Shown here: positions 1 to 64,000 of the stretch, piece by piece
Numbering within the stretch: position 1 is the first letter of the stretch
How the letters are laid out: each line of letters opens with the position of its first letter
NCBI RefSeq assembly: GCF_963675585.1
Contig: NZ_OY776414.1
Span: 1,219,001-1,283,000, forward strand
Reading direction: 5' to 3'
Origin: an uncultured Draconibacterium sp.
GTDB taxonomy: Bacteria > Bacteroidota > Bacteroidia > Bacteroidales > Prolixibacteraceae
Length of the DNA: 64,000 nt
Translations under genes and position numbers: made by a program
Notes under the pieces: model-generated
Databases searched by the model: none
Seen by the model: only the letters and a program-made list of their open reading frames with translations
What the model was told of the DNA's origin: nothing

Positions 1-1
1 A

Positions 2-1462
2 AAAGACCAGACTGCACAACGAAAAGTAGCTAACAACTTTTCAGGATTTAAAAATCTTCGAATCATTCATTGTAACGGAAAAGATGTGTTCGATTCGATG
101 AACGCAATGGCTGAAGCAAAACGTTTTGCAATAGAAGAAAGTAAACCTGTTCTTTTGCAGGCCAACTGCGTGCGAATGGGCTCTCATTCCAATTCAGATG
201 ATCATCTTCTTTATCGGTCTGATGCAGAAAGAAACTATGTGCTGGAATATGATCCGCTTGCTAAATACAGAAGGCTTTTGCTTCGTTACGAACGTTTTAC
301 TGAAGATGAATTACAGGCCATTGAAGCAGATACGAAACTTGTAATAAAAGCTGCTCACAAGGCTGCAATGAGTGCTCCCGATCCTGATCCGGCTACAATT
401 CATGATTTTGTTTTTTCAGAACCAATGGTATCCGAAAAATATCCGGAAGGATTGCATTCAGCTCAAGGCGACAAGAAAAAACTAATTACTGCCTTGAACG
501 AAACATTAAAAGCTGAATTCAGGCACAATCCCGATACTTTTATTTGGGGGCAGGATATGGCCAATAAAGATAAAGGCGGAATTTTTAATGTATCGAAAGG
601 GATGCAGCAGGAGTTTGGTGAAAAACGTGTTTTTAATGCACCAATTGCCGAAGATTTTATAATGGGAACCGCCAATGGAATGTCGCGATTTAACGATAAA
701 ATCCGCGTGGTTATTGAGGGTGCAGAGTTTGCCGATTATTTTTGGCCAGCTATGGAACAGTACGTTGATACAAGCCATGATTTGTGGCGATCGAACGGTA
801 AATTTTCACCAAACATAACCATTCGTCTTGCTTCGGGAGGTTACATTGGTGGTGGAATGTATCACTCGCAAAATATTGAAGGTTCGCTGGCAGCTATTCC
901 GGGAGTTCGTATTGTTTATCCGTCGTTTGCAGATGATGCAGCCGGTTTGTTGCGTACTTCAATGCGTTCTGAAGGATTGACAATGTTTATGGAACCCAAG
1001 GCGCTATATCAGGATCCAAAAGCAGCAACCCCTGTTCCTGATGATTTTGAGGTTCCGTTTGGTAAAGCACGAATCAGAAGAGAGGGCAGCGATTTAACTT
1101 TAATTACGTATGGAAATACCACTCATTTAAGTTTAGACGCAGCTGAAAAATTAGCTGCTGAAGGAGTTAATGTTGAAGTAATTGATTTACGTTCGCTAAT
1201 TCCACTTGATGAAGAAACAATTCTGAAATCAATAAAGAAAACAAACCGTGTACTAATTGTTCACGAAGATAAAGTGTTTGGTGGTTTTGGTGGCGAGTTA
1301 AGTGCCATTATAACTGAAAAAGCTTTTGAAGATCTTGATGCTCCGATAAAACGGGTTGGTTCGCCATTTACACCTGTTGGTTTTAACCGTATTTTGGAAA
1401 AAGCTATTCTTCCGAATACGGAACGAATTTACAAAGCAGCAAAAGAATTAAGTGAATATTAA
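2..1462 (+). CDS. 2-oxoacid dehydrogenase E1, fused alpha/beta, C-terminal part (5' end off window)
   Basis: This is the thiamine-diphosphate E1 component of a 2-oxoacid (branched-chain or related) dehydrogenase, which decarboxylates a 2-oxoacid and passes the acyl group to the E2 lipoyl domain. The frame is open to the left edge, so the gene is partial; a GTG at 86 is internal. The first ~145 visible residues look like the end of an E1-alpha domain (QANCVRMGSHSNSDDH). The rest is a complete E1-beta part: a transketolase-type pyrimidine-binding domain (from ~LITALNETLKAEF, with IEGAEFADYFWPAMEQ) and a transketolase C-terminal domain (ITYGNTTHLSLDAAEKL, VHEDKVFGGFGGE). Alpha and beta on one polypeptide is a known arrangement in Bacteroidota. 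Substrate cannot be told from this fragment. Flavodoxin follows after 10 nt, suggesting co-transcription. Confidence 0.88.
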   Translation, partial: KDQTAQRKVANNFSGFKNLRIIHCNGKDVFDSMNAMAEAKRFAIEESKPVLLQANCVRMGSHSNSDDHLLYRSDAERNYVLEYDPLAKYRRLLLRYERFTEDELQAIEADTKLVIKAAHKAAMSAPDPDPATIHDFVFSEPMVSEKYPEGLHSAQGDKKKLITALNETLKAEFRHNPDTFIWGQDMANKDKGGIFNVSKGMQQEFGEKRVFNAPIAEDFIMGTANGMSRFNDKIRVVIEGAEFADYFWPAMEQYVDTSHDLWRSNGKFSPNITIRLASGGYIGGGMYHSQNIEGSLAAIPGVRIVYPSFADDAAGLLRTSMRSEGLTMFMEPKALYQDPKAATPVPDDFEVPFGKARIRREGSDLTLITYGNTTHLSLDAAEKLAAEGVNVEVIDLRSLIPLDEETILKSIKKTNRVLIVHEDKVFGGFGGELSAIITEKAFEDLDAPIKRVGSPFTPVGFNRILEKAILPNTERIYKAAKELSEY

Positions 1463-1472
1463 AAAAGAAACA

Positions 1473-1979
1473 ATGAGTAAAACAGCAATAATATATAGCT
1501 ACAATACACAAAAATCGAAAAAAGTAGCAGAAAAAGTAATTGCAGCTTTTGGAGAAACAAATATTGAAGCCGTTAACGCCGAAGAGTTATCGAAAGAGGT
1601 TTTTGAGAACTACGATAATTTTATAGTAAGCGCACCTACCTGGTTCGATGGCGAACTACCAAATTATTGGGATGAGTTTCTTCCTGATTTGGAAGAGATG
1701 GATTTATCGAAAAAAACATTTGCCATCTTCGGATTAGGCGATCAGAAAGGTTATCCTGAGAATTACTGCGATGCAATTGGACTTTTGGCTGAAATTCTGG
1801 AAGAATGTGGTGCTAAATTAGTAGGGCAGACTTCAATAGAAGGTTACACATTTGAATCGTCGAAAGCCAAACGCGGAGATGTGTTTGTTGGACTGGCACT
1901 CGATCAGGAAAACCAGCCACGTTTAACAAAAGACCGGGTTACCAACTGGGTAGAACAACTTAAAAAAGAATTCTTATAG
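1473..1979 (+). CDS. fldA: Flavodoxin (long-chain type)
   Basis: A 168-residue FMN electron carrier. The start ATG at 1473 gives MSKTAIIYSYNTQKSKK; an in-frame ATG 21 nt upstream overlaps the end of the preceding gene and would add an atypical tail. The phosphate loop SYNTQKS fits the relaxed T/S-x-x-T-x-x-T/S pattern but lacks the usual glycine (TGxTxGNT). The FMN-stacking loops are recognisable at SAPTWFDGELPNYW (W60-loop) and FGLGDQKGYPENYCDAIG (Tyr-loop), and the long-chain insertion is present near the C-terminus. It likely shares a transcript with the E1 gene, which would fit redox coupling to 2-oxoacid metabolism, but no partner is shown by the sequence. A hairpin terminator follows. 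Confidence 0.88.
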   Translation: MSKTAIIYSYNTQKSKKVAEKVIAAFGETNIEAVNAEELSKEVFENYDNFIVSAPTWFDGELPNYWDEFLPDLEEMDLSKKTFAIFGLGDQKGYPENYCDAIGLLAEILEECGAKLVGQTSIEGYTFESSKAKRGDVFVGLALDQENQPRLTKDRVTNWVEQLKKEFL

Positions 1980-2003
1980 TAGAATTTTCTATTTGCAATA
2001 GTT

Positions 2004-2039
2004 AAAAGGCTGTTTGTCGAAAGATAGATAGCCTTTTTT
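2004..2039 (+). terminator. Rho-independent terminator after flavodoxin
   Basis: Arms AAAAGGCT and AGCCTTTT enclose an 18-nt loop and are followed by more T residues, 25 nt after the flavodoxin stop. Confidence 0.7.
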
Positions 2040-2187
2040 ATGCTAATAGCTGTGATATATATTTTTTCCATTGAATAAATCTTTCAATTTATATCTAAAT
2101 TTTAATAAGAACTTAAGGTTGATAAAATTGTTTATACGAATAGAAATTGGCAAAAATCAACTATATTAACTTAAACATTCGATTGTT

Positions 2188-3186
2188 ATGAAAACATTTT
2201 TAATTCTCATCGTCCTTGTTCTGGCTGGAATTGCTGCAGAAGCACAACAGAAAGTTGAAGTTGAAGTGTCCGAAAAGGAAATGTCGGAGGGCTTACATAC
2301 GGCATTTACTGTGTTTATTCCGGAATGTTCGCCAAAAGTTGCGACAAAAGAATGGAAGAAATTTATAAATGAACGATCGATTTTTGAATTTGCAACAAAA
2401 GGTACTACCCAGACATTTGAAAAAGCAATACTTGGCATTTCAAATTTGTTTGCCAATGATAAAAAAGAATACTCAAAAAAATCATTAAAAATAGAAGAAC
2501 AAGCTGGGAATGAAATAATAGCATATAATGTTGTACATGAAGATATCTCAAATTTACATCTTGATGTAATTGCCCAACTATCGGCAATAGATACCGGTGT
2601 TTATGTCAGTGCGTATATAAAATATTCAGACTCTGTTTATATATCCGAGTTGAATACATCTGAAGATAATGTGAATTCAATCAAGGAATACATTAGGCAA
2701 TTCGGGGTTGAAACGTATAAAGTTGTGGTTAAAGAGCAAATCGAACTGGAAGAAAAGGAATTAAAAAGACAGGAGGATATTCTTAAGGATTCAGAACGTG
2801 ACAATAAAAAATTAGAAAAGTCGATTGGGCAATATGAAACGGAAATAGATCAGTATGAGTACAATATTAAAGTGATGGAACGGGAATTGGAAGGCACTGA
2901 AGAAAGACTTCAAACGTTTAAGGCATCACTTCGTAGTACCGAAAAAAAATCGGATGAGTATTATTTAGTTAAAGAAAAAGTTGATGATGTTGAGAAAGAG
3001 CGAAAAAGAAATCTAAAGAGTCAGAAGTCCAATAAAAATAAAATAAAGAAAAATCAGTCTGACATTAAAGATGCCCAAAACGAAATTTTGGCTAACCAGA
3101 AGGTACAGGAAATTCAGAAAGAAGTAATTCAGAAACAAGTGTTACGAGTGGAAGAATTCGAGGCTAAATTGGAAAACATTAAATAG
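2188..3186 (+). CDS. Exported protein with long C-terminal coiled coil, unknown function
   Basis: 332 residues. A clear signal peptide is seen (MKTFLILIVLVLAGIAAEAQ, likely cleaved after AEA). Residues ~22-170 form a globular, mixed alpha/beta part with no motif I recognise. Residues ~180-332 are almost entirely charged heptad-like helix rich in E, K, Q and R (LEEKELKRQEDILKDSERD and onward), so a long coiled coil is expected in the periplasm. No catalytic motif or lipobox is seen. It stands alone between two terminators. I do not recognise a named family, and the function is open. Confidence 0.75.
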   Translation: MKTFLILIVLVLAGIAAEAQQKVEVEVSEKEMSEGLHTAFTVFIPECSPKVATKEWKKFINERSIFEFATKGTTQTFEKAILGISNLFANDKKEYSKKSLKIEEQAGNEIIAYNVVHEDISNLHLDVIAQLSAIDTGVYVSAYIKYSDSVYISELNTSEDNVNSIKEYIRQFGVETYKVVVKEQIELEEKELKRQEDILKDSERDNKKLEKSIGQYETEIDQYEYNIKVMERELEGTEERLQTFKASLRSTEKKSDEYYLVKEKVDDVEKERKRNLKSQKSNKNKIKKNQSDIKDAQNEILANQKVQEIQKEVIQKQVLRVEEFEAKLENIK

Positions 3187-3240
3187 TTTAGAGGCCATAG
3201 AGAATAGTGAGTTAATTTTAAAGCAAATAAATATGATATA

Positions 3241-3275
3241 AAATGGGTTTGGCATTTTTGCTAAACCCATTTTTT
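3241..3275 (+). terminator. Rho-independent terminator
   Basis: Perfect 10-bp arms AAATGGGTTT / AAACCCATTT with a 12-nt loop and a T-run, 54 nt after the coiled-coil gene. A spurious open frame begins inside it. Confidence 0.8.
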
Positions 3276-5364
<2,089 letters not shown>

Positions 5365-5367
5365 AAT

Positions 5368-7299
5368 ATGGATAAAAAATCGATAATTGGGATCGGCCTG
5401 ATTTTTGCCATTTTGGTTGTTTTTTCATTAATCAACCAGCCTTCGAAAGAAGAAATAGCAGCAGCACAGCTAAGAAAAGATTCCATTGCACAGGTTGAAG
5501 CCCAAAAAGCTTTTGAGCAACAACAACTAAATGCACAAATAGAACAACAAAATGCGGTTTCAGAAACTGATACGGCTAGTTTGAACCAGGCAACACAAGC
5601 ACGAACTGATGAATATGGTGTTTTTGGTTCGGCAGCGCTTGGAAAGGAAGAGTTTAGTACGCTGGAAAATAACCAGATAAAAATTACCTTTTCGAATAAA
5701 GGTGGACGTATTTATTCGGTTGAATTAAAAGAATATCAAACTCACGATTCGTTGCCATTGATTCTTTTTGATGGTCCCGAAACATTGTTTGGCTTAAATT
5801 TCTTTTCGCAAAACAGAAGTATTCAAACCGATCACTTGTTTTTTAAACAAGTTGGTGGCAGAAAAGACTTAAAAGTAACTGGTCCTGCTGTTAAAAAAGG
5901 TGACGAAGGAAGACTTAAAGTGAACCGTGAAAATCCGGGAGGAAAAGAGTCGGTTACTTTCCGTCTCGAGGTTGAACCCGGAAAATACATTGAATACATT
6001 TATACTCTGGAGCACAATTCATTCCTTGTAAATTTTGATATGAATATTCAGGGAATGAATCAGTATATTGCTGGCAATCAGTCGTATTTGAACTTTTCGT
6101 GGGCATTTGATGTGCCACGTCAGGAAAAATATTCACGTTTTGGCGAGGATCGGTATACAAACATTACCTACAAATATTTCGAAGATGAAGTAGATAACCT
6201 GGATCAGAACAAATCGGATGAAGCAAATCTTGCTACCAAAGTGAAATGGATTGGCTTTAAACAATTGTTTTTTAGTTCGACATTGATTGCCGATGATGCT
6301 TTTGCAAATGCGCAGGTGAGCCAGGAGAAATTTAAACACGAAGACAATCCTAATTATTTGGGATATTTTAAAGCCGATATTGCATTGCCTTACAACGGTA
6401 CTCCGCAAGAAACGGTTGGAATGCAATTTTTCTTTGGTCCAAATCATTACCAAACTTTAAAACAGTACGATTTGGATATGGAACGCCAGGTTTATCTTGG
6501 TTACATTGTTATTCGTCAGGTGAATCAGTACCTAATTATTCCTGTATTCAATTTCTTAAGACGCTTTATCGACAACTTCGGTATAATTATACTGTTGCTA
6601 ACCATTCTTATTAAAACCATTCTTTTCCCGTTTACTTATAAATCATTTATGTCGCAGGCTAAAATGAAAGCATTAAAGCCCGAAATAGATGAGATTAATG
6701 AAAAGTTCGGGAAAGATAAAGCGATGGAGAAACAACAGGCTACAATGGCCCTGTACAAAAAGGCAGGTGTTAATCCGATGGGAGGTTGTTTGCCAATGGT
6801 GTTGCAGATGCCTATTTTATTTGCCATGTTCTTTTTCTTCCCAACATCCATTGAGTTGAGGGGAGAAAGTTTCTTATGGGCCGCAGATTTATCAACATAC
6901 GATTCTATTTTAAACCTACCTTTCACCATTCCATTTTATGGCGACCACGTTAGTTTATTCTGTTTGTTGATGACTGTTACAACAATTATTTCAACCAGTT
7001 TGAGTCAATCGGCAGCTACAAGCCAGGGAATGCCTGGAATGAAGACGATGATGTATATGATGCCGGTTATGTTCTTGTTCCTTCTGAATAATTACCCTTC
7101 AGGATTGAGTTATTATTATTTCCTTGCCAACTTAATTACTATTGGTCAAACCTATGCAATTCGATTATTTGTTGACGAGGATAAAATAAGGGCAACCTTA
7201 CAGGCCAATAAAAAGAAACCTGTTAAAAAGTCAAACTTTCAGAAACGTTTGGAAGATATGGCAAAACAACAAGGAGCTCAAAAGCCAAAGAAAAAATAA
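5368..7299 (+). CDS. yidC: Membrane protein insertase YidC
   Basis: 643 residues, inner membrane, inserts and folds membrane proteins with or without SecYEG. N-terminal transmembrane segment at residues ~5-22 (IIGIGLIFAILVVFSLI), then a Q/A-rich linker and the large periplasmic beta-sandwich domain. The conserved C-terminal 60KD_IMP domain runs from ~FGIIILLLTILIKTILFPFTYKS through MKALKPEIDEINEKFG, the NPMGGCLPMVLQMPIL signature and the last transmembrane helices (SYYYFLANLITIGQ). It ends in a basic tail (KKKPVKKS, QKPKKK) suited to ribosome contact. It lies 3 nt after pyrG and is followed by a strong terminator. Confidence 0.97.
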   Translation: MDKKSIIGIGLIFAILVVFSLINQPSKEEIAAAQLRKDSIAQVEAQKAFEQQQLNAQIEQQNAVSETDTASLNQATQARTDEYGVFGSAALGKEEFSTLENNQIKITFSNKGGRIYSVELKEYQTHDSLPLILFDGPETLFGLNFFSQNRSIQTDHLFFKQVGGRKDLKVTGPAVKKGDEGRLKVNRENPGGKESVTFRLEVEPGKYIEYIYTLEHNSFLVNFDMNIQGMNQYIAGNQSYLNFSWAFDVPRQEKYSRFGEDRYTNITYKYFEDEVDNLDQNKSDEANLATKVKWIGFKQLFFSSTLIADDAFANAQVSQEKFKHEDNPNYLGYFKADIALPYNGTPQETVGMQFFFGPNHYQTLKQYDLDMERQVYLGYIVIRQVNQYLIIPVFNFLRRFIDNFGIIILLLTILIKTILFPFTYKSFMSQAKMKALKPEIDEINEKFGKDKAMEKQQATMALYKKAGVNPMGGCLPMVLQMPILFAMFFFFPTSIELRGESFLWAADLSTYDSILNLPFTIPFYGDHVSLFCLLMTVTTIISTSLSQSAATSQGMPGMKTMMYMMPVMFLFLLNNYPSGLSYYYFLANLITIGQTYAIRLFVDEDKIRATLQANKKKPVKKSNFQKRLEDMAKQQGAQKPKKK

Positions 7300-7320
7300 G
7301 AATAAAGTTTTCATAAAATA

Positions 7321-7354
7321 AAAGGCCGGAAATCTAAATGATTTCCGGCCTTTT
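7321..7354 (+). terminator. Rho-independent terminator after yidC
   Basis: 14-bp perfect stem AAAGGCCGGAAATC / GATTTCCGGCCTTT with a 5-nt loop and a T6 run; it can also serve the convergent gene on the minus strand. Confidence 0.93.
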
Positions 7355-7400
7355 TTGCACTTATCCTATTTGGTATTTCTACTTGATCAAATAAGATTTG

Positions 7401-8018
7401 TTAGAATAGCAGACCTAAACTAATTGAAGCCATTTTGTTGTGTAAATCGGGTTCCGATTTATACACTTCAATAAATCCCATGTCGTAATTTAATCCAACC
7501 TGCAAGGTTTTTGTTTTAAATACAGGAAAATCAAATCCAATTTCATACGACAGTCCAAAATCAAAATCTTTTGTATCACTAGCAAGATCGAAGGATACAT
7601 CGTTCAGCTCACCTTTAGCATCGAGTAAATAGCTAACATACGGACCAACTGCGAAATAAATACGCTGACCGTTTTTGAAACCGGCTTTTTCTCCTGCCGA
7701 AAATTCAGCTTTTACAGGTAGGTTAAGGTATTGAAGTTTGTTTGTTAATGAGTTTCCATTCTCATCGTAACTTCTCCCTTTTTGCAAATACTCCAGTCCG
7801 CTTTTAAGCGCAAAAGCATCAGTAAACTGGTATTTCGCAAGCAAACCAATGCCCGGGCTAAAACGGACATCGCAGTTTTTAGCTATTTCCAACATATCCG
7901 ACTGGCAAGTAGCACCCGCACTCGCTTTAACTCCATATTGAAGTTGTGCATTACTTGTTGCTGATATTCCGAGTACTACAACCATTAATAAAACTAGTTT
8001 TCTTAACTGAGAGCTCAT
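7401..8018 (-). CDS. Outer-membrane beta-barrel protein (porin-family-like)
   Basis: From the ATG at 8018 the product is 205 residues with a normal signal peptide (MSSQLRKLVLLMVVVLGISA, cleavage near SNAQ). An alternative ATG at 8072 adds 18 hydrophilic residues, which is less like a signal sequence. The mature part shows alternating hydrophobic strands ending in aromatic/Gly turns (LQYGVKASAGATCQ, FALKSGLEYLQKGRSYDE, IYFAVGPYVSYLLDAKGE, FDFGLSYEIGFDFP) and closes with ISLGLLF, an outer-membrane C-terminal strand. It fits the small outer membrane beta-barrel families common in Bacteroidota; cargo or role is unknown. It lies directly downstream of a TetR-family gene with a palindrome between them, so TetR control is plausible. 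Confidence 0.75.
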   Translation of the reverse strand: MSSQLRKLVLLMVVVLGISATSNAQLQYGVKASAGATCQSDMLEIAKNCDVRFSPGIGLLAKYQFTDAFALKSGLEYLQKGRSYDENGNSLTNKLQYLNLPVKAEFSAGEKAGFKNGQRIYFAVGPYVSYLLDAKGELNDVSFDLASDTKDFDFGLSYEIGFDFPVFKTKTLQVGLNYDMGFIEVYKSEPDLHNKMASISLGLLF

Positions 8019-8111
8019 TTTTGAGCTTTGTTTTTGCAATTGTGATAATTGCTTTTCTGATTTCTGTAACATGATTAATTGTTTAATTGTTATTGTTCTA
8101 CTATTTGTTAA

Positions 8112-8140
8112 AACCGACTAATAATATAAAATGGTCGGTT
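8112..8140. promoter_or_regulatory. Candidate TetR-type operator (AACCGAC...GTCGGTT)
   Basis: A perfect 7-bp inverted repeat AACCGAC / GTCGGTT with a 15-nt AT-rich spacer lies between the TetR gene stop and the outer-membrane gene start, where the latter's promoter should be. It could instead act as a weak hairpin ending the TetR transcript. Confidence 0.4.
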
Positions 8141-8156
8141 CAGCTTTAAATTTTTT

Positions 8157-8732
8157 TTAACTACATATTCCGTATAAAAACATGTCTAATACTTCATTTA
8201 TTTTTTTTCCAAATTCAACATTCGACTCCGGATTTTGTAGAATGGGAAGTTCAAAACCGATCATGGCTGTAAGTAAAGCGCTTCCGATAAAATCAACATT
8301 CATTGGTTTGAATTCTTTATTTATAACACCCTCCGAAAGAATTGAAGTAATCATTTTCAGTTCATATTCTTTGTGTTTATTACGAATCTTTTCAATAAAG
8401 GAAAATGTAGCCAGGAAATTGTCGTTTAAAGCAACATGGAGATTTCCTTTCGCTGCAAAACGATTCATTCGCAAATAAATGTAGGTTCGAAGTTTATCGG
8501 TAGATTTCTGCGTTTGTTTAAGAGCGGTATTAATTTCTTCCTTTAAAAGATCGGCCTCAAGTGCTGTAACGGCTTCAAATACTTCTTCCTTGTTTTTAAA
8601 ATAATAGTAAAGCGAGCTTTTACCTTTTCCAGCTGCAAAGGCGATGTCGTCCATAGTTGTTTTTTTAAATCCAAAACGACTAAAGGTTACTCCGGCAGCT
8701 TCAATAATTTGTAATTTCGATTTACTTTTCAT
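8157..8732 (-). CDS. TetR/AcrR family transcriptional regulator
   Basis: 191 residues from ATG 8732; a GTG 45 nt further upstream lies within the promoter, so the ATG is preferred. The N-terminal TetR helix-turn-helix is clear: KLQIIEAAGVTFSRFGFKKTTMDDIAFAAGKGKSSLYYYFKNKEEVFEAV (given here only as the start and end of the domain, residues ~6-55; key pieces are TMDDIAFAAG and LYYYFKNKEE). The C-terminal ligand domain is helical and not assignable. It probably represses its own or the neighbouring outer-membrane gene; the ligand is unknown. Confidence 0.88.
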   Translation of the reverse strand: MKSKSKLQIIEAAGVTFSRFGFKKTTMDDIAFAAGKGKSSLYYYFKNKEEVFEAVTALEADLLKEEINTALKQTQKSTDKLRTYIYLRMNRFAAKGNLHVALNDNFLATFSFIEKIRNKHKEYELKMITSILSEGVINKEFKPMNVDFIGSALLTAMIGFELPILQNPESNVEFGKKINEVLDMFLYGICS

Positions 8733-8752
8733 CTTTTTCGACGATTTTAGTC

Positions 8753-8781
8753 CAAATGTACAGAACGGGTTTTTCACAAAA
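8753..8781 (-). promoter_or_regulatory. Promoter of the TetR gene
   Basis: On the minus strand TTTTG (8777-8781), a 16-nt spacer and TACATTTG (8753-8760) match the Bacteroidota -33/-7 pattern, ~20 nt before the ATG at 8732. The spacer is slightly short. Confidence 0.6.
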
Positions 8782-8898
8782 CATGACTTTTATCAAAACT
8801 TTCAATAAACTGAATATAATTTAACAATTGAGCAACATTTATGATAATAGTGAGAATGAAGCTAATGGCACATGAAGAGTTTTATTATTTTTGGGCTT

Positions 8899-9540
8899 AT
8901 GCGAAAATGGATCAGTGTACTTTTTCTTTTGGTATATATCACTGCGTCAGCGCAAGAACGCGAGTTTACTTTGTGGAACAAGAATGATGTCTCTGTTTCG
9001 CCCTGGGAAAAAATTTCACTGGATGTGAGCGAAAAAATTCATTATTCTACCCAACGGAACTCGGTTGATTTGAAATATGCCGAGTTATTTGTTGACTACG
9101 AACTTAAAAAATGGATTGAATTTGGGGTTGGCTTTCGGCATACAAAAGTTAATTTACAAAATGGCAACTGGTCGGATGAAAATCGTCCAATGATGGTTCT
9201 AAATCTTTCGACGGATGTGCATAAATTTGAGTTAAGTTTTTCAAACAGGATAGAATACAGAAGCTTTAAAACATTCAATAATCATTTTCGTCACAGGCAG
9301 GCACTAACTTTTGATTTTCCGAATTTGACAGAATGGGGAATGCAATTTTATGTTACAGAAGAGTCTTTTCTGAAATTGAATGGGGCAGGAACTCATTTGG
9401 CGAGAATTTATACCGGATTAAAAGCCATAGACCAAAAGCATTTCGATTTGAAATTTTACTACAGCCTGCAGAAAATGAAAGTGCTAAGTTCCTGGTATAC
9501 ATCTGATATTATTGGATTAAACCTGGGATTTTCAATTTAA
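8899..9540 (+). CDS. Outer-membrane DUF2490-like protein
   Basis: 213 residues from ATG 8899 (MRKWISVLFLLVYITASAQE, a standard signal peptide). An ATG at 8872 is also possible and would add nine residues. The mature sequence is a run of amphipathic strands with aromatic girdles (KISLDVSEKIHYSTQRN, WIEFGVGFRHTKVNL, FELSFSNRIEYRSF, HFDLKFYYSLQKMKVL) ending GLNLGFSI. This matches the general look of DUF2490 outer-membrane barrels of Bacteroidota; the assignment is by pattern and no function is known. It is transcribed away from the TetR gene. Confidence 0.65.
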   Translation: MRKWISVLFLLVYITASAQEREFTLWNKNDVSVSPWEKISLDVSEKIHYSTQRNSVDLKYAELFVDYELKKWIEFGVGFRHTKVNLQNGNWSDENRPMMVLNLSTDVHKFELSFSNRIEYRSFKTFNNHFRHRQALTFDFPNLTEWGMQFYVTEESFLKLNGAGTHLARIYTGLKAIDQKHFDLKFYYSLQKMKVLSSWYTSDIIGLNLGFSI

Positions 9541-9628
9541 CATCTTTTCACATTTTACTTCTTAAACCTTTTGGGATGGATACCGTCCAAGCATCATCGT
9601 TTGAGTATTAAACAATATTAAAAACAGA

Positions 9629-10015
9629 ATGATGCGTAAACTTGGATTCTTACTTACACTACTGGTTTTTGGTACAACAATCGCGTTGGCTCAAAACAAT
9701 GGAGGTCAAAGAACTTTTGATCCGGAAGAAATGGCCACCAGGCAAACTGAAGAATTAACCAAAGTTCTCGATTTGGATAAAAATACAGCCAAAGAAGTGC
9801 ATGCTATTTTATTGGAATCGGGAAAAGAGATGGGGAAAATGCGGAGTGAAATGCAAGCTGGTGGTGACAGAGAGGCCATGCGCGCCCAAATGACCGAAAT
9901 GCGCAAAAAACAGAACGAGAAATTGAAAAAGGTATTTACTGAAGAGCAGTATACTAAATACGAAAAATATTTGGAAGAAAGACGTGAACAACGTGGACAA
10001 AGAGGTCAACGTTAA
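9629..10015 (+). CDS. Small exported Spy/CpxP-like helical protein
   Basis: 128 residues with a signal peptide (MMRKLGFLLTLLVFGTTIAL, cleavage near ALAQ). The mature ~105 residues are helical and highly charged. The order TRQTEELTKVLDLDKNTAKEV ... EQYTKYEKYLEERREQRGQRG resembles periplasmic Spy/CpxP-type proteins and the DUF4890 group in Bacteroidota: an 'LxLxxxQ/K' helix followed by an 'FTEEQYxKYEKYLEER' helix. Such proteins are envelope stress chaperones in Proteobacteria; that role here is inference. The C-terminus is Arg/Gln/Gly-rich. A terminator follows. Confidence 0.65.
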   Translation: MMRKLGFLLTLLVFGTTIALAQNNGGQRTFDPEEMATRQTEELTKVLDLDKNTAKEVHAILLESGKEMGKMRSEMQAGGDREAMRAQMTEMRKKQNEKLKKVFTEEQYTKYEKYLEERREQRGQRGQR

Positions 10016-10048
10016 TTTCATATAGTTTAGTTAAATTAGTTTTGGTAG

Positions 10049-10086
10049 TGGGTCTGTAGTGGTGTACAGGCCCATTTTTTTTTTCT
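10049..10086 (+). terminator. Rho-independent terminator
   Basis: TGGGTCTGTA / TACAGGCCCA (one G-T pair) followed by a long T-run, 34 nt after the Spy-like gene. Confidence 0.85.
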
Positions 10087-10095
10087 AAAAACGTA

Positions 10096-10138
10096 AAAAA
10101 GCCGGTTTTTAAACAATTTATTTAACAACCGGCTTTTT
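10096..10138 (-). terminator. Terminator of ribH (usable on both strands)
   Basis: 12-bp arms AAAAAGCCGGTT / AACCGGCTTTTT flank a 19-nt loop. On the minus strand it lies 25 nt beyond the ribH stop. Confidence 0.8.
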
Positions 10139-10162
10139 AGGTAAACAACAATTTACCTGTTA

Positions 10163-10648
10163 TTATTTAAACGATTGCTGCAGATCAACCATTTTAATGG
10201 CTGTAACGGCAGCTTCGTCGCCTTTATTGCCATGAATACCACCGGCACGATCCAGTGCCTGCTGTTCGTTCTCAGTGGTTAATACACCAAAAATAAAAGG
10301 CTTGTTGTATTTCAGATTTAAATCTTTGGTTCCTTGAGTTACACCTTCACAAATATAATCGAAGTGGCGTGTTTCGCCCTGTATTACGCAACCCAGCAGA
10401 ATTACTGCATCAACGTTGTCCAGTTCTGCAAAAAATTGTCCTCCCAGCGGTAATTCAAATGTTCCGGGAACATATTTTACCGAAATATTCTCTTCAGAGG
10501 CACCGTGTTTTTTTAAGGTTTCCATTGCTCCGTTGGCCAAAGCTCCGGTTATTTGCAGGTTCCATTCGGCTACTACTATTCCAAATTTCATGTTTTCGGC
10601 CGAAGGAACCGAATTTATATCGTATGCTGATAAATCTTTTGTTGCCAT
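10163..10648 (-). CDS. ribH: 6,7-dimethyl-8-ribityllumazine synthase
   Basis: Condenses 5-amino-6-ribitylaminouracil with 3,4-dihydroxybutanone 4-phosphate to form the riboflavin precursor lumazine. 161 residues, usual for the family. Seen: VVAEWNLQITGALANGAMETL (substrate site with Trp in the FNxxI/V position), VPGTFELPLGGQFFAE (phosphate/ligand loop), AVILLGCVIQGETRHFDYICEGV (with the catalytic His in the RHFDYI block) and FGVLTTENEQQALDRAGG. No other rib gene is nearby. It is downstream of the TPR gene on the minus strand but separated by a terminator, so it probably has its own promoter. Confidence 0.96.
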   Translation of the reverse strand: MATKDLSAYDINSVPSAENMKFGIVVAEWNLQITGALANGAMETLKKHGASEENISVKYVPGTFELPLGGQFFAELDNVDAVILLGCVIQGETRHFDYICEGVTQGTKDLNLKYNKPFIFGVLTTENEQQALDRAGGIHGNKGDEAAVTAIKMVDLQQSFK

Positions 10649-10665
10649 TTCTAAGTTCTTTTAAA

Positions 10666-10691
10666 CAAAAAACCCCTCGTAAAGAGGGGTT
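10666..10691 (-). terminator. Rho-independent terminator of the TPR gene
   Basis: Minus-strand hairpin AACCCCTC / GAGGGGTT with a 5-nt loop followed by a T-run, between the TPR gene stop and ribH. Confidence 0.88.
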
Positions 10692-10713
10692 AAATATATA
10701 GAATAATTAACGC

Positions 10714-11400
10714 TTAATTCAATTTAGTGTTCACGCGTGCAATGTAACGATCAGCATTTGTTCCTTCTGTTGATTCAGGAAATTTTGCTTTAATCTCTTT
10801 GTAGATTGCAAGAGCGTCTTCCAATTCATCCATCGATTCCAGTAATGAAGCTGCTTTCATCATATAAATAGGAGTAGTTAACTCGTTATCGTTTACTGCG
10901 TACGCCTTTTTGTACTGTTTTAGAGCTTTGTCTTGCTCGCCCATTTCAAGGTAAGCATCACCTTTTGCACCTTCAACAACAGGAGCCAACAACAAATCAT
11001 CGCTTTTAAACTTGTTCAGGTAATCCAATGCTTCTTCGTATTGTCCCAGGTTCAGGTACGAAATTCCGGCATAATAATTAGCTCTGTTTGCAGCTTTGGT
11101 AATACCGTAGTCATCAATAATATCTAAAAACCCAAGGTAGTTACCGTCTCCGTTTATTGCCAGATTAAATGAATCTTTTTCGAAATAATTTTCGGCCATA
11201 AACATTTGCGACAATGCTTCGTCTTCTTTCGGCTGTAAATAGAATTTGCCGAAACCAAGATAAGCGGCTACAACAATAATAATTCCTCCAACAACGTAAC
11301 TAATAATTTTCTGATTGTCTTCAACAAATTGTTCCGTTTTGGTTAACGCACTTTCCAGTTCCTGTAAATTATCGGCTTGATCAACTTTCTTTTTTGACAT
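10714..11400 (-). CDS. Membrane-anchored TPR protein
   Basis: From ATG 11400 the protein is 228 residues (MSKKKVDQADNLQE); an ATG 15 nt upstream is possible but less typical. A cytoplasmic Lys/Glu-rich head precedes one transmembrane segment at residues ~37-57 (IISYVVGGIIIVVAAYLGFG). At least three TPR-type helical pairs follow (ANYYAGISYLNLGQYEEALDY, EGAKGDAYLEMGEQDKALKQY, MKAASLLESMDELEDALAIY). The topology (short inside tail, one anchor, outside TPRs) resembles YfgM, the SecYEG-associated envelope protein, but similarity is structural only. It is divergent from recF and followed by its own terminator. Confidence 0.8.
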   Translation of the reverse strand: MSKKKVDQADNLQELESALTKTEQFVEDNQKIISYVVGGIIIVVAAYLGFGKFYLQPKEDEALSQMFMAENYFEKDSFNLAINGDGNYLGFLDIIDDYGITKAANRANYYAGISYLNLGQYEEALDYLNKFKSDDLLLAPVVEGAKGDAYLEMGEQDKALKQYKKAYAVNDNELTTPIYMMKAASLLESMDELEDALAIYKEIKAKFPESTEGTNADRYIARVNTKLN

Positions 11401-11547
11401 TTCTCTCTTTTTCAAAATTGTGCCGCAAAAATAGTTTTTTTTTCAAAAACGCTAATCTTATGCTTGTATTATTTTGAATAATAATCAACATAAAACTGTT
11501 ATTAAGTGCTTTTTACCAACATTTCTAAATTGTGCGACGTTTTTTAA

Positions 11548-11555
11548 TAGTTTTG
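11548..11555 (+). promoter_or_regulatory. recF -7 promoter box
   Basis: TAGTTTTG matches TAnnTTTG; a TTG lies about 19 nt upstream (near 11529-11533). Start codon 25 nt downstream, with GGAAAAG just before the ATG. Confidence 0.6.
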
Positions 11556-11580
11556 TAGCACTTTAATAAACCGGAAAAGA

Positions 11581-12687
11581 ATGCATATTGAAGAAATTTC
11601 AATAGTTAATTTTAAGAATTTAAATGAAGTTAAGGTCGGATTCTCGCCTAAATTAAATTGTTTTATTGGTAATAATGGAGCAGGAAAAACCAACATGCTC
11701 GATGCCATTTATTATTTGTCGTTTTGCAAGAGTTTTTTTAATGCCAGCGATCAACTGAACATAAATCACGAAGAGAATTTTTTTATGCTGAACGGGAACT
11801 ACCACCGTTCTGAATCGAAGGAAGTTATTTCGTGTGGATTACAAAAAGGGCAGAAAAAACAGTTTAAACGAAATACCAAAATTTATAAAAAGTTGCAGGA
11901 ACACATTGGTTTGCTGCCCTTGGTTATGATTACTCCTTCAGACGGGAATCTGATTTTGGGAGGAAGCGACGAACGCCGTAAATTTATGGACGGTGTTATT
12001 TCTCAGTACGACCAGAATTATTTGAACGATTTATTAAAGTACAACCGCGCATTGTTGCAACGAAATAATTTATTAAAACAGTTTGCTTCGGCACGTTTTT
12101 TTGATGAAGAGTTATTAAGTATCTGGGACAGCCAGTTGGTTGAATATGGGACGCGCATTCACGAGCAGCGCACAATTTTTGTAGAAAAGTTGATTCCTGT
12201 TTTTCAGCGCTACTATTCATTTATTTCGCAGGGTAACGAAATTGTGGGGCTCGAACATCAATCGGATTTGTATGGCAATGATTTTGAAGCCGAATTAAAA
12301 GCTGCTTTGTCAAAAGACCGCGCTGCTCAATATACCACTGTTGGAATTCACAAAGACGATTTAGTGTTGAATATTGGCGATTATGCAATTAAAAAACTGG
12401 GATCGCAAGGCCAGAAAAAAACCTACCTGGTTGCTTTAAAACTAGCTCAATTTGATTTTATAAAAGAGATATCGGGGCAAAAACCGATACTTTTACTCGA
12501 CGATATTTTTGACAAACTCGACCAGCACCGTGTTGAGCAAATAGTTACGACTGTAGCGGGCGAACAGTTTGGTCAGATATTTATAACAGACACCAATCGC
12601 GAACATTTAGACACAATTATTCGAAAAATGGATACTGATTTTCGTATTTTTAATGTACAATCAGGAAAAGTAGAACTGGCACAATGA
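11581..12687 (+). CDS. recF: DNA replication and repair protein RecF
   Basis: SMC-like ATPase that loads RecA at single-strand gaps with RecO and RecR. 368 residues, normal length. Walker A GNNGAGKT at residues 30-37, ABC signature LGSQGQKKT at ~275, Walker B PILLLDDIFDKLD at ~300 and the D-loop following it, with the RecF-type ending QIFITDTNREHL. The first strand MHIEEISIVNFKNL is typical. The last four bases (ATGA) overlap the next gene, a DUF721/DciA-type protein, indicating translational coupling. Confidence 0.96.
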   Translation: MHIEEISIVNFKNLNEVKVGFSPKLNCFIGNNGAGKTNMLDAIYYLSFCKSFFNASDQLNINHEENFFMLNGNYHRSESKEVISCGLQKGQKKQFKRNTKIYKKLQEHIGLLPLVMITPSDGNLILGGSDERRKFMDGVISQYDQNYLNDLLKYNRALLQRNNLLKQFASARFFDEELLSIWDSQLVEYGTRIHEQRTIFVEKLIPVFQRYYSFISQGNEIVGLEHQSDLYGNDFEAELKAALSKDRAAQYTTVGIHKDDLVLNIGDYAIKKLGSQGQKKTYLVALKLAQFDFIKEISGQKPILLLDDIFDKLDQHRVEQIVTTVAGEQFGQIFITDTNREHLDTIIRKMDTDFRIFNVQSGKVELAQ

Positions 12688-12974
12688 GAAGAAGTAATAC
12701 ACAATCGTTAAGTGAGGTTTTAAAAGAGTACATCGCACAAAACCGAATAGAAAGCAAACTAAAAGAAGTTGATGTGGTGCAAGGGTGGGAAAATTTGCTT
12801 GGTAAAACCATAGCACATTATACAAAAAACATATACATCAGTAATCGTATTTTATATGTTGAAATCTCATCGTCGGTTGTAAAAAATGAACTTTTTATGA
12901 TGCGCGATGAAATTTGCCGCCGCATAAATGAGAATGCCGGTCAGAATGTAGTTTCAAAAATTATTTTTAAATAA
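12684..12974 (+). CDS. DUF721/DciA-like protein
   Basis: 96 residues. The fold signature of DUF721 is visible: an N-terminal helix (SLSEVLKEYIAQNRI), the V-x-x-x-W motif (VDVVQGWENLLGKTIAHYT) and the beta-hairpin ILYVEISSSVVKNELFMMRDEI. DciA proteins of this family interact with the replicative helicase DnaB and act in its loading; in many genomes they sit beside recF or dnaA. The gene overlaps recF by 4 nt. The protein is minimal, lacking the C-terminal extension some DciA have. Function by family and context only. Confidence 0.85.
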   Translation: MRRSNTQSLSEVLKEYIAQNRIESKLKEVDVVQGWENLLGKTIAHYTKNIYISNRILYVEISSSVVKNELFMMRDEICRRINENAGQNVVSKIIFK

Positions 12975-12989
12975 AAACAAACCTAATCT

Positions 12990-13883
12990 ATGAACCTGGA
13001 CGAATTAAACGAAGAGTTTGGACTTGAGGGAGAAATTGGCTTTTACGAAGAAGAAGATATTGTATTTGCGATGGTTTCGAATAAATATGCCGACGCCACA
13101 ATAAGCTTATACGGAGCACAAATATTAAATTACAATCCGGTACGAAGTATGGAAATTTTGTGGATGAGTCCGGAGAGTATTTTTGAAAAAGGCAAAGCAA
13201 TTCGGGGTGGAATTCCGGTTTGTTTTCCCTGGTTTGGTCCACATGTTAGTTATGAAAGTATGCCTCAGCACGGTTTTGCCCGTATTTTGGACTGGGAAGT
13301 TTCTAAAACTGAAATGCTCCCGAATGGCGAAAGCAAAATTGTATTACAGCTTTGTTCTTCTGAAGAAACTAAAAAATACTGGCCGTACGATTTCTGTGCC
13401 GATATGATTTTTACTGTGGGAAATAAACTTTCGGTTACGCTTAAAGTTACCAATACTTCAAACGAGCCACTTGATTATACCTGTGCCTTGCATAGTTATT
13501 TTAGTTTGTCGGCTATTCAGAATATTACCATTGAAGGATTGGAAAATACGCTTTACAAGAACCAGTTAGATGGAGGCGAATATCTACAGGAGACTGAATT
13601 ACTTGAGATTGCCCAGGCAGAAACCCGTCATTATTACGACACCGAAACTACCTGCGTGATTGACGATCCCATTTATAAACGACGTATTCGAATTGAAAAA
13701 GAGGGGAGTAAGAATACCACAGTTTGGAATCCATGGGCTGAAGCATGTTTGCAAATGGGCGATGTACCAGACGATGCATACGAAACCTTTGTGTGTTTGG
13801 AAACGGTAAACAAGATTAACAACAGTATTAAACTTGCGCCGGGAGAAAATCACGAAACCACAGCAATAATTGGAATAGAATAG
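12990..13883 (+). CDS. D-hexose-6-phosphate mutarotase (YeaD-like)
   Basis: 297 residues, aldose-1-epimerase superfamily, glucose-6-phosphate 1-epimerase group. Motifs: IRGGIPVCFPWFGPH (phosphate/sugar site Arg), MPQHGFARILDWEV (catalytic His-Gly-Phe-Ala-Arg), TCALHSYFSLS (second His) and the acidic C-terminal VNPWAEACLQMGDVPDDAYETFVCLETVN region, shortened here to its key pieces NPWAE and FVCLE. It interconverts the alpha and beta anomers of hexose 6-phosphates in the cytoplasm. It starts 15 nt after the DUF721 gene, likely same transcript, with no obvious functional link to recF. A strong bidirectional terminator follows. Confidence 0.92.
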   Translation: MNLDELNEEFGLEGEIGFYEEEDIVFAMVSNKYADATISLYGAQILNYNPVRSMEILWMSPESIFEKGKAIRGGIPVCFPWFGPHVSYESMPQHGFARILDWEVSKTEMLPNGESKIVLQLCSSEETKKYWPYDFCADMIFTVGNKLSVTLKVTNTSNEPLDYTCALHSYFSLSAIQNITIEGLENTLYKNQLDGGEYLQETELLEIAQAETRHYYDTETTCVIDDPIYKRRIRIEKEGSKNTTVWNPWAEACLQMGDVPDDAYETFVCLETVNKINNSIKLAPGENHETTAIIGIE

Positions 13884-13912
13884 AAAAAGCTGCCTGAAAC
13901 GGGCAGCTTTTT
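13884..13912 (+). terminator. Bidirectional terminator
   Basis: 11-bp perfect stem AAAAAGCTGCC / GGCAGCTTTTT with a 7-nt loop, between the converging mutarotase and ndk genes. Confidence 0.92.
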
Positions 13913-13930
13913 TGTTTTATGATGCTTTGT

Positions 13931-14353
13931 TTAATAATATATTTCCAGTCTGTTGAAAAAGAAATCAGCCTCTATTTGAGCATTCTCATCGCTGTCTGAA
14001 CCGTGTACCGCATTTTCAGTCATACTGCAGGCAAACAATTTTCGAACCGTACCTTCTTTGGCATTTTCAGGATTAGTTGCCCCAATTAGTTCTCTAAAAT
14101 CTTCAATTGCATTCTCCTTTTCCAGAATTGCGGTAATTATTGGACCCGAACTCATAAACTTAATTAGGTTTTTAAAAAAAGGTTTTCCCTCGTGAACTGC
14201 ATAAAAAGCAGCTGCCTGAGTTTTCGAGATTCGCGTAAATTTTAATGCTTTTATTACAAACCCGGCTTCGTTAATCATTTTCAAAATTGCCCCGGCATAA
14301 TTGTTTTTTATCGCCGTTGGTTTGATTATTGTAAAAGTCATGTTTCCAGCCAT
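13931..14353 (-). CDS. ndk: Nucleoside diphosphate kinase
   Basis: Transfers the gamma-phosphate of ATP to NDPs through a phospho-histidine. 140 residues, the usual bacterial length. The catalytic signature ENAVHGSDSDENA carries the phospho-accepting His, and the family start MAGNMTFTIIKPTAIKNNYAG and the GATNPENAKEGTVRKLFA loop are intact. Monocistronic on the minus strand, converging on the mutarotase gene. Confidence 0.96.
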   Translation of the reverse strand: MAGNMTFTIIKPTAIKNNYAGAILKMINEAGFVIKALKFTRISKTQAAAFYAVHEGKPFFKNLIKFMSSGPIITAILEKENAIEDFRELIGATNPENAKEGTVRKLFACSMTENAVHGSDSDENAQIEADFFFNRLEIYY

Positions 14354-14433
14354 ATTCGAGTATTTTATTATGGTTAATATACAATATTACAAAAAATAGG
14401 ATTATGAAAGCTTTCTGTCGAGTGAAGAATTCT

Positions 14434-14441
14434 TATATTTG
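14434..14441 (+). promoter_or_regulatory. -7 promoter box of the DHH phosphoesterase gene
   Basis: TATATTTG, a perfect TAnnTTTG match, lies 21 nt before TTG 14463. It overlaps the more upstream TTG (14439), so that codon cannot be the start if this promoter is used. Confidence 0.6.
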
Positions 14442-14462
14442 TCCCTTCAAATTTTTAGCATT

Positions 14463-15494
14463 TTGAAAAACACTGAAATAGAGATTATTACGTCGGTAAA
14501 AAAGATATTGACCGAGAGCAAAAAGAAGATCACAATTGTTCCGCATGAACATCCTGATGGAGATGCCATTGGCTCAGCATTGGGACTTGGTCAGGTATTA
14601 AAAAACTTCGGACACGAGGTTCAGGTAATTTCGGTAAACGATTATCCCGATTTTTTAAAATGGTTTTCTTCCGATGTTCCTGTTTTAATTTTTGAGAAAG
14701 AAAAAAAAGTAGCAAAAGAATTGATGTTTGCTTCGGATATAATGATTTGCGTTGATTTTAATGAAGAAAAACGCACCGGACACCTGGAGAAATTCATAAA
14801 ACGTTTTGAAAATACCAGGATACTTATCGATCATCATCCGTATCCAACCGACTTTTGCGACTATACTATTTCCGAAACAAGTTACAGTTCAACGGCCGAA
14901 TTGGTTTTTGATGTAACCGAAGCAATTGGCTTACATCCACAGATTGATTTAAAGGCTGCTGAAGCCTTGTTTACAGGAGTTTTAACCGATACAGGAGGAT
15001 TTAATCACAATACATCGAATAATACCTTTAAAGTGGTTTCAAAGCTAATGGAGCTGGGTATTAATACCGATAAAATTCGTTCGGAGGTATTTAGTAACTT
15101 TTCTGCCCATCGCATGAGATTGCTGGGATACTGTTTGAATGAAAAAATGAAGGTTTTTCCTGAATTTCGTTCGGCTGTAATTAGTTTAACCATTGAAGAA
15201 CTGGAGCGATTTAACTTTAAACCCGGCGATACTGAAGGATTTGTAAATTATCCGCTCTCGATAAATAATATTGTATTCAGTGCGTTATTTATCGAAAAGG
15301 TGGGATTTGTTAAAGCTTCTTTTCGATCAAAGGGTAATTTCCCTGCCAATACTTTTTCGAGCCAACATTTTAACGGCGGCGGCCATTTAAACGCTGCCGG
15401 TGGCGAATCGGAATTAAACCTGGAAGAAACTATTGCAAAGTTCACGCAACTATTACCCGAGTTTAAGCATCAGTTGTTGGAAACAACAATTTAA
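14463..15494 (+). CDS. DHH-family phosphoesterase (NrnA-like oligoribonuclease/pAp phosphatase)
   Basis: About 343 residues from TTG 14463; no ATG precedes the conserved domain and the further TTG at 14439 lies in the promoter. DHH domain: PHEHPDGDAIGSALG (motif I, metal Asp), CVDFNEE (motif II), ILIDHHPYPTDF (motif III, the DHH triad) and FTGVLTDTGGF (motif IV). DHHA1 C-terminal domain ends in the GGGHLNAAG substrate loop. The family degrades nanoRNAs and/or dephosphorylates 3'-phosphoadenosine 5'-phosphate; the balance of activities is not visible. It is followed closely by two FKBP lipoprotein genes. Confidence 0.92.
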   Translation: MKNTEIEIITSVKKILTESKKKITIVPHEHPDGDAIGSALGLGQVLKNFGHEVQVISVNDYPDFLKWFSSDVPVLIFEKEKKVAKELMFASDIMICVDFNEEKRTGHLEKFIKRFENTRILIDHHPYPTDFCDYTISETSYSSTAELVFDVTEAIGLHPQIDLKAAEALFTGVLTDTGGFNHNTSNNTFKVVSKLMELGINTDKIRSEVFSNFSAHRMRLLGYCLNEKMKVFPEFRSAVISLTIEELERFNFKPGDTEGFVNYPLSINNIVFSALFIEKVGFVKASFRSKGNFPANTFSSQHFNGGGHLNAAGGESELNLEETIAKFTQLLPEFKHQLLETTI

Positions 15495-15504
15495 ATGTAA
15501 TAGA

Positions 15505-16008
15505 ATGAAGTTAAGATTTTTTAGAAATTTAGTATTTGCAGCGCTTTTAATTGGTTTTGTAGCATCGTGTATTGATGATAATGGTAGTACTTATATTCCG
15601 CCGACTCACGAAGAAGAAATGGCACTTTTAAATGAGTATCTGGATACATTACAAAACAGAGGACTTGACATTGATACAACCGAACTGGGTGTGTATTACA
15701 TTGTCGATTCCATTGGTGAAGGTGCTTTCCCTGTGGTTGGCGATACTTGCGAGGTAAAATACACCGGCTTTTTTATCGATGGATCAATATTTGATACGTC
15801 GGGTACTAACACGTTTGAATTTATTTTAGGTTCGGAAAATTTAATTCCCGGATGGAACGATGGAATGAAAGTAATTAACAAAGGAGCATTTGTTTATTTG
15901 TTAATTCCGTCTGAATTGGCTTACGGTAGCACGGGCTATTCTTCAGTCCCTCCGAATACTACAATAATTTTTAACATTGAAATGGTAGATATTAAGCAAG
16001 GTTATTAA
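15505..16008 (+). CDS. FKBP-type peptidyl-prolyl isomerase, lipoprotein
   Basis: 167 residues from ATG 15505, 10 nt after the DHH gene. The signal peptide MKLRFFRNLVFAALLIGFVA ends in lipobox VASC (Cys 22), so it is a membrane lipoprotein. The FKBP domain covers roughly residues 60-165 and keeps the active-site set: VKYTGFFIDGSIFDTS (Tyr, Phe-Asp), LIPGWNDGMKVINKG (Ile, Trp), LAYGSTGYSSVPPNTTIIF (Tyr and the closing Phe/Ile). Probably a periplasmic folding isomerase. A second, more divergent FKBP lipoprotein gene follows after 70 nt. Confidence 0.88.
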   Translation: MKLRFFRNLVFAALLIGFVASCIDDNGSTYIPPTHEEEMALLNEYLDTLQNRGLDIDTTELGVYYIVDSIGEGAFPVVGDTCEVKYTGFFIDGSIFDTSGTNTFEFILGSENLIPGWNDGMKVINKGAFVYLLIPSELAYGSTGYSSVPPNTTIIFNIEMVDIKQGY

Positions 16009-16078
16009 TTTTGCTGAAAATTAGAATGGTGTTAAACTGTTTCCATTCTATTAAAACATGAGAAATAATTATAATCAG

Positions 16079-16600
16079 ATGAAGAAAACTCTAGCAATAG
16101 TATTTTTGGTTTTAGGCACAGTTGCATTTTTTGCCTGCAACGATGGTATTGATTACGAAAAGATGAGAAAGGAAGAATTGGCTATTCTTGATGCATACAT
16201 TGCCAGAGTGCACCCGGGTGCCGAGCCAACTCCTTCGGGTCTTTATTACTTTAATGAAGAAGGAACCGGATCGGGAGATACCATTAAATTAGGAGACAGG
16301 GTTCAGATCTATTATGCAACCTGGGCACTTATAGATGCAGAAGATAGTGTGCTTGTTGATGAAACTTCGGGTTATTTAGATGGTCACAGATACGAACCAT
16401 ACAGTTTTGTTGTTGGTGCCGGAACTTCAATCACCGGCCTTGAAGAAGCAACAAGATACATGCAGCCCGGTACTCGTTCTCATTTGGTAATAAACTCCGA
16501 ATTGGCTTATGGCCAACAAGGTTCAGGAAGTATCGGATCGTTTCAAACCGTTTTAATGGAAGTTGAAGTTTATAAAGTAATTCCATTGGATACCGAATAA
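16079..16600 (+). CDS. Divergent FKBP-like lipoprotein
   Basis: 173 residues from ATG 16079 (MKKTLAIVFLVLGTVAFFAC; lipobox FFAC); an ATG 21 nt upstream is also possible. It shares the layout of the preceding lipoprotein (short E/D-rich linker with 'EELAILDAYIARVHPGAEPT' then an FKBP fold). The FKBP core is recognisable (RVQIYYATWALID, LVINSELAYGQQGSGSIGSF), but the Phe-Asp pair is replaced and the pocket Trp is Leu (SITGLEEA). Isomerase activity is therefore doubtful; it may keep only a chaperone role. A small hairpin (TAGAATGG/CCATTCTA, 16022-16050) lies in the gap before it. Confidence 0.82.
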   Translation: MKKTLAIVFLVLGTVAFFACNDGIDYEKMRKEELAILDAYIARVHPGAEPTPSGLYYFNEEGTGSGDTIKLGDRVQIYYATWALIDAEDSVLVDETSGYLDGHRYEPYSFVVGAGTSITGLEEATRYMQPGTRSHLVINSELAYGQQGSGSIGSFQTVLMEVEVYKVIPLDTE

Positions 16601-16618
16601 AAGTAAGAAGTTACTGTT

Positions 16619-17686
16619 ATGAACAGAGCACAACTTCTGAAAAAATTATTACCCGGTTTTATTCCTCTTTTTGTTTTTATCGCAGCCGATGAAATTTGGG
16701 GGACTAAAATCGGGTTGTTTGTTGCTATTGGTGTTGGTATTGCAGAAATGGCATGGATTGCCATAAAAGAAAAGCGTTTCGAAAAGTTTGTTTTATTCGA
16801 TACGCTTTTGTTAGTTATACTTGGTGGAGTATCCATTCTGCTCGACAATGATATTTTCTTTAAACTTAAACCCGGTTTAATTGAACTAATTCTAGTGGCC
16901 ATTCTGGCTATTTCATCATTTTCATCGATAAATATTATTGGATTAATGGGGCAGCGCTACCTAAAAGATGCCCAATTTAATGATACACAGCTGGCCCAAA
17001 TGCGACAAAGTATGAAAGCCTTGTTTTATATTTTTTCGGCACACACTGTTCTGGTTTTTTATTCAGCCTTTTTTATGAGTAAAGAGGCCTGGGCTTTTAT
17101 CAGCGGAGTTTTGTTTTATATTATTTTCGGCATGTATTTTCTGTTTGAAATGTATCGTCAAAAGCGATTACAAAAGAATACGACAAACGAAGAATGGGTT
17201 CCCTTGGTTGACGAGAGCGGTAAGGTTTTAGGCCGGGCTCCCCGCAGTCAGGTGCACAACGGTAGCAAACTTTTACATCCGGTTGTACACTTGCATGTGT
17301 TGAATAAAAATAAATCGATTCTTATTCAGAAACGTCCCATGAACAAACAAATACAACCCGGTAAATGGGACACTGCCGTCGGAGGTCATATTTCGGATGG
17401 CGAAACACTGGAGCAAGCCCTGAAAAAAGAAGCATTTGAAGAAATTGGGTTAAAGGATTTTTCTGCGAAACTTCAGAAAGTGTACAAGTGGGAATCGGAA
17501 GTTGAAGCTGAACTGGTTTATATGTTTACCACCTACGACTTTAAGAATTATGGAGTTCAGTCGGATGAAGTGGAGGAACTACGTTTCTGGACCAAAAACC
17601 AGGTGGAGAAAAACCTTGGGAAAGAAGTGTTTACACCCAATTTTGAGCACGAATTTTTACTGCTCAAAAAACTGCAACTACTTTAG
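16619..17686 (+). CDS. Membrane (YciB/IspZ-like) domain fused to Nudix hydrolase
   Basis: 355 residues. Residues ~1-180 hold five to six hydrophobic helices (LLPGFIPLFVFIAADEIWGT, LLLVILGGVSILLDN, LVAILAISSFSSINII, AHTVLVFYSAFFMS, AFISGVLFYIIFGMYFLF) in an order like the inner-membrane septation protein YciB/IspZ. Residues ~190-350 are a Nudix domain of the IPP-isomerase-like/YfcD type (WVPLVDESGKVLGRAPRSQV, HPVVHLHVLN, QPGKWDTAVGGHISDGETL). The Nudix box is G-x5-E-x7-KEAFEEIGL, with Lys in place of the usual Arg. Substrate unknown. The frame is continuous with no sign of an assembly error. Confidence 0.85.
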   Translation: MNRAQLLKKLLPGFIPLFVFIAADEIWGTKIGLFVAIGVGIAEMAWIAIKEKRFEKFVLFDTLLLVILGGVSILLDNDIFFKLKPGLIELILVAILAISSFSSINIIGLMGQRYLKDAQFNDTQLAQMRQSMKALFYIFSAHTVLVFYSAFFMSKEAWAFISGVLFYIIFGMYFLFEMYRQKRLQKNTTNEEWVPLVDESGKVLGRAPRSQVHNGSKLLHPVVHLHVLNKNKSILIQKRPMNKQIQPGKWDTAVGGHISDGETLEQALKKEAFEEIGLKDFSAKLQKVYKWESEVEAELVYMFTTYDFKNYGVQSDEVEELRFWTKNQVEKNLGKEVFTPNFEHEFLLLKKLQLL

Positions 17687-17740
17687 CATCTCTTTTTACA
17701 TATAACAACTAAGTCTTTAGTTTAACCACTTGTTTTTTAA

Positions 17741-18439
17741 CTAACCAAGTAAAAATATAACCGGTTGTTTGTGCAAATCGGGTGTTTTTCCTTTCCACTC
17801 CTGGACGGTTTTTGTAACAATATATTCCTGTTCTCCGGTAATATTGGCAGCAATGCAGAGTAGAGTCGATGGCGAGCATGTTTTTAACAGATCGGCAATT
17901 AACTGGTTGTTACGGTATGGCGTTTCAATAAAAATCTGTGTCTGCTTTTCGATTATTATTCGTTTTTCAAGAGCAGCAATTTCTTTGGTGCGTTCTATCG
18001 GTTTCACAGGCAAATAGCCTTTAAACGCAAAATTTTGTCCGTTTAATCCCGAAGCCATCAATGCCAGCAAAATGGATGAAGGACCAACAATGGGAACTAC
18101 TTTAAACCCACGTTGATGAGCCATTCGAACTACATCGGCTCCCGGATCGGCAACTCCCGGGCAACCGGCCTCAGAAATAACGGCAATGTCCTTTCCGTCA
18201 ACAAGTGGTTTTAAAAAACGTGGCAAATCCTGCACCTGAGTGCGTTTGTTAATTTCGTAAAAAGTACACTCGTCAATGTTTATATCGCGGTTAACCTGTT
18301 TCATAAACCTGCGCGCCGTACGAATATTCTCAACGATAAAATAGCGGGTATTGGTAAGTATCGTTTCAATTTGTGCCGGCATAACAAGTTGCCAGTCGCC
18401 TTCGGCTAAAACATTTGGTACAAGATAGAGTGCTGCCAT
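17741..18439 (-). CDS. SAM-dependent methyltransferase, RsmI-like (tetrapyrrole methylase fold)
   Basis: 232 residues. The fold is that of the YraL/RsmI group, whose best-known member 2'-O-methylates C1402 of 16S rRNA. Seen: ALYLVPNVLAEGD at the N-terminus, FIVENIRTARRFMK (compare 'aEDtRxtxxLL' of RsmI), VISEAGCPGVADPGADVVRMA (the SAM-loop hallmark) and IVGPSSILLALMASGLNGQNF AFKGYLP in two adjoining blocks, then FIETPYRNNQLI. The N-terminal block is shorter than in canonical RsmI, and Bacteroidota commonly carry this shorter paralogue, so the exact rRNA target is uncertain. Divergent from the next gene. Confidence 0.82.
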   Translation of the reverse strand: MAALYLVPNVLAEGDWQLVMPAQIETILTNTRYFIVENIRTARRFMKQVNRDINIDECTFYEINKRTQVQDLPRFLKPLVDGKDIAVISEAGCPGVADPGADVVRMAHQRGFKVVPIVGPSSILLALMASGLNGQNFAFKGYLPVKPIERTKEIAALEKRIIIEKQTQIFIETPYRNNQLIADLLKTCSPSTLLCIAANITGEQEYIVTKTVQEWKGKTPDLHKQPVIFLLG

Positions 18440-18506
18440 TGTTAAAAATTTTATGCAAAAGTAGTTATAATCCCAGTTTCAAAAGCACTTTTGTTAAATT
18501 TGCTTC

Positions 18507-19292
18507 ATGCCCATTAACAAAAAACTACATATCGAAGCTACTTTTCTTGGAACCGGCACATCGCAGGGAGTTCCGGTTGTTGCCTGTAAATGCGAGGTAT
18601 GTCAATCTAACGATCTTAAAGACAAACGGCTTCGTTCTTCCTTGTTATTAACTATTAATGGTTTTAATTTTGTGATTGATGCCGGACCCGATTTCCGTCA
18701 GCAAATGTTACGGGAAAAAGTAATGTCGTTGCGGTCGATACTTTTAACACACGAACATGTCGATCATATTTTTGGCCTCGACGATATTCGGTCGTACAAC
18801 TGGATTCAGAAGAATCCGATGGAAATTTATGCTGAAGAACGGGTGCAAACCGCGATAAAAAGAATATTCAATTATGTGTTTGCAGAGTTTAAATATCCGG
18901 GCATCCCGAAGATGCATCTCGAGGATGTGACTGATAATCCGTTCGCCATTGAAAGCATTAAGTTTGTGCCTATCCGTTGCTGGCACCATAAACTTCCGGT
19001 GTACGGATACAGAGTAGGGGATTTAACCTATATAACCGATACAAACTTTATAGAAGACAAAGAATTAGAGAAGATAAAAGGCACAAAGGTTTTAATTATT
19101 AATTGTCTGCGTAAAGAAAAACACCTTTCGCATTTTAGCCTGGACGAAGTTCTTGAAATAGTCTCTAAAATCGAGCCTGAAAAAACATATCTTACACATA
19201 TGAGCCATGCTTTGGGTAAGTATGAAGATTTAATTAAAGAGTTGCCCGAAAATATACTGCCGGCTTATGATGGTTTAAAAATTGAACTTTAA
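18507..19292 (+). CDS. MBL-fold metallo-hydrolase (PhnP/RNase Z-like)
   Basis: 261 residues. Metallo-beta-lactamase fold: FLGTGTSQGVPVVACKCEVC at the start (with a Cys pair and VPV that mark the PhnP/'lipoate-ligase-associated' subgroup), FVIDAGPDFRQQML, the metal motif LTHEHVDHIFGLDD (HxHxDH), HKLPVYGYRVGDLTYITDTNFI (Asp ligand) and LTHMSHALG (last His). CKCEVCQSND fits the structural Zn site seen in PhnP. PhnP is a cyclic-phosphate phosphodiesterase, but no phosphonate genes are here, so substrate is open. Monocistronic. Confidence 0.9.
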   Translation: MPINKKLHIEATFLGTGTSQGVPVVACKCEVCQSNDLKDKRLRSSLLLTINGFNFVIDAGPDFRQQMLREKVMSLRSILLTHEHVDHIFGLDDIRSYNWIQKNPMEIYAEERVQTAIKRIFNYVFAEFKYPGIPKMHLEDVTDNPFAIESIKFVPIRCWHHKLPVYGYRVGDLTYITDTNFIEDKELEKIKGTKVLIINCLRKEKHLSHFSLDEVLEIVSKIEPEKTYLTHMSHALGKYEDLIKELPENILPAYDGLKIEL

Positions 19293-19380
19293 AATCGATA
19301 TCCTAAGGACATAAAGATTCAGATCGCTTTTTGTTGTATTCGGTTTTTGTATCTGGTTTCCTGTTGGTATAACTAATTAT

Positions 19381-20553
19381 CTAATGCTTGCCGGATTTTA
19401 TCCAGGGTAGTGCAACAATTAAAGCTGAAAGTAGATATATACTACCCGCCAGCATAAATGCTTTGTTTAAACTTACATTGTCAGTTATCCAACCTAAAAG
19501 CGGGCCTATTCCTGCAAATGCTATGCGAATAATGAAATTACGAACCGACAACATGGTTGCTCGCACATCGCTTTCGGTATATTGATTTATGTAGTTTTTA
19601 AAAATAGGTGTTGCAACTCCACGAACCAGATAAAACAGAAAAAGAGAAGCAAGTCCCCAGTATGAGATTTCTATTCCGGCCAGGAAGTAACCTGCCGACA
19701 ACAATAAAATTACCATTAAAATGGACCACTTTCGCCCCAAGAATTCTTCTACTTTATAGGCGAAAACAGATGAAACACCAACGGTTAAGTTCAGTGCTGT
19801 CCAGAAAATTCCAAAAAATTCAACAGGTAGTTCAATGGCTTTAAAAAAAGGCTGAACAAACCAGGCAAAAGTTAAGGTGGCGGTGCCTGTTACCGAAGAA
19901 AGTAAAATTGAAATGCGCAGATTTTGATTGGAAACAAAGGTATTCCGAATGTTATTAACCAGTTTTTTGATGGAATGAACGTGTTCGGTCGAATGTATTT
20001 TAGGTTCAATCATTGTAAGGGCAGCAGGAATAGCAATTGCCGCAACCGCAAATTGAAAGTAGAAAGGTGTTCGTAAACTTATAGCTGCCAAAAATCCACC
20101 CACAACGCCGGCAATAGCTTCTGCAAAGTTACCTACTGAAGTAATCCGTCCTTCTTCGCGAATGTATTTTTCGGTTTTATTATCTGCCTTTAAACTATCG
20201 AAAAGCATAGCCGAATCGGCTCCCGACACAAAAGAGTGACCTATACCCAATATGATTTCAGCAATAACAAAAGCCCAAAATCCATACGAAAAACTGTACA
20301 CTAAAAAGCCGGCACTTCCCAGTATACTCCCTAAAATCAAGGTTTTTTTGCGTCCCCAAACATCGGCCATCCAACCCGAAGGAATTTCCATAAAAACAAT
20401 GGCAATGGAATAAATAGCTTTTAATACAAATATTTCATGCATTCCCATGTTGTTACTTTGGTAAAAAAGCACAACAATTGGCATCACCATATTAAACCAT
20501 TTCGAAATTTTTACCAGATAAAGCCTGGGAATATTTTTACTGAAATTTGCCAT
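19381..20553 (-). CDS. Major facilitator superfamily transporter
   Basis: About 390 residues from ATG 20553 (MANFSKNIPRLYLVKISKWF). The ATG 24 nt upstream overlaps a TATTTTTG promoter box (minus strand, 20566-20573), so I prefer the internal one. Around 12 hydrophobic helices are visible. The MFS loop 2-3 motif is present as GWMADVWGRKKTLILGS (G-x3-D-x2-GRKK). Loop 8-9 is YKVEEFLGRKWSI. Substrate is not predictable; it resembles multi-drug or metabolite exporters of the 'MFS_1' type. Monocistronic. Confidence 0.9.
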   Translation of the reverse strand: MANFSKNIPRLYLVKISKWFNMVMPIVVLFYQSNNMGMHEIFVLKAIYSIAIVFMEIPSGWMADVWGRKKTLILGSILGSAGFLVYSFSYGFWAFVIAEIILGIGHSFVSGADSAMLFDSLKADNKTEKYIREEGRITSVGNFAEAIAGVVGGFLAAISLRTPFYFQFAVAAIAIPAALTMIEPKIHSTEHVHSIKKLVNNIRNTFVSNQNLRISILLSSVTGTATLTFAWFVQPFFKAIELPVEFFGIFWTALNLTVGVSSVFAYKVEEFLGRKWSILMVILLLSAGYFLAGIEISYWGLASLFLFYLVRGVATPIFKNYINQYTESDVRATMLSVRNFIIRIAFAGIGPLLGWITDNVSLNKAFMLAGSIYLLSALIVALPWIKSGKH

Positions 20554-20637
20554 AAATATTGGCAGCAAAAATAACATTTCGGAGCAACTTCTCTCCGTAA
20601 AACGATTTTGAAATATTAGTGACCGATTGTGTTTTAA

Positions 20638-20669
20638 TTTAAAAGCAGAATAATATATTTGCTTTTAAA
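20638..20669. promoter_or_regulatory. 10-bp palindrome over the asnA promoter
   Basis: Perfect arms TTTAAAAGCA (20638-20647) and TGCTTTTAAA (20660-20669) with a 12-nt spacer. The -7 box TATATTTG (20654-20661) sits in the spacer and touches the right arm, an arrangement typical of a repressor operator. The regulator is unknown. Confidence 0.5.
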
Positions 20670-20729
20670 TAGACAGCAGGTATTAATTCTACGGACTTCG
20701 AACTAACGTTTTCCGACAATTTACTAATT

Positions 20730-21764
20730 ATGAAACTATCAATTCCAAAAGATTATCAGTCGGTTTTAAACCTGGCTGAAACCGAACAGGCTATTAAACA
20801 AATCAAAGATTTTTTTCAACTTAATCTGGCTTCCGAGTTACGTTTAAGAAGGGTAACTGCACCACTTTTTGTAAAAAAAGGCACCGGTATTAACGATGAT
20901 TTGAATGGTATCGAACGTCCGGTTTCGTTTCCAATAAAAGATATAAATGAAGATGTTGCCGAGATTGTACAATCGCTGGCGAAATGGAAACGAATGGCGC
21001 TGGCCGAACTGGATATCAAACAAGGTTATGGTATATACACCGATATGAATGCCATTCGTCCGGATGAAGAACTTACAAACATTCATTCTCTTTATGTGGA
21101 TCAGTGGGACTGGGAGCGTGTGGTTTCAAAAGAACAACGTAATTTGGATTACCTGAAATACATTGTTAAAAAGATTTATTCAGCATTGGTACGAACCGAA
21201 TATCATATTTCGGAAGCTTATCCGGACCTGATTCCTGAACTGCCCGAAGAAATAACATTTATTCATTCCGAGGAGCTGGCGGCCAAATACCCTGATTTAA
21301 CTCCATTCGAACGCGAAACAAAAGAAGCAAAAAAACACGGAGCCATCTTTGTAATTGGAATTGGCGGAGAAATGCCAAATGGAGAGATCCATGACGGACG
21401 AGCTCCCGATTACGATGACTGGAGCACTCCAACCACGGGTGATTCTGCAGGTTTAAACGGCGATATAATTCTTTGGAACAATGTACTTAACCGTGCTTTT
21501 GAAATCTCATCAATGGGAATAAGAGTAGATAAAGATGCTTTGTTAAAACAACTTGAAATAAGAGGGGCCGAAGAACGCAAGGAACTGATGTGGCATCAGA
21601 TGCTTTTAAACGGTGAATTGCCACTTAGTATTGGCGGTGGAATAGGCCAGTCGCGTTTGTGTATGTATTTTTTACGAAAAGCACATATTGGCGAAATTCA
21701 GTCGAGTATTTGGCCCGATGAAATGAAAAAACAGTGCAAAAAAAATGGGATTAATCTCTTGTAG
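20730..21764 (+). CDS. asnA: Aspartate--ammonia ligase (asparagine synthetase A)
   Basis: Makes asparagine from aspartate, ammonia and ATP, with a class II aminoacyl-tRNA synthetase fold. 344 residues, usual length. Seen: MKLSIPKDYQSVLNLAETEQ (family start), LRLRRVTAPLFVKKGTGINDD, ERPVSFPI, IYTDMNAIRPDEE, HSLYVDQWDWERVV (the AsnA signature), EEITFIHSEELAAKYPDLTPFERE, WSTPTTGDSAGLNGDI and the ATP-site motif 3 LPLSIGGGIGQSRLCM. A palindrome overlaps the promoter. No partner genes; the next gene is tRNA-Arg. Confidence 0.97.
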   Translation: MKLSIPKDYQSVLNLAETEQAIKQIKDFFQLNLASELRLRRVTAPLFVKKGTGINDDLNGIERPVSFPIKDINEDVAEIVQSLAKWKRMALAELDIKQGYGIYTDMNAIRPDEELTNIHSLYVDQWDWERVVSKEQRNLDYLKYIVKKIYSALVRTEYHISEAYPDLIPELPEEITFIHSEELAAKYPDLTPFERETKEAKKHGAIFVIGIGGEMPNGEIHDGRAPDYDDWSTPTTGDSAGLNGDIILWNNVLNRAFEISSMGIRVDKDALLKQLEIRGAEERKELMWHQMLLNGELPLSIGGGIGQSRLCMYFLRKAHIGEIQSSIWPDEMKKQCKKNGINLL

Positions 21765-21818
21765 CCCATACAAATCGAAAGAAAGCACACGTTAAAACGT
21801 GAAAATATTATCGTGAAG

Positions 21819-21849
21819 TTTGTTTTTTGAGATTTGATTTATACTTTTG
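21819..21849 (+). promoter_or_regulatory. tRNA-Arg promoter
   Basis: TTTG (21819-21822), exactly 19 nt, TACTTTTG (21842-21849): a full match to the Bacteroidota -33/-7 promoter, 24 nt before the tRNA. Confidence 0.8.
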
Positions 21850-21872
21850 CACCGCAAATTTGCAACAAGGAT

Positions 21873-21949
21873 GCCTTGGTAGCTCAGTTGGATAGAGCAA
21901 CGCCCTTCTAAGGCGAAGGTCACAGGTTCGAATCCTGTCCAGGGTACCA
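21873..21949 (+). tRNA. tRNA-Arg (anticodon TCT)
   Basis: Acceptor GCCTTGG pairs with CCAGGGT (two G-T pairs), then discriminator A and encoded CCA. D-stem GCTC/GAGC, anticodon loop CTTCTAA with anticodon TCT, T-arm ACAGG-TTCGAAT-CCTGT. The anticodon stem ACGCC/GGCGA has an A-A mismatch at its outer pair (27-43). It reads AGA codons. Promoter and terminator both flank it. Confidence 0.95.
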
Positions 21950-21952
21950 ATT

Positions 21953-21984
21953 AAAGAGAGTTTGATTTTCAGACTCTCTTTTTT
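21953..21984 (+). terminator. Terminator of tRNA-Arg
   Basis: AAAGAGAGT / ACTCTCTTT with an 11-nt loop and T-run, 4 nt after the CCA end. Confidence 0.85.
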
Positions 21985-22061
21985 ATTTCTCACAATTCGA
22001 CGTATTACAATTACAAATTTTACATAAATTTCACATTTATCTAAAATCATTCCAGATAAGC

Positions 22062-22091
22062 TTGCGGTTTTAAAAAATCAATTTATATTTG
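22062..22091 (+). promoter_or_regulatory. Promoter of the methionine operon leader
   Basis: TTG (22062-22064), 19 nt, TATATTTG (22084-22091). Expected transcript start is near 22098, ~15 nt before the leader-peptide ATG. Confidence 0.7.
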
Positions 22092-22112
22092 TGGCATACA
22101 AAATCGACAACA

Positions 22113-22205
22113 ATGAAATTACAAACAAGAAATATTCTTTCTTCTGCAGCAGTAAACAACTGTTGTGGTTTTTTCATGTCGTCTATGTCTATGTTTATGC
22201 GCTAG
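22113..22205 (+). CDS. Cys/Met-rich leader peptide of the methionine operon
   Basis: A 30-codon open frame beginning MKLQTRNILS and ending in GFFMSSMSMFMR then TAG. It carries a Cys-Cys pair (codons 17-18) and four Met codons within eight codons (22, 25, 27, 29). It lies 15 nt after the predicted transcript start and 87 nt before an aspartate kinase-metY-metA operon. This is the design of a ribosome-stalling leader peptide: scarcity of charged tRNA-Met (or tRNA-Cys) would stall the ribosome at the 3' end. The following hairpin starts in the stop codon. Translation and function are inferred. Confidence 0.7.
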   Translation: MKLQTRNILSSAAVNNCCGFFMSSMSMFMR

Positions 22206-22238
22206 CCTTCTTGCGGTGGTCAACCATTGTTTGAAGGC
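22205..22238 (+). promoter_or_regulatory. Leader hairpin (candidate attenuator)
   Basis: GCCTTC (22205-22210) pairs with GAAGGC (22233-22238), with an inner GGTGGT / ACCATT stem using G-T pairs. The outer arm starts with the last base of the leader stop codon, so a terminating or stalled ribosome would affect folding. It is followed by ATTCTTAATA rather than a strong T-run, so simple intrinsic termination is not proven. The rest of the leader to 22291 is AT-rich with a T6 stretch near 22272. Confidence 0.5.
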
Positions 22239-22291
22239 ATTCTTAATACAAGCGTTACAAATCAAAATCAAATTTTTTAAGATTAATTTTT

Positions 22292-23611
22292 ATGTCGGAT
22301 ACGGTTATTCGATTGGGTGGAAGTCATATTGGCAATGCCCTTTCAATACATAATTTAGAAGAATATTTAGGGCGGAAAAACGGACGAAAATTTGTTGTAG
22401 TTTCTGCTATTCCTGAGTTGTCGAAGTTAATTCACAAAAGTATTTCAAGCGTGTTTCAATACGATTTGAACGAAAGCGAATTACGAAATGAAATCACTTC
22501 ATTTTTTACCGGAAGTACTAAAATTAAAGTAACAAATGAATTTGCAGAACTGGTTGAGCAATTGATTAGTTTGTTAAAAGGTATCGGGTTAATAGGGGAT
22601 TATTCAAGGGCTTTAAAAGACCAGGTACTTTGTTTTTCAGAAAAACTTTCGGTTGAAATATTAAAGGCTCAATGGCCATTGGGAACTCTTTTGCAGGTGC
22701 AGGATATTGAATTGGCTGTAAGTTCCGATTTTGGGACAGCAACATTTTTATCAGTAAACCTTGATAAATTGCAAACTTTACCCGATGGTGTTTATTTTAT
22801 TCCCGGTAGTTTTGGGGTTACTGAAAACGGCAAGCTGGCCCGAACCGGTAAAACTTCGGCAGATTATACAGCTGCATTTTTAACAAAAGAACTCGGAGCC
22901 GGCAAATTAGAGCTTTGGGATTTAGATCGTGATTTTCAGCGTGCCGATCCGGCAATTATTGGTAATCTTCAAAAAATTAAACGCTTAACTTATTCAGAAG
23001 CCAGTGAGTTGGCTTATTTCGAACATTATTCTTTTCACCCGCGTACAGTTGAACCACTGGAACACGAACACATTCCGATTGAGGTGATTAGTTCCGATTC
23101 GGCGGATGGTGTTGTGGATACCATTATAAATACCGAAACTTTTATCGAAGATCAGATTGTAAAAAGTGTGGCTTGCACCGATGATATTTCTTTGCTTAAA
23201 CTGGATGGGCCGGGAGTTGGTTTGAAACCGGGTATTCTGGCAAAAGTTACCACAGCATTGAACGATTCCGGTATCAACATTAAATCGGTTATTACGTCGC
23301 AAACATCCATAAATTTTATTCTTAGCGAAGAAAATGGGATCAAAGCTCTGAGTCTGATCAAAAAATTAGGCTTTTCATCGGTTACAGAAATTTCTCTTGT
23401 TGATGATATTTCGTTGATCGGAGTGGTCGGGCACGGAATGCAGCATGCTTTTGGCGTGTCGGCAAAAATTTTTACTGCAGTAGCCAACAATAACATCAAT
23501 GTGGTGTTAAGTGGTTCAGGAGCTTCCGATTTAGTAAGTTATCTGGTGGTGCTAAAATCTGACAAAGAAAAAAGTGTACGTGAAATTTATAAGGCGTTTT
23601 TTAACAAATAG
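22292..23611 (+). CDS. Aspartate kinase (divergent, methionine-operon type)
   Basis: 439 residues, first step of the aspartate pathway to homoserine/methionine. The amino-acid kinase domain is recognisable but diverged: RLGGSHIGN replaces the usual KFGGTSVG (Lys to Arg), ARTGKTSADYTAAFLTKELGA corresponds to GRGGSDYSAAL, and ELWDLDRDFQRADPAII to the TDVDGVxTADPRIV block. Two ACT domains follow (residues ~300-440: LKLDGPGVGLKPGILAKVTTAL and ISLIGVVGHGMQHAFGVSAKIF), expected to bind regulatory amino acids. Context with metY and metA says it feeds methionine synthesis. Start ATG follows the leader by 87 nt. Confidence 0.88.
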   Translation: MSDTVIRLGGSHIGNALSIHNLEEYLGRKNGRKFVVVSAIPELSKLIHKSISSVFQYDLNESELRNEITSFFTGSTKIKVTNEFAELVEQLISLLKGIGLIGDYSRALKDQVLCFSEKLSVEILKAQWPLGTLLQVQDIELAVSSDFGTATFLSVNLDKLQTLPDGVYFIPGSFGVTENGKLARTGKTSADYTAAFLTKELGAGKLELWDLDRDFQRADPAIIGNLQKIKRLTYSEASELAYFEHYSFHPRTVEPLEHEHIPIEVISSDSADGVVDTIINTETFIEDQIVKSVACTDDISLLKLDGPGVGLKPGILAKVTTALNDSGINIKSVITSQTSINFILSEENGIKALSLIKKLGFSSVTEISLVDDISLIGVVGHGMQHAFGVSAKIFTAVANNNINVVLSGSGASDLVSYLVVLKSDKEKSVREIYKAFFNK

Positions 23612-23711
23612 AATAATGAATTTAGACTTTATCTAAATTTTATTGCGCAAGCAAACCGCCTCAATGTAATTTATAAAACTGACAGCGAGGTAATTAATAT
23701 GTTTTTTATAA

Positions 23712-25031
<1,320 letters not shown>

Positions 25032-25056
25032 TTTTGCAAACGAACAATGTATATAG

Positions 25057-25093
25057 TGGCGGGTTGTGAAGTATTCCTCTTCATTACCCGCCA
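25057..25093 (+). repeat. Hairpin between metY and metA
   Basis: Arms TGGCGGGT and ACCCGCCA with an inner TGAAG/CTTCA extension. No T-run follows, so it may limit or protect mRNA rather than terminate it. Confidence 0.6.
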
Positions 25094-25119
25094 TTCAAAA
25101 TTTATAAATCGAAACAGAT

Positions 25120-26037
25120 ATGCCTTTAAATATCCCGGATAAATTACCGGCAATAAAAATTCTTCGCGAGGAAAACATCTTTGTAATGAATCAATCGCGT
25201 GCAGCTCATCAGGATATTCGTCCCTTGAAAATTATTATTCTGAATTTGATGCCGCTAAAAATATCTACTGAAACTGATTTGTTGCGATTGCTGTCAAATT
25301 CGCCACTTCAAATTGAAATTGATTTTTTGAAGATTAAAGGGCATACTCCTAAAAATACGCCATCCGATCATATGGAGGCTTTTTACCGAACTTTTGATGA
25401 GTTGAGAAACAGGAAGTACGACGGAATGATTATTACCGGTGCACCGGTGGAACAACTGGATTTTGAGGAAGTAACTTACTGGGATGAAATGAAACAAATA
25501 CTTGACTGGGCTGAGCATCATGTTACTTCGTCGCTTTTTATTTGCTGGGCTGCACAAGCCGGATTGTATCATTATTACGGCGTACCAAAGTATCCGTTGG
25601 ATAAAAAAATGTTTGGTGTTTTCGAGCACAAGCTTTCAAATCCGAAACTTCCTATTTTCAGAGGATTCGACGACTTATTTTACGTACCACATTCGCGACA
25701 TACCGAAATAAGAAAAGAAGACGTGGACAAAATAAAAGGACTGAAAGTTATTTCCTGTTCTGATAAATCAGGAGTTACTCTTGTTAAAGCGAAAAATGGA
25801 AGACAGCTTTTTATCACAGGCCATGCCGAGTACTCCCGCCACACATTGGATGGTGAATACAAACGAGATGCAGCCAAAAATTTGCCCATTGATATTCCAA
25901 TCAATTATTATCCCGATAATAATCCCGGTAAAAAACCGGTTATGCGATGGAAATCAACAGCGAATTTATTATTCTCCAATTGGCTGAATTACTATGTATA
26001 TCAGGAGACACCATATAATCTGGAAGAAATCCGCTAA
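25120..26037 (+). CDS. metA: Homoserine O-acetyltransferase (MetA family)
   Basis: 305 residues, class I glutamine-amidotransferase-like acyltransferase. Nucleophile Cys 142 in FICWAAQAGLYHYYG, and PHSRHTEI, FITGHAEYSRHTLDGEY, FSNWLNYYVYQ are family hallmarks. Residue 111 is Glu (ITGAPVEQLDFEEV), where Escherichia coli succinyl-CoA-type MetA has Gly; Glu at this position is known to favour acetyl-CoA. This fits the neighbouring O-acetylhomoserine sulfhydrylase. Activates homoserine for methionine synthesis; last gene of the likely operon. Confidence 0.96.
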   Translation: MPLNIPDKLPAIKILREENIFVMNQSRAAHQDIRPLKIIILNLMPLKISTETDLLRLLSNSPLQIEIDFLKIKGHTPKNTPSDHMEAFYRTFDELRNRKYDGMIITGAPVEQLDFEEVTYWDEMKQILDWAEHHVTSSLFICWAAQAGLYHYYGVPKYPLDKKMFGVFEHKLSNPKLPIFRGFDDLFYVPHSRHTEIRKEDVDKIKGLKVISCSDKSGVTLVKAKNGRQLFITGHAEYSRHTLDGEYKRDAAKNLPIDIPINYYPDNNPGKKPVMRWKSTANLLFSNWLNYYVYQETPYNLEEIR

Positions 26038-26097
26038 ACATTTGTTTGTTCCGAATAGTTGAAGTTTTCTTCATTTCCAATTTTGACTTTTAAACCG

Positions 26098-26105
26098 TAA
26101 TTTTG
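26098..26105 (+). promoter_or_regulatory. elbB -7 promoter box
   Basis: TAATTTTG, 28 nt before the elbB ATG; the -33 side is weak (ATTTCC about 19 nt upstream). Confidence 0.45.
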
Positions 26106-26133
26106 AAGTTAAAATTCAAAAGGAAAAGAAATC

Positions 26134-26781
26134 ATGAAAAAGATAGCGGTTGTATTAGCAGGAAATGGGGTTTATGACGGAGCCGAAATTCACGAAGCTA
26201 CATTAACATTATTAGCAATTGCACAGCAGGGAGCCGAATACCAATGTTTTGCTCCCGACATCAATCAGGCACATGTAGTTAACCATATTACCGGCGAAGA
26301 AATGCCCGAAACCAGAAATGTTTTGGTGGAATCGGCTCGAATTGCCCGTGGAAATATAAAGGCACTTTCGGAATACAAAGCGTCTGATTTTGATGCCATT
26401 GTTTTTCCGGGCGGATTTGGTGTAGCAAAAAACCTGTGTACTTTTGCCTTTGATGGCCCCGATTGTACTGTAAATTCTGACGTTGAAAAGGCGATAAGAG
26501 AAACCGTTGTTGAAGAAAAACCTGTGGGAGCATTGTGTATCTCACCGGCATTAATTGCTAAAGTACTGGGCGATGTAAAACTTACAATTGGGCAAGATCA
26601 GGGAACTGCCGATGCCATTGAAACGCTTGGTGCAACCCATATAAAAACCACTCATGGTGAAATTGTGGTCGACGAAAAATACAAGCTGATCACCACTCCG
26701 TGTTACATGCTCGATGCAACTATTTCTCAAATTGCCGTTGGTGCTAATAATGTAATTGCCAAAATTATTGAATTAGCATAA
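26134..26781 (+). CDS. elbB: Isoprenoid biosynthesis glyoxalase ElbB (DJ-1/PfpI family)
   Basis: 215 residues. DJ-1/PfpI fold with the ElbB pattern: KKIAVVLAGNGVYDGAEIHEA, FAPDINQAHVVNHITGEEM, ESARIARGNIKAL, FDAIVFPGGFGVAKNLCTFAFDG, and the nucleophile elbow GALCISPALIAKV (Cys). ElbB proteins are reported to have weak glyoxalase activity and were linked to isoprenoid overproduction screens; the physiological role is not settled. It may be co-transcribed with the TatD-type gene 34 nt downstream. Confidence 0.93.
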   Translation: MKKIAVVLAGNGVYDGAEIHEATLTLLAIAQQGAEYQCFAPDINQAHVVNHITGEEMPETRNVLVESARIARGNIKALSEYKASDFDAIVFPGGFGVAKNLCTFAFDGPDCTVNSDVEKAIRETVVEEKPVGALCISPALIAKVLGDVKLTIGQDQGTADAIETLGATHIKTTHGEIVVDEKYKLITTPCYMLDATISQIAVGANNVIAKIIELA

Positions 26782-26814
26782 AAGGCAAATAATAACCCAT
26801 CAATCTTACCAGCC

Positions 26815-27501
26815 ATGAATCTAATTCCATATATCGATATACATACACATTCCAGTCGGGCGGAAACGGATAGTATAACTGTTCAAAACATTTATCCGGG
26901 AGAGGGATTTGCTGCATTTTCGGGTCGTAACTTTTATTCAGTTGGATTACATCCCTGGCACATTTCAACACCGAAAGAAAATAATGATGCCTTACAAATG
27001 GTTGAGGATGCCCTGGAACTGGATCATACGATTTTTGTTGGTGAAGCCGGATTGGATAAACTATCGGATAATGATTTTAAAGAACAAATGCGTGTTTTTG
27101 AAGCACAAGCTTATATGGCCGAAGAATACAATTATCCATTAATAATTCATTGTGTAAAAGCGTATAACGAGATAATGGAGGTCAATAAAAGAATGAATCC
27201 GGCCATGCCCTGGATTTTTCATGGATACAACGGAAGTACTGAATTAACCAAACAACTGGCAAAAAAGAACGTATTATTTTCCTTTGGAATAAATCTGTTC
27301 AACAATAACTCAAAAGCCATTCATTCAATTCGCCACCTGCCATTTGAAAAAATTCTTTTTGAAACCGATGAATTTGATGGGGGAGTGGATCAAATTTACC
27401 AGCAAGCCGCAATTTTAAAAGCAACTTCTGTTGAATTCCTAAAAAAAGAAGTTTGGGATACCTTCAGCCGAATAGAAAAATCAGCCTTAAGTCGTTTCTA
27501 A
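26815..27501 (+). CDS. TatD-family metal-dependent hydrolase
   Basis: 228 residues, shorter than classical TatD (~260). Metal ligands appear in order: YIDIHTHS (HxH), VGEAGLDKL (Glu), LIIHCVKAYNEIM (His), WIFHGYNGS (His) and LFETDEFDGG (Asp). The family contains 3'-5' DNA/RNA exonucleases and D-tyrosyl-type deacylases; the Bacteroidota short form has no assigned substrate. It lies between elbB and tcdA on the same strand. Confidence 0.9.
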   Translation: MNLIPYIDIHTHSSRAETDSITVQNIYPGEGFAAFSGRNFYSVGLHPWHISTPKENNDALQMVEDALELDHTIFVGEAGLDKLSDNDFKEQMRVFEAQAYMAEEYNYPLIIHCVKAYNEIMEVNKRMNPAMPWIFHGYNGSTELTKQLAKKNVLFSFGINLFNNNSKAIHSIRHLPFEKILFETDEFDGGVDQIYQQAAILKATSVEFLKKEVWDTFSRIEKSALSRF

Positions 27502-27505
27502 TTGT

Positions 27506-27513
27506 TATTTTTG
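27506..27513 (+). promoter_or_regulatory. tcdA -7 promoter box
   Basis: TATTTTTG just after the TatD-type gene stop and 28 nt before the tcdA ATG; the -33 element is weak. Confidence 0.45.
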
Positions 27514-27540
27514 ACGCCAAATTTTGAGAAAATTAGATAA

Positions 27541-28257
27541 ATGAATTGGTTAGATCGCACAGAGTTGCTGCTTGGTGCAGAAAAATTAGAGCGCTTAAAA
27601 TCGGCAAAGGTTTTGGTCGTTGGATTAGGAGGAGTAGGGGCATACGCCGCAGAACAGCTTTGCAGAGCAGGTATTGGAAACATGACAATAGTTGATGGTG
27701 ATGTTGTGGAAGAAACAAACCGAAACAGACAAATGCCTGCCCTGATTAGTACCACCGGAAAATCAAAAGCAGAAATCCTGGCCGAACGGTTTAAAGATAT
27801 AAATCCTGAAATTGAGCTGACTGCAATTAACGACTACATACGTGATGAGAAAACGGTTAATTTACTCAAAAGTAAACCTTTTGACTACGTAGTAGATGCA
27901 ATTGATACCTTATCTCCAAAAGTATTTTTAATACATCATGCTGTTGATTTAGGGCTTCCAATTATTAGTTCGATGGGGGCTGGAGGCAAAATGGATCCTT
28001 CAAAAATTACGATTGCCGATATTTCGAAATCGTACAATTGCAAATTGGCAAAAATGCTCCGCAAACGATTGTCCCGGCTGGGAATTAAAAAAGGTGTTAA
28101 AGTGGTATTTTCTGCTGAATTAATTAACGAGAATGCTGTTCGGCTTGAGGAAGCACAAAACAAAAAATCGACAGTTGGAACAATTTCATATATGCCACCG
28201 GCTTTTGGTTGTTTTCTGGCCAGCCAGGTTATTTCTGATTTGATAAACGAGAAATGA
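27541..28257 (+). CDS. tcdA: tRNA threonylcarbamoyladenosine dehydratase
   Basis: E1/ThiF-family ATP-dependent enzyme that cyclises t6A37 of tRNAs to ct6A. 238 residues. Nucleotide site VLVVGLGGVGAYAAEQLCRAGIG in two adjoining blocks (key piece GLGGVGAY), VDGDVVEETNRNRQMPAL (Arg/Asn adenylation residues), YVVDAIDTLSPKV and ISSMGAGGKMDPSKI (family-specific). The usual C-terminal tail is present (TISYMPPAFGCFLASQV). Convergent with clpC across a perfect terminator. Confidence 0.93.
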   Translation: MNWLDRTELLLGAEKLERLKSAKVLVVGLGGVGAYAAEQLCRAGIGNMTIVDGDVVEETNRNRQMPALISTTGKSKAEILAERFKDINPEIELTAINDYIRDEKTVNLLKSKPFDYVVDAIDTLSPKVFLIHHAVDLGLPIISSMGAGGKMDPSKITIADISKSYNCKLAKMLRKRLSRLGIKKGVKVVFSAELINENAVRLEEAQNKKSTVGTISYMPPAFGCFLASQVISDLINEK

Positions 28258-28272
28258 TAATAAAAATAGAGC

Positions 28273-28316
28273 GCAAAACAGAAAAGGAGGTTATTTAACC
28301 TCCTTTTCTGTTTTGC
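28273..28316. terminator. Perfect 20-bp bidirectional terminator
   Basis: GCAAAACAGAAAAGGAGGTT and its exact complement flank a 4-nt ATTT loop, with T-rich arms on both strands, between converging tcdA and clpC. Confidence 0.95.
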
Positions 28317-28324
28317 ATTTATAA

Positions 28325-30850
28325 TTAGTTGCTTAATGCTTTTCTATTCGATAAAATCCGCATTTGTAATTTTTGATTCTTTTTATCGAATCCAACCGAA
28401 ATGGTATCGCCTTCTGAAATGGATGCTTTAATAATTATTTCAGCCATTTCATCTTCCAGATATTTTTGAATTGCTCTTTTTAAGGGTCGTGCACCAAACT
28501 GTGGATCATAACCTTTTTCGGCAATAAAATCTTTGGCTGCCGGCGAAATTTTCAATTTATAATTTAACGATTCAACACGTTTGTATAAATCTTCAATCTC
28601 GATGTCGATAATTTTGTGGATGTGTTTTTTCTCCAACTGATTAAACATTACTACATCGTCAATCCGGTTCAAAAACTCAGGAGCAAATGCTTTTTTTAAT
28701 GCTTTTTGAATGACATATTTGGCATGTTCATTTTCCTGCTCCGGTGTTTGTGTCGTTGAAAATCCAACACCACGTCCAAAATCTTTCAGCTGCCGCGATC
28801 CAATGTTTGATGTCATAATAACGATTGTATTTTTAAAATCGATATTACGTCCCAAACTATCAGTTAATCTACCTTCGTCCAACAACTGAAGCAACAAATG
28901 AAATACATCGGGATGTGCTTTTTCGATTTCATCCAACAACACCACTGAGTAGGGTTTACGACGCACTTTTTCAGTCAGCTGACCTCCTTCTTCGTATCCT
29001 ACATATCCCGGAGGAGCACCAACCAATCGTGATACAGCAAATTTTTCCATGTATTCGCTCATGTCGATTCGTATCAGAGAATCAATGCTGTCGAACAAAT
29101 AGGTGGTTAAAACTTTTGCCAGTTGTGTTTTTCCAACTCCGGTTGGGCCAAGAAATATAAATGAACCAATTGGGCGGTTCGGATCTTTTAATCCGGCACG
29201 GTTACGCTGAATGGCTTTTACAATTTTTACAATTGCTTCTTCCTGTCCAATAACCTTTCCTTTCAGATCGTTACCCATGTTCATCAGTCGTTTGCCTTCT
29301 GCCTGGGCAATCCGTTGAACCGGAACTCCTGACATCATTGCAACTACTTCTGCAACTTTGTGTTCGTCAACCGTTTCTCTGTGTCCCAGCAGTTCTTTTT
29401 CCCACTGTTCTTTTTCCTGGTCTAATAAAGTAAGCAGGTTTTTTTCTTTATCGCGGAAATTTGCAGCCAGTTCGAAATTCTGACTTTTAACTGCGGTAAT
29501 CTTTTCCTCTTTTGTTTTCTCTATTTTTTCCTCAAGTTTTACAATTTTCTCAGGAACTTTAATGTTCGAAATATGTACTCTTGAGCCTGCTTCATCCAGT
29601 GCATCAATTGCTTTATCGGGTAAATACCTGTCGGTAATGTATCTTGCCGTTAGTTTTACACAATTTTCAATTGCTGCAGGAGTATAATTCACGTTGTGGT
29701 GATCCTCGTAACGCTCTTTTATATTGTTTAATATTTCAATGGTTTCTTCAATCGAAGTTGGATCAACCATCACTTTTTGGAAACGTCTTTCAAGCGCACC
29801 GTCTTTTTCAATTTGCTGACGGTATTCATCCAGGGTAGTTGCTCCAATACACTGAATGTCTCCACGTGCCAGTGCAGGTTTTAGCATATTTGCAGCATCG
29901 AGCGAGCCTGTAGCACCTCCGGCACCAACAATGGTATGAATTTCGTCGATAAACAAAATCACGTTGCTAACTTTCGAAAGTTCGTTTAATATTGCTTTCA
30001 TCCGTTCTTCAAATTGTCCGCGGTATTTTGTGCCCGCAACAATCGATGCAATGTCTAAACTAACTACTCTTTTATCGAATAAAATACGTGATACCTGTTT
30101 GCTGATAATTCGTAAAGCAAGTCCTTCTGCAATTGCCGATTTCCCAACTCCGGGTTCTCCAATTAATATCGGGTTGTTCTTTTTTCGGCGGCTTAAAATT
30201 TGTGCCAAACGTTCAATTTCTTTTTCTCTTCCAACAATGGGATCAAGGCTGTTTTCTTCAGCAAGTTTGGTAATATCAATTCCAAAATTATCTAAAACAG
30301 GAGTGTCCGATTTTGCTCCGGCACCTTTTTTACCGGCTTGTGGATTGGATGGCCCTTTTGCAAAACCTTCTCCCGGCTCGTCATCGTCTCCTTCCGGGAA
30401 ATCAGATTTCGATTCAGGAAATTTATAATCCTGTAATTGAGATTTAACCATGTAATAATTAATTCCCAATTCAACCAATAATTGTGTTACCAAACTGTCG
30501 TTATCTTTTAAAATAGCAAGCAAAAGGTGACCGCTGTTTGCAGTGGCACTTTTAAACGAACGAGCTTCCAAATAGATCAGTTTCAACGTTTTTTCAGTCG
30601 ATTTAAGCATTTTCAAATCTGCTTTTCTGTCTATTTCTTTTTCTGTTCTGATCTTTTTTTCAATGAGTTGCTTTACTTCAACTAAATCGATACCCAGGTT
30701 TTCCAGTATATCCGTAGCTATACCTTCGCCGTCTCTTAAAATGCCCATAAACAAATGTTCCTGACCAATATAATCGTTCCCCAAGCGAATAGCTTCCTCC
30801 CTGCTATACCCAATGATATCTTTTATTCTTGGTGAAAATTGTGAGTCCAT
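28325..30850 (-). CDS. clpC: ATP-dependent Clp protease ATP-binding subunit ClpC
   Basis: 841-residue AAA+ unfoldase that feeds ClpP. Clp N-domain repeats at ~1-145, an acidic/Gly linker (FPEGDDDEPGEGF), AAA1 with Walker A GEPGVGKS at 231-238 and LFIDEIHTIVGAGGATG, the UVR-containing coiled-coil middle domain at ~410-510 (EKITAVKSQNFELAANFRDKE), and AAA2 with Walker A GPTGVGKT near 568 and LLDEIEKAHPDVFHLLLQ. The D2-small ClpB_D2 domain ends RPLKRAIQKYLEDEMAE. ClpP-binding and McsB-type adaptors are not in the window. Monocistronic; gyrA is divergent. Confidence 0.96.
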   Translation of the reverse strand: MDSQFSPRIKDIIGYSREEAIRLGNDYIGQEHLFMGILRDGEGIATDILENLGIDLVEVKQLIEKKIRTEKEIDRKADLKMLKSTEKTLKLIYLEARSFKSATANSGHLLLAILKDNDSLVTQLLVELGINYYMVKSQLQDYKFPESKSDFPEGDDDEPGEGFAKGPSNPQAGKKGAGAKSDTPVLDNFGIDITKLAEENSLDPIVGREKEIERLAQILSRRKKNNPILIGEPGVGKSAIAEGLALRIISKQVSRILFDKRVVSLDIASIVAGTKYRGQFEERMKAILNELSKVSNVILFIDEIHTIVGAGGATGSLDAANMLKPALARGDIQCIGATTLDEYRQQIEKDGALERRFQKVMVDPTSIEETIEILNNIKERYEDHHNVNYTPAAIENCVKLTARYITDRYLPDKAIDALDEAGSRVHISNIKVPEKIVKLEEKIEKTKEEKITAVKSQNFELAANFRDKEKNLLTLLDQEKEQWEKELLGHRETVDEHKVAEVVAMMSGVPVQRIAQAEGKRLMNMGNDLKGKVIGQEEAIVKIVKAIQRNRAGLKDPNRPIGSFIFLGPTGVGKTQLAKVLTTYLFDSIDSLIRIDMSEYMEKFAVSRLVGAPPGYVGYEEGGQLTEKVRRKPYSVVLLDEIEKAHPDVFHLLLQLLDEGRLTDSLGRNIDFKNTIVIMTSNIGSRQLKDFGRGVGFSTTQTPEQENEHAKYVIQKALKKAFAPEFLNRIDDVVMFNQLEKKHIHKIIDIEIEDLYKRVESLNYKLKISPAAKDFIAEKGYDPQFGARPLKRAIQKYLEDEMAEIIIKASISEGDTISVGFDKKNQKLQMRILSNRKALSN

Positions 30851-31065
30851 ATATAATTCTAATTTTATATCAGTTCAACAAATATTATTCCTAAAAGGTT
30901 GAAAGACTAAATTAGTTAATTTTATACGGCCCCGGCAACCTATTTGGCAGAAGTTATCAAGTGAATAACAATTGACCTGAATTTATGGCAGTTGAATTGT
31001 TAATATCTTCTTGTTTTAATAGGGTAAAACACGAGTGAATATGCCTGATTCATTAATGTTTTTAC

Positions 31066-31073
31066 TATTTTTG
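31066..31073 (+). promoter_or_regulatory. gyrA -7 promoter box
   Basis: TATTTTTG about 41 nt before the gyrA ATG; the expected -33 position reads CCTG and is weak. Confidence 0.5.
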
Positions 31074-31114
31074 TGGGTCTTTTTAAGTGATAATTTATTG
31101 ATAAAGAAAATATA

Positions 31115-33670
31115 ATGACAGAAGGTGAAAAGATTATCAGAATAAACATTGAGGAGCAGATGAAATCTGCCTATATTGATTACTCAATGTCGGTAATTGT
31201 ATCTCGTGCATTACCTGATGTGCGGGATGGTTTAAAGCCCGTTCATCGCCGTGTTTTATTCGGAATGAATGAATTGGGAATGTTCTCGAACAGAGCATAT
31301 AAAAAATCAGCAAGAATCGTTGGGGAAGTATTGGGTAAATACCATCCTCATGGTGATTCATCAGTATATTTTGCAATGGTACGTATGGCCCAGGAGTGGT
31401 CGTTGCGTTACCCAATGATTGACGGCCAGGGAAACTTTGGTTCCGTTGACGGTGATAGTCCTGCAGCAATGCGTTACACTGAGGCCAGAATGGCTAAGAT
31501 TGCAGAAGAAACTTTGGCTGACCTTGATAAAAACACAGTTGATTTTCAGCCAAACTTCGATGAATCGTTGAATGAACCCACGGTGCTACCAACTAAAATT
31601 CCGCAACTTTTAGTAAACGGGACTTCGGGTATTGCTGTAGGTATGGCAACCAATATGCCTCCGCATAACTTAACCGATACCATAAATGCAACCATTGCAT
31701 ATATCGATAACAACGATATTGAAATGGATGAATTGATTGATATTATTATTGCTCCTGATTTTCCAACCGGGGGTATAATTTATGGTTATCAGGGCGTTAA
31801 GGATGCATACGAAACCGGACGAGGAAGAATTGTGTTGCGGGGAAAAGCGCATATCGAGAACGAAGGCGGACGTGAAAAAATAGTTGTAACCGAAATTCCA
31901 TACCTGGTTAACCGTGCAGAAATGATTCAGAAAACTGCAGAACTGGTTAACGACAAAAAGATTGAAGGTATTTCGAATGTGAACGACGAATCGGACCGTG
32001 AAGGAATGCGCGTGGTTTACGATTTAAAACGCGATGCCATGAGCAACGTTGTTTTAAACAAACTTTACAAATATACCGCATTGCAAACTTCATTCAGTGT
32101 GAATAATATCGCATTGGTTGGAGGTCGTCCGAAATTACTTAACCTAAAAGACCTAATAAAATACTTTGTTGAGCACCGTCACGATGTTGTGGTACGCAGA
32201 ACAAAGTACGAATTGGAGCAGGCTGAAAAAAGAGCTCATATTTTGGAAGGTCTGATTATTGCCAGTGATAATATCGACGAAGTAATCCAAATTATTCGTT
32301 CTTCATCAAATCCAGAAGAAGCCCGTACCAGTTTAATGGAACGATTTGAGTTAAGCGATATTCAATCACGTGCTATTGTTGAAATGCGTTTGCGTCAGTT
32401 AACCGGTCTGGAACAGGAAAAACTACGCAAAGAGTACGAAGAATTAATGCTACACATCGAATACCTGAAAAGTATTTTGGCCGATGTAGAACTTCGGATG
32501 AATATTATTAAAGAAGAGCTTGAGGAAGTAAAAAGAAAATTTGGTGACGGACGCAGAACTGAATTGGAGCCAAATGCCGAAGAATTTAATCCTGAAGATT
32601 TTTATGCCGATGAAGAGATGGTAATTACTATTTCTCATTTGGGTTACATTAAACGTACACCATTAACCGAATTCCGCACCCAGGGAAGGGGAGGAGTTGG
32701 ATCAAAAGGAAGTACCACCCGCGACGAAGATTTCCTTGAGCATATTATTATTGCATCGATGCACAACACCTTGTTGCTGTTTACCGAAAAAGGTAAATGT
32801 TTCTGGCTGAAGGTATACCAGATTCCGGAAGGAACACGTGCTTCAAAAGGAAGAGCTATTCAGAATATCCTGAATATTGAACCTGATGACAAAGTATTGG
32901 CATTCATCAATGTAAAAACCTTGGCCGATAAAGAATTTATAAATAACAATTACATTATTCTTGCAACCAAGAAAGGTATTATTAAGAAAACCACACTGGA
33001 AGCTTATTCGCGTCCTCGCCAAAACGGAGTGAACGCAATAACCATTAAAGATGGCGATCAACTTTTGGAAGCCCGTTTAACAAACGGAAGCAGCGAAGTG
33101 ATGCTTGCCGTACGTTCCGGCAAGGCCATTCGCTTTAACGAAAGTATTGTGAGAGCTATTGGTAGAACAGCTTCCGGAGTTCGTGGTATTACTTTAGGAC
33201 ACGAGAACGATGAAGTAATTGGTATGGTTTGTGTACAAGACGAGAATGAAGACATACTTGTAGTATCGGAAAATGGTTACGGAAAACGTTCTAAAATGGA
33301 TGATTATCGTGTTACAAATCGTGGCGGAAAAGGAGTTAAAACCATTAACGTTACCGAAAAAACAGGTGACTTAATTGCAATGAAGAGTGTATCTGACGAT
33401 AGCGATTTAATGATTATCACACAAAACGGTATTACGATACGTTTGGCGGTTAGTTCAATTTCTGTATTAGGTAGAGCAACTCAGGGAGTACGTGTTATCA
33501 ATTTAAGAGGAGAGGATCAGATTGCCTCGGTTGCCAGAGTTAATGCAGTAGAAGAGGAGGAAGTGGAAATTGTTGAAGGAGTGGAGAACATTGAAAACTC
33601 AGACGACAATGGAAATTCTGATTCAAGTAAATCTGCTGATAATGAAGAAAATAAATTAGAACAAGAATAA
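31115..33670 (+). CDS. gyrA: DNA gyrase subunit A
   Basis: 851 residues; type II topoisomerase subunit that cuts and rejoins DNA. Seen: [29 protein letters not shown] (split over two blocks), catalytic Tyr ~121 in [24 protein letters not shown] and [13 protein letters not shown]. The quinolone region reads [20 protein letters not shown]; the Ser and Asp at the usual sensitivity positions are present, with Phe where E. coli has Asp 87. The C-terminal domain has six propeller repeats and the GyrA-box-like [11 protein letters not shown], supporting gyrase rather than topoisomerase IV. A long acidic tail ([16 protein letters not shown]) ends the protein. ClpC lies divergent upstream. Confidence 0.97.
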
Positions 33671-33694
33671 ATTATCGAACATTTTTTAAAGATA

Positions 33695-33725
33695 TTTGAA
33701 TAAAAAGTGAAAACGTATATTTTTG
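33695..33725 (+). promoter_or_regulatory. Promoter of TPR protein gene
   Basis: TTTG (33695-33698), exactly 19 nt, TATTTTTG (33718-33725), 33 nt before the ATG. Confidence 0.75.
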
Positions 33726-33758
33726 TGACAAAATAAAAACTGAAAAAATTATTAAGTA

Positions 33759-34934
33759 ATGAAAAAAGTAACTATTCTACTGGCATTGGTATTAGTTGTT
33801 TCTGTTGCATTTGCGCAGAAAGGAAAAGTAACAAGTGCTCAGAACTTTAAAGACACCGGTAAGCTAGATAAGGCGCTTGAAGCAATTAACGAAGCTATTG
33901 ACGAATCTAATCCAAAAGCTGAAAAGTCAATTCCATGGCCAAAAACATGGGAAGTACGTGGTGAAGTATACCAGGCGATTGCTGCAAGTGCCGATGCAAA
34001 CTTTAAAGCACTTTGTAAAGATCCTTTAACTGTAGCATTGGAGTCGTACAAAAAAGCACTGGAATTGGATGAAGCCGATAAATTTTCGAAAAGTGTAAAG
34101 ATTAAATTGACTTTATTAACCAATGATTTAACAAATCAGGCAGTTGAAGCATTCAACAAAGATGATTACGAAGGTGCCTTAAAATCATTTGAACAAATAC
34201 TTGAAGTTCAGGAGATTGACGTTGTAAAAGAAGATAATCCGGACGCTGTTGATACCGTAATTTTATTTAACTCAGGATTAGCTGCTTACAATGCTAAGAA
34301 TTTCGAAAAAGCTGTTGATTATTATGGAGAAGCTGCTAAATACGGTTACAACGGAGCTCGTACTTATAGCTTAATTGCTGATTCGTATATGCAAATGCAG
34401 GATACAATGAACGCCTTAAAAACGGTTCAGGAAGGTTTCGAAAAATATCCTTCAGACAATGGTGTACTTACCAGCATGATTGATTTGTATTTGAAACTGG
34501 ACAAAACTGATGAAGCTATGAAATATTTAAGCATGGCTATCGAACAGGATCCTAAAAACGTAACTTACCATTTCGCTCAAGGAACACTTTACGAAAGATT
34601 TGGTGATGAAGAAAATGCAATTGCAGCATACTCCAAAGCCATGGAGATTGATCCAACTTTCTTTAACGCATATTACAACCTTGGAGCTTTGTATTACAAC
34701 AAAGGCGTAAAACAAATTGAGATTGCAAATGCTGTTCCTGCTAGTGATAATGCAAAATACGAAGCTGAATTAAAGAAAGCTGACGTATGGTTTGAAAAAT
34801 CAGTTCCTTATATGGAAAAATGCGAGGAAATTAATCCTGAGGATCCAATGACATTGGAATCTTTAAAGAACTTATACTATCGAATGAAAGCGATGGATAA
34901 GTACAACGCAATTCTTGAAAAATTAGGACAGTAA
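33759..34934 (+). CDS. Exported tetratricopeptide-repeat protein
   Basis: 391 residues with signal peptide MKKVTILLALVLVVSVAFAQ. About seven TPR motifs are seen: KLDKALEAINEAIDES, PLTVALESYKKALELDEADK, YEGALKSFEQILEVQEID, LFNSGLAAYNAKNFEKAVDYY, RTYSLIADSYMQMQDTMNAL, AMKYLSMAIEQDPKNVTYHF and AIAAYSKAMEIDPTFFNAYY. Probably a periplasmic scaffold for protein interactions; partner unknown. It is transcribed from its own strong promoter and ended by a terminator, just left of the IS island. Confidence 0.88.
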   Translation: MKKVTILLALVLVVSVAFAQKGKVTSAQNFKDTGKLDKALEAINEAIDESNPKAEKSIPWPKTWEVRGEVYQAIAASADANFKALCKDPLTVALESYKKALELDEADKFSKSVKIKLTLLTNDLTNQAVEAFNKDDYEGALKSFEQILEVQEIDVVKEDNPDAVDTVILFNSGLAAYNAKNFEKAVDYYGEAAKYGYNGARTYSLIADSYMQMQDTMNALKTVQEGFEKYPSDNGVLTSMIDLYLKLDKTDEAMKYLSMAIEQDPKNVTYHFAQGTLYERFGDEENAIAAYSKAMEIDPTFFNAYYNLGALYYNKGVKQIEIANAVPASDNAKYEAELKKADVWFEKSVPYMEKCEEINPEDPMTLESLKNLYYRMKAMDKYNAILEKLGQ

Positions 34935-34945
34935 GATATTATTAT

Positions 34946-34971
34946 AAAAGGAGGGAAATTCTCTCCTTTTT
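34946..34971 (+). terminator. Terminator after the TPR gene
   Basis: AAAAGGAG / CTCCTTTT, 9-nt loop, T-run. Confidence 0.7.
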
Positions 34972-35131
34972 AAATCTATATATAATTTAACATAATATAA
35001 ATTATAGGACAATCGTATTTGTATAATATTTTGGAATACTCGGCATGTTTACGTCCAATCCGTCAGCTGACCATATCTGTTAACCTAAGAGGCTGGTTAT
35101 AAAAATTCACTAAAAAAAATGAGACTTGAAC

Positions 35132-35155
35132 ATACTACCCCAATTGGGATAGTAT
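35132..35155 (+). terminator. Insulating hairpin at IS left end
   Basis: ATACTA-C-CCCAATTGGG-A-TAGTAT with a T-rich tail downstream; likely blocks transcription entering the transposase from outside. Confidence 0.6.
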
Positions 35156-35190
35156 TTGTTTTTTCCTCATTATCTTTGTTTTTTATGTTA

Positions 35191-35230
35191 AAAAGGCGGT
35201 TGGTTTTTTCGGACTATATAACCGCTTTTT
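35191..35230 (+). terminator. Second hairpin at IS left end
   Basis: AAAAGGCGGTT / AACCGCTTTTT (one bulged G) with an 18-nt loop and a T-run, between the first hairpin and the transposase. Confidence 0.55.
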
Positions 35231-35423
35231 GTTATAACAAAGATAACATTTTTAGAGGAAAAATGATTTAACATTAGGCTTAAATAAGCTAATAAACAAA
35301 GACTTAGATGGCATTTGTACGTCTTTCAAAACTTGTTTTTCAGAAGAAGTTTTAGACCAGTTAGCACGAAAAACAAAATTTATCAAACGCAAGGGGATTC
35401 TTGATGCAAAGACCTTTGTTAAA

Positions 35424-36656
35424 TTGCTGATATTTAATACTCTTGACCAATCTCAACTTAGTTTACTTGATTTAAAGCTAGACCTACAATCCCATTTTGA
35501 TTGTAACATATCCCGAGAGGCAATCCATAAACGTTTTACTCCTGAAGCAGTAGACTTTCTGAAGGCGCTCCTGGCTAGATTGCTTGAACTCCAGTTAAAA
35601 TCAGGAAATAATTTTTCTTCACCTGCAAAGGCTTTTAATCGGTTGTGTTTAAAAGATTCAACAAAATTTTCAATCCCTAAAGAGTTTTCTGAGACTTATC
35701 CCAGTTACGGTAATTTTCATAAGCAAGGCGCATTAATGAACATTCAATACGAGTATGACCTGCTTTCAGGAAATTGGACTTCTTTTGAATTTACCAAAGC
35801 AACGCGTAACGACCAGAAAGATTCTCGCGAAACACTAGACAATATTGATAAAAATGATTTGCACATCAGGGATTTAGGGTATGTGACAATGATCTATTTA
35901 GAAGGAGTTGTAGAAAGAGAAGCATATTTTCTTAACCGTTTGCCCACAACAATAAATGTCTACGGCCTAAAGAATAATGAATATCATCGGCTGAACTGGA
36001 AGTCTATCGACAAGGCTTTCAAAAACAAAGGGATGGATCAAATGGAACTGGATGTGGTATTATCGAAAAAATACAAACTTGGATCCCGGATGATAATAAT
36101 TCCTATACCCAATGATGTTTATAAAGAAAGAATTAGAAAGGCAGCAAAACAAGCAAAAAGTAAAGGTTGCCAATTGACAAATGAATATAAAATAAAAGCC
36201 AGATACAATATATTTATTACGAATGTTCCTGCTGACAGGTTATGTGTCCAAGATGTAGCGCAGGTTTACAGATTGCGCTGGCAAGTTGAGCTAGTATTTA
36301 AATCATGGAAATCGGGACTGGCAGTTCACAAAACTAAAAGAGTACAGAAAAATCGTTTTGAATGCCAGTTGATTGCACGAATAATCTGGGCATTGATCAA
36401 TTGGAGGCTTTACCAGTCGGCTAACCTGGCAACAAGGGCAGCAAAACCTGACACAGGGGTTTCAATTTTAAAATTCAACAAGCAGACCAATAAACATGCT
36501 CTCATACTAAGAGAAATTATTGAAGATGCCTCTCGGCTAAAAAATTGGGTTAAAGAAAAAATAATACCGCTATTACCCTATTTGCTTATTGAAAAGAAAA
36601 AAGGAAAAACGCCTCACTGTGAAATACTTAGTCGAAACATATGGAAGTTAAGTTAA
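35424..36656 (+). CDS. IS4-family transposase (start uncertain)
   Basis: At least 410 residues. DDE residues in LKDSTKF (D), RDLGYV (D) and YRLRWQVELVFKSWK, which is the IS4 Y-x2-R-x3-E-x6-K signature. TTG 35424 is the first canonical start, but the same frame stays open upstream to a TAG at 35253, and 35286-35423 encodes a typical transposase N-terminus (EEVLDQLARKTKFIKRKGIL), so the real protein probably starts ~40-50 residues earlier at a non-canonical codon such as ATA 35292. The only nearby ATG (35263, after AGAGG) is out of frame. Lesion or non-canonical start cannot be separated by sequence alone. Confidence 0.85.
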   Translation: MLIFNTLDQSQLSLLDLKLDLQSHFDCNISREAIHKRFTPEAVDFLKALLARLLELQLKSGNNFSSPAKAFNRLCLKDSTKFSIPKEFSETYPSYGNFHKQGALMNIQYEYDLLSGNWTSFEFTKATRNDQKDSRETLDNIDKNDLHIRDLGYVTMIYLEGVVEREAYFLNRLPTTINVYGLKNNEYHRLNWKSIDKAFKNKGMDQMELDVVLSKKYKLGSRMIIIPIPNDVYKERIRKAAKQAKSKGCQLTNEYKIKARYNIFITNVPADRLCVQDVAQVYRLRWQVELVFKSWKSGLAVHKTKRVQKNRFECQLIARIIWALINWRLYQSANLATRAAKPDTGVSILKFNKQTNKHALILREIIEDASRLKNWVKEKIIPLLPYLLIEKKKGKTPHCEILSRNIWKLS

Positions 36657-36678
36657 CGGACATGGTCAGCTGACGGAT

Positions 36679-36735
36679 GGTATGCATAAAATCAGATATC
36701 GTGACGATGAAGTCCGATATCGGTAAAGATTTTAT
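36679..36735. other. Host sequence between the two insertion sequences
   Basis: 57 nt of unrecognised sequence. Its last eight bases (36728-36735, GATTTTAT) are the left copy of the IS256-type target duplication. Confidence 0.6.
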
Positions 36736-38192
36736 GAGACTGTAAAATGAACTCTGTCTAACAATATTAATTTTGTAAGACAGAGAAATTATGGAAAGTG
36801 AAGAATTTAAAGCAATGCGTGACAAAGCCCTTGAGCAGTTACGCAATGGACAATCCCTAACAGGAAAAGATGGTGTTTTTGCTCCCTTACTGAAAGAGTT
36901 TATTGAAAGTGCTCTTGATGCGGAGATGAGTTCCCATTTGGATGATTTTGAGCGAATATCAGGCAACAAACGTAATGGGAAGAAAAGTAAAACCCTGAAA
37001 ACTGATTCGGGAGAAATTGAGATTACTACACCTCAAGACCGCAATAGCAGTTTTGAGCCACAACTTGTAAAAAAGCGAGAAACAGTACTGGCAGATAATC
37101 TTGCCCCTAAAATCATTGGATTATATGGTCTTGGGATGAGTTTTCGGGACATCTCGAATCACATCAAAGAGATGTACGATGTAGATATCTCGCATTCCAC
37201 ATTAAGCGAGATAACAGAGAGAGTTATTCCACAGGTTAAAGCGTGGCAAAGTCGCCCACTTGAATCGCTGTACACGATTGTCTGGCTTGATGCGATGCAC
37301 TACAAGGTCAGAGATGAAGGCAGGGTGGTAAGCCGAGCTGTTTACAACGTATTAGCCGTTAACAAAGAAGGTCGAAAAGAACTAATCGGGATGTATATCT
37401 CAGAAAGTGAAGGGGCTAACTTCTGGCTTAGTGTACTGACTGACTTAAAATCCCGTGGAGTAGAAGATATTTTAATTGCCAGCATTGATAATCTGTCAGG
37501 ATTTTCAGAAGCCATAGCAAGTATTTTTCCAAAGGTAGAAATCCAGTTATGCATCGTTCATCAGGTGCGGAACTCGATAAAGTACGTGGCATCGAAAGAC
37601 CAAAAGGTTTTTATGAAAGACCTGAAAAAGGTATATCAAGCGGTCAATAAGAGCCAGGCAGAAACTGAACTTATCAACCTGGAAGAAAGATGGGGGAACA
37701 AATATCCTGTAGTCATCAAATCGTGGAATACCAACTGGGATAAATTATCGGCTTATTTTCAGTATGATGAGCAAATCCGTAGGCTCATTTACACGACCAA
37801 TCCCGTAGAAGGTTTTCACCGTCAGGTACGAAAAGTTACCAAAACAAAAGGTGCTTTCCCAAACGATATGGCTTTGCTGAAATTGATTTATCTGGCAACC
37901 GAGAACATCTCTAAAAAATGGACACAGCCACTCCAGAACTGGGGACTTACAGCACAGCAACTGAAAATAAAATTTGGAGACAGGATGAAACTTGACCTCT
38001 GATTTTAATCTTTAAAAGCAAAGAAAGAACAGGATTTAAAACCTGTCAAGGGTATATAAACGGCTTCGTATACTCAGCCGCCCCTGACAGAACTCAAATC
38101 CCGTTCAAAAAAGCTTTTACGATTGAAAAATCAGAAAATGAATTAAATTTGAATGAAAGAAAATTACCAGACAGAGTTTAGATTACACTCCC
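36736..38192 (+). mobile_element. IS256-family insertion sequence with 8-bp target duplication
   Basis: A 1457-bp element. Left end GAGACTGTAAAATGAACTCT and right end (reverse complement) GGGAGTGTAATCTAAACTCT agree at 19 of the first 24 positions including the run ACTCTGTCT. GATTTTAT flanks it on both sides (36728-36735 and 38193-38200), the expected 8-bp duplication for this family. The transposase inside is intact, so the copy could be mobile. Confidence 0.9.
36791..38002 (+). CDS. IS256-family (Mutator-like) transposase
   Basis: 403 residues, normal length. N-terminal DNA-binding part GVFAPLLKEFIESALDAEM and the marked LDDFERISGNKRNGKKSKTL. Catalytic triad in TIVWLDAMHYKVRD (first Asp), ILIASIDNLSGFSEAI (second Asp; family usually DGLxGFPEAI) and YTTNPVEGFHRQVRKVTKTKG (Glu). 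C-terminal W/L-rich block typical (LIYLATENISKKW). The frame is uninterrupted; start ATG lies 55 nt inside the left end. Confidence 0.96.
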   Translation: MESEEFKAMRDKALEQLRNGQSLTGKDGVFAPLLKEFIESALDAEMSSHLDDFERISGNKRNGKKSKTLKTDSGEIEITTPQDRNSSFEPQLVKKRETVLADNLAPKIIGLYGLGMSFRDISNHIKEMYDVDISHSTLSEITERVIPQVKAWQSRPLESLYTIVWLDAMHYKVRDEGRVVSRAVYNVLAVNKEGRKELIGMYISESEGANFWLSVLTDLKSRGVEDILIASIDNLSGFSEAIASIFPKVEIQLCIVHQVRNSIKYVASKDQKVFMKDLKKVYQAVNKSQAETELINLEERWGNKYPVVIKSWNTNWDKLSAYFQYDEQIRRLIYTTNPVEGFHRQVRKVTKTKGAFPNDMALLKLIYLATENISKKWTQPLQNWGLTAQQLKIKFGDRMKLDL

Positions 38193-38200
38193 GATTTTAT

Positions 38201-38413
38201 GTAAAAGTTTATACAGAGTTCTTCACTAAATGTTTTTCCTATAATTCAATATGATGTATGTGTTCTTTCCCGTATGGATAAGCCAATCTCTTCAGGTAAA
38301 TATCACACATAAATCCTGGTCCGTTATTTTTGCATATTCTGAATATCAGTGCTAAAAAATAATTTTATGCAATTCTCAGAGGCTTAAATATCCAGACGAA
38401 AAAAATGCAATAA
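38201..38413. other. Gene-poor stretch right of the IS256 element
   Basis: No convincing gene. It holds a short minus-strand coding scrap (38239-38346) and then AT-rich DNA up to the terminator of the DUF349 gene. Confidence 0.5.
38239..38346 (-). pseudogene. Possible integrase/transposase remnant
   Basis: A 36-codon minus-strand stretch ending in TAG encodes RICKNNGPGFMCDIYLKRL then YGKEHIHHIEL. NNGPGF resembles the DNGPEF block of IS3/retroviral-type integrases. Without upstream catalytic residues the match is weak; it may be chance. Confidence 0.25.
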
Positions 38414-38443
38414 AAAAGCCGGCTATTTATATAACCGGCTTTT
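38414..38443 (-). terminator. Terminator of the DUF349 gene
   Basis: AAAAGCCGG / CCGGCTTTT, 12-nt loop; on the minus strand it follows the stop by 18 nt with a T-run. Confidence 0.85.
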
Positions 38444-38461
38444 GACTTATTGTACTTGTTT

Positions 38462-40552
38462 TTATTCAGGATCCATTTCGTCAATGACTCTAATTTTATT
38501 CCTCAGGAATTCAATTTTCTGTTTGGTCATTTCAATTTTCTTTTGAACATCCTTAATCAGCGACTCTGCATTTTTTGATTCAGCAAAGAAACCAATATTA
38601 TTATCAAGCAAAACCAGATCATTTTCAAGCTGCTTCATTTTATTCATGTATTTATCACGCTCGTAACGCATTTTATTTTGTCCGCGTGATGATTCAGAGA
38701 ACGATGACATTTTGCTTCTGAATTTAAGCATATTACGCTTTTCATCGTCAATATTCAGTTCGTCGTACAACTTGTTAATGGCTTCTCTGAATTTGCTCTG
38801 AATTTCTTCTTTCTTTTTAAATGGTACATGTCCAATTTCAGACCATCTTCGTTGAAATTCTTTTAGTAAATTCAGATTTTCGCTAACGTTTCCGGTTGAT
38901 TTAAAGTCGATTACTTCTTGAACAAGTGTTTCTTTTAGTTTCAAATTATCAACTTGTTCGTTATCTAAACCTGAAAAATGTTCCGATTTCTTTTCAAAAA
39001 ATGAATCACATGCAGCTCTGAAACGTTTCCAGATAATATCTGATTGTTTACGTGGAACAGGACCAATTTCTTTCCATTTCTTTTGAATATTGATAAAATC
39101 CTGTGTGGTTTTTTTCCAATCAGTATTGTCTTTTAATTCTTCGGCCTGAACACATAAATCGGTTTTCAGTTGAAGATTATTTTGTTGAAATTCTTTGTTT
39201 TTGGTATAAAATTCGCGTTTTGCGTCGAAAAATTTATCACAAGCACTGCGGAAACGGTCGTAAATCTTGTTATTATCTTTACGAGGTGCAAATCCAATGG
39301 TACGCCATAATTTCTGGAGTTTAACCAACTCTTTTGATTTTTCGTCCCATTCCTTGTGGTTGTCAATTTCGGCAATATTTATTGCTTCAACTTTTTCGCA
39401 CAAAGCAGTTTTTGCTTCCAGATTTTTCTTTTGATCAACCTTTCGGTTTTCAAAAAACTCCTGGTGTTTTTTATTTATTGTTGAGGTTGCCGTTTTAAAA
39501 CGTTCCCATATATCATCTTTTTGTTCGCGCGGAACAGGACCGATTTCGCGCCACTGTTCGTGGTACTTTTGTAAAGTGTTAAAGGCTTTTATTATCGACG
39601 ATTCCAACAATAATTCTTCCGCTCTTTCGCATAACTTGATTTTAGCCTCCAGATTCTTCTTTAAATCCAGATCGCGCAATTCGCGGTTAATTTTAATGTA
39701 GTCGTAAAAGTTCTCAACATGAAAATGATAAGTGTCCCACAAATTTTTCATTTTCGATTGTGGAACCAAACCAATGTCTCTCCACTGTTTCTGTAATTCT
39801 TTAAAATCCTGAAAGGTTTTATTAATGGATTCTTCGTTGTTAATCAGCCCTTTTATATCTTCTATAACCTGGTATTTCAATTTCAGATTATCTTCCTTCT
39901 CGTGCTCTAGCTTCCGGTTAAATTCAATTCTTAAATGACGAAACTCTTTAAGCAGATCTTTTATATCTTTTTCGTATGGATCGTCTTCAGGAACAAATTC
40001 TTCTTCATTTCCACCTGCCTCAATAAATTTCTTTTTTGCTTCGGCAATGTTCTCATTCAGGTTTTTATAGAAGATAGCTTTAATTGTGTCAACTTCTTCC
40101 TTTATATTGTGCTCTTCGCTTTCTTCGAGCACATCGCGCATTGCGTTAATTAATTCAACCTGCGAGTATTTAGTGTAATCTACTTCTTCCTTTTTTTCAG
40201 GAAGAACAATCACTTTTTCCTCTTCTTTGCTTTCCTCCGTTGATACACTTGCTTCCGCTTCATCAGGTTTAACTTCCGCTACCGTTTCTTCAGTTGCTGC
40301 TTCCGGTTCTTCTTTCACATCATCTGGTTCAGATTCTTCTTCCACTTTTGCAACTACAGGTTCAACTGTTTCCTCTTCTGTTGCTACTTTTTCATCCACC
40401 TGTTCAGGTTCTGCAACCGGTTCTTTTTCCTGAGGAATTTGCTCTTCTACGTGCTTCGTTTCTTCTGAAACATTTACATTTTCAGAATTCTCAAGGTCCG
40501 CTTTTTCAGGACTTTTTAACTCTTCCGAGTTTTTTAGATCTTTAGGTTCCAT
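38462..40552 (-). CDS. DUF349 repeat protein with acidic N-terminus
   Basis: 696 residues, no signal peptide or membrane segment. Residues ~1-125 are extremely acidic and low in complexity (Glu, Val, Ala, Thr). Then come five DUF349 repeats, each with the core W-R/K-x-I-G-x-V/A-P: QKQWRDIGLVPQSK, HEQWREIGPVPREQ, QKLWRTIGFAPRKD, QKKWKEIGPVPRKQ and QRRWSEIGHVPFKK, ~75 residues apart. A coiled coil with KMKQLENDLVLLDNNIGFF ends it. DUF349 proteins occur in many Bacteroidota as helical repeat proteins; function unknown. Monocistronic. Confidence 0.9.
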   Translation of the reverse strand: MEPKDLKNSEELKSPEKADLENSENVNVSEETKHVEEQIPQEKEPVAEPEQVDEKVATEEETVEPVVAKVEEESEPDDVKEEPEAATEETVAEVKPDEAEASVSTEESKEEEKVIVLPEKKEEVDYTKYSQVELINAMRDVLEESEEHNIKEEVDTIKAIFYKNLNENIAEAKKKFIEAGGNEEEFVPEDDPYEKDIKDLLKEFRHLRIEFNRKLEHEKEDNLKLKYQVIEDIKGLINNEESINKTFQDFKELQKQWRDIGLVPQSKMKNLWDTYHFHVENFYDYIKINRELRDLDLKKNLEAKIKLCERAEELLLESSIIKAFNTLQKYHEQWREIGPVPREQKDDIWERFKTATSTINKKHQEFFENRKVDQKKNLEAKTALCEKVEAINIAEIDNHKEWDEKSKELVKLQKLWRTIGFAPRKDNNKIYDRFRSACDKFFDAKREFYTKNKEFQQNNLQLKTDLCVQAEELKDNTDWKKTTQDFINIQKKWKEIGPVPRKQSDIIWKRFRAACDSFFEKKSEHFSGLDNEQVDNLKLKETLVQEVIDFKSTGNVSENLNLLKEFQRRWSEIGHVPFKKKEEIQSKFREAINKLYDELNIDDEKRNMLKFRSKMSSFSESSRGQNKMRYERDKYMNKMKQLENDLVLLDNNIGFFAESKNAESLIKDVQKKIEMTKQKIEFLRNKIRVIDEMDPE

Positions 40553-40736
40553 TTACATTATTTTTACCCGCATTTTGCGGTGTGTGTAATAATCATTGAA
40601 CTACGAAAATAGGGAAAACCGTACTAATACTCAAAGTTTTTTCAGCAAAATGCGAAGCACTTTGAAAATCAATTCCCAAAATATCAAATACTTATCAAGC
40701 TTTCAATTCGGCAAGGTTGCAGTAATCGATTCATTT

Positions 40737-42086
40737 CTAACTGTTTCGGGCAAGCATCCAGCTTTTTAATTTGGCAGAACGAGGTTTCTTTCCGTAAAAA
40801 TAATCGTCTAATTTAATTGCAAACCAGCGATTTATCGGATTTCTTTTTATTATCCAACGTATAAAATTGTGCAGAAAATTGTTGGGATGCGCGTATGGAC
40901 ATACAGCAATACATCTGCCACAGTCAGTTCCTGTTTTACACCAATAGTTAAAACAGGTATCATGATTGATTTGCCATCGTTTCGGCTGGTTTACTTTTTT
41001 TAATGAAGTATGAGGAATTGATTGCGAAGGGCAGTTGGTAGCACATTTTTTACAGACTTCGCAAAAATGAATTACAGATTTGTCGATTGGTTCTTCACTT
41101 GGTGTTAATTCCAGATTGGTTGAAACCAAACCAATACGTACGCGTGGTCCAAGTTTAGGTGTAATTAAAAGTCCCATTCTTCCAATAGTACCGAGGCCAG
41201 CATCCTGAGCCACAATTGGACAAATAAGCCGGTAGTTTGCATCGATATGTGCTCTTGCCTCAAAACCTAAATTTCGCAGAAATTCGGCCAGCTGAACTGC
41301 TATCGTTCCTGCATTTAAATATTGTTGTGCCGATTCAACAATCACTGGTCCTCTTGGATTAAAAGTCATTGATTCGTGGTTCATTTCAACCGTAAATGCA
41401 ATGGCATATTTATGGTTTAAAACAACCTTTTTTCCGTACTCTCCTCCCCTTCCGATGTGCGAATAAATGTGGTGTGGTTTTATACGAGTAAAACCTATAT
41501 CGGCAGCTCCCAATTGAATCGCCCATTTTCTGATGAATGTTTCTATTTCTTTTTCACTAAGTTTTGTTTGTAATGCATTGGATTCTCTGCTCACAAGTGG
41601 TTGCAAGAGATTTACAGAAGAAAATGTAGCTTTGGCAGCAGTAAACAATAACTCGTTATACAATGCAGCCCCTTTCGCAAGTAAACCCGGTTCTTTTCTA
41701 AAATTGTCATCAGCAATCTTATTTTCAGGTCGGTTTTTGTAATATTCTTCAAACTTGTCAGTTCCTTTAATCAGCGTATTTCTCGAGAACATTACATCCC
41801 GCTCATCAAAACGATTTTCAGGAAGGTTAAATTCAATGTTTTTATTGCCAAATTTTAGAACGATTAGAAACAAGACCATCAAAACCAATCCTGTTAATAT
41901 ATAGAAGATAGAATCAGGCAAAAATGACAATAAAAATAAAATTATTATGTAAATAACTAAGATTAATAGTGCCCTTTTTAATGCTTTGTACTCCTTTTCA
42001 AACCACGACAATATGATAAATGACAACATAAATACTCCCAGCAACGCATAGGAACACAGAACGAAATATATTGTTAGTTTTTGCAT
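40737..42086 (-). CDS. Membrane-anchored reductive-dehalogenase-like 4Fe-4S protein
   Basis: 449 residues. Residues ~1-80 contain three hydrophobic helices (IYFVLCSYALLGVFMLSFII, LILVIYIIILFLLSFL, GLVLMVLFLIVLKFG). NRFDERDVMFSR follows, as in RdhA-type proteins after their leader. The catalytic-like domain (RIKPHHIYSHIGRGGEYG, GLGTIGRMGLLITPKLGPRVRIG) precedes ferredoxin motifs: CEVCKKCATNCP (CxxCxxCxxxCP) and DCGRCIAVCP. No Tat signal is present. Related to RdhA/QueG corrinoid-binding enzymes, but no RdhB anchor is adjacent and halide substrate is not implied. The true reaction is unknown. Confidence 0.8.
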   Translation of the reverse strand: MQKLTIYFVLCSYALLGVFMLSFIILSWFEKEYKALKRALLILVIYIIILFLLSFLPDSIFYILTGLVLMVLFLIVLKFGNKNIEFNLPENRFDERDVMFSRNTLIKGTDKFEEYYKNRPENKIADDNFRKEPGLLAKGAALYNELLFTAAKATFSSVNLLQPLVSRESNALQTKLSEKEIETFIRKWAIQLGAADIGFTRIKPHHIYSHIGRGGEYGKKVVLNHKYAIAFTVEMNHESMTFNPRGPVIVESAQQYLNAGTIAVQLAEFLRNLGFEARAHIDANYRLICPIVAQDAGLGTIGRMGLLITPKLGPRVRIGLVSTNLELTPSEEPIDKSVIHFCEVCKKCATNCPSQSIPHTSLKKVNQPKRWQINHDTCFNYWCKTGTDCGRCIAVCPYAHPNNFLHNFIRWIIKRNPINRWFAIKLDDYFYGKKPRSAKLKSWMLARNS

Positions 42087-42282
42087 AAAAACAAGTTGTA
42101 TCTCAAAAATAGAATTATTCGTAAGACTTTTAGCCCCTTATTACCAGGTATGTTATTCAACTATGTTCAAAAACACCCATAAAGAGTTAATTCACAAGAC
42201 TTAAGGCATGTTTTGTTTGTTTTATAATTCTTATATTAAACTCAATTCAATTGGCCCAAATTATCAACTAAAACCGTTTCTG

Positions 42283-42713
42283 ATGGGATAAGTATTTTCT
42301 TTTTAAGTAAGCGCAATTCGTGCAGAAGTCAAATGGCAGAAGCCATTCTCCGTAGTTTTGATAAAGAACTTGAAATTTACTCGGCTGGACTTGATCCTGT
42401 TGATCATGTAAGTCAGATAGCCATTGAAGTAATGGCTGAAATTGGAATTGATTTAAAGCAAAATGTACCGAAAAACTATTCAGAGTTTGTAGGTGCCGGG
42501 TTCGACTATATAATTACGGTTGGCGAAGGAACACAAGAAGAGATTCAATTCAAAAATATTAAATACAAACGCAAAATGCATTTGGGCATTCGAAGTCCAT
42601 ATATGAATTCAAAAAATCACGATGAAATACGCGAAAAATGTCGTGAAGTGCGGGATGAGATTAAAGCAGAACTGGATTATTTTTATTTCAGAATTATAAA
42701 AAAAAGAGGCTGA
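42283..42713 (+). pseudogene. Decayed arsenate reductase/LMW phosphatase-like gene
   Basis: An ATG at 42283 is followed by a frame slip (ATG-GG-ATA), after which frame 3 reads SIFFLSKRNSCRSQMAEAILRSF. This is the CxxNSCRSQMAE phosphate loop of ArsC/LMW phosphatases with the nucleophile Cys changed to Ser. Other catalytic residues are also missing: ITVGEGTQEE instead of ITVCDNA, and HLGIRSPYMN where a DP pair is expected. No in-frame start codon remains upstream of ATG 42333; that ATG would begin inside the loop. The remaining fold (SAGLDPVDHVSQIAIEVMAEIGIDL, CREVRDEIKAEL) is well kept. I read it as a pseudogene, or less likely an enzyme-dead protein. Confidence 0.75.
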
Positions 42714-42733
42714 CAATTGTCAACCTCTTTTTT
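42701..42733. terminator. Bidirectional terminator
   Basis: AAAAAGAGG-x-TGACAATTGTCA-x-CCTCTTTTT hairpin ending in T6, between the arsC-like remnant and the aminopeptidase gene. Confidence 0.85.
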
Positions 42734-42735
42734 AC

Positions 42736-44127
42736 TCAACCTTTTTGAACGATCTCTTCTACTTCATCCGGATTAATTGGTACCCGCTCTCCTATTATCT
42801 CACTACCTGTTTCGGTAACAAGAATATCATCTTCTAAACGAATGCCTCCAAAATCGCGGTATTCATTTACTTTGTCGAAATTAATAAAGTCTTTGTTTAT
42901 TCCCTGTGATTGCCATTTGTCAATTAAAGCCGGAATAAAATAACAGCCTGGTTCATTGGTAATTACAAAACCTGGCTTAAGTCTTTTCCCTAAACGTAAA
43001 TACGCTGTCCCAAACTGTTCAATCGGTTGTATTTCGTCGTCGTAACCCACATAAATCTGGCCTAAATCTTCCATGTCATGCACATCCAGTCCCATCATGT
43101 GTCCAAGTCCGTGAGGAAAAAACATGGCATGAGCTCCGGCAGCTACTGCTTCTTTTACATCGCCTTTCATTAATCCCAAATCTTTTAATCCGGAAGCCAT
43201 TACTTCTGCCGCAGCCAAATGAACAGACAAATAGCTTACTCCGGGCTTTGTCAACGAGGTGGCGGTATTATTTGCAGCCAAAACGATCTCGTAAATTTCG
43301 CGTTGCTTTTGGGTGAATTTACCGCCAACAGGAGTGGTACGCGTAAAATCGGAAGCATAGTGTAATAAGGATTCTGCACCTGCATCGCATAACATTAACT
43401 TACCTTCCTTTAATAGCTGAGAATGATCGTGGTTGTGCAAAGTTTCTCCATTTTGCGATAAAATAATCGGAAACGATGGCATTCCTCCACCTGCCAATGC
43501 TACTCCTTCAATTGTTCCCGCAATTTTTTGCTCCCAAGTTCCTGCCTGGGCCATTTTCATTGCTGTTACATGCATATTATAACCGGTAACACAGGCTTTT
43601 TTAATTTCTTCAAGCTCTTGAAGTTCTTTTATTTCCCGAATAGAAATAACTGCCTTAATAAACGCCAGCGAAGCATGAGTATTAATGGTTAATGCCGATA
43701 TTCCCAAAAGTTTTTCGAGTAATAACTTGTTCTCTCCCCGGTAAGGAGGAAGAAAATGTATGGTTCGTCCATCGGCTTTTGCTTTTTTAACCAGGTCAAA
43801 AACCCGATTGAAAGGTGCAGTATTTTTAATACCTGATTTAGCTGCATTTTCCTGCAGTGCGACTTGCGGTCCCATCCAGATAATGTCGGCAATATCAACA
43901 TCATCGCCAAAAATAAAGTCTTCCCCACTATCAAAATCAACTACGCCAATTAAACCCGGAAAATTCAATCCAAAAAAATACAGGAAAGAACTATCCTGAC
44001 GGTAATGATAGGTGTTGTCACTGTAATTCATTGGCGATTCGCCATTACCCAGAAACAAGCCAATTCCTTTTAAACCTTTTGCTTTTAATGCTGAACGTCG
44101 ATTTATATATGTGCTTTTATCAAACAT
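42736..44127 (-). CDS. Xaa-Pro aminopeptidase (aminopeptidase P family)
   Basis: 463 residues. N-terminal creatinase-like domain with NTYHYRQDSSFLYFFGLN FPG, then the pita-bread metalloprotease domain. Metal ligands in order: CDAGAE (Asp), SDFTRTTP (Asp), FFPHGLGHMMGLDVHD (His), TNEPGCYFIP (Glu) and IRLEDD (Glu). HNHDHS contributes the substrate His. It releases N-terminal residues preceding proline from peptides in the cytoplasm. Monocistronic on the minus strand. Confidence 0.95.
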   Translation of the reverse strand: MFDKSTYINRRSALKAKGLKGIGLFLGNGESPMNYSDNTYHYRQDSSFLYFFGLNFPGLIGVVDFDSGEDFIFGDDVDIADIIWMGPQVALQENAAKSGIKNTAPFNRVFDLVKKAKADGRTIHFLPPYRGENKLLLEKLLGISALTINTHASLAFIKAVISIREIKELQELEEIKKACVTGYNMHVTAMKMAQAGTWEQKIAGTIEGVALAGGGMPSFPIILSQNGETLHNHDHSQLLKEGKLMLCDAGAESLLHYASDFTRTTPVGGKFTQKQREIYEIVLAANNTATSLTKPGVSYLSVHLAAAEVMASGLKDLGLMKGDVKEAVAAGAHAMFFPHGLGHMMGLDVHDMEDLGQIYVGYDDEIQPIEQFGTAYLRLGKRLKPGFVITNEPGCYFIPALIDKWQSQGINKDFINFDKVNEYRDFGGIRLEDDILVTETGSEIIGERVPINPDEVEEIVQKG

Positions 44128-44410
44128 ATTTTATAAGTATTATTTATGAATTTACGAATATAATTTATTTAGAATGAGTAAAAATATAAAAGGAGTTAAA
44201 AATAATTAGAACACCATTTTTAGGGAATGATTCTTATCAAGTTTATGAAAATAGTTTTATAAATATCTGTTTATCAATAATTATAAAAAGCTAAATCACA
44301 AAAGTGTTTCATATTGTCTCTTTTACAGTACTTAGGCAGATGTTTTTTTCTTCTGCCTGAAACATAACTAAAGTTTTTTATTGCCGTAAAAATTAGAAAA
44401 AGCTACTATC

Positions 44411-45133
44411 ATGGGAAATTCATTAATGACCTACTTAAACAAACGCCTTGTTGATGAAACATCCTTTTCTAAAGGCAACATGAATATGGCCGGACCAGTA
44501 ATTACTATATCCAGGGAAGTTGGATGCAATGGTTTAAAACTGGCCAATTTACTTGCTTCCAGGATGAATACTCAGGAAGGTATATCGGATTGGAAAGTAC
44601 TTAGTAAAGAGATTTTTCATCAAAGTGCGAAGGAGCTCGATTTGGAACCAGAAACAGTGCGGCAGACCTTGAAAAAGTCGGACCATTACACTTTTGAGCA
44701 AATCTTAAAAGCTTTTAATGACAAACGTTACAAGAGCGAAGAGAAAATTGTAAAAACCGTAAAAGAAGTGGTGCGAACTTTGGCTATTGACGGCTACAAA
44801 ATAATTGTTGGACGAGCCAGTCATCTGATTACGAAAGACATTGAGCGTTCGCTTCATATCCGGTTAATTGCACCCTTAGACTACCGTGTAAATACAATTA
44901 TGAATAACAATAACCTGAGCAGAAATGAAGCGCTGCAGTTTATCGATAAAGTTGAAAATGAACGAATCGCATTTAGAAAAGCATTAAAGGAAGATAAGTT
45001 GCGTGAAGAGTTGTTTGATTTAACCATAAACCGGGCATCGTTTACCGATGAACAAATACTTGAGATCATTGATTTTACCGTAAAGAAGAAAGAACTGATG
45101 AAAGGATTAAAACGCAAAATGGAATATTTTTAA
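44411..45133 (+). CDS. Cytidylate kinase-like protein
   Basis: 240 residues, PF13189-type 'cytidylate kinase-like' family rather than CmkA. P-loop area ITISREVGCNGLKLA (variant of TISREYGSGG), lid-type NRASFTDEQILEIIDFT at the C-terminus and HYTFEQILKAF in between. DGYKIIVGRASHLITKDIERSLHIRLIAP matches the family strand-4 block (shown by key piece IVGRASHLI). Nucleotide kinase activity is likely, but substrate is not established. A 7-bp hairpin (AGGCAGA/TCTGCCT, 44334-44358) lies in its upstream region. A very strong terminator follows. Confidence 0.85.
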   Translation: MGNSLMTYLNKRLVDETSFSKGNMNMAGPVITISREVGCNGLKLANLLASRMNTQEGISDWKVLSKEIFHQSAKELDLEPETVRQTLKKSDHYTFEQILKAFNDKRYKSEEKIVKTVKEVVRTLAIDGYKIIVGRASHLITKDIERSLHIRLIAPLDYRVNTIMNNNNLSRNEALQFIDKVENERIAFRKALKEDKLREELFDLTINRASFTDEQILEIIDFTVKKKELMKGLKRKMEYF

Positions 45134-45147
45134 CAGTTTGTCATTCT

Positions 45148-45187
45148 AAAAAGGAAGCCCGTCTGTTTTCAGACGGGCTTCCTTTTT
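45148..45187. terminator. Perfect 18-bp bidirectional terminator
   Basis: AAAAAGGAAGCCCGTCTG and its exact complement with a TTTT loop, between converging genes. Confidence 0.95.
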
Positions 45188-45217
45188 ATGGATTAAAATA
45201 TTCCTTTTTTGAATTTT

Positions 45218-46936
45218 TTACCAGAAATAAATGTAGAAAGCAACTGTTAATCCCAGAATTATCACCGAGTGGAATACATCCCACTTGTTCCAGCTGGCAA
45301 AAGTTGCAGCTTTTTGCTGGGTTGTTGCCGATGAAAAGGTAAGTCCTTCGATTTGTGAGGAAGGTGCATTTTTTGTAAATCGACTTACAATAACAATTAC
45401 AAGTATACTAAACACCAACATACCACCACTAAAAAACAACCAGTTTACTCCATAGAACAACTGATAAAACCAGTTATGAACACCTGTGTCTGCTGCCCAA
45501 AGTTTAACATCGGCATATCCGTCAGCTTTGGCCATACTTGTGTATAAAACTTTTGCACCAATACGTGTAATTCCAATTGCAAATCCCGAAATCATACCCC
45601 ACATTCCACCTTTGGGAGTTGGTTTGGTTGAAACAACACCCAGCAAAAATGCGGCTGCAATTCCTGGTGCTAAAACCGACTGAACATCTTGTAAATACTC
45701 GTACAAAACATTTCCCACACTTCGCATAATTGGAATCCAAAGAATTCCCAGAACAACAACCACTACAGTGGCAATTCGACCCACATGTAATAATCTTTTT
45801 TCACTCGCCTGCGGACGGTATTTTTTATAAAAATCGATGGTAAATAACATGGCCGATGAATTAAACAATGAAGCCAGTGAACTCATTAATGCAGCAAGAA
45901 TTCCGCAAACAACAAGCCCTTTAACACCTGCAGGCAAAAGTTTGGCAACCAAGGTTGGAAAAGCAGCATCCGATGATGACAAACTAAAGGCTTCACCATT
46001 GATCACAATGCCTTTCTTAGCCATTGCAAAAGCGATCATACCGGGAATCATAAACAAAAATACCGGGGTTAATTTTAAGTAAGCACCGAAAATAGTACCA
46101 CGACGAGCTTGTGTTTCATCTTTTCCGGAAAGTACACGTTGTACAACAAACTGGTCGGTACAGAAATACCAGAATCCGATTACAGCCGAACCAATAAATA
46201 CACCCAGCCAGGGGAAGTTTTCGTCTCTGTTACTGCGAATCAGGTTGGTCATTGTGTCGCCGTAGTCGTTAATTTCCACAGCGCTGGCAATTCGCATCAT
46301 TTCGTCCCAGCCGCCAAGCGCGCGAAGTCCTAAAACAACTATGATTAAGGAACCAATCAATAAAATCGGAGTTTGCAGGACCGATGTATAAAGTACCGAT
46401 TTCATACCTCCTACAACCGTATAAATAGCAGTTATCACAACCAAACCAATGGCAGAAATCCAGAAGAAATCAATGCCCCACATTTTATCAATCCCAAATA
46501 CTTCTTTAAATACCAATCCTCCGGCATAAACTGTAACGGCAACTTTGGTAAGTACATAACTAATCAGCGAAATCATCGATAATATAGTACGCGATTCTTT
46601 GTTGTATCTACGTTCCAAAAACTCGGGCATAGTTGTTACCATACTTCGCGAATAGAACGGAACAAAGACCCAGCCAAGCACCAAAATCATATAAGCCTGA
46701 ATTTCCCAGTGAGCCATGGCCATTCCGCTTGAAGCACCGGCACCGGCCAGTCCTATTAAATGCTCTGAGCCAATGTTTGATGCAAAAATGGAGGCACCAA
46801 TGGCCAGCCAGGTTGCTCCTCTTCCTGCCAAAAAATAGTCACCCGAGGTTTCTTCCTTTTGCATAAAAACCCAGGCAATGATCCCGATTAAAACAGCTGC
46901 AAATGCCGCAATTACTACCCAGTCTAACGTATTCAT
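45218..46936 (-). CDS. Sodium:solute symporter (SSS/SGLT type)
   Basis: 572 residues with about 14 transmembrane helices. SSS hallmarks: GDYFLAGRGATWLAIGASIFASNIGSEHLIGL (key piece FASNIGSEH, Na+/sugar helix), WVFVPFYSRSMVTTMPEFLERRY, ITAIYTVVGGMKSVLYT, AALMSSLASLFNSSAMLFT and the second Na+ region. Best match among SSS groups is the Na+/glucose-galactose branch. It is the last gene after GH127 on the same strand (163 nt gap), so it most likely imports the sugar released by that enzyme; L-arabinose is the natural guess. Confidence 0.9.
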   Translation of the reverse strand: MNTLDWVVIAAFAAVLIGIIAWVFMQKEETSGDYFLAGRGATWLAIGASIFASNIGSEHLIGLAGAGASSGMAMAHWEIQAYMILVLGWVFVPFYSRSMVTTMPEFLERRYNKESRTILSMISLISYVLTKVAVTVYAGGLVFKEVFGIDKMWGIDFFWISAIGLVVITAIYTVVGGMKSVLYTSVLQTPILLIGSLIIVVLGLRALGGWDEMMRIASAVEINDYGDTMTNLIRSNRDENFPWLGVFIGSAVIGFWYFCTDQFVVQRVLSGKDETQARRGTIFGAYLKLTPVFLFMIPGMIAFAMAKKGIVINGEAFSLSSSDAAFPTLVAKLLPAGVKGLVVCGILAALMSSLASLFNSSAMLFTIDFYKKYRPQASEKRLLHVGRIATVVVVVLGILWIPIMRSVGNVLYEYLQDVQSVLAPGIAAAFLLGVVSTKPTPKGGMWGMISGFAIGITRIGAKVLYTSMAKADGYADVKLWAADTGVHNWFYQLFYGVNWLFFSGGMLVFSILVIVIVSRFTKNAPSSQIEGLTFSSATTQQKAATFASWNKWDVFHSVIILGLTVAFYIYFW

Positions 46937-47099
46937 TCGTTTTTGTTTAAAAAGTTATAGTTTCATCGATTATGTTCTGTTACAAATGGAATAATGCATC
47001 CTTTTAAAATGCTGTATTACAGTATATAAATTGTGAATAAATGTTGCGAAACAATATAATTAAACAATTAATTTTTCAATTTTTCAGCTTTTGGGGCGA

Positions 47100-49055
47100 C
47101 TACTTTTCTGTTAGCCAGACATCCATTTTATTGGCTCCTCTGTTATTCCATGTATAATACGGAATGGCTGTAAACTGCTCCTCTTTTTCCGGTCCTTCAG
47201 CTTTTATAAGCTCCACTCCTGCAAGTAAATCAGCTTGAAAATTGCTTGAAAAACTTGTGTTTTCCGAAACGGAAAGGTTTTCAATTGCAGGATTATCTAT
47301 TTCTTCCACACAATATACAATCGGGCCCCGTTCCAATGCAATTTTTCCTCTGTCGTCTTCTACCAAATCATTGGCTTTTACTTTTCGAACTTCCATTGGC
47401 AGCGTAAGTTTAATCTGATCTTCGTTATTCCATTCACGGTTTAATATTGCATATCCATTCTCAAGCGAATAAGCTACCTGCTCGCCATTTATTTCGATTA
47501 CCGGTTTTGTTCCCGTTTTTTCTTTGTATGAATACAAATCACCCGGTACCGGTGTATTTACTGACCAACCCGGAATTCTAACTTTAACACTAAACGTAGT
47601 TTTCTTTTTAGGCGATACCGAAATTTTAATATCACCGTCCCAGGGATATTTGGTGTCTTGTGCAATTTCTACTTCATTTCCTTCCATTTCAAGTTTTGTA
47701 CTACTTTGAACAAAAAGGTTTACATATAAATTATCATCTTTTTGGGCGTAAATGTAACCGGGAACCGAAGGCATAAAACGACACAAATTAGTAGGACAAC
47801 AAGAACAATCGAACCAGGTTTGACGATCGAGATGTTCGCGATTAAAATGATAGTGCATATCGCAGGAAAGCGGATTCGGATAAAAGAACTCTTTTCCGTT
47901 GAGAGCCACACCAGAGATTACCCCGTTGTAGAGGCTTCTTTCCAATACGTCAATGTATTTCGAATCGCCATAAAGTAAAAACATTCTGTAATTCCAATAT
48001 ACATTGGCAATGGCCGCACACGTTTCGTTGTATGCAGTAAGGTTTGGTAATTCATAGTTCTCACCAAAAGCTTCTCCTTGATGCAGAGCGCCAATTCCAC
48101 CGGTGATGTACATTTTTTTTGTTACCACATTGTCCCATATTTTATTCACTGCGTTTTTATAGGCGGCATCGTTATAAAGCGCTGCAATGTCGGTCATTCC
48201 GGCATACATATATGCTGCACGAACGGCATGACCTACTGCTTCTTCCTGCTCAATAACGGGTTGATGATCCTGGTTGTAAGGTCCCCAGGTTTCACGTTTG
48301 GTGCTGTCGCCGCGTGTGTCTAAAAAATGACGGGCCAAATCGAGGTATTCCTTTTTATCGGTAATTAAATAGAGTTTTATCAAGCCGGTTTCAACAATCT
48401 GATGGCCGGGAACCTGATAATTACCCTCAGCACCAAAAACCTTCACCAGTAAATCTGCATTTTTTGTAGCAATGTCCAGAAAGTTGGTTTTACCGGTGGC
48501 AATATAATGTGCTGCTGCAGCTTCAAACATATGACCTGCGTTATACAATTCGTGGCTCCAGGCAAGTCCTTCCCAACGTTCTCCGGGAGGGCACCATTCA
48601 GCTGGCGAATGAGTTGGGTCAATTGTTTTCCAGGTTGTTAAGTAGCCATCTTCTTCCTGCCCGATCGCTATAATTTCGATTAGCGAATCAACGTATGCAT
48701 CCAATTTTGGATCGGGAATAGTAGTCATTGAATAGGCTGCACCTTCAATAATTTTGTACACATCGGTATCGTCAAAAGGCATATCTCCTCGAACTGTCCC
48801 TTCCATTTTTCCACCGGCAATTAAAAAATTCTCCAAACGTCCGGTTTCTTCACATTTCTGGAATGAAGCAGGTATTGTAGCAGTTCGGTTGGTTTCTATT
48901 TTTGGCAGCCAAAAATTATCGTTTATCTGAACCTGGCTGAATGGAACGCCCGAAATTGGATAATCGGCTGTTGTTACAGATGTTTGTTCTGGATTTGTTT
49001 TACAACTCCAAAGAAACAAAACCGTAAAAATTGTAAATAATAACTGTGATTTCAT
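47100..49055 (-). CDS. GH127 beta-L-arabinofuranosidase-type lipoprotein
   Basis: 651 residues. Lipoprotein signal MKSQLLFTIFTVLFLWSC (lipobox LWSC). An (alpha/alpha)6 barrel with the GH127 active-site signatures: YNETCAAIA, with the Glu and the first Zn-linked Cys, and FDCSCCPTNLCR, carrying the nucleophile Cys and neighbour Cys, as known from HypBA1. VRGDMPFDDTDVYKIIEGAAY, ITGGIGALHQGEAFGENYELPN and YPWDGDIKISVSPKKKTTFSVKVRIPGW are further family blocks (named by key pieces DTDVYKIIEGAAY, ITGGIGA, WDGDI). It removes beta-L-arabinofuranosyl residues; the natural glycan is unknown. It sits in a SusC/SusD locus. Confidence 0.93.
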   Translation of the reverse strand: MKSQLLFTIFTVLFLWSCKTNPEQTSVTTADYPISGVPFSQVQINDNFWLPKIETNRTATIPASFQKCEETGRLENFLIAGGKMEGTVRGDMPFDDTDVYKIIEGAAYSMTTIPDPKLDAYVDSLIEIIAIGQEEDGYLTTWKTIDPTHSPAEWCPPGERWEGLAWSHELYNAGHMFEAAAAHYIATGKTNFLDIATKNADLLVKVFGAEGNYQVPGHQIVETGLIKLYLITDKKEYLDLARHFLDTRGDSTKRETWGPYNQDHQPVIEQEEAVGHAVRAAYMYAGMTDIAALYNDAAYKNAVNKIWDNVVTKKMYITGGIGALHQGEAFGENYELPNLTAYNETCAAIANVYWNYRMFLLYGDSKYIDVLERSLYNGVISGVALNGKEFFYPNPLSCDMHYHFNREHLDRQTWFDCSCCPTNLCRFMPSVPGYIYAQKDDNLYVNLFVQSSTKLEMEGNEVEIAQDTKYPWDGDIKISVSPKKKTTFSVKVRIPGWSVNTPVPGDLYSYKEKTGTKPVIEINGEQVAYSLENGYAILNREWNNEDQIKLTLPMEVRKVKANDLVEDDRGKIALERGPIVYCVEEIDNPAIENLSVSENTSFSSNFQADLLAGVELIKAEGPEKEEQFTAIPYYTWNNRGANKMDVWLTEK

Positions 49056-49276
49056 ATAATTAATTTTTCTTTTTTAAGGTATGTTGGATTTGCAGAATGT
49101 AGAATAGGATCGGTTTGCTTTTTTCAGACTCTTTCCTATTTTATCTAATTTTTTTGTTCTTCTAATCATTGAACCATTCGATACTGATATTGGAATGTAT
49201 TTTAGAATTAGTTTGATTTAAAGTGTTGAAGATACACTCTAAAATTAAAAATATAAAATATTATTTGCAGAACTCT

Positions 49277-49822
49277 TTATATCAATATTTTATATATACA
49301 GGTTTTATCTCCTAAATGTATGGAAGATACAACCTTTGCTTTCACCGTTTGCCCAATTACTTTTGAAAACATCTTCTCGGCAAAACCTTCGGAACAGTAG
49401 CAAAGAATGGATGATTTTACTCCATTTTTTTTGTTTACCAAAGGACAAACACAGTAGTTTTTATTCTCATCGGCCAGAATTACCTTATTCTCCTTTTGGT
49501 AGTTTATTTTCCAGCCCCACTCTTTTTCAATAAACTGTATAAATGATTCAAGATTCCCTTCATAAGGTTTTAAAAATTCATCCATGTTAAGACGCTTGTA
49601 ATGGGCAGTTGCACATTTTTTCATTATTTCACGTGCCCCGCTCTCATCGCAATTCTGATCAAGGTTTAATAAAAGGGTAGAAATCCACTCTTGCATAAAA
49701 TGAGTGTCCGATTCATTCTGGTCTTGCTCCTGGTTAGATGCTTTTAAAATAGCCGGAAAACCACAAATACATGCTCCGGAAACACATGCACTCTTTAAAA
49801 AATCTCTGCGTACTGTTTTCAT
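49277..49822 (-). CDS. Tat-exported cysteine-rich protein, DUF6144-like
   Basis: 181 residues. Tat signal KTVRRDFLKSACVSGACICG (RRDFLK). The mature part contains EWISTLLLNLDQNCDESGAREIMKKCA, then a C-terminal alpha/beta part with NYCVCPLV, SILCYCSEGFAEKMF and DKTCIYKILI, so cysteines are abundant. The layout resembles DUF6144-type proteins, with an outer similarity to V4R/ATC-hydrolase-like ligand pockets; I am not sure of either. It lies between SusD and GH127 on the same strand, so it may process or sense the glycan products. Function unknown. Confidence 0.65.
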   Translation of the reverse strand: MKTVRRDFLKSACVSGACICGFPAILKASNQEQDQNESDTHFMQEWISTLLLNLDQNCDESGAREIMKKCATAHYKRLNMDEFLKPYEGNLESFIQFIEKEWGWKINYQKENKVILADENKNYCVCPLVNKKNGVKSSILCYCSEGFAEKMFSKVIGQTVKAKVVSSIHLGDKTCIYKILI

Positions 49823-49953
49823 TCATCTGCTTGTATTAGGTTTTAAACTGATAAACACTAAAGTCTTTAATTTTTATGGGAGAACCAAGACTCCAATGGA
49901 ATTCATGGTTCTCCCTAAAAATTTGAACAATCAATAGTTATTGTTCTATTTGA

Positions 49954-51582
49954 TTAATATCCCTGATTTTGTGTCAGGTTTGAATTTGTTTCCAGTCGTC
50001 CGCGAGGAATCGGATAAATGGAACGGTAATCACCATTTGGTGAATGCGACAGCCATGATTTAGTAGTAAATACTCCAAATCGGATCATATCCTGACGTCT
50101 TCTGCCTTCCTGGTTAAACTCCCATCCCAGTTCATCTAGAAAACGACCAAACAGAATATCATCGCCACCTTCTGTAGTTGAAGTAAACTCATTTCTTAAA
50201 CCATAATCATACGAACTTCCCTGTGATAGCTGGTCTCCGGTGACTATTGCTTTAGCCGGATCGTCAAAAGCTCTCGCTCTAACTTCAGAAACGATGGCAG
50301 CAGCACCATCGGCGTCTCCGGTTCGTAATAAACATTCGGCTTTCATCATTAAAACATCTGCATAACGAAACAAGGGATAATCGTTATTTAATACATTTGA
50401 TGATCCAAGGCCAATTTCAAACTTTTCAAAACGATAGCCATGAATTTCTTCAGAAAAATGTACTCCGGGCAGTTCGTTAATAAGCGCCAATGGCTGGCCA
50501 ACCAACCCTCCCATTGTTACTAGCAAAGGTTCTCCACTTGCCGAATATTGTTGCCCCATCATATAATTATTGGTTAACCTTTTATCGGCAGGATCAAATG
50601 TTTCAATAAACTGAGGTATGGCACACATTCCTCCCCACGGCGTTTGTGTTAAATTGTATTTCGCCTGCATTGATGGCTGACAGGTTTGCATGTGAATATC
50701 AAAATCATTCCATCCTTTGGTGTATTGATCGTCGATGGCAATACCAAAAATAATTTCCTTTGAGAATTGATTTTCAGTTACAAATACACTCTTCTGATTG
50801 CTTTCAAGAATAAATCCGGCATTTGAATTAATGATTTCATTACACTGATCAATGCACTCGCTCCATTTTGCTGTTCCCGAATAAACTTCCGCATTTAAAT
50901 ACATTTTAGCTAACAAAGTTCGTGCTGCCCAAACATTAAATCGTCCATAAGTTAACATCGAATTTTCGCTTGGAAGGTATTGCAGGTTTTCGTTTATTTC
51001 GCTTACAATAAAGTTATAAACCTCTGCCCTGCTACTTTGCTCAGGCAGGTATCCTTCTTCAACATCAAAATCGGTTACGATTGGAACGTTACCATACAAA
51101 TCGCACAGCAGGTAATAATAAGCAGCCCTGAGTACTTTTAATTCGGCAATTACAGCATCTTTTGTTTCCTCCAGTGGAAGCAGTCCCGACTCAATTTGAT
51201 AAAGTATTCGGTTGCAATTGGCAATACCGGAATAAGTTCTGTCCCAGGTAGCATAAACAATATCTTCGTCGGTAGTCCAAACGTGTTCGTGTATTCTTCG
51301 GTAAATTCCTCCGTCGACCCAACCGTTTGGTCTGGCGGGAATTACAATCTGGTCGGCACCAACTTCCTGTGCACGCCAAAATCCATTCCAGTGATTTAAA
51401 ATTGGAACCCAACTTCCGTATGCCGAGCCGATTATGGCAACTACATCTTCATCGGTAGGTTCGAATTGTTCCGCAATAATTACGCTATAGCTTGTATCCT
51501 CCAGCTCGGTACATGCCGACATCAGCAATGCCAGCGAAAGGAAAAACAGGCTGAATATTTTGTTATATCTTATTTTCTTCAT
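49954..51582 (-). CDS. SusD/RagB family glycan-binding lipoprotein
   Basis: 542 residues with a lipobox (LLMSAC, Cys 24). SusD features: LEDTSYSVIIAEQFEPTDEDV start, TPR-like helical pairs (ELKVLRAAYYYLLCDLYGNVPIV, ARTLLAKMYLNAEVYSG), NDYPLFRYADVLMMKAECLLRTG (the conserved 'RYADVLLMYAE' block) and a C-terminal QEGRRRQDMIRFGVF (SusD tail). It sits on the outer membrane over its SusC partner, 19 nt upstream on the same strand, and captures glycan for import. Likely substrate here is an arabinofuranose-containing glycan given GH127. Confidence 0.95.
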   Translation of the reverse strand: MKKIRYNKIFSLFFLSLALLMSACTELEDTSYSVIIAEQFEPTDEDVVAIIGSAYGSWVPILNHWNGFWRAQEVGADQIVIPARPNGWVDGGIYRRIHEHVWTTDEDIVYATWDRTYSGIANCNRILYQIESGLLPLEETKDAVIAELKVLRAAYYYLLCDLYGNVPIVTDFDVEEGYLPEQSSRAEVYNFIVSEINENLQYLPSENSMLTYGRFNVWAARTLLAKMYLNAEVYSGTAKWSECIDQCNEIINSNAGFILESNQKSVFVTENQFSKEIIFGIAIDDQYTKGWNDFDIHMQTCQPSMQAKYNLTQTPWGGMCAIPQFIETFDPADKRLTNNYMMGQQYSASGEPLLVTMGGLVGQPLALINELPGVHFSEEIHGYRFEKFEIGLGSSNVLNNDYPLFRYADVLMMKAECLLRTGDADGAAAIVSEVRARAFDDPAKAIVTGDQLSQGSSYDYGLRNEFTSTTEGGDDILFGRFLDELGWEFNQEGRRRQDMIRFGVFTTKSWLSHSPNGDYRSIYPIPRGRLETNSNLTQNQGY

Positions 51583-51601
51583 TTCAATATAATTTTAGGA
51601 A

Positions 51602-54600
51602 TTAGAAATTAATATTTACTCCAACAGTAAAAGTTTGCGTGGTTGGATATTTATCGCGCCCGTCGTTACCGGGACTTAGACCACCACTGTTTACTTCCGG
51701 ATCGATACCCTTGTATTTTGTCAGAATAAATGTATTTAATGAAGATACGTAAACACGAGCACTGCTTATAATTTCGGTTTTAGGTTTAAAAGAATAACCG
51801 AAAGTGATGTTGTCAATTTTCCAATGGTCGCCATCTTCAATATAATAGGAATTGTATTCCAAATCCATTTCATTACTTAATACAGCTTTACCAAATACTT
51901 TATCGTAGGCAGAACTAAGTCTGTTGTATTGAACTGTTTTTGTGTTTTCCAGATACATTCTTTCAAAATTCAGAATCTGGTAGCCAAATGCACCCCGCAT
52001 TGTCATACTAAAATCGAAGTTTTTATACCGAATGCTGTTGTTCCAGCCGGCGTAAAGTTTTGGCAGGCCATTTCCTAATTCCTTTTTATCTTCGAACGCA
52101 TGCGAAAATTCATCGTATGGCACGGCATTACCTTCTGCGTCTTCGTAAATCCATTTTCCGTTATCATCCACATCGATAACTTTAAATCCGTAGAAGTTTC
52201 CTATTTTTTCGCCAACATCAACACGGTGTGTAAATGTTTGGATAGGCTCGCCGGTACCACCGGTTGTAAAATATTCTTGCGTTGCCTGGTACAAATCGTT
52301 TGACAGACTGACCAGTTTATTTGAATTGGTTGAAAAATTAAGGCTTGTCATCCACTCAAAATCCTTTTTGCGAACCGCTACGATGTTTAAAAGAGCTTCC
52401 ACTCCCTTGTTTTCCATTTTACCTACGTTGGCGCGTGTTGTAGTAACAAGGTTTGGTGGAACAGGAACTGTATAATCGTATAAAAGGCCATCGATGGTAC
52501 GATTGTAAAAGTCGAGATTACCACTAACACGATTGTTTGCAATCACAAAGTCAAGTCCAATATTGGTTTCTTTCTTTTCTTCCCAACGCAAATAAGGGTT
52601 TGGATTTCGGGTTGGAGCCAAAGTTTTCATCCATTTACCATTCGAATAAACAACGCCTGAGTAACCAATTGTTGCTACACCAAGAAACAAATCACTGGGT
52701 TGTGTTCCGGTAACACCATAACCGGCTCTCACTTTTAAGTCGTTTACAAATGAAACGTCTTTCATAAAAGATTCTTCCGAAATTCTCCATCCCAGCGATA
52801 CTGAGGGGAATGTACCCCAAGGGTTTTCAGTCCCGAATAACTGGCTGGCTGCTTCATGGCGTAAACTTGCCATTAACAAATAACGGTTTTTGTAATTGTA
52901 ATTTAACCTTCCGAAGAAACCAATCAGATTGGTTTTATTACGTGAACTGCCAATACCGGAAGAAGTGCCACCTTCTATAATTCCTGTTCCCAGTTGGATT
53001 TGATCGGCACCGAATAAATCGGTTGGAAAATCCTGATTGGTCATATACATATTGTGCCAGTCGTTATCCTGATAGCTGTATCCACCTAAAACAGTAAATC
53101 GGTGTTCACCAATAACTTTAACATATTCAGCAGTTAATTCCACCAAACGATCTATTGATTCTGACGAAGAATTAGATGCGTAACCGTTTAAACCTGCACG
53201 AACCGTAGAAATATGATTTTTTGTTTCGTAGTAACTTCCTCGTGAGTTGTATTTCGAATAGCTAACCAAACTCTTCAAGGTCATTCCTTCAAATGGATTG
53301 ATAACCACAGTTGCATTCAACCGCGACCATTGCGAACGGTCGTCGCCATCGCTTTCGTTAATACGAGCCACCGGGTTGTCGTAATTAAATGCACCCGGAT
53401 TTTCGTACCAGCCACCATCTGCTGTTTTAATGGGCGCTGTTGGATTATAAATTAAAGTTTGCCGGTAAGTATAATTTGTACTCGATACATTTGAATGATA
53501 AATATTTCGGGAAAGTAGTCCCAGATTAACTTTTACAAGTCCGTCGAACATGGTATGATTGATGTCGGTTCGCGCTGTAAATGTCCTTTTATCCGTTTTC
53601 AAAAATATACCTTCGGTATCGTTGTAATTAACAGTAGCCAAATAGTTGGTGGTGCTGTTTCCTCCGCGAAAAGTGAGGTTGTGCACATGACTCATGGGTG
53701 TTTGAGTTATTTCGTCGAGCCAGTTTGTTGAAGCTCCCAAATCATCACTTGCATCGCGAATTCCATCTGAAATTTGCTGACGATAATCCGCTGCACTTAA
53801 CATATTTAACTGGTTTGAAATTACCTGAGTGGACATGTACCCCGTGTATTCAACCGTTGAGCTATAGTCGCCACTGGCACGTTTTGTTGTAATCAGAATT
53901 ACTCCATTTGTACCACGAGTACCATAAATTGCAGCTGCCGATCCGTCTTTTAATACGTCAATCGATTCAATATCTTCAGGTGCAACAGCATTAAAATCGC
54001 CGGGTACTCCATCAATCAAAATTAAAGGACTGCTGCTTGTTCCAAATAATGTTGTATTTCCGCGTAAGGATATTTGTGTATTAGAAAGTGGGTCGCCACT
54101 ACTCGACGTAATTGTTAAACCGGCAACTTTACCTTGTATTAACTGGCCAACATCTTTTACTCCGCCTTTTACAAAATCTTCTGATTTTACAGATGCAACA
54201 GCACTGGTAACGTCAACTTTTTTAAGTGTACCGTAGCCAATCGCAACAACTTCTTCAATTCCAATTGCATCAACCTGCATTGTTACATCAAGTGTTGACT
54301 GACTTCCAATTTCAGCTTCGAAAGTTCGCATTCCAACAAACGAAAACTGTAATACATTTCCGGGAACCACATTTTGCAAAATGTACTTTCCATCTGCATC
54401 AGTAATGGTTCCCTGTGTTGTTCCTCTTATCACAACGGTTACGCCCGGTAACGACTCGCCACTTTCGTCGGCAACTCTACCTGTAATCGTTTTTTGTTGC
54501 TGTGTTAATTCATCAAAACTTGCATTATTACCTTCTTGTTGAATTAAAATATAACGGTCGTGTACTTCATATTTAAACCCACGATCGATTAATACGTCAT

Positions 54601-54889
54601 TTAAAACCTCAAGAATAGTTGTTTGATTTGCTTCCACCGAAATATCTTTTACCTCTTCTACTTCTTCATTTTTATAGAAAAAATAGAACTCGGTTTTTTC
54701 TTCAATTTCGTTTAAAAGCGATTTAAGTGAAACATTTTGCACTTTTAAATCAAAGCGTGCAGTTTGCGAATACGATTCTGCATTTGCAGTGAGTAAACCT
54801 GCCAGAATAAAAATCCATACGAATTTCATCATGAGTAATAGTTTCCGCCATTGCCCATACAAGCAACAACTTTTGTTAATTTTTTTCAT
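51602..54889 (-). CDS. SusC/RagA TonB-dependent transporter with STN signalling domain
   Basis: About 1095 residues from ATG 54889 (MKKINKSCCLYGQWRKLLLM); an upstream GTG/ATG frame adds a non-typical leader. Domains in order: signal peptide to ~ANAESYSQ, STN domain (ARFDLKVQNVSLKSLLNEIE to GFKYEVHDRYILIQ), carboxypeptidase-D-like domain (TGRVADESGESLPGVTVVIRGT), TonB plug with EEVVAIGYGTLKK, and a 22-strand barrel with SusC motifs ending TVGVNINF. The STN domain is typical of transporters that signal through a FecR anti-sigma factor, which is encoded next upstream. Transports oligosaccharide captured by SusD. Confidence 0.95.
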   Translation of the reverse strand: MKKINKSCCLYGQWRKLLLMMKFVWIFILAGLLTANAESYSQTARFDLKVQNVSLKSLLNEIEEKTEFYFFYKNEEVEEVKDISVEANQTTILEVLNDVLIDRGFKYEVHDRYILIQQEGNNASFDELTQQQKTITGRVADESGESLPGVTVVIRGTTQGTITDADGKYILQNVVPGNVLQFSFVGMRTFEAEIGSQSTLDVTMQVDAIGIEEVVAIGYGTLKKVDVTSAVASVKSEDFVKGGVKDVGQLIQGKVAGLTITSSSGDPLSNTQISLRGNTTLFGTSSSPLILIDGVPGDFNAVAPEDIESIDVLKDGSAAAIYGTRGTNGVILITTKRASGDYSSTVEYTGYMSTQVISNQLNMLSAADYRQQISDGIRDASDDLGASTNWLDEITQTPMSHVHNLTFRGGNSTTNYLATVNYNDTEGIFLKTDKRTFTARTDINHTMFDGLVKVNLGLLSRNIYHSNVSSTNYTYRQTLIYNPTAPIKTADGGWYENPGAFNYDNPVARINESDGDDRSQWSRLNATVVINPFEGMTLKSLVSYSKYNSRGSYYETKNHISTVRAGLNGYASNSSSESIDRLVELTAEYVKVIGEHRFTVLGGYSYQDNDWHNMYMTNQDFPTDLFGADQIQLGTGIIEGGTSSGIGSSRNKTNLIGFFGRLNYNYKNRYLLMASLRHEAASQLFGTENPWGTFPSVSLGWRISEESFMKDVSFVNDLKVRAGYGVTGTQPSDLFLGVATIGYSGVVYSNGKWMKTLAPTRNPNPYLRWEEKKETNIGLDFVIANNRVSGNLDFYNRTIDGLLYDYTVPVPPNLVTTTRANVGKMENKGVEALLNIVAVRKKDFEWMTSLNFSTNSNKLVSLSNDLYQATQEYFTTGGTGEPIQTFTHRVDVGEKIGNFYGFKVIDVDDNGKWIYEDAEGNAVPYDEFSHAFEDKKELGNGLPKLYAGWNNSIRYKNFDFSMTMRGAFGYQILNFERMYLENTKTVQYNRLSSAYDKVFGKAVLSNEMDLEYNSYYIEDGDHWKIDNITFGYSFKPKTEIISSARVYVSSLNTFILTKYKGIDPEVNSGGLSPGNDGRDKYPTTQTFTVGVNINF

Positions 54890-55118
54890 AAATTTGAAAA
54901 GTTTTAATAGTGAATATTTGTTAAAACGTTTACGGTGAAAGTGTTCGGGCACTTTCGCCGTTTTTTTTTCGAATGAACTCAAAAAAAGAAGGAGTAAGTT
55001 TTTTTAGATAATAAGCTGAAAAAATTAATCCATTAGAAATCGTATTTCGGGTACGATTTCAGAATTTATAAGTTCGATAAGTTTTTTAGTTAGAAAGTTT
55101 TCAAAATTTCATAGGCTA

Positions 55119-56126
55119 TTAGTTTTTATATATAAGTACTTCGTCTTTGGCATTATTATTTATTTTTAACTGGTAGTTAATACCGTACATACGTTCCAGT
55201 ATTTTCAGAAATAAGTCGAGAGGTTTTCCTTTAAGGATGGTTCCTGATATCATTATATCGCCTGTCCCTTCTCCTTCAAGATGAATGTCAACATTGTACC
55301 ACCTTTTAAGAATTACAGTTAAATCGGAAAGTTTGGTGTCTTCCAGTACAATTTTACCATCAATCCAGCTGCTGTAAAATTTGGTATCAACCTGTTTTAA
55401 TGTAGCTGCTCCGGTTTGTTTGTTTACACACAATTGTTGCGAAGGATTTAAGGTGGTTAAGTAATCGCCATTGCTGTTTTCAACAGTTACTTTTCCTTCA
55501 ATTAGAGTTACTGTAAGTTCAGCATCGTCATCATACGACGAAACATTAAACGTGGTTCCCAAAACTTTAATATTGCCGGTTTTTGTTTGCACAACAAAAG
55601 GCAGGGTTTTGTTGTGTGAAACTTTAAACTGTGCTTCGCCATTCAATTTTACAAGCCTTTGTTTTGTATTAAAAGAACTTGGATATTCGAATGTTGTTCC
55701 TGCATTTAGCCATACCTGAGTACCATCAGAAAGATTTATTTTCCCCATTTGCCCCCACTCCATTTCAATGGTATTTCCGGCGAGTTGGTTGGTGTTGTTA
55801 AAAAATAACTTTTGTGAAAACATACCCAATAATACAGCCAATACAAAAACCGCGGCATAGCGGGCAATAGTTATGTATATTTTTCGAACCGGATTGGACT
55901 TGTTGATCTGGTTTAGAATGTAATTCCAGTTTTTTTCTTTATCAATTTTAGAAGCTAAAAATGCATCAGCAGATTTTGAATGCAATTGTTTGGCCCGTTT
56001 TAAAGCGTTTTGTGCTTCTGCCGAATTTATGACGGTTTCCAATTCAGCTTTACTGCTTTCATCCAGGCTGTTATTCACTTCACCTACAACCAATTCCCAA
56101 ATAGTATCTTGTTTTTGCCTATCCAT
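55119..56126 (-). CDS. FecR-family anti-sigma factor
   Basis: 335 residues. A cytoplasmic N-terminal part (sigma-binding), one transmembrane helix at ~83-103 (IYITIARYAAVFVLAVLLGMF), then a periplasmic FecR domain (GTQVWLNAGTTFEYPSSF, VVQTKTGNIKVLGTTFNVSSYD) and a C-terminal DUF4974 domain (LEDTKLSDLTVILKRWYNVDI). In this family the periplasmic side receives a signal from the STN domain of the paired SusC and releases the ECF sigma factor. It lies between the sigma and SusC genes, in the order expected for that circuit. Confidence 0.93.
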   Translation of the reverse strand: MDRQKQDTIWELVVGEVNNSLDESSKAELETVINSAEAQNALKRAKQLHSKSADAFLASKIDKEKNWNYILNQINKSNPVRKIYITIARYAAVFVLAVLLGMFSQKLFFNNTNQLAGNTIEMEWGQMGKINLSDGTQVWLNAGTTFEYPSSFNTKQRLVKLNGEAQFKVSHNKTLPFVVQTKTGNIKVLGTTFNVSSYDDDAELTVTLIEGKVTVENSNGDYLTTLNPSQQLCVNKQTGAATLKQVDTKFYSSWIDGKIVLEDTKLSDLTVILKRWYNVDIHLEGEGTGDIMISGTILKGKPLDLFLKILERMYGINYQLKINNNAKDEVLIYKN

Positions 56127-56193
56127 TTATTTTGTTTTGCAAATAAAGGATGCGGCAAGTTCAAATTAGGGTGACAGTAAAATCATATTTTTT

Positions 56194-56754
56194 TTAAATT
56201 TTTCGAAAAAGGAACCAAAGCAGGTGTTGGTCTGAATTAACACCATCGCGTAAAAAACGATAAGCCCGTGCCATTTGTGTTTTTACAGTATTTACCGAAA
56301 TATTCAATTGTTCAGCAATTTCCGTGTAAGTTTTTCCTTTAAAAGCAGCAAGTTCGAGAATATTTTTTCGTTGTTCCGGAAGTTGTTCAATTAACTTCGA
56401 AATCTGATAAATGGTTTCATCTTTCTCCAGGTTGTATTCTTCAATTGCTGTATTCTCAAGACGGGCAATTACCGTGTTTATGTCTGTTTTTCTGCTTTCG
56501 GGCGAACGCATAAAACCATAAATGGAATTTCGGACTGAGATTAATAAATAATACTTAATTGAGGATTCAATTTCAATAGATTCCCGTCGTTCCCAAATTC
56601 TCACAAAACATTCACTAACAATATCCTGCGAAAGTTCAATGTCGTGGACAATTGAATTTGCGTACAAACACAATGAAGAGTAGTATTCATCGAAAAGTAC
56701 TCGAAATGCGCGTTTATCGCCAGCTTGTATTTCGCTCCAGGTAAAATTCTCCAT
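56194..56754 (-). CDS. ECF-type RNA polymerase sigma factor (sigma-70 family)
   Basis: 186 residues. Region 2: RVLFDEYYSSLCLYANSIVH DIELSQDIVSECFVRIWER (key piece DIVSECFVRIW). Region 4: QRKNILELAAFKGKTYTEIAEQLNISVNTVKTQMARAYRFL (key pieces TYTEIAEQLNIS and TVKTQMARA). It is the Bacteroidota SigZ/RpoE-like group that controls SusC/SusD loci. Encoded upstream of FecR on the same strand; it probably directs transcription of the SusC/D genes, perhaps of its own locus. Confidence 0.94.
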   Translation of the reverse strand: MENFTWSEIQAGDKRAFRVLFDEYYSSLCLYANSIVHDIELSQDIVSECFVRIWERRESIEIESSIKYYLLISVRNSIYGFMRSPESRKTDINTVIARLENTAIEEYNLEKDETIYQISKLIEQLPEQRKNILELAAFKGKTYTEIAEQLNISVNTVKTQMARAYRFLRDGVNSDQHLLWFLFRKI

Positions 56755-56773
56755 TCAGTAGTGTAAGTCGGCA

Positions 56774-56804
56774 CAATTTTAACAATAGAAATCGGAATAT
56801 CAAA
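56774..56804 (-). promoter_or_regulatory. Promoter of the sigma-factor gene
   Basis: On the minus strand TTTG (56801-56804), 19 nt, TAAAATTG (56774-56781): the -7 box has one mismatch to TAnnTTTG. It lies 19 nt before the ATG. Confidence 0.5.
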
Positions 56805-56966
56805 CATTACAAAAATCAACCGGATTTTAAATGGCACTTTGAATGAGTATGTAAGCAGAGTTACTAATCTGAAAGTTAGACCAATAGAAAAAACACCAAT
56901 GTTGGAATAGAATTACAAAATAGATTTGAGTTATTTATTTATACAAGGCTAAGGATGATATACACT

Positions 56967-56998
56967 TTTGTTCAGGTTCTTTTAATTGCATAGATTTG
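56967..56998 (+). promoter_or_regulatory. Promoter of the hybrid two-component gene
   Basis: TTTG (56967-56970), 20 nt, TAGATTTG (56991-56998). Expected transcript start is near 57005, which favours ATG 57024 over ATG 57009 as the start. Confidence 0.6.
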
Positions 56999-57023
56999 TG
57001 ATCTACTCATGCGACTAATTTAT

Positions 57024-60000
57024 ATGCTAAATCGTTTAAAACATACGTCTGTGCTCCTGTTGGTTTTAGTGATAAATAGTGTTGCATTTGCATTTAACAC
57101 TGATGTGAATCCGGATCAAATCAGGTTTAATTACATTACTACAAATAATGGATTACCTCAAAATACCGTGGATTGTATATTAAAAGATAGTCGCGGATTT
57201 ATGTGGTTTGGCACCTGGAACGGAGTTTGCCGCTATGACGGGTACACATTTAAAACCTATCAGCGGAACCAGGGAATGCTTTCGCTGCCCGGCAACTTTA
57301 TTCAAACCCTTTGCGAAGATGATTTAGGAAACATTTGGGTTGGAACCAACAAGGGACTGGTTTATTTTGATTACAAAAAACTGAAGTTTGTTGCCCCGGA
57401 TTTGCTCAACGAAAATGTTGGGAATTTCTCGATAAACCACATTTTAAAAGATAAGAATGGTGATTTATGGGTGGCTACTGAAGAAAACGGTTTGTGGAAA
57501 ATTACGATTAACACGGATCAAAAAATACATAGTACAAAAGTTATTTCGGAAAAATTACAAAACAGAAACATAAATAATTTGTGCTTGTTGAATGGCGATT
57601 GTTTGTTTGTAGGTACCGAATTTGGTTTGGTTGTTTTAAATGTAAACGACACAAGTGTAAATACGGATTGGAAGCAAGTGGAAGAAGCTCTTGAAGGCCA
57701 GGATATATCAAAAGTTTATCTGGATTCAAGAGGCAATATTTGGGCAGGCACCTTTGGAAACGGTTTATTTATTTACGAAAAAAACAGCACAAATCCCCGG
57801 TATATCGGTGCTCAGGCCGATGTGGACACAGACTTAAATCATTTAACGGTTTACGATATTGTTGAAGACAACAATGGTATTGTTATAGTAGGAACACTTG
57901 GCGGCCTTAATTATTACAACTACCAAAACAAAACCTTTTCTCACCTTTCTGATGAAACAGAAACCGTAAAATATTTAAATAGCCCCTTTGTAAATTCATT
58001 GTATTCCGACAAAAGCGGGAACATTTGGATTGGTACGGAAATGGGAGGAGTAAATTATTATAATTCGTTTCAGAAACCATTTAATTCGATAAAACACGAT
58101 CCGAGTAATTACAATACAATCAGCCACAACACGGTTAACTCAATTTTTAAGGACAAAAATAATTTGTGGATTGGAACTGCAGGTGGCGGACTAAATAAGT
58201 TGTTTGCCAACGGAAAGCAAAATACCCGTTTTATATTTGATCCTGAAAATCCGGGAAGTTTAAACAGCAATTTTGTTTCTTCCATATTTAAAGACAGGCA
58301 CAATAATTTGTGGATTGGAACCTGGGGGGGCGGACTAAATTTGTTACTTTCCGAATACCGAAATGAGTTTCGGATTATTGTGAACGATCCTGCAAATTCC
58401 GGCAGCCTCTGCAACAGTTTTGTTTCGTCGCTTAAGGAACTTGACGAGCACCGAATACTGGTTGGCACCCGAGACGGGCTTGATATTTTTAATCCAACAA
58501 AAAATTCGTTTTTACATGTGCACGAAAAAATGCACATTGACAACGCCCTGGAAGTTGGATGTTTGTTAAGCGACCAAAACGACCGTATTTGGGTGGGTAC
58601 ACGAAATGGATTAATTCAACTTTCGCGAAAGGAATTACTGCGGTGCAATGATAATACTGAGTCTGTAGCATTTAAAAAATTTACAAATCAATCCAACGAC
58701 CCCGGTTCCTTGTCGGGTAATTATGTGATTTCGCTGCTTGAAACAAAAGATGGAACCATTTGGATTGGAACTTATGGTCATGGCATTTGTAAGTATCAGG
58801 AAAAGGACGGCCAGGATGTTTTTATCAATTATTCGGAAGAACAGGGACTTTGTAATAATGTTACCTATGCCATGGAAGAAGACAGGCAGGGAAATTTGTG
58901 GATCAGCACCGATAAAGGACTTTCAAAATTTAATCCGATTACCGAAGAGTTTCAAAATTTCTATACCAGCGATGGCCTTTTAAGCGATCAGTTTTACTGG
59001 GCTTCGTCATTTGCTGACGAAAACGGTGTTCTTTACTACGGTGGAATCGAAGGTTTAAATTATTTTCTTCCGGAGCAAATTGAACCCTATCCAAACACTC
59101 CGCAACCTGTGTTTACTGAATTTTCGGTATTTAACACTCCTGTAAAGGTTGGCGACAAATACCATTCGGAAATAATACTCAATGCGCCAATTGAAGCGAC
59201 CGATAAAATTAATTTATCGTATAAAGATGCCGTGTTCTCGATCGAATTTTCGGCACTCGATTATTTTCTGCCGAATAAAATAAAGTATGCCTATAAAATG
59301 GAAGGTGTAGATCAGGACTGGGTGGAAGTTCCTTCAAGCAGGCGTTTTGCAAATTACACCAACCTTTCGGGCGGCAATTACACGTTTAAAATAAAAGCGA
59401 CCAACAGCGATGGTATTTGGTCGGAAAATGAACGCGAATTACTTATATATGTAAATCCTCCTTTTTGGGAAACTGCATGGTTTCAGTTTCTGGCGGTTAT
59501 TGCAATCATATTTTTGGTAATGGCTTACATTCGTTATCGTACAAGGTTTTTGAAGGAACAAAAACAGAAGCTGGAAAAGCAGGTGCGCGAACGAACTTCA
59601 AAAATTGAAGAGCAAAAGGAAGAACTTGAAAAACAAAATCTACAGATTGCAAAACAGCGCGACGAAGTAATCGATCTGAATGAACAGGTAAAGTTGGTAA
59701 ACCAGTTGCGACTGCGGTTTTTTACCAATATTTCACATGAATTCAGGACTCCCTTAACGCTGATAATCGATCCGTTGGAACAGTTAATGCAAAACCTGAA
59801 AGACGATCAGAACGCCAGAAATACCATCTCTATCATTAATAGGAATGCCCAGCGATTATTGCATTTGATTAATCAGTTGCTTTATTTCAGACGAATTGAA
59901 ACCGGTAAATTAAATCTAAATGTAAGCATCGGCAATTTGGAAGATTTTCTTGGCGGAATATTTGAGTCGTTTAAAGATCTGGCTGAACATCAGCAAATAA

Positions 60001-61307
60001 ACTACCGGTTTATTTCTGCAAAAACTGATGAAGACACCTGGTTTGATGCCGAGAAAATTGAAAATGTATTTTACAACCTCCTTTCGAATGCATTTAAAAA
60101 CACACCGGTTTCAGGAAGCATTACCGTAAAAATGGAGTATATTAAAAACAATGGCCTAGATTGTATTCAGGCGCCATTTGTTTCAATTAGTGTTATTGAT
60201 TCCGGCTCCGGAATTTCAAAAGAACATTTACCAAATATATTCAACCGCTTTTACAAAGCCGAGCAAGGTGCCAAAGGTTCTAATTTTACCAGTTCCGGAA
60301 TAGGACTGGCTTTAACCTACGAAATTGTTCAGGCCTTGCACGGCGAAATAAAAGTAGAAAGCGAGCTTGGAAAAGGCAGTTTGTTTACGGTTTGTATTCC
60401 TTACTCAAAAGATCGTTTTTCTGCGGAAGAAATTAACGAAACGACTGTACCTAGCGATTTGAATCTGGAAGGACGTGTTAATGTTTTATCGGAGCACATT
60501 ATTGCACGCGAATCGGGGTACAAGGAAGAAAATGATGCGCAGGACGATAAATCAAAACCGACCTTGTTGATTGTTGAAGACAATTTTGATCTGCGCAGTT
60601 TTTTGCTTCAGACACTCCGCAATGAATACCGTGTTTTAGGCGCCGAAAATGGGAAAATTGGTTTGGAGATGGCCAAAAAATACTCGCCCGAATTGATTAT
60701 TAGTGACGTAATGATGCCCGTTATGGACGGAATTGAATTGTGCAGCAGGTTAAAGAAAAACATACAAACCAGCCACATCCCCATTGTTTTACTAACTGCA
60801 AAAAACATGGTTGAAAGCTGGATAGAGGGCCTGGAAACCGGCGCCGATGATTATATTCCAAAACCATTCAACTTACAGATTCTGCAGGTTAAAATGCGGA
60901 ATTTAATCGAATCGAGAAGAAAAATCAAACAATTATTTGGCAGCACCAGCGAAATTCCGGAAGATTACAAAATGTTGAATTCGCTTGATCAGGAATTTAT
61001 AAACAAAGCCTATAAAATTCTTGAACAAAAATTTGTCGAACATCAATTTTCGGTTGAACAGTTTGCCCAGGAAATGTTTGTTAGTCAAAGTTTGCTGTAC
61101 AAAAAAATTAAAGCGCTAACCGATTTAAATATCACCGATTTTATAAATTCATACAAATTAAAAAAGGCGGTGGAATTTATTAAAACCACAAACGATCCCA
61201 TGTCAGAAATTGCCTACAAAGTTGGATTTAACGATCCCAAATACTTTAGTCGTATTTTCAAAAAGTTTTATGGAATGAGTCCTAGCGAATTTTCAAAAAA
61301 CAAGTAA
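57024..61307 (+). CDS. Hybrid two-component system sensor/response regulator (HTCS)
   Basis: About 1427 residues. Signal/TM leader (MLNRLKHTSVLLLVLVINSV), two seven-bladed Reg_prop propellers (repeats such as GFMWFGTWNGVCRYDGYTF, GNIWIGTEMGGVNYY, GTIWIGTYGHGICKY), a Y_Y_Y domain (FKIKATNSDGIWSENERELLIYV), one transmembrane helix near 817-840, HisKA with phospho-His ~909 in ISHEFRTPLTLI, HATPase_c (SGSGISKEHLPNIF), a receiver domain with phospho-Asp ~1232 in IISDVMMPVMDG, and a C-terminal AraC helix-turn-helix. It senses glycan fragments in the periplasm and activates its locus, probably the genes just downstream. Confidence 0.95.
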   Translation: MLNRLKHTSVLLLVLVINSVAFAFNTDVNPDQIRFNYITTNNGLPQNTVDCILKDSRGFMWFGTWNGVCRYDGYTFKTYQRNQGMLSLPGNFIQTLCEDDLGNIWVGTNKGLVYFDYKKLKFVAPDLLNENVGNFSINHILKDKNGDLWVATEENGLWKITINTDQKIHSTKVISEKLQNRNINNLCLLNGDCLFVGTEFGLVVLNVNDTSVNTDWKQVEEALEGQDISKVYLDSRGNIWAGTFGNGLFIYEKNSTNPRYIGAQADVDTDLNHLTVYDIVEDNNGIVIVGTLGGLNYYNYQNKTFSHLSDETETVKYLNSPFVNSLYSDKSGNIWIGTEMGGVNYYNSFQKPFNSIKHDPSNYNTISHNTVNSIFKDKNNLWIGTAGGGLNKLFANGKQNTRFIFDPENPGSLNSNFVSSIFKDRHNNLWIGTWGGGLNLLLSEYRNEFRIIVNDPANSGSLCNSFVSSLKELDEHRILVGTRDGLDIFNPTKNSFLHVHEKMHIDNALEVGCLLSDQNDRIWVGTRNGLIQLSRKELLRCNDNTESVAFKKFTNQSNDPGSLSGNYVISLLETKDGTIWIGTYGHGICKYQEKDGQDVFINYSEEQGLCNNVTYAMEEDRQGNLWISTDKGLSKFNPITEEFQNFYTSDGLLSDQFYWASSFADENGVLYYGGIEGLNYFLPEQIEPYPNTPQPVFTEFSVFNTPVKVGDKYHSEIILNAPIEATDKINLSYKDAVFSIEFSALDYFLPNKIKYAYKMEGVDQDWVEVPSSRRFANYTNLSGGNYTFKIKATNSDGIWSENERELLIYVNPPFWETAWFQFLAVIAIIFLVMAYIRYRTRFLKEQKQKLEKQVRERTSKIEEQKEELEKQNLQIAKQRDEVIDLNEQVKLVNQLRLRFFTNISHEFRTPLTLIIDPLEQLMQNLKDDQNARNTISIINRNAQRLLHLINQLLYFRRIETGKLNLNVSIGNLEDFLGGIFESFKDLAEHQQINYRFISAKTDEDTWFDAEKIENVFYNLLSNAFKNTPVSGSITVKMEYIKNNGLDCIQAPFVSISVIDSGSGISKEHLPNIFNRFYKAEQGAKGSNFTSSGIGLALTYEIVQALHGEIKVESELGKGSLFTVCIPYSKDRFSAEEINETTVPSDLNLEGRVNVLSEHIIARESGYKEENDAQDDKSKPTLLIVEDNFDLRSFLLQTLRNEYRVLGAENGKIGLEMAKKYSPELIISDVMMPVMDGIELCSRLKKNIQTSHIPIVLLTAKNMVESWIEGLETGADDYIPKPFNLQILQVKMRNLIESRRKIKQLFGSTSEIPEDYKMLNSLDQEFINKAYKILEQKFVEHQFSVEQFAQEMFVSQSLLYKKIKALTDLNITDFINSYKLKKAVEFIKTTNDPMSEIAYKVGFNDPKYFSRIFKKFYGMSPSEFSKNK

Positions 61308-61867
61308 GTAGCTAGCTTTCAACTATAAATCAACCCCCACTACACATTCTTCCCAATTCGTCCACTACCTTTCCGAAATTGTCCTCCCCCCTTCTGCTTT
61401 ACCCGCCGTAATTTTATCCCAGTTTAAAAATGCGAACCAATTTAATTAATTATGAATAGAAACTTAACTAATCTCTTATCTGACTTATTTCATCACATAC
61501 CTGGAATAAGTTCCGCGCAACACACCAAATTGGGTTTGGTTTACAATGCGGGTTCTACGAGTGATCATCCCGTATTATATGGTTTTGAAAGGAACAATCA
61601 GCAGTACTCTTACGTAAATAGAGCGTAAATGTAGTCTGTCGAAAATACTTTTTAAAAGTATGTTTTGGCTAAAAAAATAACATTTCAAATGGGGTAAATA
61701 GAATATATGTGAGGGACGATTTTTCCACTTTTATCAATTTGTCCACCTCTATTATCTAATAGTGCTCAATGTTAAGAACTGTTAAAATTAATTTTATACC
61801 GCTGAAGATAAAGTAAAGAATCTTACGCAACTAATTATAAAAAATGAACTTAATCAAATTAAATTTT
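61308..61867. other. Long intergenic region after the HTCS
   Basis: About 560 nt. It contains a 58-codon open frame (61452-61628, see separate entry) and otherwise AT-rich DNA. No strong -33/-7 promoter was recognised; as the region lies before HTCS-controlled genes it should contain the regulator's binding sites, but I could not identify a convincing repeat. Confidence 0.5.
61452..61628 (+). CDS. Small open frame of unknown status
   Basis: 58 residues starting MNRNLTNLLSDLFHHIPGIS and ending QQYSYVNRA. Start ATG follows TTAATTAATT, with no Shine-Dalgarno. The composition is protein-like, but there is no motif, signal or neighbour evidence. It may be a chance frame or part of the leader of the following genes. 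Confidence 0.25.
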   Translation: MNRNLTNLLSDLFHHIPGISSAQHTKLGLVYNAGSTSDHPVLYGFERNNQQYSYVNRA

Positions 61868-63583
61868 ATGAAAAAAACTAAACTGTTTAGGCGCGTTCTA
61901 TACGCGTTAGTAATAGCAGCAGTTGGATTTTACGGGTGCGAACAGTTGGATGTTTATTCAATTGATGCTCCTTCCGATCTGCAGGACAGGATCGACTCAA
62001 TTGCAGATGCTAAAGCAGGTGTTGATACCGGAGATACTACTTACATCAATATCGCTACTGCGATAGTTGGACCTGAAGATAACAGTGCCGGTTGGTGGGC
62101 TTATTTCTCCGATTACTTCACTGTTCCTACAAACAAATTATTGCATTTGGAGTTTGTTAACCACGGTACAGGTATTAACAACTGGAATAACTGGAACCTT
62201 GCCATCGCCAATGAAGCAGATCGTGATGGAGACAACTATGCAGAGTACTTTTTACTTCGTTCTGATGCTTACGGCTGGGGCGGAGGAATGGCCGATGAAG
62301 GGTATGAATTCGATCTAGCCCTGGTATCTCATAATTATCCCGATACCGACGGAGATGGTGATATTTGGAATGACTTCCGTACTACTATGCAAGGTGCCAA
62401 TGTTTCTATTGATGTTGACCACTCTGCAACCGGTAATGTTTATGTTACAGCCACTGCGGTTGGTACAAATGGTACCGAACTGGTGATGACTTACAATCAA
62501 CCGGTTTCTGCAACTGCTGATATTGTGGCTTTCTTAGTTTGCGATGGTAGTTATTTCGAGATGAAAAAAGCATACCTTATTCCTTCTAAAGTTACAGTTG
62601 TTGAAGACTTCAATCCGGTTTCCATCACAGTTACAGGTGCTCCCGAGTTTGTTGAAATAGGCAACGAAGATTTCTGGGGCGATGCAGTAGCCACGGTTAC
62701 TTATGCTGACGGATCATCGGCTGAAGTTGATACGGCAGATCTGTCATTCACTGTTGTCCCTGAAATGACTACATTAGGAGAAAAGACAGTAGTTGTAGCT
62801 TACAGCAAAACGAAACAAGGCGAATACACGCAAGCAGTATCTACCTTCTATACCTTAGAAGTTACCAACTCTGTTTCAAGTCTGGAGGTTACTACTTTGC
62901 CAAATATTACAACATACTATTACTACAACAGCGATTCAATTGTATTTAATACAACCGGTCTTGTTGTTACAGCTACTTATTCCGACGGAACAACAGGAGT
63001 TTTAGGAAAGGACGCTTTGAAATTTGGCAAAATTCCAGCTGCCGAAGGTGCTCAAACGGTTGATATTTCTTATGTTGGTGCAACAAATACAGTAACAACA
63101 ACTTGCCCCTTAACTCTTGTACAAGGTTTAAGTCAGGTTGGTCTTACTGACATGACTACTCCTTGGTGGACTGCATTTCATCCTGACGTTGCAGTGGCAT
63201 CAGGTACCAGTACTACAATTACCATGTATTGCTACTCTAACGGAATTAGTAACTGGAACAGTCCAAGTACAATACTTCGCAAAGCTGACCTAACTGAAAA
63301 TGCTGTTGTTCGAATGGACAGTTTTGGATGGGGCGATGGCTATGGCACAGCGACTGTTACAAACGATTGGAATTGGGATGTTTTCGGACCAAATATTAGT
63401 GGATCGAAGATCGCCATTACGGTGAAAAACAATGGTGATAATACAGCCGATGTACGTTACGATGTTACTTACGCCAATGGTGATAAGCATTTTCAGGAGT
63501 ATGCGGGTTTAACCGTAGACAGTTCCGATTTGAATTGTGCACTCGTTTTAGAGGGAGCCTATCTTGTAATTGTAAATAACTAA
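61868..63583 (+). CDS. Putative surface glycan-binding lipoprotein with duplicated domain
   Basis: 571 residues from ATG 61868 (an ATG 24 nt upstream gives a longer leader). Lipoprotein signal MKKTKLFRRVLYALVIAAVG with lipobox FYGC. Domain A (~75-235) and domain B (~430-571) are internal repeats: GWWAYFSDYF ... GINNWNNWNLAIAN ... RSDAYGWGGG matches TPWWTAFHPD ... GISNWNSPSTILRK ... RMDSFGWGDG. Between them lie two ~80-residue modules with ATVTYADGSSAEVD and VTATYSDGTTGVLG, which look like bacterial Ig-like (Big_3) domains. DRDGDNYAEY and DTDGDGDIWND look like calcium loops. It precedes a SusC gene. Glycan binding is inferred from position and Trp-rich faces. Confidence 0.7.
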   Translation: MKKTKLFRRVLYALVIAAVGFYGCEQLDVYSIDAPSDLQDRIDSIADAKAGVDTGDTTYINIATAIVGPEDNSAGWWAYFSDYFTVPTNKLLHLEFVNHGTGINNWNNWNLAIANEADRDGDNYAEYFLLRSDAYGWGGGMADEGYEFDLALVSHNYPDTDGDGDIWNDFRTTMQGANVSIDVDHSATGNVYVTATAVGTNGTELVMTYNQPVSATADIVAFLVCDGSYFEMKKAYLIPSKVTVVEDFNPVSITVTGAPEFVEIGNEDFWGDAVATVTYADGSSAEVDTADLSFTVVPEMTTLGEKTVVVAYSKTKQGEYTQAVSTFYTLEVTNSVSSLEVTTLPNITTYYYYNSDSIVFNTTGLVVTATYSDGTTGVLGKDALKFGKIPAAEGAQTVDISYVGATNTVTTTCPLTLVQGLSQVGLTDMTTPWWTAFHPDVAVASGTSTTITMYCYSNGISNWNSPSTILRKADLTENAVVRMDSFGWGDGYGTATVTNDWNWDVFGPNISGSKIAITVKNNGDNTADVRYDVTYANGDKHFQEYAGLTVDSSDLNCALVLEGAYLVIVNN

Positions 63584-63601
63584 GCTAAAAATATATAAAC
63601 T

Positions 63602-64000
63602 ATGAAATATTTATATTTAATCCTGTTGGGATTCCTGGCGGTGGTACCGGCAACATATGCAGAAGGTATTGGCAATGCCGACCAGGTATCAATGGCTCAA
63701 CAAGACAACATAACAGTAAATGGTACAATCGTTGACGAAAACGGGGTATCGCTTCCGGGCGCAACCGTAGTTGAAAAAGGAACATCAAACGGTACCATTA
63801 CCGACATAGATGGAAAGTTCTCTCTGTCTGTTGCTTCAAATGCTGCACTCACAGTATCTTTTATCGGATACAAAAGTATCGAAGTAAACGTTGAAGGAAA
63901 AACTGATCTTGGCAACATTGCAATGGTTGCTGATATGATAGGACTCGAGCAAGTGGTAGTAGTTGGTTACGGAACACAACGCAAGGTTGACCTTACAGGA
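63602..64000 (+). CDS. SusC/RagA TonB-dependent transporter, N-terminal part (cut by window)
   Basis: First 133 residues. Signal peptide MKYLYLILLGFLAVVPATYA, no STN domain, then carboxypeptidase-D-like regulatory domain (VNGTIVDENGVSLPGATVVE, GTSNGTITDIDGKFSLSV) and the start of the TonB plug (GLEQVVVVGYGTQRKVDLTG). The frame runs off the right edge. Absence of STN contrasts with the ECF-linked SusC at 51602-54889, and fits control by the HTCS encoded upstream. Confidence 0.93.
   Translation, partial: MKYLYLILLGFLAVVPATYAEGIGNADQVSMAQQDNITVNGTIVDENGVSLPGATVVEKGTSNGTITDIDGKFSLSVASNAALTVSFIGYKSIEVNVEGKTDLGNIAMVADMIGLEQVVVVGYGTQRKVDLTG

Follow-up and report, generated by a model that had tools for sequence, protein, structure and literature searches.

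Ribosome-mediated attenuators are known for amino-acid operons, as exemplified by the trp, his, thr and ilv leaders. Methionine genes are usually described as being under the control of a riboswitch, a T-box or a repressor.

Leader peptides and upstream start codons have been reported for a few genes of sulfur metabolism. In Streptomyces lividans, the metL leader located 5' of metNIQ carries both Cys and Met codons towards its 3' terminus (CMCRRMCAF) and is accompanied by hairpins, with no typical Rho-independent terminator in the available part of the report (PMC8079986). The Cys leader peptides of the Mycobacterium cys operons have their codons near the stop and, in the part of the study that was available, no conserved terminator; a Rho-dependent model has been proposed for them (PMC1262725). 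In Sinorhizobium meliloti, the SAM-II riboswitch of metA is followed by a start codon, AUG1, which the accessible portion of the paper does not regard as the working start of metA (PMC9373788). With regard to taxonomic distribution, Naville and Gautheret state in the available excerpt that, ermC excepted, no leader-peptide systems were known outside Proteobacteria and Actinobacteria before their Firmicutes case (PMC2965389). The B. thetaiotaomicron transcriptome, as far as its description was available, contains unvalidated short ORFs in long 5' UTRs that resemble leader peptides (PMC7366714). In searches of an open-access library, neither a Met-codon leader in Bacteroidota nor a SAM riboswitch in tandem with a leader peptide was recognised.

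The locus described here lies in a 64,000-nucleotide stretch of DNA from an uncultured Draconibacterium sp., called the window below. The genome (G000, 6.0 Mb) encodes rho. As read from the window sequence, a 30-codon leader ORF sits 5' of an aspartate kinase-metY-metA operon (Table 1).

Table 1. Features of the leader region and of the operon that follows it; positions are those of the window.
Feature	Position	Strand	Remarks
Promoter, Bacteroidota type	22062-22091	+	TTG 22062-22064 and TATATTTG 22084-22091; -7 box kept in close relatives
Segment Z (CGACA), 5' strand of helix P0	22105-22109	+	just 5' of leader ATG; pairs with 22177-22181 (TGTCG)
Leader ORF, MKLQTRNILSSAAVNNCCGFFMSSMSMFMR	22113-22205	+	ATG 22113, TAG 22203-22205; 30 residues
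Hairpin P1, inside the ORF	22144-22168	+	arms 22144-22153/22159-22168; Cys-Cys codons in 3' arm
Met-codon cluster	22176-22199	+	22176, 22185, 22191, 22197 = codons -9, -6, -4, -2; segment A (TGTCG 22177-22181) inside
Hairpin P2	22205-22238	+	22205-22210/22233-22238 and 22213-22219/22224-22230; starts in stop codon
Aspartate kinase, monofunctional, with ACT domains	22292-23611	+	Pfam, NCBIfam
metY, O-acetylhomoserine sulfhydrylase	23727-25031	+	TIGR01326 above cut-off
metA, homoserine O-acetyltransferase	25120-26037	+	NF047918 above cut-off, PF04204

The TATATTTG box, which we take to represent the Bacteroidota-type -7 consensus, is unchanged in all 23 aligned close relatives and variable in other genera of the family. 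A scan for sigma-70 promoters found two where 4.6 were expected, which is not above chance. A tRNA gene and its own terminator-like hairpin (21873-21981) end about 80 nt 5' of the leader promoter. This tRNA was the sole match when the window was scanned against Rfam at the gathering score; no T-box, no SAM-I riboswitch (RF00162) and no other leader family was detected at the operon. The leader peptide itself has no NCBIfam match and no Pfam match above the curated cut-off. The aspartate kinase linked to metY and metA is divergent, since none of the 25 NCBIfam matches listed for it reaches the curated cut-off; of the four matches to it in the genome, one is the gene itself.

The window leader resembles the trp, his, thr and ilv attenuators in being a short ORF with codons for the product near its end, a stop at the foot of a hairpin, and a position 5' of a biosynthetic operon. 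Unlike them, it has neither a U-tract terminator nor a supported antiterminator, its codons are spaced, the amino acid is Met, and the phylum is Bacteroidota. With metL of S. lividans it shares the sulfur-residue codons near the end and hairpins without a typical terminator; metL, however, is actinobacterial, belongs to a Met importer operon, is borne on a leaderless transcript, and has no described link to a riboswitch in the available part of the report (PMC8079986). The Mycobacterium Cys leaders likewise combine sulfur-amino-acid codons near the stop with the lack of a conserved terminator, but use Cys only, have no conserved hairpin as far as the accessible text goes, and occur in another phylum (PMC1262725). 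The S. meliloti SAM-II arrangement, a SAM riboswitch and then an AUG that is not the working start of the gene, is similar to the riboswitch-linked leaders discussed below, yet its AUG1 shares the reading frame of metA and is followed by a Rho-independent terminator, and the portion available describes no Met-codon leader (PMC9373788). Finally, SAM-I (S-box, RF00162) precedes metY, aspartate kinase and metH in related genomes, where its AU-type often precedes Met leaders, but it is absent at the window operon.

Conservation was assessed first among close relatives, represented by 23 distinct upstream regions of the orthologous kinase, the window included. The ORF, the -7 box, the M-x-M end and the hairpin are present in these 23 regions, with the stop displaced in L009, L030 and L031. 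The wider search used R1, a 73-position covariance model that covers the element's 3' half (threshold E ≤ 0.1). R1 matches 108 of the 140 genomes of the family, covering 16 of its 23 genera and 89 of 103 good genomes; the match in G505 and the second matches in G458 and G003 are due to chance. It has no match in the remaining 32 genomes, 14 of which have a completeness of 90% or more and a contamination of 5% or less. To sample the downstream genes, 60 of the 81 family matches without a locus were fetched and three chance matches among the 60 were set aside. Of the 57 loci left, 55 have aspartate kinase as their first long downstream gene and two have metY. The initial annotation had proposed searching relatives for a short frame with the Cys-Cys pair and the Met cluster upstream of these very genes; a frame with the Met cluster is present across most of the family. 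Across the order, R1 matches 20 of 393 genomes at E ≤ 0.1, mostly weakly, and many of the weak matches lie inside long frames. The exact pattern TATGYNTATGCGNTAG was also tried across the class, where it occurs in 11 of 395 genomes; a reversed-pattern control matched more, and the pattern was set aside.

A set of 107 leader sequences was reduced to 85 distinct ones, with L093 left out; L122 and L159, which have no start codon in range, were dropped, and 83 framed leaders remained. The frame defined by the stop is open in 83/83, against 2/83 (+1) and 18/83 (+2) for the other frames over the same stretch. Counted by frame, the ATG triplets in the last 12 codons are distributed 329:1:1. In the window, there are exactly four Met in the last nine codons, as the initial annotation had it, and across the family Met occurs at both -2 and -4 in 83/83, at -9 in 68 and at -6 in 53. 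Codon -3 is nearly free, codon -5 also varies, and the final position is taken by Arg, Gln, His or Cys. Relatives without the Met cluster had been named beforehand as a refuting observation; the cluster is kept, although part of the exact invariance at -2 and -4 is due to selection by the search, because R1 includes the Met stretch. The contrast in stops over the whole ORF is less affected by this selection. The stop is UAG in 77/83 leaders, while in six (L009, L030, L031, L110, L124 and L152) UAG is lost and the ORF extends 5-11 codons into P2; four of these end in PSFC or PSFCC. Synonymous bias is mild: among 15 close leaders, differences by codon position number 325/545/628, and single-base codon differences are 291 synonymous versus 430 other. 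The sequence comparisons argue for a short, probably translated frame 5' of the operon, in which Met codons, specifying the product of the pathway, are clustered near the end.

The role of cysteine is different. The window leader has Cys-Cys codons at 22161-22166, and the suggestion had been made that the ribosome might pause on Met or on Cys. At the aspartate kinase operon, the Cys half of that suggestion was rejected: Cys is present somewhere in 71/83 family leaders, but Cys-Cys in only 14/83, and its codons lie inside the covarying stem of P1.

The hairpin that the initial annotation placed downstream of the ORF is present, begins in the stop codon as claimed (at the G of TAG, 22205), and covaries in its inner stem; the element is, however, larger than was supposed, since it also comprises the intra-ORF hairpin P1 and P0, a helix between the 5' UTR and the ORF. 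The outer stem of P2, GCCTTC/GAAGGC, is nearly invariant in sequence, and the inner stem is 7 bp long. The z-score of P2 is below -2 in 83/83 family leaders. In the inner stem, four pairs are changed on both sides among the 23 close relatives (23/500 shuffles reach that), 97.3% of cells are paired and the covariation score is 0.236 (0/500 shuffles for either, and at most 0.113 when slid). For P1, all six modelled pairs are changed on both sides in the 23 sequences, with 84.8% of cells paired, so that the stem is kept as its sequence, and with it the peptide, diverges. In the set of 83 leaders, P1 is only modestly more stable than shuffles (mean z -1.4; 18/83 below -2). The support for P1 is therefore good close to the window and weaker at greater distances.

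Helix P0 has 96.4% of cells paired and one pair changed on both sides in the 23 sequences. Across 45 distinct cores it scores 11.07, versus 9.47 (sd 0.33) for permuted partners, and 0/2000 permutations were as high. The native pairing exceeds the mean of swapped partners in 60/83 leaders and fails to do so in 23/83, and kinship may inflate the P0 signal. The two partners change together among genera (CGACA/TGTCG, CGGCA/TGCCG, CGGTAA/TTACCG, TGGCA/TGCCA, GAGCAT/ATGCTC, GCGCA/TGCGC). Covariation in relatives, another check proposed for the hairpin, is seen in the inner stem of P2, in P1 and in P0. The Met-codon leader with its covarying RNA structure is thus real and nearly family-wide.

An outer extension of P2, GCGCU/AGCGU, folds in the window sequence and was discarded, being lost in several relatives. 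The motif (A/G)AGCGTT is conserved about 10-15 nt 3' of P2 in most of the 23 aligned relatives, and pairs with the GCGCU 5' of P2 in some of them, not in all.

No T-run or U-tract follows P2, in agreement with the earlier remark that the 3' hairpin lacks a good one, and no intrinsic terminator was found at the locus. P1 was flagged as a terminator (22144-22174) by virtue of the TTTTTT 3' of it; the other 22 aligned relatives have no such T-run, and the candidate was dismissed. An antiterminator formed by segment A and the 3' arm of P2 (GAAGGCA) is not supported: the pairing is perfect in a few relatives, and its energy is -6.2 kcal/mol versus -4.3 for shuffled and -6.3 for swapped A. This was the sole alternative pairing tested, and it gives no covariation signal, being no better than swapped. 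P0, which does have support, is compatible with P2. The initial annotation had read the architecture as amino-acid attenuation. Its Met-sensing part is well supported, while the strict form, with alternative folds and a terminator, finds no support, given that no intrinsic terminator was found and that the tested pairing does not covary. Because there is no U-tract after P2, Rho-dependent termination or pausing seems the likeliest output.

We consider it quite probable that a ribosome-mediated leader, sensing Met-tRNA, controls the aspartate kinase-metY-metA genes with no intrinsic terminator and no riboswitch at this operon. The RNA would start about 12-15 nt 5' of the leader AUG. Since the start codon and a large part of the ORF lie within P0 and P1, translation must melt both, and a ribosome translating the leader would open them. 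When Met-tRNA is plentiful, the ribosome would finish and leave, and P2 and P0 would re-form; RNA polymerase would then pause or be terminated, probably by Rho, before reaching aspartate kinase. When Met-tRNA is scarce, the ribosome would wait with a Met codon in the A site. Given the footprint of a ribosome on mRNA, one that waits at codon -2 would have its leading edge over the entire 5' arm of P2. With P2 blocked, the RNA behind the polymerase would stay covered and the operon would be transcribed.

The placement of P2 is such that a ribosome on the Met codons could block it, but of the possible stalls only the one at codon -2 is predicted to cover the 5' arm. A stall at -4, -6 or -9 would leave P2 free, and this is a weak point of the Met-tRNA reading. 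Several further points count against it: the Met codons are spaced (MxM) rather than tandem, P2 has no U-tract and the antiterminator no support, six family leaders lack UAG, 32 family genomes have no R1 match, P0 pairs no better than swapped in 23/83 leaders, and 15 of the 46 riboswitch-linked ORFs described below have fewer than two Met. A shortage of Met would, moreover, make initiation at the leader itself less frequent.

Since the MxM spacing is unlike the tandem codons of classic leaders, it leaves room for an arrest peptide, and TnaC provides a precedent in that it senses Trp through stalling by the nascent peptide. Here, a leader chain ending in MxM would sense free Met or SAM in the exit tunnel and stall the ribosome near the stop. 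The preservation of Met at i and i+2 in 83/83 leaders fits such a mechanism, as does the recurrence of MxM in many riboswitch-linked leaders that otherwise share little sequence. Against arrest, codons -3 and -5 vary, four different amino acids occur at the last codon, and six leaders have lost the UAG; the distance from MxM to the stop also varies in the riboswitch-linked leaders, and for a biosynthetic operon the stall would have to turn the operon off. We therefore regard arrest as unlikely. The covariation of P0, P1 and P2, together with the conservation in sequence of the outer P2 stem and of several unpaired positions, might alternatively be explained by a structured regulatory RNA that binds a ligand or a protein, with the ORF incidental. 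An incidental ORF is hard to reconcile with a frame that is open in every family leader and that holds nearly all the ATG triplets, or with the enclosure of the start codon and much of the ORF by P0 and P1, and no Rfam family matches at the gathering score; this explanation seems improbable.

More credit, though still tentative, can be given to control at the level of aspartate kinase translation or mRNA decay rather than transcription, in which P2, or its loss, would affect how ribosomes reach the message or how it is processed, 53 nt before the aspartate kinase begins. The failure to find an intrinsic terminator at the locus is compatible with it, and so are six of the 62 SAM-I sites of the order, at which the gene itself starts 12-20 nt after the aptamer and which look translational. 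Against this, the aspartate kinase start region is AU-rich, unpaired in predicted folds and not conserved as a partner of P2, and 53 nt is far for sequestration. Control by a ribosome waiting for Met-tRNA remains our preferred reading for this operon.

Three weak R1 matches outside the family (L050, L051 and L053) carry an upstream SAM-I riboswitch, and these opened a second line of enquiry. A search of 198 genomes of the order yielded 62 SAM-I sites in 55 genomes, all of which were examined. At 46 of the 62, a short ORF starts 6-45 nt after the aptamer, and in 43 of these 46 within 16 nt. Over the final 12 codons of these 46 ORFs, ATG is distributed 87:5:5 by frame; at least two Met occur there in 31 ORFs, one in nine and none in six. 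Their ends include ..SMCMR, ..MPLMPMCMRR, ..SMDMRCMR and ..PMGME. In a control with 30 TPP-riboswitch sites of the order, nine short ORFs were found, with ATG 0:3:2 by frame and none with two Met. The frame bias of the SAM-I-linked ORFs lends independent support to the Met-tRNA reading. Genome G000 has one site above the SAM-I family cut-off (G000:C4:3922759-3922870, L196). There, an ORF ending in ..ANMCMRWRF, a second Met leader of this genome, lies 11 nt after the aptamer and 5' of a gene starting MSRIKTYEEINQKLKSG.., which presumably encodes a homocysteine-biosynthesis protein.

In the class as a whole, the picture depends on the type of aptamer. Among the 30 best-scoring of 150 SAM-I places in the class, none has a two-Met leader; 28 of the 30 are GC-type, many with a hairpin and a T-run. 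For this reason, the claim of riboswitch-linked leaders is limited to the AU type. A further 40 places of the class, hand-picked and mostly GC-type, gave nine short ORFs with ATG 12/0/0 by frame, several of them with runs of Cys and Met. All 132 sites were pooled, and the best ATG in the range 5-45 nt was chosen for AU-type and GC-type sites alike. An ORF whose last 12 codons include two or more Met or Cys was present at 40/69 AU-type versus 1/63 GC-type sites, and a T-run was flagged, by a crude pattern, in 30/69 versus 46/63. Two SAM-I architectures coexist in the class, one with a GC-type P1 and often a T-run, the other with an AU-type P1 and often an ORF 9-16 nt later.

Cys runs were also noted in ORFs that follow SAM-I riboswitches of the class (L299, L311, L314, L310 and L327), with ends such as ..ICCCMCCCC, ..MCCMCCCCCMC and ..MCCCCR, and in the order an ORF of this kind (L204) ends in SSCCCFCCC. 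This suggests that Cys, like Met, may be sensed behind SAM aptamers.

The spacing between the aptamer and the next start codon is much the same for leaders as for genes, which suggests that the aptamer acts on the translation of whichever ORF comes next. In the riboswitch-linked relatives, where the leader often lies 9-16 nt after the SAM-I aptamer, SAM would then decide whether the leader is translated at all. A two-input device can be envisaged across the class, in which the AU-type SAM aptamer gates initiation at the leader and the Met or Cys codons gate the position of the ribosome, so that the genes open only if SAM is low and charged tRNA is low as well. At the aspartate kinase operon, the window's family would retain just the second of these inputs, having lost the first. 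We would put the chances of this proposal at about even. An economical hypothesis for its history is that the leader once stood 3' of a SAM-I aptamer, which later disappeared from the aspartate kinase operon in this family, and that P0 and P1 were gained.

If these readings are true, a Met leader in most of a Bacteroidota family, together with Met or Cys leaders at a near-fixed distance behind SAM-I in other families, would mean that a system credited with reading only SAM senses tRNA as well. They would also tell the target of those SAM-I riboswitches whose first gene is 100-500 nt off. Bacteroidota hardly use Shine-Dalgarno sequences, and the coupling of leader translation to transcription would become testable in such a phylum.
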